Shown piece after piece: positions 1-35,552 of a DNA stretch of 35,552 bases. The notes under the pieces were generated by a model. It worked only from the letters and a program-made list of their open reading frames with translations, was not told the origin of the DNA and searched no databases. Source of the DNA: a virus; the IMG/VR virus record IMGVR_UViG_3300031857_000650, positions 1 through 35,552 of that record. One strand, written 5' to 3'. Each line of letters begins with the position of its first letter. Position 1 is the first letter of the stretch. The position numbers and the translations under genes were made by a program.

Positions 1-193
1 TTAATTCAAGCATAGTGACCCCCGAGACTCCCGACCTGTGAAGTCTTTAGCCATTACAGATAAATGTGGATAGTCTGTAACTGCTACTCGCTGAACGCAC
101 GTATTCAATTGTCGAGCACCCGTATCGTGGGCCAATCGCTGATAGTCGGTCTGTTTGCTCGTTTTCGCAGTCGCTACGGAACGCTGCACCGCC
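1..193. repeat. Left copy of 193-base terminal repeat
   Basis: These bases recur at 35360-35552 in the same orientation with one mismatch (T at 128 against G at 35487). The repeat lies just upstream of the small terminase gene on the circular map, where a pac/cos site or genome end is expected. It may be a true direct terminal repeat or the overlap left by assembling a circular or circularly permuted genome; sequence alone does not decide. No convincing gene lies in it. Confidence 0.9.
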
Positions 194-419
194 GGGGGTC
201 ATTAAGCGGTATCCCTTCTCTTGTCAGCATCCGGGACATGGATCATTGCTTGTAACGTGTGCGGACAGTACAAATGCAGAAAGGCCACTTTCTACTGCAT
301 TCCAGTGCTAGCCCACTTTGCCATTAAAGGCGAGGAACGCATGAGAAAATGGCCTCATGATCTTGCGAATTGTCCAACGGTGGCGGGCTAGCGCGGCGTT
401 GGCGTAATTGTAATTAACA
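194..419. other. Structured non-coding region between terminal repeat and early operon
   Basis: No gene is supported here. Visible structure: a hairpin at 274-300 (ATGCAG...CTGCAT outer stem, AAAG/CTTT inner stem), a hairpin at 340-359 (CATGAG/CTCATG), and a long-range 8-bp inverted repeat GCTAGCCC (307-314) / GGGCTAGC (385-392) that encloses the second hairpin. On the circular map this lies between the last early leftward gene and the terminases. A late-transcription control or packaging site is therefore plausible, but no consensus element was recognised. Confidence 0.5.
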
Positions 420-662
420 CTACCCCAAACCTGCAAGTGATTTAGGTATCTTTGGAAGAGGTGCCCAGGCAACTATGTCAGCCTGACCTTTCCATTCGTC
501 GTATCTGGCAACACCTAGATTAGACAGAGCCTGAATTTTAACGCCTTGAGGGCAATCAGACAATGGTCGCCAGTAATAGGACTGGTCAACTGCAACCGAG
601 TTGTTGCTGATTTTGACTGTAGAACTCTCTGAAGTAGTCATCATTTCTTTCGTACCTTTCAT
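420..662 (-). CDS. Hypothetical phage protein, 80 aa
   Basis: Last gene of the leftward early operon. The C-terminal half has a WRPLSDCPQGVKIQAL-type stretch and ends in a WAPLP motif, a pattern seen in small accessory phage proteins of unknown function. The ATG at 662 would overlap the upstream gene by 77 bases; in-frame ATGs at 644 and 641, preceded by AAAGG and AAAGAA, are more economical starts. No catalytic motif, signal or membrane segment is visible. Function unknown. Confidence 0.6.
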   Translation of the reverse strand: MKGTKEMMTTSESSTVKISNNSVAVDQSYYWRPLSDCPQGVKIQALSNLGVARYDEWKGQADIVAWAPLPKIPKSLAGLG

Positions 663-849
663 CTTCCAATCTCTTCCTCATCTGGAACTCAATCTCTTTC
701 CTGACCAGATCAAGTGCATATTGCATTGCTTCCTTTTCCCTTGTCATCATGTGATAACTCGGATGCTCAGGATTGTCGTGTCGTTCGAGCTTCAACCCTA
801 ACCATTGGACTCTTGTTTGAAGTGTTTCGGCTACTCGTTTGATTCTCAT
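586..849 (-). CDS. Hypothetical charged protein, 87 aa
   Basis: Start ATG overlaps the stop of the DUF3310 gene (ATGA junction at 846-849), so translation is probably coupled. The protein is highly charged and helical, with a predicted coiled-coil-like stretch from about residue 38 to 75 (EKEAMQYALDLVRKEIEFQ and a following arginine/glutamate-rich run). It lies where lambdoid phages sometimes carry late regulators, but no Q-family feature is visible and no function is assigned. Confidence 0.6.
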   Translation of the reverse strand: MRIKRVAETLQTRVQWLGLKLERHDNPEHPSYHMMTREKEAMQYALDLVRKEIEFQMRKRLEDERYERNDDYFREFYSQNQQQLGCS

Positions 850-1067
850 TTCCCATCATCCTCTCGACATTCAAGTTCAATCAAAAGCTCAATGTAATGT
901 TTTGCCTTTTTCAAGTCAGCAATACCACCTTTGTCACGCCAGCGAGTTACATACTTGATTACGTTGCCTTCAAAAAAGCCAATTCTATTTGCATGAATAT
1001 ATTGAACAGGCTGAATAGCCTTATCCTTGTAATGATTTCCAGAAACCTGTGTATCTAATGCACTCAT
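846..1067 (-). CDS. DUF3310 family protein
   Basis: A 73-residue protein with the family hallmarks: an N-terminal GNHYKDKAIQPVQYI motif, a central GFFEGNVIKYVTRWRDKGG motif and a C-terminal KAKHYIELLIELE helix. DUF3310 proteins are common in phage early and nucleotide-metabolism regions; their biochemical role is not firmly established although some are annotated as nucleotide kinase-like. Start overlaps the ninB stop by four bases (ATGA), and its own stop overlaps the next gene. Confidence 0.85.
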   Translation of the reverse strand: MSALDTQVSGNHYKDKAIQPVQYIHANRIGFFEGNVIKYVTRWRDKGGIADLKKAKHYIELLIELECREDDGK

Positions 1068-1474
1068 TTTTCCTCCAAGTCATAAAACGTCACACCTAAC
1101 TCACTGGCTGCATAAGCCTCAACCTGTGAGCAAAACTCACTGAACTCTGTTGTTGTCAGATTAGTGCTTGATTTGCCAATTACCTGACCGTTTGGCAACT
1201 CATCAAATCCAATAAACTGGCGCTTAAACTGTTCGTGCCATATCTCAGCCGGGTACAGTTTTCCGTTCACAACTGCTTGCTCTGCAACCTGGGCCAAGAC
1301 GCCTTTCCCCCAATACCGCCTGTTTTGTGGTTGCGTTCTCTTCCTTTTGGAGATGGTCAATACCCACCTGTGACCACCTTGGAGAACTTGTGAGAGGAAC
1401 GGGAATACCTGCGCCTTGATTGCCGCCCATGCTTGCGGACGGTTGTGCAGTTCAACTACTAAGACTTCACTCAT
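1064..1474 (-). CDS. ninB: NinB recombination protein
   Basis: A 136-residue protein matching the NinB (lambda Orf) family, which binds single-stranded DNA and helps load or replace host RecFOR functions in phage recombination. The diagnostic segment is the basic KRKRTQPQNRRYWGKGVLAQVAE region at about residues 44-66, followed by conserved WHEQFKRQFIG. Start overlaps the HNH gene stop (TGATG), so the two are coupled. In lambda ninB and ninG are in the same nin region; here an HNH gene sits between them. Confidence 0.88.
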   Translation of the reverse strand: MSEVLVVELHNRPQAWAAIKAQVFPFLSQVLQGGHRWVLTISKRKRTQPQNRRYWGKGVLAQVAEQAVVNGKLYPAEIWHEQFKRQFIGFDELPNGQVIGKSSTNLTTTEFSEFCSQVEAYAASELGVTFYDLEEK

Positions 1475-1965
1475 CAGATGGCTCTAGCGTATGGATGAAT
1501 GCGCTTCTCTGCATTTGCCCTTGCTTGCGCAGCGTCTTCCAATGTTTTGAAGTAACCCAATCCATAACGAGCACCGTTTAAACAGATGCTTGCTATCCAA
1601 CGTTTATTGTGTTTGCAGTAGTAAACGCCTTTAATTCCGCTTTTACTGTCAGCGTGCGCTTTTGTGTTTTGAGCATTCTCAGACCTTGAGCAGAGCCTAA
1701 GATTAGCAATCCTATTGTCTGACTTTACGCCGTTAATGTGATCTATAGATTTATCAGGGTAAACACGATTCACAAACATCCATGCCAACCTATGCGCCCT
1801 GTACAACTTGCCATCTATCCTAATGACGACATATCCGGATGAATCCTTGCATTGACACAAATCACCAGACCTCACGCCACCTTTCAAGTTAACTTTCCAG
1901 TTAAACATGCCAGTTTCAGCATTGAATGCCAGAACTTCTACAAGTCTTTCATGCGTCAATGTCAT
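1474..1965 (-). CDS. HNH homing endonuclease with AP2-like C-terminus
   Basis: A 163-residue free-standing homing endonuclease. The HNH core is at about residues 55-95 (YRAHRLAWMFV, then IDHINGVKSDNRIANLR with the catalytic histidines and asparagine). The C-terminal 60 residues (SGIKGVYYCKHNKRWIASI, then GYFKTLEDAAQA) form an AP2-like DNA-binding domain. It is fitted exactly between ninG and ninB, with ATGA (1962-1965) and TGATG junctions, so it inserted without breaking either gene. Expected action: a site-specific break in uninfected alleles to spread the element. Confidence 0.88.
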   Translation of the reverse strand: MTLTHERLVEVLAFNAETGMFNWKVNLKGGVRSGDLCQCKDSSGYVVIRIDGKLYRAHRLAWMFVNRVYPDKSIDHINGVKSDNRIANLRLCSRSENAQNTKAHADSKSGIKGVYYCKHNKRWIASICLNGARYGLGYFKTLEDAAQARANAEKRIHPYARAI

Positions 1966-2672
1966 TGTTTTTTCTCCAGCCTGTTTGCTTTCTTTTTCAT
2001 TACAGCCTTTAATCTTTTTAGATATTCAATTGAATACGTTGTCAGTTGATTTTGCGAACGAAGCCAATCAACTTTTTCGTCACCAATTTTTTGCCGTAGC
2101 CTTGGCTCGTATTCGCTCAGATTTCCGCTTTTCCAGTTGTTACAAACTGAGCAGCTTTTGTGAATGTTCCAAAGGTTGAACCTGACCGCTGAAGCTGCAC
2201 CAACACTGCGGAAGTGAGATGCGTGCCATTGACCATCCCAATTGGCTGGCTTGTCGCAACTGACGCACCCAAGATGCACATCACGCAAACGAACGTATCT
2301 GTTGACCTCTCTTTGCGCCTCTGCCGCCCATTCACTCCGTGTTTTGAGGCTTTCACGTTTGGCACGGTCTTTCAATGCCTCTGTTCGGGCTTGAATGGCA
2401 CCTTCCTTCGCTTTTCTTTTCGCGGCAATACTCATGGCACACTCAACAGAACAAACGCACTGTAGGGGCTTATTTGGCGTGAACAAGGTTTTGCAGACCT
2501 TGCACTTTTTCTGCTTTGGCTTTTTCGATCCGTTCCCGGACTGCAAGCCGTAACCCTTTGTAGACCCCTGAGTTGTCCGCTTCGAGTTCTTGGACTGCGT
2601 GTCGGCAGTGGTCAATCCATCCTGGCTGCTGGGCGAGATAGGTGTACCAATTGGCTGCGTGTTCAAAGTCAT
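1962..2672 (-). CDS. ninG: NinG/Rap-like recombination protein
   Basis: NinG (Rap) is a phage Holliday-junction-related recombination protein. Family signs: a zinc-finger-like KKCKVCKTLF...C..C near residues 56-78, a basic helical linker, and HLGCVSCDKPANWDGQWHASH, which carries the C-x-x-C and His cluster, then CSVCN. The ATG at 2672 forms an ATGA overlap with the upstream 45-codon gene. However, residues 1-45 are Ser/Thr/Gln-rich and share DNA with a better-looking ORF in another frame (2470-2694). A TTG at 2546 (194 aa, near the usual NinG length) may be the real start. Confidence 0.85.
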   Translation of the reverse strand: MTLNTQPIGTPISPSSQDGLTTADTQSKNSKRTTQGSTKGYGLQSGNGSKKPKQKKCKVCKTLFTPNKPLQCVCSVECAMSIAAKRKAKEGAIQARTEALKDRAKRESLKTRSEWAAEAQREVNRYVRLRDVHLGCVSCDKPANWDGQWHASHFRSVGAASAVRFNLWNIHKSCSVCNNWKSGNLSEYEPRLRQKIGDEKVDWLRSQNQLTTYSIEYLKRLKAVMKKKANRLEKKQ

Positions 2673-2694
2673 GCTGCTTGTCCAACCAGATCAC
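2470..2694 (-). CDS. Hypothetical small helical protein, 74 aa
   Basis: Begins at GTG 2694 inside the end of the 45-codon gene and overlaps the presumed N-terminus of NinG by about 200 bases in another frame. Its composition is protein-like: aromatic residues spread along the chain (WLDKQHDF, ANWYTYLAQQPGW), then an amphipathic HAVQELEADNSGVYKGL segment typical of small conserved phage proteins of unknown function. I consider it more likely real than the Ser/Thr-rich alternate frame, but the GTG start lacks a strong ribosome site. Confidence 0.55.
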   Translation of the reverse strand: MIWLDKQHDFEHAANWYTYLAQQPGWIDHCRHAVQELEADNSGVYKGLRLAVRERIEKAKAEKVQGLQNLVHAK

Positions 2695-2806
2695 CCGTTA
2701 CCCAAAGTGCCCACGTAATTGCCGTTTCTGGAACATCGATGCCTGCTTTGACTGCATCAAGGATTCGCATGGCTTCAAGTTCTTCGTGGTTGAACTGATC
2801 ACGCAT
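2669..2806 (-). CDS. Hypothetical protein, 45 aa
   Basis: Starts at ATG 2806, which overlaps the end of the helicase-loader gene by eight bases (ATGCGTGA) and is preceded by AAGGAAATGCAGG, a plausible ribosome site. A longer in-frame start at 2851 would lie deep in the loader gene and is unlikely. The protein is a short acidic helix followed by a hydrophobic ITWALWVTGDLVG segment. No family recognised. Its TGA overlaps the ATG at 2672. Confidence 0.55.
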   Translation of the reverse strand: MRDQFNHEELEAMRILDAVKAGIDVPETAITWALWVTGDLVGQAA

Positions 2807-3641
2807 CCTGCATTTCCTTGCGTGCAATTGGCCGATAGCTAGGCCATGCAAACGGCACCCACTTAGCGCACTCGGTCATGCGGTCATAAACACGATCCCC
2901 GACAAACTGGCGAAACCCGTCTTTGTTTTGGTTCGTAAGCAAAATGGTTGGCATCAAATCCCGATAACGCTTATCCAGCACATCGAACAGATGCAGCATT
3001 TCGGAATCTGTGCCGTTCTGAACACCAATTTCGTCAATCACCAGCAATGGCACGCTTGCCAGTTGCGCAATCACCTCTTGCTCCGACAATTCAGAGTCCT
3101 TTCGCCACGTTCCGCGAATCTTTTGGAACAGCTCCATGCAGGTCATGTAACGACCAACATGGGCTGGCATCAGCGCCTGAAGAATGGCAATAGCAAGGTG
3201 ACTCTTTCCTGTGCCGGGCTGACCGCCGAATACCAGCCACGAGCCTTTTTTGTAAACATCAGACCAGTTATTGACGTACTCAGTAGCGATTGCCAATGCC
3301 TTGCGCTGTTCATCGGTTTCTGCCTTGAATGTGGCAAGTGTTCTGCCAACGAAACGAGCCGGAACACCAACTTCTTCAATCTGACGTGAGCGAAGATGCA
3401 TGGCAGCAATGCGGGCTGTTTCGGCCTTCTTCTCATCCTCGCGGCGCTTCATGTCAGCCGTACATGCTGGGCAAACAGACCAAATCGTCCGACTTGTCAG
3501 GCGCGTTCCATCGGCCATGTAAGGCCCATGTCTGTCGCAATTGACCTGCATGCGACCAACTTTTGCAATTCCCTTTGCCTGGCTCGTGTGCAACAAAAGC
3601 GAGTGCAGTTTGTCGTGGTGATTGTCAGAAAGAACCGTCAT
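2799..3641 (-). CDS. DnaC-like replicative helicase loader (AAA+ ATPase)
   Basis: A 280-residue ATPase that probably loads the host DnaB helicase at the phage origin, the role of DnaC or lambda P. The N-terminal zinc-binding module has C35, H38, C57 and C60 (CDRHG and CPAC). Walker A is GGQPGTGKS at 139-147 and Walker B LLVIDE at 199-204. A TNQN sensor-1 motif and a conserved DRMTE follow. The gene overlaps the end of the DUF1376 initiator by 17 bases, giving an initiator-loader pair as in other phages. Confidence 0.9.
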   Translation of the reverse strand: MTVLSDNHHDKLHSLLLHTSQAKGIAKVGRMQVNCDRHGPYMADGTRLTSRTIWSVCPACTADMKRREDEKKAETARIAAMHLRSRQIEEVGVPARFVGRTLATFKAETDEQRKALAIATEYVNNWSDVYKKGSWLVFGGQPGTGKSHLAIAILQALMPAHVGRYMTCMELFQKIRGTWRKDSELSEQEVIAQLASVPLLVIDEIGVQNGTDSEMLHLFDVLDKRYRDLMPTILLTNQNKDGFRQFVGDRVYDRMTECAKWVPFAWPSYRPIARKEMQDA

Positions 3642-4407
3642 CGTTTATCCCCTGTGTGTAGTCAATCGTTTCAAAACCCATGTGGCGAGAGGTGCCTGAA
3701 CCTTTGCGCTTTCCAGAAGAACGCATGCAAATTGCTTTCAGGTATTCGGATGGGTCAACCGGTTGCGTAACAACTGCGCTTCGGACTGCCTCAACGACGA
3801 TTTGCTCGCCATAGTCCTTCACCAACTTGCCGACAAACGAGCCGCATTGGGCTTTTGCAACGCCAGACCTTTCCAGCAAGCTTTTTCCAGCATCCCAAAG
3901 CTCTTTTTTGGTCAACTGGTCAACCATTGAGGCGTCAGCCTCAGCTACGTTAGTAGCTGTATTAATGGTTATTGGTTTATGGTTTATGGTTAGGGTTTCG
4001 TCTGGGTTATTGCTGGGTTCCGTATGGGTTGCGACTGGGTTCCCACTGGAAACCGACTGGAAACCCACTGGGTTATTTGTGGGTTCCGAGTGGGTTTTCT
4101 TTGGCCTTCCACCCTTGCGGCCATTGGTGTTGTTGCGTTCACGGATTTGGTGATATTCCGCTATCTCTTTTTCGCAGCGAGTGTGTCTCCAAACGTCACC
4201 ATCACGCTTGAAAAACGCTTCAAGAATGAGCGAAACAACTTCAGCATCTGCACCAACCTTGAGACCAATAACCTTTGCGTTATCTGGAAGTGGTTGCTCA
4301 GATTCGTAGTACATCCAGATCATCCGGATATACGCAGCAAGGTGCGTATCCGACAAACGCGATGTGTCTCTAATGAAGTCGCCAATATGGTGTTGGTAGT
4401 AATGCAT
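3625..4407 (-). CDS. DUF1376 replication initiator-like protein
   Basis: A 260-residue protein. Residues 1-85 are a DUF1376 domain (MHYYQHHIGDFIRDTSRLSD, then AAYIRMIWMYYESE), frequent in phage replication proteins encoded just before a DnaC-like loader. A central Pro/Asn/Thr linker (about 100-150) is encoded by an 11-bp tandem array (3993-4102). The C-terminal third (ELWDAGKSLLERSGV to YLKAIC) resembles the helicase-partner region of such initiators. The ATG at 4407 makes a TGATG junction with the upstream gene. By analogy with lambda O it likely binds the repeats in its own gene. Confidence 0.8.
   Translation of the reverse strand: MHYYQHHIGDFIRDTSRLSDTHLAAYIRMIWMYYESEQPLPDNAKVIGLKVGADAEVVSLILEAFFKRDGDVWRHTRCEKEIAEYHQIRERNNTNGRKGGRPKKTHSEPTNNPVGFQSVSSGNPVATHTEPSNNPDETLTINHKPITINTATNVAEADASMVDQLTKKELWDAGKSLLERSGVAKAQCGSFVGKLVKDYGEQIVVEAVRSAVVTQPVDPSEYLKAICMRSSGKRKGSGTSRHMGFETIDYTQGINDDGSF
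3993..4102. repeat. Ten tandem 11-bp iterons, probable phage replication origin
   Basis: Ten contiguous units of exactly 11 bases, each starting GGGTT (or GGAAA in two central units) and mostly ending CT or T: starts at 3993, 4004, 4015, 4026, 4037, 4048, 4059, 4070, 4081 and 4092. The GGAAACC units at 4048 and 4059 keep the phase. An AT-rich run of GGTTTAT-type repeats (3961-3991) adjoins the array and could be the unwinding element. The 11-base period is not a multiple of three, so the repeat is kept at DNA level although it is within coding sequence. Lambda ori lies in gene O in the same way. Confidence 0.75.
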
Positions 4408-4637
4408 CACACCCTCACCCATCCGGGTCGCACAGACCCGTTACTCGTTTTTCTTGGAAACAGCCCAGCGGGTTTGATCAGTCCATCCTTGCTGAGCAAC
4501 CGAAAAACCTTCCCCCATCCACGCTGATCCTGAAAGACGATTCCACACACCGCAGCAGCCTCAATAACTGCTTCTGGCGAAAATGGTTCGCTGGTTAGCT
4601 GGACGTACTTGTGCGCAAATCCGTATGCGTCAGTCAT
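4407..4637 (-). CDS. Hypothetical protein, possible winged helix, 76 aa
   Basis: Starts at ATG 4637, overlapping the previous stop (ATGA) with GGAG eleven bases upstream; a TTG two codons earlier is less likely. The sequence reads as three helices and a beta wing (EAVIEAAAVCGIVFQDQRGWG, KVFRLLSKDGLIKPAG, PGWVRV), which resembles a small winged-helix fold, but no named family is recognised. Lies directly upstream of the initiator and is coupled to it. Confidence 0.6.
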   Translation of the reverse strand: MTDAYGFAHKYVQLTSEPFSPEAVIEAAAVCGIVFQDQRGWGKVFRLLSKDGLIKPAGLFPRKTSNGSVRPGWVRV

Positions 4638-4846
4638 TTCCAAGACTCCTCAATCTCATGCGCCGCATTAAGAAAATGCAAAGCAAGTTGTCGAAGTGAA
4701 ATTGGCGTTAGGCCAATAATTGATGTCGGTTTCATGTGCAAATCAAACAAAGCCAGCGTTTGCGTCTTAGTGTTGAAGTGAACTTGGCTTAAACCGTCGT
4801 TGTAGATAACGCGGTTGAATTTGGATGTATAGGATTCAACAGTCAT
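4634..4846 (-). CDS. Hypothetical protein, 70 aa
   Basis: Small soluble alpha/beta protein: strands around RVIYND and QVHFNTKTQTLALF, then a C-terminal helix SLRQLALHFLNAAHEIE. Coupled by ATGA junctions at both ends to the ribbon-helix-helix gene upstream and the 76-residue gene downstream. No family or motif recognised. Confidence 0.6.
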   Translation of the reverse strand: MTVESYTSKFNRVIYNDGLSQVHFNTKTQTLALFDLHMKPTSIIGLTPISLRQLALHFLNAAHEIEESWK

Positions 4847-5070
4847 CCGTGAAACCTCGATGCCGGGCGCTCCCGGTGCGATTCCGGCATGGCTGGATTG
4901 ACTCCGGCAACACGGCAGATCAAAGTTGCCTCATGCAACTTCTTTTCCGACCATTCACTAAGCAACATTCGCAGAACGTCAGCCCTGCTTTTGCCTGTCG
5001 CTTGAACGTATCCGTCCAAAACGCTAAGGTCGTCTCGTTCGACTTCGAATCGAATCTCCGTGTTGCTCAT
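4843..5070 (-). CDS. Ribbon-helix-helix (Arc/MetJ-like) protein
   Basis: 75 residues. The N-terminal 45 fit a ribbon-helix-helix DNA-binding fold: a strand TEIRFEVE, helix DDLSVLDGYVQATG, the turn KSR and helix ADVLRMLLSEWSEKK. The C-terminal tail is Arg/Pro-rich and probably unstructured. Second gene of the leftward early operon: its ATG directly follows the cro-like stop with no spacer. A role as an auxiliary transcription regulator is likely by fold and position; the target is unknown. Confidence 0.65.
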   Translation of the reverse strand: MSNTEIRFEVERDDLSVLDGYVQATGKSRADVLRMLLSEWSEKKLHEATLICRVAGVNPAMPESHRERPASRFHG

Positions 5071-5262
5071 TCAAGCAACCTCTTTGATTGGCTTGAGGTG
5101 CTTTTTGTATTGAATCTGGATGACCTTCAGCCACCCTTTAGGGATGGAGCCTCGAAGTTTCCAGTTAGAGACTGTTGCCTGGGCAACGCCAAGAGATCGG
5201 GCCAAGGCGCTGACACCGCCAGCGGCTTCTATGGCTTGTTCAAGTGTTTGCATTGGGTTCAT
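5071..5262 (-). CDS. Cro/YdaS-like transcriptional repressor
   Basis: 63-residue helix-turn-helix protein of the YdaS/Cro type: EQAIEAAGGVSALARSLGV then AQATVSNWKLRGSIP, with the recognition helix at about residues 26-36. It is divergent from the CI gene and is the first gene of the leftward operon, the Cro position. Its ATG (5260-5262) lies only six bases from a perfect-looking -10 box (5269-5274), so the transcript is probably leaderless; an in-frame ATG at 5253 also lacks a ribosome site. Confidence 0.85.
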   Translation of the reverse strand: MNPMQTLEQAIEAAGGVSALARSLGVAQATVSNWKLRGSIPKGWLKVIQIQYKKHLKPIKEVA

Positions 5263-5268
5263 GTGGCG

Positions 5269-5297
5269 ATTATCACGATTGTGATAGTCGCTGTCAA
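5269..5297 (-). promoter_or_regulatory. Leftward early promoter (cro promoter)
   Basis: Read on the minus strand: -35 TTGACA (5297-5292), 17-base spacer, -10 GATAAT (5274-5269). The spacer is filled by the 16-bp operator. Near-consensus sigma-70 promoter for the cro/replication operon. The repressor promoter in the other direction is weak: TTGTGA at 5279-5284, 17 bases, then TTAGGA at 5302-5307. Confidence 0.85.
5271..5286. promoter_or_regulatory. Operator O1 for CI/Cro
   Basis: Perfect inverted repeat TATCAC-GATT-GTGATA between the -10 and -35 boxes of the cro promoter. Its reverse complement recurs with one outer-base change at 6628-6643 in the rightward early promoter, which is strong evidence that this is the repressor recognition site. 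Confidence 0.85.
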
Positions 5298-5315
5298 CAC
5301 ATTAGGAATGTCATC

Positions 5316-6047
5316 ATGTCTGACATGAATACAATCGCAACACGTTTGAAGTATTTGCGTGACCGCAAGGGCTGGACACAAACACAGCTTGCAGTCGTTG
5401 CCGATGTGTCTCAGGGCACAGTCGGAAACATTGAAGCCGGTAAGAGAGCGGGCAAGGGATCGCTCATCAAGCTAGCCAGGGTGCTTGATGCGTCGCTTGA
5501 TTGGCTGATAGACGGTGAAGGCCCGATGCTGATAAGTGAGTGGATCGAAGTACAGGCAAGACTGGTTGATGAGCCGGATCAAGTTTTGATACGCAACCAA
5601 ACTAACGTAGAGACGGCTGATTCACTTAAACCAAAGAAAGGGGTTCCCGTAGTGGGTGAAGTAAAGGGAGGTTCTGACGGCTACATAGATGAGCTGCAAT
5701 ACCCAGAGGGTCACGGCGATGGGTTTGTCGATTACCCAACAACCGACGCAAACGCATATGCGCTCAGAGTGCGCGGCGACTCCATGCACCCGCGTTACCG
5801 TGCCGGGGAGTACATCGTCATAGAGCCATCAATAGAGCCTCAGACAGGAGATGATGTTGTCGTTTCGACAACAGACGGAAGAAAACTTCTAAAGGAATTG
5901 AACTGGCAGCGTGACGGAGAGATACAGTTGTTAAGCGTCAATAACCACTATGGCCCATTGACGCTTCAGTCTTGCGATGTGATGTCTATCCATCTTGTCG
6001 CCGGTAGGGCAAGAAGAAGTGCGTTCGTTAAGGAGGTGAAGTCATGA
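5316..6047 (+). CDS. CI-like prophage repressor (HTH plus S24 peptidase)
   Basis: 243 residues. An N-terminal HTH_3/XRE domain (residues 8-65: GWTQTQLAVVADVSQGTVGNIEAGKRAG) is followed by an S24/LexA-like self-cleaving domain: PVVGEVKGGSDGY around the cleavage loop (112-123), GDSM with nucleophile S156, and the K190-K193 pair (GRKLLKE) supplying the general base. The usual Ala-Gly cleavage pair appears here as Gly-Gly. Start ATG 5316 has AGGA eight bases upstream. It should repress both early promoters through the shared operator and be inactivated by RecA during DNA damage. Confidence 0.92.
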   Translation: MSDMNTIATRLKYLRDRKGWTQTQLAVVADVSQGTVGNIEAGKRAGKGSLIKLARVLDASLDWLIDGEGPMLISEWIEVQARLVDEPDQVLIRNQTNVETADSLKPKKGVPVVGEVKGGSDGYIDELQYPEGHGDGFVDYPTTDANAYALRVRGDSMHPRYRAGEYIVIEPSIEPQTGDDVVVSTTDGRKLLKELNWQRDGEIQLLSVNNHYGPLTLQSCDVMSIHLVAGRARRSAFVKEVKS

Positions 6048-6520
6048 GGAAGCTATTGATTGCGTCGGTGATTGCGGTTGCCGGATGTGTCACAAACCCA
6101 GCGATCCAAAGCCATACAGAGGCGCTGGAAAAATACAACCTTGAAACACGGAACAAGGTTGAAGCCAAAGAGATCAAGCTGTCTCAGGCATACGAGCAAC
6201 TACACGCAAAGACTTTTGAGTGGCATCAAGCAACTGGCGTGACTCGTTATCGCGTGTACCTGGCCGAAATGATCCCACTTGCCAGGCGCATGGAAGCGGG
6301 AGATTTGAAGCCAGAACAGTTTGAAGACGAGCGCAGGAAGAGGCACTCTGCAATGCTTCAGTCCATTGAGTCCGATCAAAAAGCTGATGCTGCACAACGA
6401 CAGGCAAACGTGCACAACACACTGCAAAGCCTCTCAAACAACCCGCTACTGCAAAACAGAAACCAGACTACATGCACAAGTCAATGGGTCTGGAATCAAT
6501 GGCGAACCGTTTGTAACTGA
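6044..6520 (+). CDS. Putative lipoprotein co-expressed with the repressor
   Basis: 158 residues beginning MRKLLIASVIAVAGC: a short basic n-region, hydrophobic core and lipobox VAGC with lipidation expected at Cys15. The mature part is hydrophilic, helical and Gln-rich, ending in TCTSQWVWNQWRTVCN with two cysteines. ATG overlaps the repressor stop (ATGA), and a strong terminator follows, so it should be made in the lysogen, the position of lambda rexAB. A lysogenic-conversion or superinfection-exclusion role is inferred from position only; no family is recognised. Confidence 0.75.
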   Translation: MRKLLIASVIAVAGCVTNPAIQSHTEALEKYNLETRNKVEAKEIKLSQAYEQLHAKTFEWHQATGVTRYRVYLAEMIPLARRMEAGDLKPEQFEDERRKRHSAMLQSIESDQKADAAQRQANVHNTLQSLSNNPLLQNRNQTTCTSQWVWNQWRTVCN

Positions 6521-6538
6521 GTCTCTCCGAACAGAAAG

Positions 6539-6562
6539 AACCGCCTCAAGGGCGGTTTTTTT
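6539..6562 (+). terminator. Intrinsic terminator of the repressor-lipoprotein operon
   Basis: Stem ACCGCC (6540-6545) / GGCGGT (6551-6556), five-base loop and a run of seven T (6556-6562). It separates lysogeny transcription from the early promoter at 6617. Confidence 0.9.
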
Positions 6563-6616
6563 ACGCCTGTTGCACTGGGGTTTACTCCTACTGTGATAAA
6601 AAATATTGCAAACGTG

Positions 6617-6645
6617 TTGACACAGGCAATCACAATCGTGATAAT
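6617..6645 (+). promoter_or_regulatory. Rightward early promoter with operator O2
   Basis: -35 TTGACA (6617-6622), 17-base spacer, -10 GATAAT (6640-6645). The spacer contains AATCACAATCGTGATA (6628-6643), the same operator as O1 apart from one outer base. -35, spacing, operator placement and -10 match the cro promoter almost base for base. This is the lambda PL/PR-type partner and should be silent in the lysogen. Confidence 0.88.
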
Positions 6646-6652
6646 TCATCCC

Positions 6653-6715
6653 ATGCCGCAAACGAAGCGGACAGAGGTCGAAGCCAACGGGGCTAGAGGA
6701 CTGAGCGCCAACTGA
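6653..6715 (+). CDS. Possible 20-residue leaderless leader peptide
   Basis: The first ATG of the rightward early transcript lies seven bases after the -10 box and opens a 20-codon frame, MPQTKRTEVEANGARGLSAN, ending TGA at 6715. There is no ribosome site, so translation would have to be leaderless, as proposed for cro. It precedes three terminator-like hairpins, so an attenuation role is conceivable. It may equally be chance. Confidence 0.25.
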   Translation: MPQTKRTEVEANGARGLSAN

Positions 6716-6790
6716 GAGGCGGGAACCAGTAGCTAGAGGGAATGCGCAATACAAGGCCCTCGCTGTCATTCGCAAGAGTGGCAAAGCAAA

Positions 6791-6811
6791 AGCCGATTCA
6801 CTGAGTCGGCT
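6791..6811 (+). terminator. Leader hairpin 1 (terminator-like)
   Basis: AGCCGA (6791-6796) / TCGGCT (6806-6811) with a nine-base loop, followed by the T-rich TCTGTTT. First of three stem structures in the untranslated early leader (6716-6925), which holds no other recognisable gene. Confidence 0.5.
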
Positions 6812-6826
6812 TCTGTTTACTCCCTG

Positions 6827-6875
6827 ATCAGGCTTTTTCATCAACCTTGCTCGGTTACGTGTCGGCCTGATTTTT
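6827..6875 (+). terminator. Leader hairpin 2 with large loop
   Basis: ATCAGGC (6827-6833) pairs with GCCTGAT (6865-6871), enclosing about 31 bases, and is followed by TTTT. The large loop makes it a weaker terminator; it could be the alternative arm of an attenuator or an RNA antitermination element. Confidence 0.45.
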
Positions 6876-6877
6876 CG

Positions 6878-6910
6878 CCCGCCAGATAGAAATGTTTGGC
6901 GGGTTTTTTT
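6878..6910 (+). terminator. Strong intrinsic terminator in the early leader
   Basis: CCCGCCA (6878-6884) / TGGCGGG (6897-6903) followed by seven T (6904-6910). It lies just before the ribosome site of the first early gene (6926). Unmodified polymerase should stop here, so downstream expression probably needs antitermination or is deliberately attenuated. Confidence 0.85.
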
Positions 6911-6925
6911 ATTCCCGGAGGTCAC

Positions 6926-7192
6926 ATGAGAGTTGACTACACAACTGAGGCAAGGCTAGGCGAGGATAACGACCGATGTCTAATCAATGTCGAAATTGAT
7001 GATGACTATGTGACCGACATTGAAGTGATCTGCGCCGAGACAGGCAAGAAACTGAACGGCCTGATTTACGGTGGTTCTGCTTGGAATGAAGCATGGTCAA
7101 TTGCTGAACGTCGAATTCTGACGCTTCCAATTGTTCAGAAAAGCATTCACCGGACTTTCAAGGAAACATGCCATGACACGCCATATCAATGA
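6926..7192 (+). CDS. Hypothetical early protein, 88 aa
   Basis: First gene of the rightward early operon. The ATG at 6926 has an excellent CGGAGG ribosome site seven bases upstream; an earlier TTG would lie inside the terminator. The protein is acidic (EARLGEDNDRCLINVEIDDDYVTDIEV) with a predicted helix at WNEAWSIAERRILT. No family recognised. It overlaps the following 30-codon gene. Confidence 0.7.
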   Translation: MRVDYTTEARLGEDNDRCLINVEIDDDYVTDIEVICAETGKKLNGLIYGGSAWNEAWSIAERRILTLPIVQKSIHRTFKETCHDTPYQ

Positions 7193-7265
7193 AAAGTATC
7201 TTGATGTGGCAACGGCAATTGTTGTCGGAATTGCAATCGGTGTTCTATTAGCATTGGGGGTTTAA
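7173..7265 (+). CDS. Small single-pass membrane protein, 30 aa
   Basis: MTRHINEKYLDVATAIVVGI followed by a hydrophobic AIGVLLALGV tail: a short charged N-terminus and one membrane helix (about residues 13-30). AAGGAAAC lies just upstream. It overlaps the end of the 88-residue gene and its TAA shares bases with the next ATG (TAATG). Such micro-proteins are usual in phage early operons; no function known. Confidence 0.55.
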   Translation: MTRHINEKYLDVATAIVVGIAIGVLLALGV

Positions 7266-7363
7266 TGTTTACCGCATATCGACTGTTCAAGTTCTATCGT
7301 GAACGTAATCCATTTCTTTACAGCTTGAGAAAAGCGATAAAGATTGCCTATAGGGGATTCTGA
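7265..7363 (+). CDS. Hypothetical basic micro-protein, 32 aa
   Basis: Begins in a TAATG junction with the membrane micro-protein and ends in a TGATG junction with the next gene. MFTAYRLFKFYRERNPFLYS followed by LRKAIKIAYRGF: strongly basic and aromatic, amphipathic. Coupling on both sides supports translation. Function unknown. Confidence 0.5.
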   Translation: MFTAYRLFKFYRERNPFLYSLRKAIKIAYRGF

Positions 7364-7572
7364 TGAACAACACAGAATTCCTTTCTGATCTGCTGTTCTG
7401 TGCCTATCAAGGTGAACTGCCAGATCACGTAATTCGTGAAGCGTGTGAACGTTTTAACATTCCTTATCCACCGGAGAAATTCCATGAACAACATGCAACT
7501 TTGGCAATCGGTTTGCGTGACCGATCCATCAGCAGTAAAGCCAATCACAGGCAAGCAATACAAAGGCAATAG
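7363..7572 (+). CDS. Hypothetical protein overlapping the annealing-protein gene, 69 aa
   Basis: Starts in a TGATG junction. Residues 1-40 look like a real acidic helical protein (NNTEFLSDLLFCAYQGELPD, then REACERFNIPYPPE). The last 30 residues lie in another frame of the annealing-protein gene (from 7484) and look like non-coding translation. Either a real gene with an 89-base overlap or a decayed gene whose 3' end was replaced by recombination. Confidence 0.4.
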   Translation: MNNTEFLSDLLFCAYQGELPDHVIREACERFNIPYPPEKFHEQHATLAIGLRDRSISSKANHRQAIQRQ

Positions 7573-8128
7573 CCCGAAGCCATATTGGCTCATTGAGCAG
7601 GCTACAAAGACATTCGGCCCCTGCGGTATCGGATGGGGGATTGAAGTCGTCAGCGAACGTTTTGAACGGTTTGGCGACACTGAATCGCTGCATGTCGCAT
7701 TGGTTCGCGTCTGGTATGTCTTGGATGGCAAGCGAGGCGCAATCGAGCAGATGGGGCAAACGCGATCCAGCTATGTAACAAGCTCCGGCAAATTCACGGT
7801 TGACGAAGATGCACCGAAGAAGTCTGTCACGGATGGCATGGTCAAGTGCTTGTCAATGCTTGGCTTTGCTGGCGACATCTTCAGCGGTCAATGGGACGAT
7901 TCCCGTTATGTCGAATGGGCTGCTGAAGAGTCCAAGAAACGCTCTGCGCCAACACTCAACGAGCAGCAAGTCAGCGAAATCAGCACATTGCTTGATGGCC
8001 GCGACTTTGCTGCATTCATGAAGTGGGTTAGCAAGTGCGCCGGGCATGAAATCACTGCGCTCCGGGATGTTCCCGCAGATGCATACACACCAATCATTAA
8101 CAAACTGAAAGCAAAGGCAACAGCATGA
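7484..8128 (+). CDS. Single-strand annealing protein, Rad52-superfamily
   Basis: 214 residues. ATG 7484 follows CCGGAGA at good spacing. The motif YWLIEQATKTFGPCGIGWGI (about residues 33-52), a following strand-rich HVALVRVWYVLDG and a GQT.SSYVT segment fit the Rad52-like fold of phage recombinases (Sak/Erf-type annealing proteins); KKSVTDGMVKCLSMLGFAGD is a conserved C-terminal feature of the core. With the adjacent SSB and Gp157 it forms the recombination module. Exact subfamily cannot be fixed by eye. Confidence 0.75.
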   Translation: MNNMQLWQSVCVTDPSAVKPITGKQYKGNSPKPYWLIEQATKTFGPCGIGWGIEVVSERFERFGDTESLHVALVRVWYVLDGKRGAIEQMGQTRSSYVTSSGKFTVDEDAPKKSVTDGMVKCLSMLGFAGDIFSGQWDDSRYVEWAAEESKKRSAPTLNEQQVSEISTLLDGRDFAAFMKWVSKCAGHEITALRDVPADAYTPIINKLKAKATA

Positions 8129-8541
8129 ACGTCATCACAGTAGCAGGCCAACTCGGCAAAGACGCAGAAATCAGGTACATGCCAAACGGCGATCCGATTG
8201 CATCTTTCTATGTGGCAGACAGCCAGGGTAAAGACAAACCGACGATCTGGTGGCGTTGTTCGCTGTTCGGAAAGCGTGCTGAAAGCCTCGCAAACTATCT
8301 GCTGAAAGGTCAGGCGGTCACTGTTTCAGGTGTTGTGACAGAACGCGAATACACCGACAAGGACGGAACGCAGAAGAAAGCCCAAGAGATCCGCGTGAAC
8401 GATGTTGCTCTGCAAGGTGGCAAGCGTGAGGAAGCCCCGCAACGCAGCGCACCATCACAGCGGCCATCTTCCAAGCCTGCGCCTGCACCTGCAAGCAGCG
8501 GGTTTAAAGACGATTTTGACCCGTCAGATATTCCTTTCTGA
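8125..8541 (+). CDS. ssb: Single-stranded DNA-binding protein
   Basis: 138 residues. The N-terminal OB fold (1-105) shows NVITVAGQLGKDAEIRYMPN, WWRCSLFGKRAESLANYLLK and GQAVTVSGVVTEREY, typical of bacterial and phage SSB. A Pro/Ala/Ser linker leads to the acidic tip FDPSDIPF, which recruits partner proteins. ATGA overlap with the annealing-protein gene. Confidence 0.95.
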   Translation: MNVITVAGQLGKDAEIRYMPNGDPIASFYVADSQGKDKPTIWWRCSLFGKRAESLANYLLKGQAVTVSGVVTEREYTDKDGTQKKAQEIRVNDVALQGGKREEAPQRSAPSQRPSSKPAPAPASSGFKDDFDPSDIPF

Positions 8542-8562
8542 CCACTCATCAACCCAACACGG

Positions 8563-8587
8563 AGCCGCCTAACAAGCGGCTTTTTTT
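8563..8587 (+). terminator. Intrinsic terminator after ssb
   Basis: AGCCGC (8563-8568) / GCGGCT (8576-8581), seven-base loop and T run to 8587. The next ATG is at 8588, directly after the T run, so that gene has no independent ribosome site. Confidence 0.85.
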
Positions 8588-9085
8588 ATGCACATCACAC
8601 TTCACACCGCGACAGAAGCAGTGCGCGAACTGCTTGACCAGATTGACCCAGAAACAGGCGAAATGCCTGAAGGCTTTGAAAAGGCCCGTGAACTGGTGGC
8701 GCAGAAAGCAGTCGCCACCACTGCATACCTGATTGAGCAAGACCTCCACATTGAATCAGTCAAGGCGTACATCAAGGAACTGACCGCAAAGGTCAAGACC
8801 GCAGAGAAGCGCCAGGACTGGCTGCGCAGCTACCTGCAAAGCCACATGACCGCAGCAGGCATCACCGAAATCAAGGACGAACGCGGACTGTTCAAGGCAA
8901 CTTTGCAAGTTGGCCGGGATGAGTCAGTCGAGATTTACAGCGAGGCTCTTCTGCCGCCGAATTGCTACCGGGAAATTCCTGTCAGCTACGAACCAGACAA
9001 GACGCTGATCAAGCGATGCATCAAGGATGGCATGGAAATACCCGGTGCGCGGCTGGTGAAGAAAGACCGGCTGACGATCAAGTAA
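8588..9085 (+). CDS. Gp157-like protein (Siphovirus Gp157 family)
   Basis: 165 residues with the Gp157 pattern: an N-terminal helix TATEAVRELLDQIDPETGEM, a long coiled coil through VKAYIKELTAKVKTAEKRQDWLRSYL, then a small beta domain (GLFKATLQVGRDESVEI, LPPNCYREIPV) and a basic end. Gp157 proteins occur in phage recombination modules; some have been linked to resistance to host defence. The ATG abuts the terminator T run, so expression needs readthrough and probably no classical ribosome site. Confidence 0.85.
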   Translation: MHITLHTATEAVRELLDQIDPETGEMPEGFEKARELVAQKAVATTAYLIEQDLHIESVKAYIKELTAKVKTAEKRQDWLRSYLQSHMTAAGITEIKDERGLFKATLQVGRDESVEIYSEALLPPNCYREIPVSYEPDKTLIKRCIKDGMEIPGARLVKKDRLTIK

Positions 9086-9351
9086 TGGGCCGCATGTCAA
9101 AGCACGGCATTGACCTCGATGTGTACGACAGTCGAAGAGATTGGTACGCAGCACGAGGTCAAGAGCTACCTCAGACAAAGCTGCTTGACATGGACGTAAT
9201 CACCATTCGGTCAGCAGCTAGACAAAGGGAGTCCCTGAGAAGGCACATCAGGGACAACCTGTCCAACGAGGCTTTGGCCCGCCAGTTCGGAGTCCACATC
9301 AGGACGATAGAGAAAGTCTTGACAAGAGACACACACAGCAACCTTCCATAA
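9085..9351 (+). CDS. Helix-turn-helix protein, 88 aa
   Basis: Starts in a TAATG junction at 9085; a longer in-frame start would lie inside Gp157. The C-terminal half has a clear helix-turn-helix, LSNEALARQFGVHIRTIEKV, preceded by a basic helix RQRESLRRHIRD. Likely a small DNA-binding regulator or recruitment factor. Family not identified. Confidence 0.7.
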   Translation: MGRMSKHGIDLDVYDSRRDWYAARGQELPQTKLLDMDVITIRSAARQRESLRRHIRDNLSNEALARQFGVHIRTIEKVLTRDTHSNLP

Positions 9352-9373
9352 CCGCCCACTGAGGCGGTTTTTT
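9350..9373 (+). terminator. Intrinsic terminator
   Basis: ACCGCC (9351-9356) / GGCGGT (9363-9368), six-base loop, T run 9368-9373. It begins within the stop codon of the 88-residue helix-turn-helix gene and is seven bases from the next ATG (9381). Confidence 0.85.
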
Positions 9374-9380
9374 ATTGCCC

Positions 9381-9932
9381 ATGCAAGACCTAGACCTACT
9401 CATCCTCGCCCAAGTCCAGATGCACAAGTCCGTCGGCATCACCATTGCCGACCTCGTGCAGATCACCGGAGAGACAGAGCGCAGCGTGCGCAAGATCGTT
9501 GAACGGCTCAAGCACAAAGAGCAGATCAAACGCGGCCTGCGTACCAGCCGCGCTGTCTGGTGGATTCCGTTCGACGCGCCTGCACTGGTGCGGCCTGTCG
9601 AGCCACCGAAGCCAACGACAGCGCATCTGCACCGCAAACCCACTGGTTTGACCCAGCCTACCAACGGCCCCGGCTACACACCTCACAAATGGTCACAAGG
9701 CGCAGTCGCCAACACAGACGCAATCAAGCCGCCGAAAGACAAGCCCATCCGCAACGGCACCACAACCGGGTCATGGATCGCGCCACGTTGGGAACTTGCT
9801 CGGCCCGGTGCAGAGGATCACAAGCAACATGGATCACGGCGAGGCGATGAGGTGCAGGAGTGGGCACCACCTCTGAGCATGTGCGTGGGTCGTGGTGTTG
9901 AGAGGTTTATGCCGGATCGGTTGCAGAGATGA
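9381..9932 (+). CDS. Winged-helix protein with disordered tail
   Basis: 183 residues. The first 65 form a winged helix-turn-helix: LDLLILAQVQMHKSVGI, ADLVQITGETERSVRKIVER, LKHKEQIKRGL and VWWIP strand. The remainder is rich in Pro, Thr, Gly and His and lacks fold signals. ATG 9381 follows the terminator T run and a GCCC spacer, without a good ribosome site; a TTG at 9375 is an alternative. Probably a DNA-binding regulator; target unknown. Confidence 0.65.
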   Translation: MQDLDLLILAQVQMHKSVGITIADLVQITGETERSVRKIVERLKHKEQIKRGLRTSRAVWWIPFDAPALVRPVEPPKPTTAHLHRKPTGLTQPTNGPGYTPHKWSQGAVANTDAIKPPKDKPIRNGTTTGSWIAPRWELARPGAEDHKQHGSRRGDEVQEWAPPLSMCVGRGVERFMPDRLQR

Positions 9933-10396
9933 GAAGCAAGCCCAAGCGAAACCGCAAAGTCTGGGCACTCATCAACCCCGTCGAACACGCCATCAGGGGA
10001 GCCTGCATCACGCCACAGCATGAGCTTGACAAGCTGCGACTGAGAGAGCTTGCCTCGCTGGATGCATTGGTTCACGGCAAAGGTGGTTTGACAGAGTGGC
10101 AAGACATCAACGCAGCCAACAACTTGTGTCAAGTCATGGGAGAGATGGGTATTGGCCCTGAAGCCTTGGAGACAACACGGGCGTTGAGCAGGCATCTGAT
10201 AGATGCCGCCGGACGGTTTGAGCGTACTGGAAAGATGGGGCTGACAGGGCCAGCAATCAAAGCCATGCGCGACATGCTGGAGTACCACGATCTGCAACGT
10301 CAGAGCGTGCCTCGCAGCAAGTACGAAGAAGCAATTCGGTTAGTAGCCGCGCAAGTGCGGTCTGGTCACACAAAGAAAGTGAGTGAGTTGATATGA
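9929..10396 (+). CDS. Conserved phage protein, 155 aa
   Basis: Basic N-terminus (RSKPKRNRKVWALINPVEHAI) followed by an all-helical body (LDALVHGKGGLTEWQDINAA, then a long helix LETTRALSRHLIDAAGRFER). The pattern resembles a helical protein common in proteobacterial prophages between regulators and nucleotide-metabolism genes; no function established. ATGA junctions at both ends. Confidence 0.65.
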   Translation: MRSKPKRNRKVWALINPVEHAIRGACITPQHELDKLRLRELASLDALVHGKGGLTEWQDINAANNLCQVMGEMGIGPEALETTRALSRHLIDAAGRFERTGKMGLTGPAIKAMRDMLEYHDLQRQSVPRSKYEEAIRLVAAQVRSGHTKKVSELI

Positions 10397-10701
10397 GCTA
10401 CGCAGCAGTTGAAATGAAGATTTTGCAATGGGCAGAGGCCAGAAAAATCATCCCCAATGCAACGCCTCAAGCGCAATTGAACAAGGCTTTGGAGGAACTG
10501 GCCGAACTGTTCAAGGCAGAGAGCCAAGGAAACATGGCTGGCGTTCGTGATGGTGTGGGTGATGTGGTTACGTGCCTCATCAACTATTGCGCCCTGAAAG
10601 ACATTGATTTGGTCGAGTGCCTGGAGTTGGCCTACTCGGAAATCAAAGACAGACGCGGCACGCTGATGCCTGACGGGACTTTCGTTAAGGACGCGGCATG
10701 A
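10393..10701 (+). CDS. MazG-like nucleotide pyrophosphohydrolase
   Basis: 102 residues in the MazG/all-alpha NTP pyrophosphohydrolase fold. Metal-binding motifs: EELAE at 34-38 with further acid at E43, and DGVGD at 53-57 in the paired helix. These enzymes cleave nucleoside triphosphates to monophosphate and pyrophosphate; phage versions may reshape nucleotide or alarmone pools. Coupled to neighbours by ATGA overlaps. Confidence 0.85.
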   Translation: MSYAAVEMKILQWAEARKIIPNATPQAQLNKALEELAELFKAESQGNMAGVRDGVGDVVTCLINYCALKDIDLVECLELAYSEIKDRRGTLMPDGTFVKDAA

Positions 10702-10889
10702 AATTCTGTATCCACAAGTATGGCAATTGGTCTGCGCCTTATGTAGATCACTTTGGAGGCGAAGGCAAATTACTTCAGGCAATTAAATGTGAGAAATGTG
10801 GAAGGGTGAAGATAGCTCGCGTTCCGCAGCCAATGCTTTCGCGCACACATTTGGCCGACCTTCTGAGCAGGCTTCGCCTATCAGCCTAA
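10698..10889 (+). CDS. Small zinc-ribbon-like protein, 63 aa
   Basis: Starts with an ATGA overlap. FCIHKYGNW supplies a Cys and His and AIKCEKCGRVKIAR a CxxC knuckle, suggesting one bound zinc. The C-terminal helix SRTHLADLLSRLRLSA is basic. Family unknown. Confidence 0.6.
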   Translation: MKFCIHKYGNWSAPYVDHFGGEGKLLQAIKCEKCGRVKIARVPQPMLSRTHLADLLSRLRLSA

Positions 10890-10897
10890 CAAGTTAC

Positions 10898-11029
10898 GCC
10901 CGTGGCAAGCACGAAGCAGAAGCGTAGAAGCTGTGTCTGTACTCAAGTCTGAGGCAGGTGCGCACAGCGGCGTAAGGGGCGCATGCGTCGAAGCCAAGTG
11001 CTGGAGTCCGCTTAACTCCTGCCACGGGC
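10898..11029. other. Structured non-coding element before HNH gene
   Basis: About 150 bases without a gene separate 10889 from 11040. A perfect 10-bp inverted repeat GCCCGTGGCA (10898-10907) / TGCCACGGGC (11020-11029) closes the region. Just inside its 3' arm is a hairpin GGAGT-CCGCTTA-ACTCC with a 5-bp stem and 7-base loop. The arrangement recalls a tRNA acceptor plus T arm, though the loop sequence is not canonical. It might be a structured RNA, a homing-element border or a recombination site. Confidence 0.45.
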
Positions 11030-11039
11030 ACCTAACACC

Positions 11040-11336
11040 ATGAAACAAGAACTCACAGCCGAATCCGTTCGGCACCACTTCAACTACGACCCCGACACCG
11101 GGGTACTTACACGCCGCGTCACGGTCAATGGCATGGCAAAGGCCGGGCACGTGTGCGCTACGACCGACGAACGGGGCTACAAGTTCACGATCTTTGCCGG
11201 GAAACGCCAATACGTCCACAGACTGGCTCTGCTGCATGTTTACGGCCAACTGCCGACCAGGAAGGTCGAACACCGCAACTGTCAGCGCGGAGACAACCGG
11301 CTGTCGAACCTTGTACTCGGAGGGAAATTGAAATGA
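11040..11336 (+). CDS. Short HNH endonuclease (possibly truncated)
   Basis: 98 residues. The start VRHHFNYDPDTGVLTRR and the core VHRLALLHVYGQLPTRK, VEHRNCQRGDNRLSNL match the HNH homing family of the gene at 1474-1965, with the usual DHxNG motif changed to EHRNCQRGDNR. It stops right after the core and lacks the AP2-like DNA-binding domain, so it may be a minimal or decaying copy. No clear ribosome site; its stop overlaps the next ATG (ATGA). Confidence 0.8.
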   Translation: MKQELTAESVRHHFNYDPDTGVLTRRVTVNGMAKAGHVCATTDERGYKFTIFAGKRQYVHRLALLHVYGQLPTRKVEHRNCQRGDNRLSNLVLGGKLK

Positions 11337-11572
11337 CGCAACGAACAGACGGCGGGCCAGCGTTCCCCACGCCGCGCTATGAACGCGGCGATATGTACTC
11401 GTTAGGTATGACCATGCGTGACTTTTTTGCCGCGAAGGCGATGCAGATCATGTTGGATGCCTACGACAAGGGCTATTGCGGGCTGAACAGCCAAGACGCG
11501 CCAAACACTGACGTGATCGCAAGGGGCGCATACGAAATGGCCGACTCCATGCTGAAAGCGAGGGAATCATGA
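11333..11572 (+). CDS. Conserved early phage protein, 79 aa
   Basis: ATG 11333 overlaps the HNH stop. It contains DGGPAFPTPRY and GMTMRDFFAAKAMQIML, ending AYEMADSMLKARES, a pattern found in many small prophage proteins of the early accessory region (related to the GMSLRDYFAA type). Function unknown. Confidence 0.7.
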   Translation: MTQRTDGGPAFPTPRYERGDMYSLGMTMRDFFAAKAMQIMLDAYDKGYCGLNSQDAPNTDVIARGAYEMADSMLKARES

Positions 11573-11715
11573 ACGACTGGCAACGCGAACTGGAAGCCCT
11601 TGAGGTAGACCCAGACATCGACCGCATCGTGCGGATCACGTTCGTCATCGGGCTTGTGCTGGCATGCAGCTTCATGGTCATCGGTGCGGTGTTGATTGTG
11701 CGGGGGTTGATGTGA
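11569..11715 (+). CDS. Single-pass membrane protein, 48 aa
   Basis: ATGA overlap start. A charged N-terminal half (NDWQRELEALEVDPDIDRIV) is followed by a membrane helix (about residues 24-44) and the tail VRGLM. The last codons and stop (GGGGGTTGATGTGA) serve as ribosome site and start for the next gene, which ends in the same sequence. Confidence 0.6.
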   Translation: MNDWQRELEALEVDPDIDRIVRITFVIGLVLACSFMVIGAVLIVRGLM

Positions 11716-11825
11716 AAACAGACCGTGACTCATTGATTTTGAGGATTGCAGTGGGGTTGCTGCTTTGCAATGTGTGTTTCACCTTCGCAATCTATTTAAT
11801 TCTGATCTTCAGGGGGTTGATGTGA
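11712..11825 (+). CDS. Single-pass membrane protein, 37 aa
   Basis: GTG start in the ATGTGA junction with the preceding gene. MKTDRDSLILRIAVGLLLCN and a hydrophobic continuation end in FRGLM. It resembles the preceding 48-residue protein in build and in its terminal nucleotides, suggesting local duplication of a small membrane gene. Confidence 0.5.
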   Translation: MKTDRDSLILRIAVGLLLCNVCFTFAIYLILIFRGLM

Positions 11826-12058
11826 ACGCTTTGCAATTGGCCGATCAACTGGATCACGACTCCGACATAGGAGAGTTCAAACATTACGAAGCATCAGCAA
11901 TGCTCCGCAAGCAGCACGAAGCTATTCGGCAGTTGCGGGATGGTCTTTTGTTGATCGCAGGTACATCCCATGTTGATGCCGTATTAGACCCACAACGCGC
12001 CATCAGAGTCGCCAAAGCAGCACTCGCAGCAACGGAGGATGTATGCGCGAATACCTGA
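11822..12058 (+). CDS. Hypothetical helical protein, 78 aa
   Basis: GTG start at 11822 in the same ATGTGA junction type, with GGGGG upstream. NALQLADQLDHDSDIGEFKH followed by EASAMLRKQHEAIRQLRDGL matches small accessory phage proteins that begin with an LADxLE helix and continue as a coiled coil. Function unknown. Confidence 0.65.
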   Translation: MNALQLADQLDHDSDIGEFKHYEASAMLRKQHEAIRQLRDGLLLIAGTSHVDAVLDPQRAIRVAKAALAATEDVCANT

Positions 12059-12267
12059 TCACGAAGTTTGTATGTGCCGACTGCGGCAACAACCTCGAAC
12101 TGTCAACGGAGAAACCGAAGCCGTACGCCAGCAAGCACTCTCAAGGTGAACCGTCTGGGGCTTACATGCTGCAACAGCTTGTACCTCTGCAACCTTGCCG
12201 GGTGTGCATGCAACCACTGTTCGCCATGCGTGACGCCCTGAAAACATTGGAGGCACACAAGAAATGA
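12043..12267 (+). CDS. Zinc-ribbon-like protein, 74 aa
   Basis: ATG 12043 lies shortly after GGAGG and overlaps the preceding gene by 16 bases. Two CxxC pairs (FVCADCGNN and QPCRVCMQP) are about 43 residues apart, suggesting one zinc-ribbon. The C-terminal helix is MRDALKTLEAHKK. No family name. Confidence 0.65.
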   Translation: MREYLITKFVCADCGNNLELSTEKPKPYASKHSQGEPSGAYMLQQLVPLQPCRVCMQPLFAMRDALKTLEAHKK

Positions 12268-12494
12268 CTGACTTAGTACAACGGCTGCGCCGCATGTGCG
12301 GCGACGACCCGAACACTATCGTTACGCAAGCAGCGGATCGAATAGAGAAGCTTGAACGTGAGAACGCAGAGCTACGCAAGGATGCAGAGCGTATGCAGTG
12401 GATCGTTGACAACGACGTTGGCGCATGTCACTTGTTGCGAACAACGTCCGGGACATTTATCCGGCGCGAAATTGATGAGGCAATGAAATCATGA
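12264..12494 (+). CDS. Coiled-coil accessory protein, 76 aa
   Basis: LVQRLRRMCGDDPNTIVTQA leads into AADRIEKLERENAELRKDAE, a classic short coiled coil of accessory phage proteins of the Ead/Ea22 neighbourhood. ATGA junctions on both sides. Function unknown. Confidence 0.65.
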   Translation: MTDLVQRLRRMCGDDPNTIVTQAADRIEKLERENAELRKDAERMQWIVDNDVGACHLLRTTSGTFIRREIDEAMKS

Positions 12495-13333
12495 GCCAGC
12501 AAATTAACGAACTGATGGCGCTGGCACTCGAACTGCGCAGCGTGAGCAACGAGCAAGCATTGGAAAAAGCCCTAGCACTGAAAGCATCCCTTGAGGCTGC
12601 GCTGAAGCCGGGTGGTCTGATGGTTGACATGGTGCCCCCAGCCACGGCGCGTGACCGTTGGATGTACGAGCAAGGCAGGTTGGCCGAGCGCGACCCAAGG
12701 AGCCACACCGCACCCCAAGCACAACCTGATGCGGTGAAGCCGGGGGAGCCTGTCTACGCCTTCCGTCGCAAGGGTCTGAATGACTTCTGCACTTGTGATG
12801 AGCGACGCTATCTTGAGTTGCAAGACAAGCCACATCTGTTTGAGGTGGCAATCTTCTACCGTGCCTCACCCCCAGCACAAACACCACACGACCACGGCCC
12901 ACAAGCCGAGACGGTTGCCGAAGCTGCGCGTGATGTTGGGAAGTGGCTCAACGAGAGGCCGAGCAGACCGCTTGATCTACGACACGTTGCAATGCTTGTG
13001 GCTCATGTGCAAACACCGCCGTCAGAAACCACTCCCATCAACGAAGTCGTAGCCCATTGGGACGCAGACCTCGCACAGGGCCAAATGGCACCAGAGCAAG
13101 CTGCCGACTTCGTGCGTCGGGAGCGAGAGTTTGCGGCAGCGCAAGCACAAACACAAACACCTGTGCCGCCACGGTTGACGGATGAGATGCTGCGCGATTG
13201 CTTGCGTGAATGTCCACCAGATGCGATTGAACCGCTGCGAACACGTTGGCTGTATGCCAAGGACTTTGCCCGCGCCATCGAGAGCGCAGTGCGGAAACAG
13301 TGGGCCAAACATTTTGGAGTGAATGATGAGTGA
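12491..13333 (+). CDS. Modular accessory protein, 280 aa
   Basis: Appears assembled from blocks. Residues 1-40 are a helical start. Around residues 85-125, EPVYAFRRKGLNDFCTCDER and AIFYRASPP resemble the 'PVAW...YTHPP' block of Ea22-type proteins. A helical middle and a C-terminal PRLTDEMLRDCLRECPPDAI region, seen in other prophage accessory proteins, follow. Repeated PP and QTQTP linkers join the blocks. No enzymatic motif; function unknown. Confidence 0.65.
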   Translation: MSQQINELMALALELRSVSNEQALEKALALKASLEAALKPGGLMVDMVPPATARDRWMYEQGRLAERDPRSHTAPQAQPDAVKPGEPVYAFRRKGLNDFCTCDERRYLELQDKPHLFEVAIFYRASPPAQTPHDHGPQAETVAEAARDVGKWLNERPSRPLDLRHVAMLVAHVQTPPSETTPINEVVAHWDADLAQGQMAPEQAADFVRREREFAAAQAQTQTPVPPRLTDEMLRDCLRECPPDAIEPLRTRWLYAKDFARAIESAVRKQWAKHFGVNDE

Positions 13334-13736
13334 AGCATTACGCAAAGAGCTTCTTGATCGGGCAATCACCATGCTCAAGGTAGGAGGCCCGGAATACGAC
13401 TCACGCGATGTGCTTGAGGTTCTGGAGCAGCTTCAGGCGGCATTGGCAGAGCCGGAGCAGGAGCCTGTGGCTTGGCTAATGCCCGATGGGGCCGTTTTGC
13501 CGCATACAGACGAGTGGTACACCAAGGCAACGCCACTGTTCACCCACCCACCACGCCGGGAGCCGCTGACACCGTGGATCAAGACCAGTGACCAGTATCC
13601 ACCCGAAGGCGTGCGCGTGTTCTGGTTCAACCCGGACACCAATCAAGTCGGTTACGACACATGGATGGGTGGCGACTACAAGTTCAACGTCGAGTATTGG
13701 ATGCACATACCCGGCATCACAGGAGAAAAGACATGA
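13323..13736 (+). CDS. DUF551-containing accessory protein, 137 aa
   Basis: The N-terminal helix is followed by EPVAWLMPDGAVLPH, then PLFTHPP, the block common in Ead/Ea22-region proteins. The C-terminal 50 residues (WIKTSDQYPPEGVRVFWF, EYWMHIPG) match the DUF551 pattern (WISxxDxxPPxGxxVL...WMPLP). Two adjacent ATGs (13323, 13326) overlap the previous stop. Non-essential prophage accessory gene by context. Confidence 0.75.
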   Translation: MMSEALRKELLDRAITMLKVGGPEYDSRDVLEVLEQLQAALAEPEQEPVAWLMPDGAVLPHTDEWYTKATPLFTHPPRREPLTPWIKTSDQYPPEGVRVFWFNPDTNQVGYDTWMGGDYKFNVEYWMHIPGITGEKT

Positions 13737-14185
13737 TCGACATTGACAAGATCGAAGCGGCTGCGAAGGCTGCGCCATATGAAGCACCGTGGCGCTATGA
13801 GCCAACCGGGCAAACCGTGTGGGCTGGTAACACTTACATGGTGGCCGACATTCGTGGATGGGGTCATCTGCAATACATGCTGAACGGTGAAAAGTTGCAA
13901 GACGCTACGGGTGTTCACATCGCCACAGCCAACCCAGCCACCGTACTGGAAATGGTCAGCATGATCCGGGAGCGTGACGTCACTGTGGTGGAGTTGCGTT
14001 GTCAGGTGATGACACTTGCGACTCAAGTTGCCGACTTGCAGATGAAAGCCATTGAGCGTGATGCTGTGCTGAAGCAGGCGTTGGAGGCATTGAATCTTGC
14101 CAACGACTATGACACCGATGGAGCAAAGCGCCGAATGTCAGCCATCGCAGCGATTAAGGGGGTGTTGAATGAACGACCTGATTGA
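13733..14185 (+). CDS. Ead/Ea22-like protein, 150 aa
   Basis: ATG 13733 overlaps the DUF551 gene stop; an earlier in-frame start would lie inside it. The segment GVHIATANPATVLEMVSMIR and the following coiled coil (LRCQVMTLATQVADLQMKAI) match the Ea22-like family, found in lambdoid early accessory regions. Function not established. Confidence 0.75.
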   Translation: MIDIDKIEAAAKAAPYEAPWRYEPTGQTVWAGNTYMVADIRGWGHLQYMLNGEKLQDATGVHIATANPATVLEMVSMIRERDVTVVELRCQVMTLATQVADLQMKAIERDAVLKQALEALNLANDYDTDGAKRRMSAIAAIKGVLNERPD

Positions 14186-14342
14186 CACAAAAGACATTGC
14201 ACAGATGCTCGGTGTAACCCGCGCTCATTGTGTAGGCCGAATTGTCAAACGGCCAGACTTCCCAAAACCAGCCGTTGCCCTGAGTCAGCGCCTCAAGCGT
14301 TGGCGCAAGGCTGAGGTGATGAAGTGGATGGGGATAAAATAG
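14169..14342 (+). CDS. Putative excisionase/AlpA-like helix-turn-helix
   Basis: 57 residues. LIDTKDIAQMLGVTRAHCVG is a MerR/AlpA-type helix-turn-helix, followed by a strand turn and the basic RLKRWRKAEVMKWMG end typical of AlpA/Xis proteins. It overlaps the Ea22-like gene by 17 bases and ends five bases before the tRNA-like gene, facing the integrase across the likely attP. The position favours an excisionase that directs the integrase to excision. Confidence 0.7.
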   Translation: MNDLIDTKDIAQMLGVTRAHCVGRIVKRPDFPKPAVALSQRLKRWRKAEVMKWMGIK

Positions 14343-14346
14343 ATTT

Positions 14347-14453
14347 GGTGGTGTAGCTCAGTTGGTAGAGCAGATGGCCGAATAAGCAACGGGGAGGAAA
14401 TGCCCTGTGAGCGCGGCGTCAGTGCGCTGGTTCAAGTCCGGCCACCATCACCA
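14347..14453 (+). tRNA. tRNA-like gene with encoded CCA and aberrant anticodon domain
   Basis: Acceptor GGTGGTG (14347-14353) pairs with CACCATC (14443-14449, one G-U), then A and encoded CCA (14451-14453). The D arm is canonical (GCTC-AGTTGGTA-GAGC, 14356-14371) and the T arm good (GCTGG-TTCAAGT-CCGGC, 14426-14442). The middle (14373-14425) is 53 bases, about 31 more than usual, and forms no 5-bp/7-base anticodon arm. Instead it can form ACGGGG/CCCTGT (14389-14394/14403-14408) and AGCGC/GCGCT. No anticodon can be assigned. It may be a decayed tRNA, a tRNA-derived RNA or an attP relic. Confidence 0.6.
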
Positions 14454-14670
14454 TCACGCATGCGGGTTGGACGGGAGTGCATGCCCGTACCGATGCACCG
14501 GGTAGCGCAGTAGGCACACCGCCGAATGTAAGCAACCCGCATCCGTGATGGTGACTGCGCAGGCTGATGCGCAACACGTACTTGGGGCGTGGTTGACAGC
14601 AAAGCGGCGCAAGCCGTTGTGAGCCAAAGTCGTACCCCATAAGCCTGAGTTCAGCACAGGCCACCATCAA
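14454..14670. other. Structured non-coding region, probable attP neighbourhood
   Basis: No gene is supported. A 22-base inverted repeat with one mismatch joins 14448-14469 to 14533-14554, and TGATGGTG (14546-14553) pairs with CACCATCA (14662-14669). GCCGAAT..AAGCAAC occurs at 14377-14390 and again, with two extra bases, at 14521-14536, each time after a D-arm-like GTAGC.CAGT.GG. GGCCACCATCA (14440-14450) recurs at 14659-14669 directly before the integrase stop. This looks like duplicated, degenerate tRNA-like sequence and/or integrase binding sites. Confidence 0.5.
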
Positions 14671-15681
14671 TCAAATAGACGCAGCTACCTCTGCGGCAGT
14701 CTCTCGGTAATACGCCGACATAAGCTGCCGCAAGTCTCTGTGGCCTGACACCCTGGCTAACCTCATCACGTCCATCCTTTTTGACAACCGGGTCAAGGCA
14801 TCTGCCCGGCTGTCGTGAAAGTGCAGCCCCTCAATCAGCAGGCGGTCACGCACCCGGCGAAACAGCACATCCAGCGAATGTCCGCTGATGGTGAAGTAGG
14901 CATCACGCCCTGCCTCACGCGCCGCCGTATCCAGAACAGTCAGTACCCTGGCTGCTTTCCTGGTGAACGGAACAAACCTCACCCCTTCTCTTTCCAGCGT
15001 CTTGTGACTGTGCAGCGTGACAACACGTTTCACAAGGTCAACAGTTGAACGCTTCAGGCTCAGAATCTCCCCGGCTCTCATCGCTGTGTGTTGTGCCACC
15101 AGCCACGACCATGCGACCTCAGATTGAGGCGTTACAGGCGCTTTCCTTGTGATGAAGCCCATATGCCTCATCATCAATTTAAATTCGCTGGTGGACGTTC
15201 TACGGGTTCTGGCATGGCCTTTTGGCGGCAGCTTGACTTTTGCCCACGGTGAATCGCCACACCAGCCCCACTCATCCCTTGCCACGTTGAACAGGTTGCG
15301 GAACGCTGCCGCTTCCCGGACTACAGAAGAATCGCTGACCACCTTGCGCCGAGCATCACGCCACCCGGCAATGTCTGACGGTGTGACTTCGTGAAGCAGC
15401 TTCCCGCACAACGCGGGAAATTCCCGCTTGATGGCGTTGAACCGCAGTTCTTCAGCATGTGCGCCACGCTTTCGTGAACTGACATCGGCCACATACCGAT
15501 CAATCGCGTCAGCCAGAGTCTTACTAGGAAACTGCGCTTTCGACTCTTTCAGAATCTCCGTCTCAGTCTGTGCAGCCCATAGCGCAGCCGCCCCTTTGGT
15601 TGAGAACGTCTGACTCCTACGAACGCCTTTTCTTTCTACCTCGGCCCGGTATCCGGCCTTCACTTTTCTGATGTACGCCAT
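14671..15681 (-). CDS. int: Tyrosine recombinase integrase
   Basis: 336 residues from ATG 15681 (MAYIRKVKAGYRAEVERKGV is the usual start of this prophage integrase type; upstream in-frame starts give a nonsensical N-terminus). The arm-binding domain occupies residues 1-45, the core-binding SAM-like domain about 55-145 and the catalytic domain 165-330. Catalytic residues: R202 (TAMRAGEILSL), K227, H289 and R292 (HFHDSR), H314 (VSGHRDL) and Tyr324/325 (MSAYYRE). Its 3' end faces the putative attP and excisionase. Confidence 0.93.
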   Translation of the reverse strand: MAYIRKVKAGYRAEVERKGVRRSQTFSTKGAAALWAAQTETEILKESKAQFPSKTLADAIDRYVADVSSRKRGAHAEELRFNAIKREFPALCGKLLHEVTPSDIAGWRDARRKVVSDSSVVREAAAFRNLFNVARDEWGWCGDSPWAKVKLPPKGHARTRRTSTSEFKLMMRHMGFITRKAPVTPQSEVAWSWLVAQHTAMRAGEILSLKRSTVDLVKRVVTLHSHKTLEREGVRFVPFTRKAARVLTVLDTAAREAGRDAYFTISGHSLDVLFRRVRDRLLIEGLHFHDSRADALTRLSKRMDVMRLARVSGHRDLRQLMSAYYRETAAEVAASI

Positions 15682-15783
15682 GCCTTGCGCGGGAACCAAT
15701 GCGGGATTCTCGCGGGAAAGCAGTGTACGACACGGCGTTAATCGGTGCGACTGTGCGTGACTTGTCGATGTCGGCCGCACAAG

Positions 15784-15816
15784 AAAAAACCCCGATCCTC
15801 ATAGGAGAAACGGGGT
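15784..15816 (-). terminator. Minus-strand terminator upstream of the integrase
   Basis: CCCCG (15790-15794) / CGGGG (15811-15815) with an inner TCCT/AGGA stem. On the minus strand it is followed by six T (15789-15784). It stops late transcription from the lysis genes before the integrase. Confidence 0.75.
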
Positions 15817-16056
15817 CTGTGTGCGACTCGGATTGAATCGACTTTGCTCAAGCGTTTTTAACACTTGGTGCGCGGGGGGAGAGTCGTCAACTCAATAACC
15901 ACGCGGGTTTCGGCTTGTTGCGCGGGATTTAAGCGGGACTCACCGAGTCACACCGAATCGCGCAAAGCCTCAGATTGTAGCCTTTCACCTGGGCCACGCA
16001 TCCCGCAGCGTCATTGCGTCTGTAGCATGTCCGTCAGCCTGAGCTAAAATAGCAAA
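15817..16056. other. Non-coding gap between integrase and HNH-like gene
   Basis: Contains no supported gene. It holds several GCGGGT/GCGGGA-type runs (15901-15945), and TAAAAT at 16045-16050 could be a plus-strand -10 for the gene at 16121. The integrase promoter must lie in or near this stretch or just downstream of the terminator at 15784, but no clear -35/-10 pair was found. Confidence 0.35.
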
Positions 16057-16084
16057 GCCCCGTTGTGCTGGTAACACAACGAGG
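16057..16084 (-). terminator. Minus-strand late terminator
   Basis: CCCCGTTGTG (16058-16067) pairs with CACAACGAGG (16075-16084) with one mismatch around a seven-base loop. Read on the minus strand the hairpin is followed by CTTTGCTATTTT. Probable first terminator for the leftward late/lysis transcript, backed up by the one at 15784. Confidence 0.6.
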
Positions 16085-16120
16085 CCTCTAACCACATCAT
16101 TGTTCTGGAGGAACAACAGC

Positions 16121-16840
16121 ATGGCTATCAGCATTGTAGACTTCAACGAAACGAGTCGCGCAAAAGTAAAAGACCGGACAGGTCAAAGACACGGAAAGTT
16201 AGTGGCCGTGTCGTTTGAAGGGATTCATAGCGGGTCGCGATCCGCGATATGGAGATGCTTGTGCGACTGCGGAAAATTTGTCAGCATACTAACTAAAGGA
16301 TTCGGAACTTCTGGCACGAAAAGTTGCGGGTGCATACGATCCGATATTGGAAAGAAAAAGCCAATAAACTGGCGCGTAAACGTCACTCATGGCGATGCTG
16401 GAAGGGGCCGAACCACGGAGTACATTACATGGCACTCCATGATTCAAAGATGCTCAAACGCTAAACACCCTTCTTATAATTTGTACGGCGGTAGAGGTAT
16501 AACTGTTTGTACAGATTGGCGTAGCTCATACGAATGCTTTTTAAGGGATATGGGTAGAAAGCCATCCAAGACCCATTCACTTGACAGGATCAATCCAGAT
16601 ATTGGGTATGAAAAAAGCAACTGTAGGTGGGCAACAGTCAAAGAGCAGCAAAACAACAGGCGCGACAATCGGCATGTGATTTTTCACGGCGTGGACATGA
16701 CTTGCACAGCACTTGCTGAAACAATCGGCGTGCCTCAAAGGACAGTATTCAACTGGATCAACAAATGCGATGGCAATTTAGACGCATTTATTGATGCGAA
16801 GTTGGCCAAGCGTCGCGCAAAAGCATTACTTCCCCGATAG
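16121..16840 (+). CDS. HNH-like phage nuclease with zinc-ribbon N-terminus
   Basis: 239 residues. ATG 16121 follows GGAGG nine bases upstream. The N-terminal domain carries WRCLCDCGK and SCGC (two Cys pairs). The central block TEYITWHSMIQRCSN, YGGRGITVC and HSLDRINPDIGYEKSNCRWA is a well-known phage family often annotated as HNH endonuclease. A C-terminal helix-turn-helix (CTALAETIGVPQRTVFNWIN) may bind DNA. It is on the opposite strand to the lysis genes and overlaps the 3' end of Rz by 53 bases, suggesting a mobile insertion. Confidence 0.75.
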   Translation: MAISIVDFNETSRAKVKDRTGQRHGKLVAVSFEGIHSGSRSAIWRCLCDCGKFVSILTKGFGTSGTKSCGCIRSDIGKKKPINWRVNVTHGDAGRGRTTEYITWHSMIQRCSNAKHPSYNLYGGRGITVCTDWRSSYECFLRDMGRKPSKTHSLDRINPDIGYEKSNCRWATVKEQQNNRRDNRHVIFHGVDMTCTALAETIGVPQRTVFNWINKCDGNLDAFIDAKLAKRRAKALLPR

Positions 16841-17240
16841 CTTTATCAGCCGCTGCTGCCACGTCTCTATATCTTGCGCTGCACTGCTGGAGTAGGTCTG
16901 TGCTGGTGGCTGCAACTGACTGACAGGTGGAGTGGGAATCGCTGGCGCTACGGATGGCGCTGTCTGCGGCGTTGTGCAACATGCTGAGAGCAGTAGCGTT
17001 ACGAGCAGCATCAGCGCGAGCAGCAGCCACCCGGATCGCGGCTTTGCGCTCTGCTTCATCCTTAGCTTTCTGTAGCTTGAGTGTTTCTGCCAGTGCGCTT
17101 GCGTTGGCTGCAGCCAGTTGATTGGCATGCTCGGCGGCACGTTCAGCCAAGACGGTCTCATAGTGGTTCCTTGTGTACAAGTAAGTCCCGGTGATGCTGG
17201 CAACAGCAGTCACTCCGGCGAAGATCAGCGGGAGCATCAT
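16788..17240 (-). CDS. Rz-like inner-membrane spanin
   Basis: 150 residues. An N-terminal membrane helix (MMLPLIFAGVTAVASITGTY) is followed by a long Ala-rich periplasmic coiled coil (about 25-145), the build of an i-spanin. With the outer-membrane partner nested in it (16826-17059), it should fuse inner and outer membranes at the last step of lysis. ATG 17240 overlaps the stop of the 46-residue gene. Confidence 0.85.
   Translation of the reverse strand: MMLPLIFAGVTAVASITGTYLYTRNHYETVLAERAAEHANQLAAANASALAETLKLQKAKDEAERKAAIRVAAARADAARNATALSMLHNAADSAIRSASDSHSTCQSVAATSTDLLQQCSARYRDVAAAADKAIGEVMLLRDAWPTSHQ
16826..17059 (-). CDS. Rz1-like outer-membrane spanin lipoprotein, nested in Rz
   Basis: 77 residues from ATG 17059, entirely within the Rz gene in another frame. 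MKQSAKPRSGWLLLALMLLV leads to the lipobox LLSAC, giving a lipidated Cys, followed by a Pro-rich mature part (SVAPAIPTPPVSQLQPPAQ), the mark of Rz1 o-spanins. Longer in-frame starts would add an implausible N-terminus. Confidence 0.85.
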   Translation of the reverse strand: MKQSAKPRSGWLLLALMLLVTLLLSACCTTPQTAPSVAPAIPTPPVSQLQPPAQTYSSSAAQDIETWQQRLIKLSGK

Positions 17241-17377
17241 TGATCCTTCTCATCCTGATTGGCATACGCTGCCAGCTTGGGATACCGCTTTGCCCACGAC
17301 CAGCCGTTTGCCTTGTGTGGCTTGCACATCAGACACCCGCATCTGGCGTTCTTCGGCTTCTTGCGCTTGTGGTTCAT
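17237..17377 (-). CDS. Small Cys-rich protein, 46 aa
   Basis: MNHKRKKPKNARCGCLMCKP continues HKANGWSWAKRYPKL. The C-x-C-x-x-C-K-P-H cluster (C13, C15, C18, H21) could bind one zinc. ATG overlaps the upstream stop (ATGA at 17374-17377) and its TGA overlaps the Rz start, so it is coupled on both sides. This basic CxCxxCKPHK protein type is found in other phages; function unknown. Confidence 0.65.
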   Translation of the reverse strand: MNHKRKKPKNARCGCLMCKPHKANGWSWAKRYPKLAAYANQDEKDQ

Positions 17378-17553
17378 CGTGGCAACTCCCCGTTGGGCCA
17401 GTAACCCTGCATTGACGCATCGTCACTGTCCGGGATCACGTCGTCCGGGCCGCGATTCAACTCCCGCAGCGTCTCGGCAAGTTGTTCACGGGCCGTGCGG
17501 GTTCGCATCCGGTTTTCGGCCCGGTCAGTCAGCTTGCGGTATTGCTCGGTCAT
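17374..17553 (-). CDS. Hypothetical protein in lysis cassette, 59 aa
   Basis: ATG 17553 overlaps the lysozyme stop (ATGA). MTEQYRKLTDRAENRMRTRT begins an amphipathic helix; an acidic stretch DDVIPDSDD and YWPNGELPR end follow. No membrane segment, so not a holin or spanin. Function unknown. Confidence 0.6.
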   Translation of the reverse strand: MTEQYRKLTDRAENRMRTRTAREQLAETLRELNRGPDDVIPDSDDASMQGYWPNGELPR

Positions 17554-18254
17554 GCCCAGCCGCCTTTCCTTTGCTGCCAACGCTCGTAGACGATGTACCC
17601 GGCAAGGCAGACAACAGCCACCAGTAGGGCAGGCACCAACCAATCGCCCAGTTGAGATACCCCATACTTCACCTCGTTGATTGCCTGCACTGTCTCTGTC
17701 ACTGCGGCCACGGTTGCTGTGCCACCAGCCACGACAGAGGCGCGGTTGATGGTTGATGCGGTCATCGGGCGCTCTGCGTCTACGGTCTGCGGCATTTCAG
17801 GCTGATCGACTTGCTCAGGCTCGACAGGGGTCAGGTACAGCGCAGCCTCTGCCGCACGCCTGCGGGTCAGTCCTGCGTAGACCTTGCCGCCAGACTTGTT
17901 CCACAAGGCGAAGGCACGTGCGGCTGCTTGCTTGTCTCCACGGTTGTGAGCCTTGGCTACGCTGGATCGCTTGAACCCGGCAACGCCGATGTTGAACGCT
18001 AGGCTCACACAGGCATCGAATTCCGGCTGCGTGGGCGGCAGAGTGAGGGCAGACATCACGCCATGCTCGTACTCGACAAGCTCCTTCTTCAGCCGCTCCT
18101 TTGCATCGTAGAGCGTCATGGTGTCGCCCATCTTCACACCTTTCGTGAAGCCGAAACCGATGGTCGGTACATCGCCGGGGACGGGGATGTAAGCATTGCC
18201 TCGAAACCCCTCGAACTCGACCAAAAGCGCAACGCCGCGTTGACTTGTTTTCAT
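17550..18254 (-). CDS. Endolysin (GH24 lysozyme) with C-terminal membrane segment
   Basis: 234 residues. ATG 18254 is preceded by GGGGGG; a TTG two codons earlier is less likely. Lysozyme domain at about 1-145: EFEGFRGNAYIPVPGDVPTI with catalytic Glu15, Asp28 and Thr37 of the GFGFT motif, then FDACVSLAFNIGVAGF and ALWNKSGGKVYAGLTRRRAA. It cleaves peptidoglycan. Unusually, a linker leads to a hydrophobic helix DWLVPALLVAVVCLAGYIVY (about 203-223) and a basic tail, so the enzyme may be membrane-tethered. Confidence 0.88.
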   Translation of the reverse strand: MKTSQRGVALLVEFEGFRGNAYIPVPGDVPTIGFGFTKGVKMGDTMTLYDAKERLKKELVEYEHGVMSALTLPPTQPEFDACVSLAFNIGVAGFKRSSVAKAHNRGDKQAAARAFALWNKSGGKVYAGLTRRRAAEAALYLTPVEPEQVDQPEMPQTVDAERPMTASTINRASVVAGGTATVAAVTETVQAINEVKYGVSQLGDWLVPALLVAVVCLAGYIVYERWQQRKGGWA

Positions 18255-18256
18255 GC

Positions 18257-18631
18257 TCAACCCCCCACAAGTTTCTGAAGATGCGCCGACAGTCCGGACA
18301 TGAACACCAGCACCACCGCGCCAACGACGATGCCAACGACCTTTAGGGTTCCGGCTGTCTTGATCTGGTCGATCTCTTGCGTCTTTTTAATCATGCCGAG
18401 ATGCGCTTGGCGGTGACCCTCGTAATCGGGCTGGCCCAAGTCATTCCTGACAAACGCTGTGCGGATCGTGCCCATGCCATGCCGCATGTCACGCAGTTCA
18501 CCCTCGATGCGCTGGAGAGCTTCCATGACCTCTTTGCCACACGAACACTGTTGATGCTGCGGAGGAGGCGGGGGAGCCATGTCAGATGCCCTTCTCAGGG
18601 GGTGCTGGCTGTTCTCAAAATCTGGATGCAT
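18257..18631 (-). CDS. Putative holin-like single-pass membrane protein
   Basis: 124 residues. A soluble N-terminal part includes a Pro run and SCGKEVMEALQRIEGELRDM coiled coil; one membrane helix lies near the C-terminus (LKVVGIVVGAVVLVFMSGLS, about 95-115). It is directly upstream of the lysozyme gene, which begins two bases after its stop. Position and build suit a holin or a lysis-timing partner; the membrane gene at 18615 is the rival candidate. Confidence 0.6.
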   Translation of the reverse strand: MHPDFENSQHPLRRASDMAPPPPPQHQQCSCGKEVMEALQRIEGELRDMRHGMGTIRTAFVRNDLGQPDYEGHRQAHLGMIKKTQEIDQIKTAGTLKVVGIVVGAVVLVFMSGLSAHLQKLVGG

Positions 18632-19061
18632 GCTCTGCCCTGTCGTATATGTCTTTCAAGATGTATGGCCTGACCCAGACCCAAAAAGCGGCGAAGGCAA
18701 GAGCCAATTCACCGCCAATGGCTGCTGGTGGTGGAGATACCGACATCAGCATTGAGACGCACAAAAACCCCCACAGCATTGCGTTCCATCCGGCGAATGC
18801 ACGAGCAAGCCCACAGTGGAAATACTCTCCGGCAACGATGGTGATCTGCGTTGCAGAAGAAAGCAGAAGCACCACGCCCCATGCTTCTTCCGGCATCACC
18901 TTTGACATCACGGCATAAGTCGGACGATCAAAGGTGTCACCGGGCCATAGCAACATGACCGCCCAGAGAAACTCGCCAATGGCAAGGCTCACTCTGGTGG
19001 CAACGAGGTCAGAGTCCCACAGTGCGCGGGACATGCCTTGAATAAGTTTGTCTTTAGTCAT
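18615..19061 (-). CDS. Four-helix membrane protein, possible holin
   Basis: 148 residues from ATG 19061 (a GTG at 19085 is an alternative). Four hydrophobic segments: LAIGEFLWAVMLLW, WGVVLLLSSATQITIVAG, AMLWGFLCVSMLMSVS and LALAFAAFWVWVRPYI. First gene of the lysis block, overlapping the next by 17 bases. It may be the holin or a second membrane factor; no specific family identified. Confidence 0.6.
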   Translation of the reverse strand: MTKDKLIQGMSRALWDSDLVATRVSLAIGEFLWAVMLLWPGDTFDRPTYAVMSKVMPEEAWGVVLLLSSATQITIVAGEYFHCGLARAFAGWNAMLWGFLCVSMLMSVSPPPAAIGGELALAFAAFWVWVRPYILKDIYDRAEHASRF

Positions 19062-19124
19062 AATGGATTTATCACCGTGCGTCACCTGTTTTGAAATTTC
19101 GAATCACTGCCCCATAATCCCGGC

Positions 19125-19292
19125 ATGACATTCGCCCTAGCCATGATCTTCAAGCCATTGGTGGCGCTGTTTCTGTTTGGCTGTTGCGCTCTTCCTGGCC
19201 GCATTGCTGTTCAGAAATGGATGAAGCCGGGTAAGCTAAAAAACTTCTTATTGACCGACATTGGCCCCAAGAAGCCCAGCGGAAACAGTTGA
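19125..19292 (+). CDS. Plus-strand small membrane protein, 55 aa
   Basis: MTFALAMIFKPLVALFLFGC then CALPGRIAVQKWMKPGKL: one membrane helix followed by a basic amphipathic segment, a pattern of small phage membrane proteins. It is on the opposite strand to all neighbours, fills the only gene-free gap between virion and lysis genes, and overlaps the end of the internal virion protein gene by 45 bases. TTGAAA (19091-19096), 16 bases and CATAAT (19113-19118) could be its promoter, leaving six bases before the ATG. Confidence 0.5.
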   Translation: MTFALAMIFKPLVALFLFGCCALPGRIAVQKWMKPGKLKNFLLTDIGPKKPSGNS

Positions 19293-20864
19293 AGGCATCG
19301 CCAATAGCTTGAATGCTTCCGTGTCCAGTAAGGATGGAAGTACGCGAGAAGTGACAGATGGCGAATAGCCTGGATTGAGCGCAGACCTTTGCACAGGGCC
19401 ACTCAACAGCAGACTGCGCGCAGCAGGACGGGCACCCAGCAAAGTCAATGCAAGCGGATTACCTGTTCCAGCGGTTGACGTAAGACCTACCGCGAAATCG
19501 AGAGGACTGACAGCCTTTGGTGCTTCCTTAAGTGCCTGGGCAGCCTTTGGGAATGCTCGCGCAAACTCTGCAACGTCCTTCAGTTCTCCTGAAAGTGGCT
19601 TTCCCTTGTTCAGTTCGCTTGCCAGTTTGACTGCATCGATTGACCCCGTTTCAGGGTTGAGCGCTTTTTGAACTGTGTATGTCTTGGCAATGGTTTGCCG
19701 TGCATCCCGATAGCCTTTAAGCAAGTCGGATGGAGCGCCAATCTTCGTCAAATGCTGATCAATCGCATCCTCTAAAGCTCCGGCAGCTTGTTTGTAGGCA
19801 GAGCCTGCGAGCTTGTCGCCAGAACGATAAGCAGCATCTGCATCGTTTCTGAGAACCTTGATTGTCTGGATAGCGTCACCAGCATCAAAAGCACTTGTTT
19901 TCAGCGATTCAATGTCAGCCACAACTGCCGGAACTTTCCTGTTAGGGAACGATGCAGATTGGCTCATGAACGGCTTTATTGCGTCATCTAAGGCCTTTGT
20001 GTAGCTCTGTGATGGTTGGACTACACCAGCGTTAGAAACGGCCTGATAGGCCTGACCAGCTTGCTGCCTGATGTTGTTCAGTGTGTCCAGATTCAGCGGC
20101 ACATCGTCTGACACGCCCAAAGCCTTACGAGCCAAGGTGTCTGACACTGTTTGATTGCGTTGGCTGGCTACCTGTGCGGTTTTGATCTTTCCAGACAGAC
20201 CGGAAAGTGCCTCTGTCATCATGCCGGGGTTGAGGTCGGCTGGTGGTATGACATACCCAAGGGAATTGCCTTTTTGGGCAGCAGAGAACCGCTGTGCTGT
20301 TGCTTGCTCTGCTTGCTTTGCTTGTTCTGCTGCACGTTGACCGTAAGCAGAAACCATACCGGGCAGCTTATTTGCAACGAACTGACCAGCAGCCCCACCA
20401 GCGCCACCAATAGCCACGTTTGACATTGTTTCGCGTGTACTTTCGCTAGGCTGCGCCAATCCAAACGCAGCCCCGATAGCCGCTGCACCGGGAACAGTAG
20501 ACGCACCGGGAATCAACGCAGTTGGCGCAATCATGGCTGCATTGCCCAAGAAATTGCCAACCTTGCCTGATGTTGTATTCATCAGTGCCGAATCAAGTTT
20601 TCTGGACTCTGCAATGTCGTTCCTGTCAACTAGCCCCAACATCTGACCAACACCGCGACCCGCATCCACCATCGCCTTACCAACACCAGCGGCCACCTTG
20701 TCAAAGGTTGACATGCCTTCTGTTGGATTGAACGCGGCAGATGCCTGCTTGTTTGCAGATGGAATGCTGAGAAAGTTTTTCTTGATTGCAGCCTCAATCT
20801 CTGACGGAGCCATGCCATCAGGGAACTCAATTCGGCTTCCGTTGACTTCGACGATCTGTGGCAT
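19248..20864 (-). CDS. Internal virion/ejection protein, 538 aa
   Basis: A short N-terminal beta segment (QIVEVNGSRIEFPDGMAPSE) is followed by long Ala/Gly-rich regions (ALIPGASTVPGAAAIGAAFG) that may insert into membrane, then an extended helical C-terminal half. This composition and the position after the tail genes fit podovirus ejection proteins that leave the head with DNA. TGATG junction with the upstream gene. No enzymatic motif seen. Confidence 0.65.
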   Translation of the reverse strand: MPQIVEVNGSRIEFPDGMAPSEIEAAIKKNFLSIPSANKQASAAFNPTEGMSTFDKVAAGVGKAMVDAGRGVGQMLGLVDRNDIAESRKLDSALMNTTSGKVGNFLGNAAMIAPTALIPGASTVPGAAAIGAAFGLAQPSESTRETMSNVAIGGAGGAAGQFVANKLPGMVSAYGQRAAEQAKQAEQATAQRFSAAQKGNSLGYVIPPADLNPGMMTEALSGLSGKIKTAQVASQRNQTVSDTLARKALGVSDDVPLNLDTLNNIRQQAGQAYQAVSNAGVVQPSQSYTKALDDAIKPFMSQSASFPNRKVPAVVADIESLKTSAFDAGDAIQTIKVLRNDADAAYRSGDKLAGSAYKQAAGALEDAIDQHLTKIGAPSDLLKGYRDARQTIAKTYTVQKALNPETGSIDAVKLASELNKGKPLSGELKDVAEFARAFPKAAQALKEAPKAVSPLDFAVGLTSTAGTGNPLALTLLGARPAARSLLLSGPVQRSALNPGYSPSVTSRVLPSLLDTEAFKLLAMPSTVSAGLLGANVGQ

Positions 20865-22105
20865 CAGCGGCTTTCAAGCTTCCCGGTGGCGGGGTTGTAA
20901 ATGAAATTGACCTGAGACTGAGGCTTTGCAGGTGCTGCGTCACCCGCATACCTGCGCTGAATTTCTTTGATCTGTGACAGAGCAGCCATCTTCCTGTCGG
21001 CTGGAATCATGGGGTCGCCAATCACACCCGCCATCTGCTTGTAGAGCAAAACGTCTTTGTCTGACTGTGGGCCTGACATCTTGGGCATCTTGGCAACCAA
21101 CGCACCCTCAAGCGCCTGAAGCTGACCGATTGCTTGATCACCTTCAGTTGAGTACCCCAGCAGACGGCCAGCCGCATCTACACCAGCGCCGATGCCACTT
21201 CCAGTAGCTTTGGGGATGATCTTTTCAGCTTGATCAATCAGTTGCAGCGCCTCTACTGCTTCCTTTTGCGCCACTGGCTGAACAGCGTGAACTGCCTGAC
21301 CCGGCTTCATGCCGACAGGTGGCATTACCCACATACCGTCCTTGAACTGAGGTTTTCCACCGCTTACCGCTTCAGCACCGCCAGCCTTATCAAAGTTCAG
21401 GCGTTCACGTGAGACTGCGTTATTGGCCCATGCAACCGCGTTGGATGCTTGAGCGTCAGGGGTCATGGTTTTCTTGAACTGCGCCATTGCTTGCAGGCTG
21501 TACGGGTCAAGTGCAGCAACCTGACCGCCCAAGTCCTGCATCAGTGGTGCGCGGTATTGAGCAAGTCCATCACCCACTCGTTGACCGTAGTCATCCACTT
21601 GATACTCGTACTCTTTGCCATCTGGCCCCATTCCCTTGATCGTCCGGGCAACCTTGGACTTGCCGTAGTTGCCTGACTCCGCAATGGTCTTGAGTACGGA
21701 TGGATCACCACCCATGCCGATGATCTGGGTAGCCAGTTGCTGATAGTTGACGGGCTTTTGTTGGCCGATCAACGAGGCTTTTTCAGCGGTTGGCCCAGAC
21801 GCATCCAGCCCGATAGCCTGAGAGCCACTGACAGGAAGGAACGCATCAGACAGCAGACCTTTGATGGCTGCTTGCCGTTGCTGTTCTTCCTGTGCTTCAC
21901 GCTGCTTGCGTTGCCGTTCGGCTTGCAGGTACTCGCGCTCAGAGTTGCGCCATTTGGACTCTTCCGCATTAGCGAGAGTCTGCTGATACCCCTGCAAGCC
22001 TTGCATCAAGCCTTGGCCTGCATTGCGGTTTGCCATCAACCCACCAGCCAAGTTAAGGATTGCGAGGGTCTTTGGATCGTCCCAGGATGTGCCGAGTAAG
22101 CTCAT
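20864..22105 (-). CDS. Internal virion/ejection protein, 413 aa
   Basis: N-terminal Gly/Met/Gln-rich stretch (LAGGLMANRNAGQGLMQGLQ), a charged coiled coil (SEREYLQAERQRKQREAQEE), a small beta domain near residue 160 (GMGPDGKEYEYQVDDYGQRV) and a helical end. Coupled by ATGA to the 468-residue gene. Second member of a three-gene set of large, low-complexity helical virion proteins; ejection role inferred. Confidence 0.65.
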   Translation of the reverse strand: MSLLGTSWDDPKTLAILNLAGGLMANRNAGQGLMQGLQGYQQTLANAEESKWRNSEREYLQAERQRKQREAQEEQQRQAAIKGLLSDAFLPVSGSQAIGLDASGPTAEKASLIGQQKPVNYQQLATQIIGMGGDPSVLKTIAESGNYGKSKVARTIKGMGPDGKEYEYQVDDYGQRVGDGLAQYRAPLMQDLGGQVAALDPYSLQAMAQFKKTMTPDAQASNAVAWANNAVSRERLNFDKAGGAEAVSGGKPQFKDGMWVMPPVGMKPGQAVHAVQPVAQKEAVEALQLIDQAEKIIPKATGSGIGAGVDAAGRLLGYSTEGDQAIGQLQALEGALVAKMPKMSGPQSDKDVLLYKQMAGVIGDPMIPADRKMAALSQIKEIQRRYAGDAAPAKPQSQVNFIYNPATGKLESR

Positions 22106-23508
22106 GATGTTAGCCCGTTCAACAGGTATTGAGGCGTGTTCTGGATTGATCCAGAATTGACCATCTGATAGGGATTACTGTTGTTGTTAAACATGCCGCC
22201 CAACTGAGCGCCAGCCAGCGCACCACCCATCATCTGACCGACAGTCCCGCCCGTGGTTTGCGTCTGTCCATATGGAGTGAAGCCACTCATTGACCCGGTG
22301 AACTGTGCGAGGGTGTTCCAAGGTGCGTTCTGTTGGGTTGTGCCTGTGTTGTACAGACCTGTACCCAATCCGGCCAGCCCTTGCATCATGGAACTGAACA
22401 TCTGGTTAGACAGCCCCAACTCAGACAAGTCAGCCTGCCTCATTCCCAGGTTGTAGTTGTTGTTGGCTGCATTCATCGCAGCGTTTGCAGATGTCGCAGC
22501 GTTCGACATCGACGCATTAGCACCCAGCCTTGCAGCCTCTAGGCTGTTGTCAGACTGATAACGGTTGGTCGCGTCATTCATCTTGCCCAATGTCATCTGG
22601 TTTGACAGTTGACCTTGACCCAAGTTGAAATTGTTGTCGGCTGTCTTGTTGCCGAGTGCCAACTGACCCAGACCGAGTGAATACTGGTTATCAGCAGACT
22701 TGTTGCCAAGAGCAAGCTGACCCAATCCAAGGTCAAAGTTTGAATCTGTTTGGTACTTCTGCAACTGCCGATTCATGGCGTTGTTGTAGTCACCGTAGTA
22801 CATCGAAGTGATGGCATTTGCCATTTCCCGCGAGGCATCATTCAGAACGTTTGCCTCAACGACACCTTGACGTGAACCACCAAAACCGCCCACAGCTTGA
22901 GCGCCTGACCGGACAGTGGGCAGGATGTTTCTGCCAAGGTTCTGCCCGATCTGCTGCGAGATGGTGTTTGCCATCTGAGCCATGTAGGGGTTTTGGGTGT
23001 CGTAGTTGAAAGGTTGTTGACCCTCTGAACGAGTACCAATGCCCATCACGCCCTGTTGTGTGACGGGTTTCTTCTGTTGTTTTGACCATCCTGCTGTCTG
23101 GTCATACGTCCAATCAGATGCCTTCGATCCATCGGCCATCTGACCGCCAGCACCGTAGCCTGTGACGTTTTGGACTTGCTGACCAGTTCCACCAAACTGA
23201 CCGAACACCTTGCCTAGTTCTCCGGCTGTCAAGCCAAGCTCAGATGCCTTGGACAGAATCTGGTCACCAGATTTGCCACTAGCCCACTGGTTTGCAGCTT
23301 GGTATTGTTCTGGTGTGAATCGGTCTGCTGGTGCTGAAGGTTGTGGAGCCGACTGTGGAGCAAGGATCGCAGATTGAGCCGATCTGAGTTGATCAGCCGA
23401 CACGCCATATTGATTCATGGCTTGATTGACAAAATCAGCCTCGCTCATGCCACCAGCGCCCACGGTTTGCTTGTAGGCGTTGATGATGTCTTGTTGTGAA
23501 AAGGCCAT
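22102..23508 (-). CDS. Internal virion protein with internal repeats, 468 aa
   Basis: Rich in Gln, Asn, Gly and Ala. The first 130 residues include two short helical repeats (SEADFVNQAMNQYGVSADQL and a related EQYQAANQW..ELGLTAGELGKVF block). The middle has tandem near-repeats of LGLGQLALGNKSADNQYS. The C-terminus is Gly/Gln-rich (TTGGTVGQMMGGALAGAQLG). Typical of ejection-type virion proteins. RBS-like GGGG lies upstream of the ATG at 23508. Confidence 0.65.
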   Translation of the reverse strand: MAFSQQDIINAYKQTVGAGGMSEADFVNQAMNQYGVSADQLRSAQSAILAPQSAPQPSAPADRFTPEQYQAANQWASGKSGDQILSKASELGLTAGELGKVFGQFGGTGQQVQNVTGYGAGGQMADGSKASDWTYDQTAGWSKQQKKPVTQQGVMGIGTRSEGQQPFNYDTQNPYMAQMANTISQQIGQNLGRNILPTVRSGAQAVGGFGGSRQGVVEANVLNDASREMANAITSMYYGDYNNAMNRQLQKYQTDSNFDLGLGQLALGNKSADNQYSLGLGQLALGNKTADNNFNLGQGQLSNQMTLGKMNDATNRYQSDNSLEAARLGANASMSNAATSANAAMNAANNNYNLGMRQADLSELGLSNQMFSSMMQGLAGLGTGLYNTGTTQQNAPWNTLAQFTGSMSGFTPYGQTQTTGGTVGQMMGGALAGAQLGGMFNNNSNPYQMVNSGSIQNTPQYLLNGLTS

Positions 23509-23517
23509 GATTGCCCC

Positions 23518-24003
23518 TTATGCGAAACGGTTGGACAAAGCCAAGTCGTCTACTTCTTTCGGCTTGCTGGCTGTCGGTGCTGGCTGGAGTGCGACGAAAC
23601 CGAACGGGTTCATCGTTGGGATCGCAGTGGATCGGATCACCGGAGTCTCGGACTGCATCTGAGGCTGAAAGCCTTGGAACTGCCCCATGTCCAGACCGTA
23701 CTTTTTCGCGTACTTGTCCTGCATGGCTTGGGCCATTGAACCCATGCGGTTATAGCCAGCAAAAGCAAATGGCGAGGTATAGAGTTGTCTCAGTTGCTCT
23801 AGTCCGGCCTGCTGGTTCTGGTTGAGTCCACCAGTAGCCATTTGGGCTTGATAAATTTTTGCAGCGTCACCCAATACCCCGGAGTTGCCATCTTCTCCGT
23901 AATAGTGACGCGCAAGACGTGGATCAAGTTGTGGCCCTGATTGAGTTTCCTCTTCACCACCAAACAAACCACCCAAAACACCGCCAAGAATTTGACCAAA
24001 CAT
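23518..24003 (-). CDS. Virion-associated protein with glycine-zipper N-terminus, 161 aa
   Basis: Begins MFGQILGGVLGGLFGGEEE, a glycine-zipper-like hydrophobic start, followed by helical NQNQQAGLEQLRQLYTSPFA and a Met/Gln-rich region. Lies between tail and ejection genes in the same operon. Probably a minor virion or ejection component; no family identified. Confidence 0.6.
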   Translation of the reverse strand: MFGQILGGVLGGLFGGEEETQSGPQLDPRLARHYYGEDGNSGVLGDAAKIYQAQMATGGLNQNQQAGLEQLRQLYTSPFAFAGYNRMGSMAQAMQDKYAKKYGLDMGQFQGFQPQMQSETPVIRSTAIPTMNPFGFVALQPAPTASKPKEVDDLALSNRFA

Positions 24004-24006
24004 AAT

Positions 24007-24258
24007 TCACCCCAGAAAACGCCAAGAACCACCGCGATAACCATAGAACCCTGCACCGCTGCCAGGGTCGAAATTAACGCCGTCAGCAAGAACAATCATT
24101 CCTTCTCGTACCTTGCTGGGTGTCTTATAAGACGTGTCCAGAGTGAGGAACTGATTAGGTTCGCTCAGTGCGCGGGATATTTCTTCCAATTCCCTCGCAA
24201 TGAAATCACGAAGCAATTGTGATTCCGTTGGCGGGATTTTACTTAAATAGCGGGACAT
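24007..24258 (-). CDS. Conserved tail-region protein, 83 aa
   Basis: A helical N-terminus (ESQLLRDFIARELEEISRAL) is followed by a beta-rich end GMIVLADGVNFDPGSGAGFY-GYRGG, a motif typical of small proteins next to podovirus tail genes. Starts in a TAATG junction with the tail gene. Role unknown; a tail accessory subunit is likely. Confidence 0.65.
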   Translation of the reverse strand: MSRYLSKIPPTESQLLRDFIARELEEISRALSEPNQFLTLDTSYKTPSKVREGMIVLADGVNFDPGSGAGFYGYRGGSWRFLG

Positions 24259-25796
24259 TAGTAAGCCCCTGTTCCAACAACATCCAAATCAATAGAACGG
24301 ACTCGCCATTGTTCCGGCCCGGTGGAAGTCAATCGAAGGCTTAAATATCTGCCTGTGACCAATATATCTACCTTGTGATCTGTTCCCACGGTGAAATTGA
24401 CAGCAGGTTGCCAACTTGGGGATTGATCTGGATTCATGGCGGAACCAGCTTCAATTTGAATGACAGCTCCTGAAGCTGCGTCAATCTTTGGATAGATTGT
24501 TCTCAGAAGTTTGTTTGAATATCCGTCACCGAGAGACATTCCCTCTCTTTGGAGAATCCCTCTGAAGTTAACCCCGAAGTCACTCGTTCCAGTATCAAAG
24601 GCGGTAATTGCCGGAGTTGTCCGACAAAGAATCAGCCTAGCCTCGTTGGGTGCATATTCGTTTTCGTTCCACTCGGAAGCGTCTGAATCCCAAGAACTTG
24701 AATCAGTGTCCCAAGTTGTCGAAACATTGGTGATATTGGCCTGACCAAATGCGCCATAAGTGACGTTGTTCAGATCACGCAAACCCCATGTCTTATCTTG
24801 CCAATTCCAGACAGCAGCCTTATCGCAAAGGGTTGAGCCGTTTTGAGGGAAGCAGATTAAGACCTCATTTTTCTGAGGATTCGATGTGACAAACGCTTTT
24901 CGGAAGTTCGTGTTGTCAATGTTGTTGAAGATGTACTTACGAACCTGCGAGTCCGCAATCGATTGAACGCCTTGTGCTTGATGGACGATCACATCTCCAG
25001 CAGTCAAGACAACATGCCCAACAGGTGTAGCTACTCCACACCCCCTAGACAGCATCCCGGAATCACCAGGAAGCTTCTGGAATCGCCAGATGTACGGCTG
25101 TCCAATGAAAGACATGGCGTACATGGAGCGTTCCTTGTAGATGATCATCACATCACCCATTGGGAGAGCATCTACCAACAGGTCAGGCGTTTCTGCCAAG
25201 TCCTGTTCGCCTGCGTCCTTTGTAACGTCCGTTTCGTCCCAAGAGGTCGGGATGGTGCCGGGGTCAGCAGAGTGCGACCACTTGACCATGTGTGGGTAGC
25301 GAGTACCTGACTTGGTGATATCTACTGCTATCAAATAGTTTTTGAACGGACGCAGAGATGCACACCGCCAATTGGCATTCCAGCCCGTCAGAGAAACCAG
25401 ATCGTTAGCTGTGTTCCCGTTCCAGTAGTGAGGGACATTCACGCTGTTGTTAAGAACCAGAATGCCACCCAAAGTCCCGCCTGTCCAACGGTCATCAGCG
25501 GCCCCTGTAAAGGCGCTGGCAGGCGTTATTTCAGTCTGTGTAGTACCGTCATCAGCAAACACTTTTTGAGTGCCTGCATAGACCCAATACTTAGATGTAT
25601 TGATCTGGTAGGGTGTGATGAAGTAAGGCGTAATCGTCGGGGTTGTGAATACGTTAGTCATCCCCCTGAATCGCTCGGCAAACCCGTTACGAAACCGCAT
25701 GTTCTCCACGCGGCTCCACACACCGTCACCCAATTCCTCGGGCATCTGATCGGCATTCCAGCCCTTGCCGCAGTCTGGTATCTTGATGATGGTCAT
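24258..25796 (-). CDS. Tail tubular/nozzle-like protein, 512 aa
   Basis: ATG 25796 makes an ATGA junction with the protease gene; an upstream in-frame start would lie inside it. Beta-rich throughout, with repeated aromatic-glycine strands (WRCASLRPFKNYLIAVDI, RSMYAMSFIGQPYIWRFQKL, VLTAGDVIVHQAQGVQSIAD), the beta-propeller-like texture of podovirus tail nozzle/stabilisation proteins (P22 gp10-like role). Assignment rests on size, texture and position. Confidence 0.65.
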   Translation of the reverse strand: MTIIKIPDCGKGWNADQMPEELGDGVWSRVENMRFRNGFAERFRGMTNVFTTPTITPYFITPYQINTSKYWVYAGTQKVFADDGTTQTEITPASAFTGAADDRWTGGTLGGILVLNNSVNVPHYWNGNTANDLVSLTGWNANWRCASLRPFKNYLIAVDITKSGTRYPHMVKWSHSADPGTIPTSWDETDVTKDAGEQDLAETPDLLVDALPMGDVMIIYKERSMYAMSFIGQPYIWRFQKLPGDSGMLSRGCGVATPVGHVVLTAGDVIVHQAQGVQSIADSQVRKYIFNNIDNTNFRKAFVTSNPQKNEVLICFPQNGSTLCDKAAVWNWQDKTWGLRDLNNVTYGAFGQANITNVSTTWDTDSSSWDSDASEWNENEYAPNEARLILCRTTPAITAFDTGTSDFGVNFRGILQREGMSLGDGYSNKLLRTIYPKIDAASGAVIQIEAGSAMNPDQSPSWQPAVNFTVGTDHKVDILVTGRYLSLRLTSTGPEQWRVRSIDLDVVGTGAY

Positions 25797-26668
25797 AGCT
25801 GATCCCAGGTAAAGCCATCCCACTTGAGTCCGGGGTTGTCAGCCTTGAACCCACGCACAGCGCCACGCTCCCAACCTGCAAGGGTTTCGAGGTGCTTGTC
25901 AGACACCCCCCACTTGATGCACTCATCGATGAGGCTCTGAGTCCCACCGGAGAATGCAGTCATCAAGTGATTGAGCAATGCGTCTTTTGAGCGATCAACG
26001 AAAGCCGCTTTGTCGGCTGTCAGCATGAATGCAGGCACGGTGTAGCCCTCCATCTTTTTGGGTTCGATCGGGGTCTGGTTGAAGTGCTGGAGCGATTCAG
26101 TCAGCAGGGGCATGCGTTCGTAAGGGATACCGAAAAACCCACCATCTCCCCATCCCGGCCCCCATGAGTTTTCGACTAGGAACCGGCCAGCGTCATCGTC
26201 ATAGCCAACAATGGACACGTAGTGCTGACCACGTGTGACGGACGTATCCGTGCCGATCTGGTGTGTTCTCCAAGGGCCGGACAGGTTGTCCACGTCAGGC
26301 GTGACTTTGATCTCCATGACCACAGGCATGCCCATCGCCAACAGGTGTTTGACTTCGGTGTAACTCCGGTCATTCACGCGAGTACGGATCAGCCGAAAGC
26401 CCATCAGCACGTCATTGCCTAGCTTCATCCCGTTCAACCGAGTGGCTCGCTCAAGGCTGTCAAAGGTCGAGCCAGTGCTGACACCAGCCAGCCCACGGTG
26501 CCAGCGTGACCAATCCCACAGGTGATAGGGGTCAAAGCGGGTCTGCTTGCCTGTTGCCCGTTCCCACACGCAATCCAAAGCATTCGCCACAGCAAACGGG
26601 CCGCACGCCGGGTCAGCGCCTTGGTTGTAGACCTGCTCCATGTTGGAACGAAGATCGACTGATTTCAC
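25793..26668 (-). CDS. Papain-like cysteine peptidase (C1 family) in tail module
   Basis: 291 residues. Residues 12-200 carry the papain layout: oxyanion Gln16 and nucleophile Cys22 in NQGADPACGPFAVANALD, His149 in GQHYVSIVGYD and Asn167 in VENSWGPGWGDGGFFGI, which closely mirrors the ENSWGxxWGxxGY motif of cathepsins. The C-terminal 90 residues are a separate helical domain. GTG start overlaps the previous stop. Its position between fibre and nozzle genes suggests a virion or host-surface role, or maturation of a tail protein; substrate unknown. Confidence 0.85.
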   Translation of the reverse strand: MKSVDLRSNMEQVYNQGADPACGPFAVANALDCVWERATGKQTRFDPYHLWDWSRWHRGLAGVSTGSTFDSLERATRLNGMKLGNDVLMGFRLIRTRVNDRSYTEVKHLLAMGMPVVMEIKVTPDVDNLSGPWRTHQIGTDTSVTRGQHYVSIVGYDDDAGRFLVENSWGPGWGDGGFFGIPYERMPLLTESLQHFNQTPIEPKKMEGYTVPAFMLTADKAAFVDRSKDALLNHLMTAFSGGTQSLIDECIKWGVSDKHLETLAGWERGAVRGFKADNPGLKWDGFTWDQL

Positions 26669-26907
26669 AGCACGGCCAGCTCTGCCCGCAGGGCCACGGC
26701 TTGGGATTCCAGCTCGGCAATGCGTTGCTGGTTGCCTTCACGCAAGGCCCGGATGCTCTTCAGGTCAATGCTTGCCAGTTCAGCGAGGATTGCTGTTTTT
26801 CGCGCAGCCCTGTTCTGCAAATCTGATGCAGATTGCCTTTTTTGTATTTCGGCAATTTCTTCAGGTGTTGCATTTCGCTCTACGCCATTGTCCAAAACTT
26901 TAATCAT
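26665..26907 (-). CDS. Tail-fibre accessory protein, 80 aa
   Basis: ATG 26907 overlaps the fibre gene stop (ATGA); an upstream frame extension lies inside the fibre gene. MIKVLDNGVERNATPEEIAE and a C-terminal coiled coil with IDLKSIRALREG and AELESQAVALRAEL are characteristic of small proteins encoded after tail-fibre genes, probably assembly factors or fibre-associated subunits. Confidence 0.65.
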   Translation of the reverse strand: MIKVLDNGVERNATPEEIAEIQKRQSASDLQNRAARKTAILAELASIDLKSIRALREGNQQRIAELESQAVALRAELAVL

Positions 26908-28085
26908 GATTTTTGCAGCCCGTAAATGCGGAAATTTCCGGTCGTGAGATTGGTTCCGTTTGTGCCGAAAAAGCGAACACCAGACACAGCGCCACCGATG
27001 TAATTCATAGCCAGTTTTTCCATCACTGTGGCGGTGCCGGACGTAATGACGCACTCAGATGCAAGCTGTTTGTGATTTGTACTGTTTGCGTTGAAAACGT
27101 AAATGCAGACACTGCTTTTAATGGTGCTGGCATAAGTTGAATTGGTTATCAACCCTTTGTCATCGGCCAAGGCGGCAACAGTCCACGCCGTACCGGACGC
27201 AACCATGTTCAGATTGCGATAATTTGATGCAGTGGAATCAACTGTCCCGCTGTTTGCAAAGCGAATGCGCAGCGCATCGCTTGCACTGAAACCGATGTTG
27301 TCAAGAACGATCAGGTAGTCGTCATATGTCGAGCTGAAAGACGATAAAAAATCGACATTGGCGACAGCCGAACCAATAGTTGTTGATGCAATCAGTGTTA
27401 AAGATGAAGTAATTGCAATATTTCCAGAGCCGAGAACAGACTGACTATTAATCGTCTTGATGTTGGTGCCGCTGACCAGCGTTGCCTGCACGCCGGTCAG
27501 CGTGTTGTTGGCGATGTTGATGGTCTTGTTTGTCAGCGTTTCCGTGCCGGTCAGGGTAGCAACACCCGTCACAACGCCCGTCATGCCGTTGACCGATGCA
27601 ACAGGGCCACCAGCGATAGACGCGGCACTTGCTGCGGCTGCGTCTGCACTGGCATCGGCTGCAATGGCACTCAATGCTGCCGCGTCTGCGCTTGCGTCTG
27701 CGGCTATTGCGCTTGCTGATGCGTTGCTTGCTGCTGTGACAGCGTTAGCTAGGTCAACCGTTGCGATAGTCGTTGCAGGATGACCACTTGCGTCAAAAGA
27801 AAGAACCTTGCTTGCCCTGGTAGCAGCATCAGGGAGAGCGTTAACAGCAGACCCACCTGATTGACGAAGAGTCCGATTCAACTGGTCTTGAATGGCACTC
27901 GTCACACCAGCGACAAAGTTAAGTTGTGTGTGAGTGGGAGTAACCGCCCCTGTGACGTTCGGAAACGTGGTTTTTAGCGTACTTTTCAACAAACGAATAT
28001 GGTTGTCACCCTCCGACTTCAAATCGCTTGAAGTGGGGTTAGATTCGTTCAGTTGATTGATGAAACTTGCTGATTCGACACTCAT
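26904..28085 (-). CDS. Tail fibre/appendage protein, 393 aa
   Basis: The N-terminus SASFINQLNESNPTSSDLKS-EGDNHIRLLKSTLKTTFPN, then TPTHTQLNFVAGVTSAIQDQL is a common virion-attachment module of phage fibres. A strongly Ala/Ser/Asp-repeated shaft follows (about residues 125-165, AADASADAAALSAIAADASA), then GGPVASVNGMTGVV and beta repeats. The last ~150 residues form a beta-rich globular domain (SSFSSTYDDYLIVLDNIGF) that may bind the receptor. Confidence 0.8.
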   Translation of the reverse strand: MSVESASFINQLNESNPTSSDLKSEGDNHIRLLKSTLKTTFPNVTGAVTPTHTQLNFVAGVTSAIQDQLNRTLRQSGGSAVNALPDAATRASKVLSFDASGHPATTIATVDLANAVTAASNASASAIAADASADAAALSAIAADASADAAAASAASIAGGPVASVNGMTGVVTGVATLTGTETLTNKTINIANNTLTGVQATLVSGTNIKTINSQSVLGSGNIAITSSLTLIASTTIGSAVANVDFLSSFSSTYDDYLIVLDNIGFSASDALRIRFANSGTVDSTASNYRNLNMVASGTAWTVAALADDKGLITNSTYASTIKSSVCIYVFNANSTNHKQLASECVITSGTATVMEKLAMNYIGGAVSGVRFFGTNGTNLTTGNFRIYGLQKS

Positions 28086-28693
28086 ACAGCATTCCTCGGT
28101 TTAATTTGTAAAGCGCCTGATCCAGACAAGCGACGACGTTCGTCTTTCCTGCGGACTGAATCCAACAGAACGGCCACATAGTCCCGATAACGTCCCACTG
28201 ATTCGTCATCAAACAGATAACGCGCAGCCTCTACGCAAGCTGCGTACAAATAGAGGTCAGGAGCGTTCTCAAGAATCCAGTTCGTTGAATTGATGTCTGA
28301 GAGAGGTGTGACGTTGGGGGTGTAATACAGGGTGTAGGTAATCGTCCCTGATGGGGCCGGGATCAGGCGAATCTGATTGCCTTGGACTGTGTACCTTGCC
28401 GGGACACCTGGTGATGTGGTCAACCCTTCAATACCATTGGGAGAGGTGTAATCAATGGTAGATTTCATCCCGCCAAAAGTAATTTCAAGGCGGTTGATTT
28501 CACCCAGATCAGCAGGAAAGGCAATGAACTCAGTTGCCGATCCAGATGTGGAAGTCTCCAGCTCGGAAACACTCAACTCGCGGAAGATCAGTTTTTCAGC
28601 AAGTTGGATGAAGTCAGGGAGTTTGGACGTTAAGTCAGTCCTGTGCATTTGGCTGGCAATTGCAGCCTGCAATTCGGTGTAAGTCGTAATCAT
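28082..28693 (-). CDS. Head-tail adaptor protein (SU10-type)
   Basis: 203 residues. An N-terminal helical block (TYTELQAAIASQMHRTDLTS, then LPDFIQLAEKLIFRELSVSE) is followed by a beta region with INRLEITFG and ARYTVQGNQIRLIPAPSGTI, then a helical LYLYAACVEAARYLFDDE end: the pattern of SU10-like adaptor proteins that bind the portal ring. Couples by ATGA to its neighbours. Confidence 0.8.
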   Translation of the reverse strand: MITTYTELQAAIASQMHRTDLTSKLPDFIQLAEKLIFRELSVSELETSTSGSATEFIAFPADLGEINRLEITFGGMKSTIDYTSPNGIEGLTTSPGVPARYTVQGNQIRLIPAPSGTITYTLYYTPNVTPLSDINSTNWILENAPDLYLYAACVEAARYLFDDESVGRYRDYVAVLLDSVRRKDERRRLSGSGALQIKPRNAV

Positions 28694-29004
28694 TTGAGGT
28701 ACTTGTCAAATGTCACGAAAGCCGGGTTTTGCTGGAGGTACGTTTTCAGGTACTTCTGCCGTTCCCGGTTGTCTTTGATCTGGATTGCCTTGGCATAGAC
28801 AGCCATAGGAATTGTTGCGACTCGGCGCATATCCCCCCATCGTTCGCCAGCAGTAGCGTTCCGCATGGCTTTTGCTTCCTCAATGAGAGGTTGAGCATCA
28901 AACGATGTTTTGACGATCAATTGATCGCCTTCAAATGTCAGGGATTTATGAGTGCCGTAGGCATCAAACCCTTCGTCTATTGTGACGTTTGCTTTAAGTT
29001 CCAC
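28690..29004 (-). CDS. Conserved head-region protein, 104 aa
   Basis: An N-terminal beta portion (SLTFEGDQLIVKTSFDAQPL) and a helical C-terminus (MAVYAKAIQIKDNRERQKYL, then QQNPAFVTFDKYLK). Lies between capsid and adaptor genes, where phages with this capsid type carry a conserved small protein of unknown role. ATGA junction with the adaptor gene. Confidence 0.65.
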   Translation of the reverse strand: MELKANVTIDEGFDAYGTHKSLTFEGDQLIVKTSFDAQPLIEEAKAMRNATAGERWGDMRRVATIPMAVYAKAIQIKDNRERQKYLKTYLQQNPAFVTFDKYLK

Positions 29005-29052
29005 GGCGCAATTCCTGCGTTGGTGAAGATGGTTAATTATCTACGATTGAAA

Positions 29053-29076
29053 TAAAAAAGGGAACCGAAGTTCCCT
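29053..29076 (-). terminator. Terminator after the major capsid gene, UUCG tetraloop
   Basis: On the minus strand AGGGAAC-TTCG-GTTCCCT (29076-29059) followed by six T (29059-29054) and ATTTC. A stable 7-bp stem with a UUCG tetraloop directly after the capsid gene. Partial termination here would keep capsid mRNA more abundant than the tail genes downstream. Confidence 0.85.
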
Positions 29077-29096
29077 CTTTGTTAAGCGCCCATTAC

Positions 29097-30062
29097 TCAA
29101 GCGCTCAAATCGGCAATCTTTGCGAAAGATTTCTCTGCACGCACCGCCAAGGTCACATCGGCAGTAATCAGCACACGATCAGAATCACCACCCTTACCCA
29201 TTTCTTCCGTGCGGAACCCGTCCAAGAATGCCAGATCGGCATATTCTGGGTTGCACAGGAAAACGGTGTTCGAGCCAGCCATGATGTAGTGAGGCACGAT
29301 TTCCAGTTCACCGAAGTCAGACATGTAGATGTCAGCACCGCCGATGATGCGAGCCTGTTCCTTTTTGCCGACCTGATATCGGTTTGTCGCAATACCAGCA
29401 AAACCCGAGAAAGTGGTTTTGTGAGATGGAGACATCACAACCTGACGGGGAATTTCACCGGAGTTTGTGTAGGCAGACTGAATGACGGTTTTCAGCAGTG
29501 TCTCGGTGAAAGCACGGTTCGTGCCAGCAGTGGGGGCTGTGGTAGGAGCGCCGCTTGTGTGAGCAGCAGTCGAACCACCAGCACCAGAACTGATGTTGGT
29601 GTAAACCTGCACACCCAGACCACCCAGCTTGCTTGCAGTGGAAGAGTTACCAGCCACAGCAGCGTTGTTGGACAGAACCGCGGCTTCAATGTCACGCTTG
29701 ATCTCAAGCATGGCCTTTGCCTTGAGGTATGCCGATTCAGCACCGCGACCGGCTTTCTTCACCAGATTGGCACGGCGAGACACAGCAGGACGCTTAGAGA
29801 AGATCTGGCAATGATTGCCGATACGCTCTGTTGCGACCTGCGCCTCTGCTGCAAAGTCATCGCCATCAATCAGGGCGTTGTCCTTGTTGGCAGATGCCAG
29901 TGCGTCACGTTGCCACTCGTGATAAGTGTTGGTTGCTTTGGTGCGACCAAAACCAGTCGTAACAGGAGTTTCTGTCGGGCTGGTGTTGTAGATTTTGTCT
30001 GTCAAATCCTCGCGGTCGCCCTTGAGGTCGAACTTGTCATAAAGGTTTGATGGTTGTGCCAT
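29097..30062 (-). CDS. Major capsid protein (DUF5309/SU10-type)
   Basis: 321 residues of the DUF5309/SU10 major capsid family (HK97 fold). Marks: DLTDKIYNTSPTETPVTTGF near the start, YHEWQRDALA, ERIGNHCQIFSKRPAVSRRA, and the C-terminal IYMSDFGELEIVPHYIM and AFLDGFRTEEMGKGGDSDRV. An extended Gly/Ser/Thr/Ala loop (about 165-190) may be an insertion domain. Good AGGAGCC site upstream. A terminator follows. Confidence 0.9.
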   Translation of the reverse strand: MAQPSNLYDKFDLKGDREDLTDKIYNTSPTETPVTTGFGRTKATNTYHEWQRDALASANKDNALIDGDDFAAEAQVATERIGNHCQIFSKRPAVSRRANLVKKAGRGAESAYLKAKAMLEIKRDIEAAVLSNNAAVAGNSSTASKLGGLGVQVYTNISSGAGGSTAAHTSGAPTTAPTAGTNRAFTETLLKTVIQSAYTNSGEIPRQVVMSPSHKTTFSGFAGIATNRYQVGKKEQARIIGGADIYMSDFGELEIVPHYIMAGSNTVFLCNPEYADLAFLDGFRTEEMGKGGDSDRVLITADVTLAVRAEKSFAKIADLSA

Positions 30063-30086
30063 GTCAGGCTCCTAGAAAAAAGTATG

Positions 30087-31061
30087 TCAACGATGAGATG
30101 CCAGGAACGAAGCCAGATCGCCCAATTTGGCGCGGCCACCCCTGAACTTTTCATTCACCTTCTGCGACTGACGTTCAGACGCTTTCGGTGTGTTACGGGT
30201 TGGTAATGGAGGTGCTTTATCGACCTTCTTGGTGACTTCAGTCTTTTTGGCCTGAAGCTCTCGATAACTCACTGCGTCGCGCATCATCTGGATCACACGA
30301 GCGTCATACACTTGACCCAACTCTTCAGGAGTCCATCCGTATTTCTCGGATGCTTTCTGGTAGATATTGGCCAATTTAGGCTTGTCGATTCCCTCTTTCG
30401 AGAGTACCTGCCAAGTCTTGTCATATGCGGCTTGCATGGCCCGTTGCTGTGCCTGTTGCGCCTCTTGCTGTCGTTGCTGCATTTCTGCCTGCATACGACC
30501 ACCGAGATTCCCAAGCAAGCCCCTGATGGCTTCCTGGCGTTGTTTCTCCGCTACCCAAGCAGCAGGATCGGAATTAGCCAAAGCGGCCATTTCCTGTTCG
30601 GTCTTGAGTCCTGCCAACTGTGCTACTGCGGCTTGGGCTAGTTGAGCCTGCTGCAAATAGTGTTCGCGGGATTCGTTGACCTTTTCCTGCACGAACTCCA
30701 ACGCCTTGCTTTCACGATCCACAAGACTCTGCATCTTGCGGGTGTAGTCGGCTTGTCGTTGATAGCCCTTGACCAGTTCGTCAGATGGGACTTCCATCTC
30801 CTGATCATTCCCGTCTGCGTCCTTGACGGTTACCTTGAATATCTGAGGTGCCTGACTTGACGCTTTGGCTTCATCTTCCGATTCCTCGTCAGACTCTTCC
30901 TTTTCGTCAGATTCAGATTCTGATGACTCGTCCTGAGTGTCCTCTTCGGATTCAGTGTCATCGGCCATTTCCTGATCTTGCGATTCCTCTTCAGGAGTGT
31001 CGCTCAGGAAATCAGCCAAACTTTCTAGGTTGGCGGGTGCGTTGTCTGCGTGTCCGTCCAT
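30087..31061 (-). CDS. Scaffolding protein
   Basis: 324 residues. Residues 20-72 are extremely acidic (SESESDEKEESDEESEDE); a small beta segment (FKVTVKDADGNDQEMEVPSD) is followed by a long Gln-rich coiled coil (about 110-235) and a basic C-terminus (SQKVNEKFRGGRAKLGDLAS). Acidic-coiled coil-basic architecture immediately upstream of the capsid gene is typical of phage scaffolds that template procapsid assembly and then leave. Confidence 0.8.
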   Translation of the reverse strand: MDGHADNAPANLESLADFLSDTPEEESQDQEMADDTESEEDTQDESSESESDEKEESDEESEDEAKASSQAPQIFKVTVKDADGNDQEMEVPSDELVKGYQRQADYTRKMQSLVDRESKALEFVQEKVNESREHYLQQAQLAQAAVAQLAGLKTEQEMAALANSDPAAWVAEKQRQEAIRGLLGNLGGRMQAEMQQRQQEAQQAQQRAMQAAYDKTWQVLSKEGIDKPKLANIYQKASEKYGWTPEELGQVYDARVIQMMRDAVSYRELQAKKTEVTKKVDKAPPLPTRNTPKASERQSQKVNEKFRGGRAKLGDLASFLASHR

Positions 31062-31146
31062 GTGTCACCTGTGGTCTAACGTCCGGGAATCCCACACCCC
31101 GGTCATTGCGGCATGTTTCACAACAGAGGCCAATTAGCGCATGTGG

Positions 31147-31443
31147 TTACGCTGCTTTTCTGATCATTCGGCGTAATGTGCTTTCATTTCGCACACTGTC
31201 AAGATCAATTTGATGCTGTGCGAGTTTGCCACTTTCCAGCATTCCGCGCAAGATTCCATCAAACTTATCTGCCAATTTCGCCAATTGAAGCAACAATAGC
31301 TGCCCTTCTTTGTCACGAACTGGGCATTCTTTCCATTGACGGACAATTTCCTCCTTTAAGGAGGCCATTGCCTTTTGATATACGGGATTGTCAAGGACTT
31401 GATTAGCCTCTAGTCCTTGTTGTGCAATTTGCTGGTTGGTCAT
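31147..31443 (-). CDS. Conserved protein between portal and scaffold, 98 aa
   Basis: All-helical and charged: NQQIAQQGLEANQVLDNPVY, MASLKEEIVRQWKEC, QLLLLQLAKLADKFDGILRG. ATGA junction with the portal gene. Small proteins of this build recur at the same position in podoviruses with this head module; role unknown. Confidence 0.65.
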   Translation of the reverse strand: MTNQQIAQQGLEANQVLDNPVYQKAMASLKEEIVRQWKECPVRDKEGQLLLLQLAKLADKFDGILRGMLESGKLAQHQIDLDSVRNESTLRRMIRKAA

Positions 31444-33596
31444 ACTTGTGCTGGCATCATTGGCATTGAATGATTGATCTGTGCAACCGTAATTCGGGTT
31501 TGGTTGTCAGCGTCAATCTGGTAACGCTTCAATTCCCGATCCACTTCGGCCAATCGTGCTTCGTATTGAGCCTTCATCATTTCCCGCTGTGCATCGCGTT
31601 CGTCGTTTGCTGCCTGTAGTTCAAGATTGGCGCGGAGTTCTTCCATCTTGATCTGGCCCTGTAGACGTTCTTTCTCAAGCTCCAACTGCAACTTCTGCTG
31701 GAACAGAGCCATGTCAGCTTGTGCCTTGGCCTGAATCTTCGCCATCTCCATCTGCATGGCTTGTTGCATCTGTGCTTGTGCGGATTGAGACTGTTCCTGC
31801 TTTTTCTGTTCGACGCTTTTCGGAGCCTGTTCAGGGTTCGTCCAAAAGTCTCCGGTGTTCTTGTAGCCAGCAGCTTCAACCATCCTTGAGACAGTGTTGA
31901 ACACTTGCTTTTCGGTCACGATGATGTTGCCAAGTCCACCCTGAATCATGGTCATCTGCTGGCCGAGAATCTGGTTCAGGTAGAGCATCTGCTGTTCACG
32001 GTCACCCGTTCCCAACCCGACATTGATGGTCGTGTCGTAAGAGTCCCGCCATTCGTTCGGGTCGTACTCCACGAACTCACCGCGCAAGCGGAATGCCAGC
32101 TTCTCCATGCCGCCATCAGTCAACAGCTTGAGAATCCCCTGCATACAAGGCTTAATCAGAGTCTCGGCAAAGATACGGGCAATCAGCTTGATCCGCTGCT
32201 GTCCTGCTGTCTTGATCTGTTTGATGCCTGTGGCTGTCTTGTTCAGGCTGTCAGCATCTAGCCCTTGGTTGTAGCGTGTGACCCCTGTACGGTTCTCGCG
32301 CATGCCTTGCAGGTACTCCAGCATGGGCATAGCCTGTTGGCCGACATACGGTGTCACATGCTCGATAACAGCGTTTTGATCGCGTTGACGGATCAAACCA
32401 CCTGGGCGAGAGTCCAAAAGATCATCAATGTTCGCCATTGGTGACCAGTTGGCATCAGTCAGAACCTTTGTACGCGGGTTGTTTGCCAAGTACAGAGAAT
32501 TGAGAGACTGACGCATCAGTTCGGTATGCAACAACTGAAGGTCGCTCACCACATCAGCAATAGACATGCCATCCCAACGATGCGTATTGATCATCGGGGA
32601 GGTTGTGGCAATGGGAATGTGGGAGATTGGCTCGTTCTTCAGGATCTTGTCTGACACGCGATAGATGCACCGCAGTTCAGAAGTCCCATCACCATCGAAG
32701 TCCACTCGGACGAACTCAATCCTCAACCATCCCTTAGTCAAGGATGGATCATCTGGGTCTGTGTTGGCCTGTCGTCCGACTGCGAACTCTGCATCAGACT
32801 GCCCGATCTTGTTCAGGCGGAAAGACGCATCAGCAGAGAACGAAGCACCATCAGAGCCGCCTAGCTCTTCAGCGGTCACATCGTCGTAACCCATCTCATG
32901 CAGGTCTGACAACGTGACTTCGATCATCCGGCAGACATACGGGCAGTCCTGAAGAAGCGGAGATGTCCACCGACGATCAACGAGCAAGTTTTCAGGCTCG
33001 AATGCCTCTACCTTGATGACGTCTCGTTTTTGTTCAACTGAAGCTGTACCCGTAGCCAGTTCAACCGGGCCTTGAGGTGTCATCACAACCTCTTTACCCT
33101 CTACCTCGACTTTCATCCCTTCTGCTTCCATCAGTGCCAGGACTTCAGGAGGTGCAGCGCGGAACGGTGTCTTTTGAATGTCGGTCTTTGTTTCCTTGCG
33201 CCACATGATTGCAGCGTTGCGGACAATCAGAGCGTCTTTAAATGCGGTGTAGAGCGTCAGGAAACCATTGTTCTGCTTGTGAAACACATGGTTCACCGCG
33301 TCGGTCGCCTGTTCTGCGCCTTTTACATCCTGAGGCTTGGAGGGCTCAAACACCACCGCTTTGTCAGTGGAGACAAACACATCCAGAAGGTCAGGAAGAA
33401 TCCATTCAACCGTATCTTGAATGTCTGAAGTGACGATCTGTGACCAGCCTTCTTCCTCGTTCCCATAGGGAAGTCGGTGATACTGGCGCATATTGGTCTC
33501 ACGTTCCTGACCCAATTGCCCCCAGACATAGGATGAAGCGTCATCCTCCTTAGTCTGAAGGATGTTCAATAGTTGGGCTTCATCCATCTTTGCCAT
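31440..33596 (-). CDS. Portal protein (P22-type)
   Basis: 718 residues, close to the P22 portal length. The N-terminal half has SSYVWGQLGQERETNMRQYH, the SDIQDTVEWILPDLLDVFVS helix and the NAAIMWRKE strand. The middle holds HIPIATTSPMINTHRWDGMS and the stem region AMPMLEYLQGMRENRTGVTR. The last 130 residues form a long Gln/Met-rich coiled coil, as in the P22 portal barrel that reaches into the head. It forms the dodecameric DNA channel. TAATG junction with the 53-residue gene. Confidence 0.88.
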   Translation of the reverse strand: MAKMDEAQLLNILQTKEDDASSYVWGQLGQERETNMRQYHRLPYGNEEEGWSQIVTSDIQDTVEWILPDLLDVFVSTDKAVVFEPSKPQDVKGAEQATDAVNHVFHKQNNGFLTLYTAFKDALIVRNAAIMWRKETKTDIQKTPFRAAPPEVLALMEAEGMKVEVEGKEVVMTPQGPVELATGTASVEQKRDVIKVEAFEPENLLVDRRWTSPLLQDCPYVCRMIEVTLSDLHEMGYDDVTAEELGGSDGASFSADASFRLNKIGQSDAEFAVGRQANTDPDDPSLTKGWLRIEFVRVDFDGDGTSELRCIYRVSDKILKNEPISHIPIATTSPMINTHRWDGMSIADVVSDLQLLHTELMRQSLNSLYLANNPRTKVLTDANWSPMANIDDLLDSRPGGLIRQRDQNAVIEHVTPYVGQQAMPMLEYLQGMRENRTGVTRYNQGLDADSLNKTATGIKQIKTAGQQRIKLIARIFAETLIKPCMQGILKLLTDGGMEKLAFRLRGEFVEYDPNEWRDSYDTTINVGLGTGDREQQMLYLNQILGQQMTMIQGGLGNIIVTEKQVFNTVSRMVEAAGYKNTGDFWTNPEQAPKSVEQKKQEQSQSAQAQMQQAMQMEMAKIQAKAQADMALFQQKLQLELEKERLQGQIKMEELRANLELQAANDERDAQREMMKAQYEARLAEVDRELKRYQIDADNQTRITVAQINHSMPMMPAQV

Positions 33597-33757
33597 TATT
33601 CGGCCTTTTTGCGTGTGGGTTTCTTGACTTCGACAATGACAGTTTCAACCTGTTTCTTAGGCTCGAAATTGTCAATGATGAAATCTGCCAGTTTCTCAGC
33701 AGCATCAGGGCGACCCATGATTGCCATGCGGAACAAGGATTGCAGTTCGTCTTTCAT
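33596..33757 (-). CDS. Hypothetical protein between terminase and portal, 53 aa
   Basis: MKDELQSLFRMAIMGRPDAA, a helix EKLADFIIDNFE and a Lys-rich end VEVKKPTRKKAE. ATG 33757 has GGGGAT upstream, and TAA overlaps the portal ATG by one base (TAATG), which supports translation. Fills the gap between terminase and portal genes. Function unknown. Confidence 0.65.
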   Translation of the reverse strand: MKDELQSLFRMAIMGRPDAAEKLADFIIDNFEPKKQVETVIVEVKKPTRKKAE

Positions 33758-33792
33758 GGCTGAATTATCCCCGTCAATTAATGAGTGGTCAA

Positions 33793-35040
33793 TTAAGCTA
33801 AGAATCTGCGCTTGTAGTTAATTGGTTTGGCTGTTTCAGCGTTGCCCATTTGATCCACTGCCATTGCTGCATAACGAAACATATCACTTGCATGAGAGTG
33901 TTCATCATGCAATGGTGCGCCCGGTTCATTCGTTCTGAGGTTGATTGTCCTGCGGTATCTCTTGAGATGTTCTAAGAGCTTGTCTGTCTTTTCCTTGTCG
34001 AAGTAAACGCGAGGGAACATCATTCGAGTCGCCTTGATGCCCTCTTCAATGCTCATCTGGGGAAGAACAACGACAGTCTTTCCCATCCCTTCCAATATCT
34101 CCTGAGTGGATTTTCCGGTCTTGAAGTCCCTTGACCGTCCATCGTGAGGTATAAAGTATGTTCCAACTCTATAAGGTTTCTTCTCTATCTCGGCTATGTA
34201 ATAGTCAAGAGTCCTGAACGAATCCTCTATGTAATCGATGCAAGCTATCTCACTGGCTCTACGCTGGAAAGCACCGATAACCATCGAATCGTTCCACCCA
34301 AGGTCGAACACCCAGTGAACAGACAAAAGAGGATCGTAAGGAACTAACCTCACCCGTCCCTCTGTATATGCCCGATCAATCTCAGCAGCGTATATAGCGC
34401 CTTCTGCGACCCGTTTGGGTACACCTTCCCAGATGTTTTCATAGTCATCTGGATCACGCCTCAGTGTCTCTTGTCGCTCTGCTTCCAGTTCAGGCCCAAA
34501 CCACGGGTTTTCTCTCCAATTAACCTGACGGACAAAAGCATTCAAAGGAGGATTGGCGACGAACCTTTGATAAGTCTCATCCGTGTCCATGTCAGGGTTC
34601 AGACTGAGCCAGATTTCAGAGCCAGCTTTACGGATCGTCGGAGTAAGAACGTCCCATGATCGTTTCGTAACGACCTGGGCTTCTTCAATCCACACAATAT
34701 CGACACCTTCAAACGACTTGATGGATTCGACTGTGTGCTGAGCCAGACCAGCAAAGAGGAACATTGAACCGTTCTTACCCCTGATTTCTGTTTCCAGAAT
34801 CTCAAACATGGGGCCAAGGTTCATTGCAGTGATCTGGTCACACAGAAGCCTGTGAACAGAATCCTTGATTGACTTCTGTACTTCACGCCCACAAAGGATG
34901 CGAAGTGGCTTCTGTGCTGCCAGGATCAGGAGAACCCTTGCAATCGTCCAACTCTTAGACGATCCACGTCCACCATGCAATACCTTGTACCGACATGGCT
35001 TGAATAGCTCCCTTGCGTAATCAGGGAGTTGGACGTTCAT
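33793..35040 (-). CDS. terL: Large terminase subunit
   Basis: 415 residues from ATG 35040 (a TTG four codons earlier is possible). ATPase: Walker A GGRGSSKS at 23-30 in KVLHGGRGSSKSWTIA, Walker B VDIVWIEE at 113-120, and a LSLNPD motif. Nuclease domain: HWVFDLGWNDSMVIGAF with a metal-binding Asp, then late acid residues including DEHSHASDMFRY near the end. Belongs to the PBSX/Terminase_3-like group. It overlaps the small subunit gene by 20 bases. Confidence 0.93.
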   Translation of the reverse strand: MNVQLPDYARELFKPCRYKVLHGGRGSSKSWTIARVLLILAAQKPLRILCGREVQKSIKDSVHRLLCDQITAMNLGPMFEILETEIRGKNGSMFLFAGLAQHTVESIKSFEGVDIVWIEEAQVVTKRSWDVLTPTIRKAGSEIWLSLNPDMDTDETYQRFVANPPLNAFVRQVNWRENPWFGPELEAERQETLRRDPDDYENIWEGVPKRVAEGAIYAAEIDRAYTEGRVRLVPYDPLLSVHWVFDLGWNDSMVIGAFQRRASEIACIDYIEDSFRTLDYYIAEIEKKPYRVGTYFIPHDGRSRDFKTGKSTQEILEGMGKTVVVLPQMSIEEGIKATRMMFPRVYFDKEKTDKLLEHLKRYRRTINLRTNEPGAPLHDEHSHASDMFRYAAMAVDQMGNAETAKPINYKRRFLA

Positions 35041-35308
35041 TGACAAACTCAATACGCATTCCGAGGTTCAACGGGTTGTCAGCATCACCGACCAATGTCA
35101 TTGGAAGAACCTTACCCACCAGCCCAAGGAAAGCCGAAGCGGTTTTAGGGTCTTGTGCGCGTTCTACGAGATATTCAACGCCGCCAGCTTTATCCAAAGC
35201 CTGACGGATCATGTCTTTAATCTCTGCTGTGTTCTTGTTTACAGCACCTTTCGGCTTTCCGGGATTGCCCTTGCCGAACTTTGTCGTTTTTTTCGGTTGA
35301 GTTTCCAT
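35021..35308 (-). CDS. Probable small terminase subunit
   Basis: 95 residues. A basic N-terminus KKTTKFGKGNPGKPKGAVNK resembles the KGxSGNPKG lead seen in several small terminases, followed by helical KDMIRQALDKAGGVEYLVER and AFLGLVGKVLP. ATG 35308 has AAGGA at good spacing. Its place immediately before terL and next to the terminal repeat supports DNA recognition for packaging. A -10-like GATAAT (35350-35345) lies upstream without a good -35 box. Confidence 0.75.
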   Translation of the reverse strand: METQPKKTTKFGKGNPGKPKGAVNKNTAEIKDMIRQALDKAGGVEYLVERAQDPKTASAFLGLVGKVLPMTLVGDADNPLNLGMRIEFVNERPTP

Positions 35309-35359
35309 ATTGAGTCCTTATAGGGTGTTCAATGAATGGATTGAATTATCCTATTCTTT

Positions 35360-35552
35360 TTAATTCAAGCATAGTGACCCCCGAGACTCCCGACCTGTGA
35401 AGTCTTTAGCCATTACAGATAAATGTGGATAGTCTGTAACTGCTACTCGCTGAACGCACGTATTCAATTGTCGAGCACCCGTATCGGGGGCCAATCGCTG
35501 ATAGTCGGTCTGTTTGCTCGTTTTCGCAGTCGCTACGGAACGCTGCACCGCC
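35360..35552. repeat. Right copy of 193-base terminal repeat
   Basis: Matches 1-193 in direct orientation, differing only at 35487 (G; T at 128). It ends exactly at the window end. Begins 51 bases upstream of the small terminase start, so real genome ends or a pac/cos region near here are plausible. Confidence 0.9.

Follow-up and report, generated by a model that had tools for sequence, protein, structure and literature searches.

Why should a phage gene carry, in the middle of its coding sequence, ten units of DNA repeated every 11 bp beside a run of AT-rich repeats? In the lambdoid phages, iterons and an AT-rich region lie in the middle of the O gene (PMC7466680), and lactococcal replisome organizers bind repeats within their own genes, which serve as ori (PMC8965321). 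Winged-helix Rep proteins, in addition, bind one strand of a repeat-built DNA unwinding element (DUE) situated beside iterons (PMC4081077). The in-gene iteron origin is thus a known principle, familiar from phage lambda. Here, we describe a computational analysis of two repeat arrays in a gene of the DUF1376 family, located in a window of 35,552 bases that corresponds to the IMG/VR record IMGVR_UViG_3300031857_000650. A sequence-only reading of this window had proposed that the arrays are a probable origin of replication.

The DUF1376 gene and its two repeat arrays

The window carries the gene set of a temperate phage, with a CI-like repressor and a Cro-like regulator in divergent orientation, and an integrase and structural genes further along. 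On the minus strand, the DUF1376 gene is followed in order by genes for a DnaC-like AAA+ loader, NinG, an HNH-AP2 protein and a NinB homologue; Cro, initiator, loader and NinG follow one another as they do in the PR operon of phage lambda. The features of the region are as follows.

1962-2672, minus strand: NinG/Rap homologue, downstream of the loader (NinG, E=5e-51)
2799-3641, minus strand: DnaC-like AAA+ helicase loader, directly downstream of the DUF1376 gene (IstB_IS21, E=2e-14; PHROG DnaC-like loader, E=3e-67)
3625-4422, minus strand: DUF1376 initiator gene, 265 aa, holding the proposed origin (PF07120; PHROG 'primosomal protein' matches)
3625-3918, minus strand: C-terminal helical domain (residues 168-236) and tail, proposed loader or helicase contact (predicted structure)
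3919-4116, minus strand: linker, residues 103-168, carrying both repeat arrays (pLDDT about 50-70)
3964-3991, minus strand: four AT-rich AACCANN units in exact 7-bp phase, a proposed DNA unwinding element (family-wide 7-bp signal)
3989-4098, minus strand: iteron array of ten 11-bp units; on the coding strand AACCCANNNNN x3, inverted GGTTTCC x2, AACCC x5
4117-4404, minus strand: N-terminal DUF1376 domain, predicted winged helix (AlphaFold2), proposed iteron binder
5071-5262, minus strand: Cro/YdaS-like regulator, start of the operon
5244-6047, plus strand: CI-like repressor (HTH and S24 peptidase), divergent

The loader gene overlaps the 3' end of the DUF1376 gene. Between the NinG and NinB homologues, at 1474-1965, lies a gene for an HNH endonuclease with an AP2 DNA-binding domain. 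The weakest 30-40-bp duplex of the window is found near the end of the NinG gene (about 1990-2040), where no repeats were noticed. Cumulative GC skew has a local minimum at 3-5 kb, which is uninformative on the origin because it coincides with the switch in gene direction at 5.2 kb. No DnaA boxes occur near the array, the single TTWTNCACA of the whole window lying at 8586, and a distant DNA search of the array region against phage records gave no match.

The initiator belongs to DUF1376 (PF07120; E=1.8e-20, 73.5 bits against a cut-off of 30.1), the only Pfam family that it matched at E<=0.01; neither Phage_rep_O (PF04492) nor a C-terminal Rep_Org_C domain (PF06926) was found. AlphaFold2 models the N-terminal domain with pLDDT above 90 as helix-helix-helix-wing-helix, the winged helix spanning residues 8-102. 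Structural matches to residues 12-103 include many winged-helix DNA-binding proteins at a weak Z of about 5, a Foldseek search with the predicted structure returned nothing at E<=0.001, and a family-profile sequence search of the PDB gave no match. From the model together with these weak matches, the N-domain is predicted to be a winged helix. The linker that follows is, judging from the same model, probably disordered.

Both arrays lie within this linker, where the sequence-only reading had placed them. The GGGTT cores, which read AACCC on the coding (minus) strand, start at 3993, 4004, 4015, 4026, 4037, 4070, 4081 and 4092, and two inverted units, GGAAACC at 4048 and 4059, hold the exact 11-bp phase between them; the array lies about 320 bp past the start codon. 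Of the claim of ten exact 11-bp iterons, the perfect phase of the ten unit starts from 3993 to 4092 and the eight identical 5-bp cores stand, whereas the 11-mers as wholes are not exact, the units having diverged outside the core. The swap to GGAAACC is likewise real, but the pair is not exactly central, because the coding-strand order is three direct, two inverted and five direct units. The idea that it marks a symmetric centre gained no specific support: weak palindromy is general among the units (41% of arrays at p<0.05, which is suggestive only).

At lag 11, matches occur at 58 of 88 positions, whereas 200 shuffles of the 35.5 kb never gave more than 42; the array is the strongest short-period array of the window, and no comparable 11-bp array occurs elsewhere in it. 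In a synonymous null that kept the protein and redrew the codons from the gene's own pool, none of 20,000 linker recodings had as many as eight AACCC cores in phase or equalled the 11-bp autocorrelation of the actual sequence. Selection acting on the DNA, which had been proposed on the ground that the period is not a multiple of the codon, is borne out by this loss of phase. The AT-rich 'GGTTTAT repeats' described beside the iterons also exist, and correspond to AACCANN x4 in exact 7-bp phase. In duplex stability, this element ranks among the weakest 0.2% of the window; its periodicity in the window gene alone has a p of about 0.01-0.02 against the synonymous null.

Phased repeats in homologues and in other initiator families

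Homologues were gathered by protein similarity alone and reduced to 151 non-redundant genes, and periods of 4-39 were scanned 3' of the N-domain against the synonymous null, under which about 1% of genes are expected at p<0.01. At this threshold, 40% of the genes had a signal at period 11, 31% at 22 and 9% at 33; for period 7 and its multiples the figures were 46% at 7, 25% at 14, 8% at 21 and 15% at 28, and all other periods were found in 0-5%. Period 11 or 7 reached p<0.05 in 129 of the 151 genes, as against 10-19 genes for control period pairs; since neither did so in the remaining 22, the array is common without being universal. Both signals reached p<0.01 in 36 genes, and in every one of these the 11-bp array is located 5' of the 7-bp array, with the starts of the best windows a median of 48 bp apart. 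The iterons of DUF1376 homologues fall into motif classes, AACCCA, GTTSAAC and GCGAACGC, which encode quite different peptides and are all in 11-bp phase, and across these classes the element that follows is AACCANN or closely related to it (e.g. CACCAGA). Persistence of iteron number and phase in homologues of divergent sequence had been named as a check on the origin proposal; for the phase it is observed, as the phase recurs with unrelated motifs, above a protein-preserving null. An ORF with a Walker-A motif begins within 150 bp downstream in only 27 of 136 loci (20%, against a background of 2%).

The scan detects repeats, not origins. It recovered two positive controls: lambda O, whose iterons are annotated in its record, at period 23 with p=0.001, and Tuc2009 Rep, whose annotation reads 'contains origin of replication', at periods 5, 10 and 11, likewise with p=0.001; the TP901-1 rep gene, with a known in-gene origin, gave no 11-bp signal.

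The same association emerged when the search began from DNA. A blind scan for AACCANN x5 across 2.9 million viral contigs gave at least 120 loci. Among the 120 matches listed, 117 are DUF1376 genes and all lie on the coding strand of an ORF; the other three are two ORF fragments without an N-domain and one ORF without family assignment. In the 120 bp 5' of the element, 103 non-redundant genes of this DNA-found set showed period 11 in 41% (p<0.01) or 71% (p<0.05), period 22 in 23%, and any other period in at most 7%. For AACCC x4, the matches listed lay inside DUF1376 ORFs in 33 of 120 cases at period 11, 1 of 74 at period 10 and 4 of 120 at period 12. Raw AACCC counts by period were considered as evidence and rejected: they prove nothing because period 12, perhaps as a codon multiple, also gives at least 120, and only gene context discriminates.

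Of 76 ORFs with AACCC arrays, the window's included, 31 belong to DUF1376 and 13 to DUF6291, and many of the remainder fall under the PHROG families 'replication initiation O-like' or 'DnaD-like helicase loader'. When the DUF1376 profile was compared with those of DUF6291 and of the DnaD-like AACCC-iteron initiators, no N-domain homology was detected. Read by eye, the iterons of these other families are followed by AT- or purine-rich repeats of short period that differ from AACCANN: AATGNN for DUF6291 and GTAAAGAAG-like units in DnaD-like genes. The DUF6291 genes (L037, L017, L079, L084, L119 and others) carry 11-bp AACCCC iterons and then AATGNN, which reads NVNVNDNVN in the protein, and apparently share the two-part layout in an unrelated initiator family. 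In the DnaD-like/O-like genes (L023, L035, L047, L087, L122 and others), 11-bp AACCC iterons precede purine-rich short repeats, which in several cases encode KEGKEGKE-type peptides.

The DUF1376 N-domain was also seen outside full-length initiators. At L003 178-756, just upstream of a complete DUF1376 initiator gene, it is joined to a stretch that looks HNH-like by eye, Pfam finding DUF1376 alone; the product could be a nuclease sharing the initiator's DNA-binding domain. Short ORFs made up of the N-domain alone lie upstream of the full-length initiator gene at L145 2501-2833 and L170 2501-2845, and are possible competitors or regulators of iteron binding. At about 3066-3130, L145 has a second run of what look like CCCAGTGGGTT units in 11-bp phase, located in the N-domain coding part (WVSRRLR codons).

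Exchange of N-terminal domains and relation to known origins

Iteron type tracks the winged-helix domain at the N-terminus rather than the C-terminal domain. On the N-domain tree, iteron class changes 10 times, whereas shuffled labels give a mean of 45 and a minimum of 39. Among pairs whose C-domains are at least 50% alike, the class differs in 18 of 21 with N-domains less than 45% identical, and in 1 of 136 with N-domains at least 60% identical. Part of this covariation is accounted for by co-inheritance through linkage, because the iterons adjoin the N-domain code. The nearest relative found, L002, is 96% identical to the window protein in the C-part and 32% in the N-domain, and has other repeats.

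Exchange extends to the lambda-O type. YdaU of the E. coli K-12 Rac prophage is a DUF1376 protein (E=2.7e-26), with the DnaC/IstB-like YdaV encoded downstream. In the C-terminal domain, YdaU shares 46% identity with the Gifsy-2 O protein, which has a Phage_rep_O N-domain (PF04492 match) and 22-bp, ATCCCCGAAAACGGGGATAGTT-like repeats (z=6.1). Identity in this domain is about 85% with the proteins of other Escherichia phages that carry a third, unassigned N-domain. These chimeras indicate that the same C-domain and kind of loader work with either N-domain and its repeats, and they back the earlier proposal of a lambda O-like system in a different family. Rac YdaU/YdaV thus shares with the window a DUF1376 initiator, a DnaC/IstB-like partner and 11-bp phased sites, about four of which, TGTTCAAAC-like, lie in the linker of ydaU (L606 4120-4977); it differs in the weaker 11-bp signal (p=0.02) and in having no AACCANN array. 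The Rac prophage is reported to have an active but repressed origin, oriJ (PMC3945230), for which the ydaU sites are a candidate position.

The window resembles lambda ori/O and its lambdoid relatives, Gifsy-2 included, in placing iterons and an easily melted AT-rich tract in the linker of an initiator gene, and also in its proposed N-terminal DNA-binding domain, adjacent loader gene and operon order. It differs in that their N-domain comes from another Pfam family (PF04492, which lambda O and Gifsy-2 match), in that the iterons are spaced by 11 bp, or one turn, rather than by the two turns of lambda (about 23) and Gifsy-2 (22), and in that AACCANN units in 7-bp phase make up its AT-rich part. 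In the iteron plasmids RK2 and F, the origin is separate from the rep gene. RK2 has DnaA boxes, unlike the region of the window array, and the Rep family of these plasmids is a different one. RK2 oriV with TrfA and F oriS with RepE share with the window iterons next to a repeat-built DUE and a winged-helix Rep (PMC4081077). Tuc2009 Rep2009 and TP901-1 ORF13 have direct repeats within their own gene as ori (PMC8965321), and Tuc2009 further shares the 11-bp phase (CAACCAAATGN), with a short array of 5-bp period (GGATA) after it. Tuc2009 Rep differs in having Rep_Org_C and no DUF1376 by Pfam, and TP901-1 in its lack of an 11-bp signal; an AACCANN array is absent from these lactococcal genes.

A candidate origin and its alternatives

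On comparative grounds, the origin reading is strongly supported. With a probability that we put at roughly 0.87, the arrays would constitute the replication origin of a temperate phage inside its own initiator gene, and the best reading of the sequences is a lambda-O-like in-gene origin whose initiator has an N-domain of another family, whose iterons are one turn long and whose unwinding element is built of 7-bp repeats. We infer that the winged-helix N-domain would bind the 11-bp iterons along one face of the DNA, where each helical turn presents one unit, and that the resulting nucleoprotein array would destabilise the adjacent AT-rich AACCANN element. Through the C-terminal domain, host DnaB and the DnaC-like loader would be delivered to the melted region.

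The array might instead be an operator through which the DUF1376 protein or another regulator controls transcription of the replication genes, with the origin elsewhere. Phased operator arrays exist, autoregulation is common among initiators, and the array does lie within an early operon. We nevertheless regard this role as improbable, given the position of the array mid-gene in the linker, far past the start codon, the AT-rich 7-bp array that follows it in every gene showing both, its swapping together with the N-domain, and an interchangeable Gifsy-2 module that consists of a lambda O N-domain with lambda-like iterons.

Selection might also act on the linker peptide (NPxxT, TINHKPIT), the DNA periodicity being a by-product. 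The linker does contain the 11-residue repeat noted by the sequence-only reading, in three copies (THSEPTNNPVG / FQSVSSGNPVA / THTEPSNNPDE), and N147, P150 and T152, within the 7-bp element, are nearly invariant over 65 homologues; but a null that holds the protein sequence exactly still loses the periodicity, neither 11 nor 7 is a codon multiple, and the iteron classes code for quite different peptides in a linker predicted to be disordered, which together make this explanation highly improbable. That a disordered, tolerant linker has simply accumulated a neutral tandem repeat by slippage, as such arrays arise easily, is a slighter prospect still: the same two periods, and not others, recur with different sequences in diverse phages, and the units have diverged outside the core while inverted units stay in phase. 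Slightest of all is a partition or incompatibility site with centromere-like iterons. Winged-helix centromere-binding proteins (AspA, pNOB8) are among the weak structural matches, but a plasmid-like partition role is not needed, because the phage has an integrase and the adjacent gene codes for a DnaC-like loader.

Going beyond an origin within the initiator gene, AACCANN may represent a new kind of unwinding element, nearly confined to DUF1376 and independent of iteron class, whose opened strand the initiator or the loader would read in steps of 7 nt. Together with the strand-biased short-period repeats that follow 11-bp iterons in the other initiator families, it would then belong to a general phage grammar of one-turn iterons and a short-period single-strand code; this extension is tentative, and we lean somewhat against it. 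As far as the literature searched extends, DUF1376 as an initiator, the family-wide 11-bp iterons and the near-diagnostic AACCANN element appear to be new. The search, which covered papers available without subscription, found none linking DUF1376 to iterons or an origin.

DUF1376 is a widespread phage family filed under 'unknown function', to which this evidence would assign the job of an origin-binding initiator. The near-diagnostic DNA signature would allow the origin to be predicted to the base pair, from sequence alone, in very many phages and prophages. The N-domain of the initiator and its iterons move as one cassette between C-terminal and loader partners, across Pfam families, and in E. 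coli K-12 the Rac prophage, with its known origin oriJ, offers an available test case in ydaU/ydaV.
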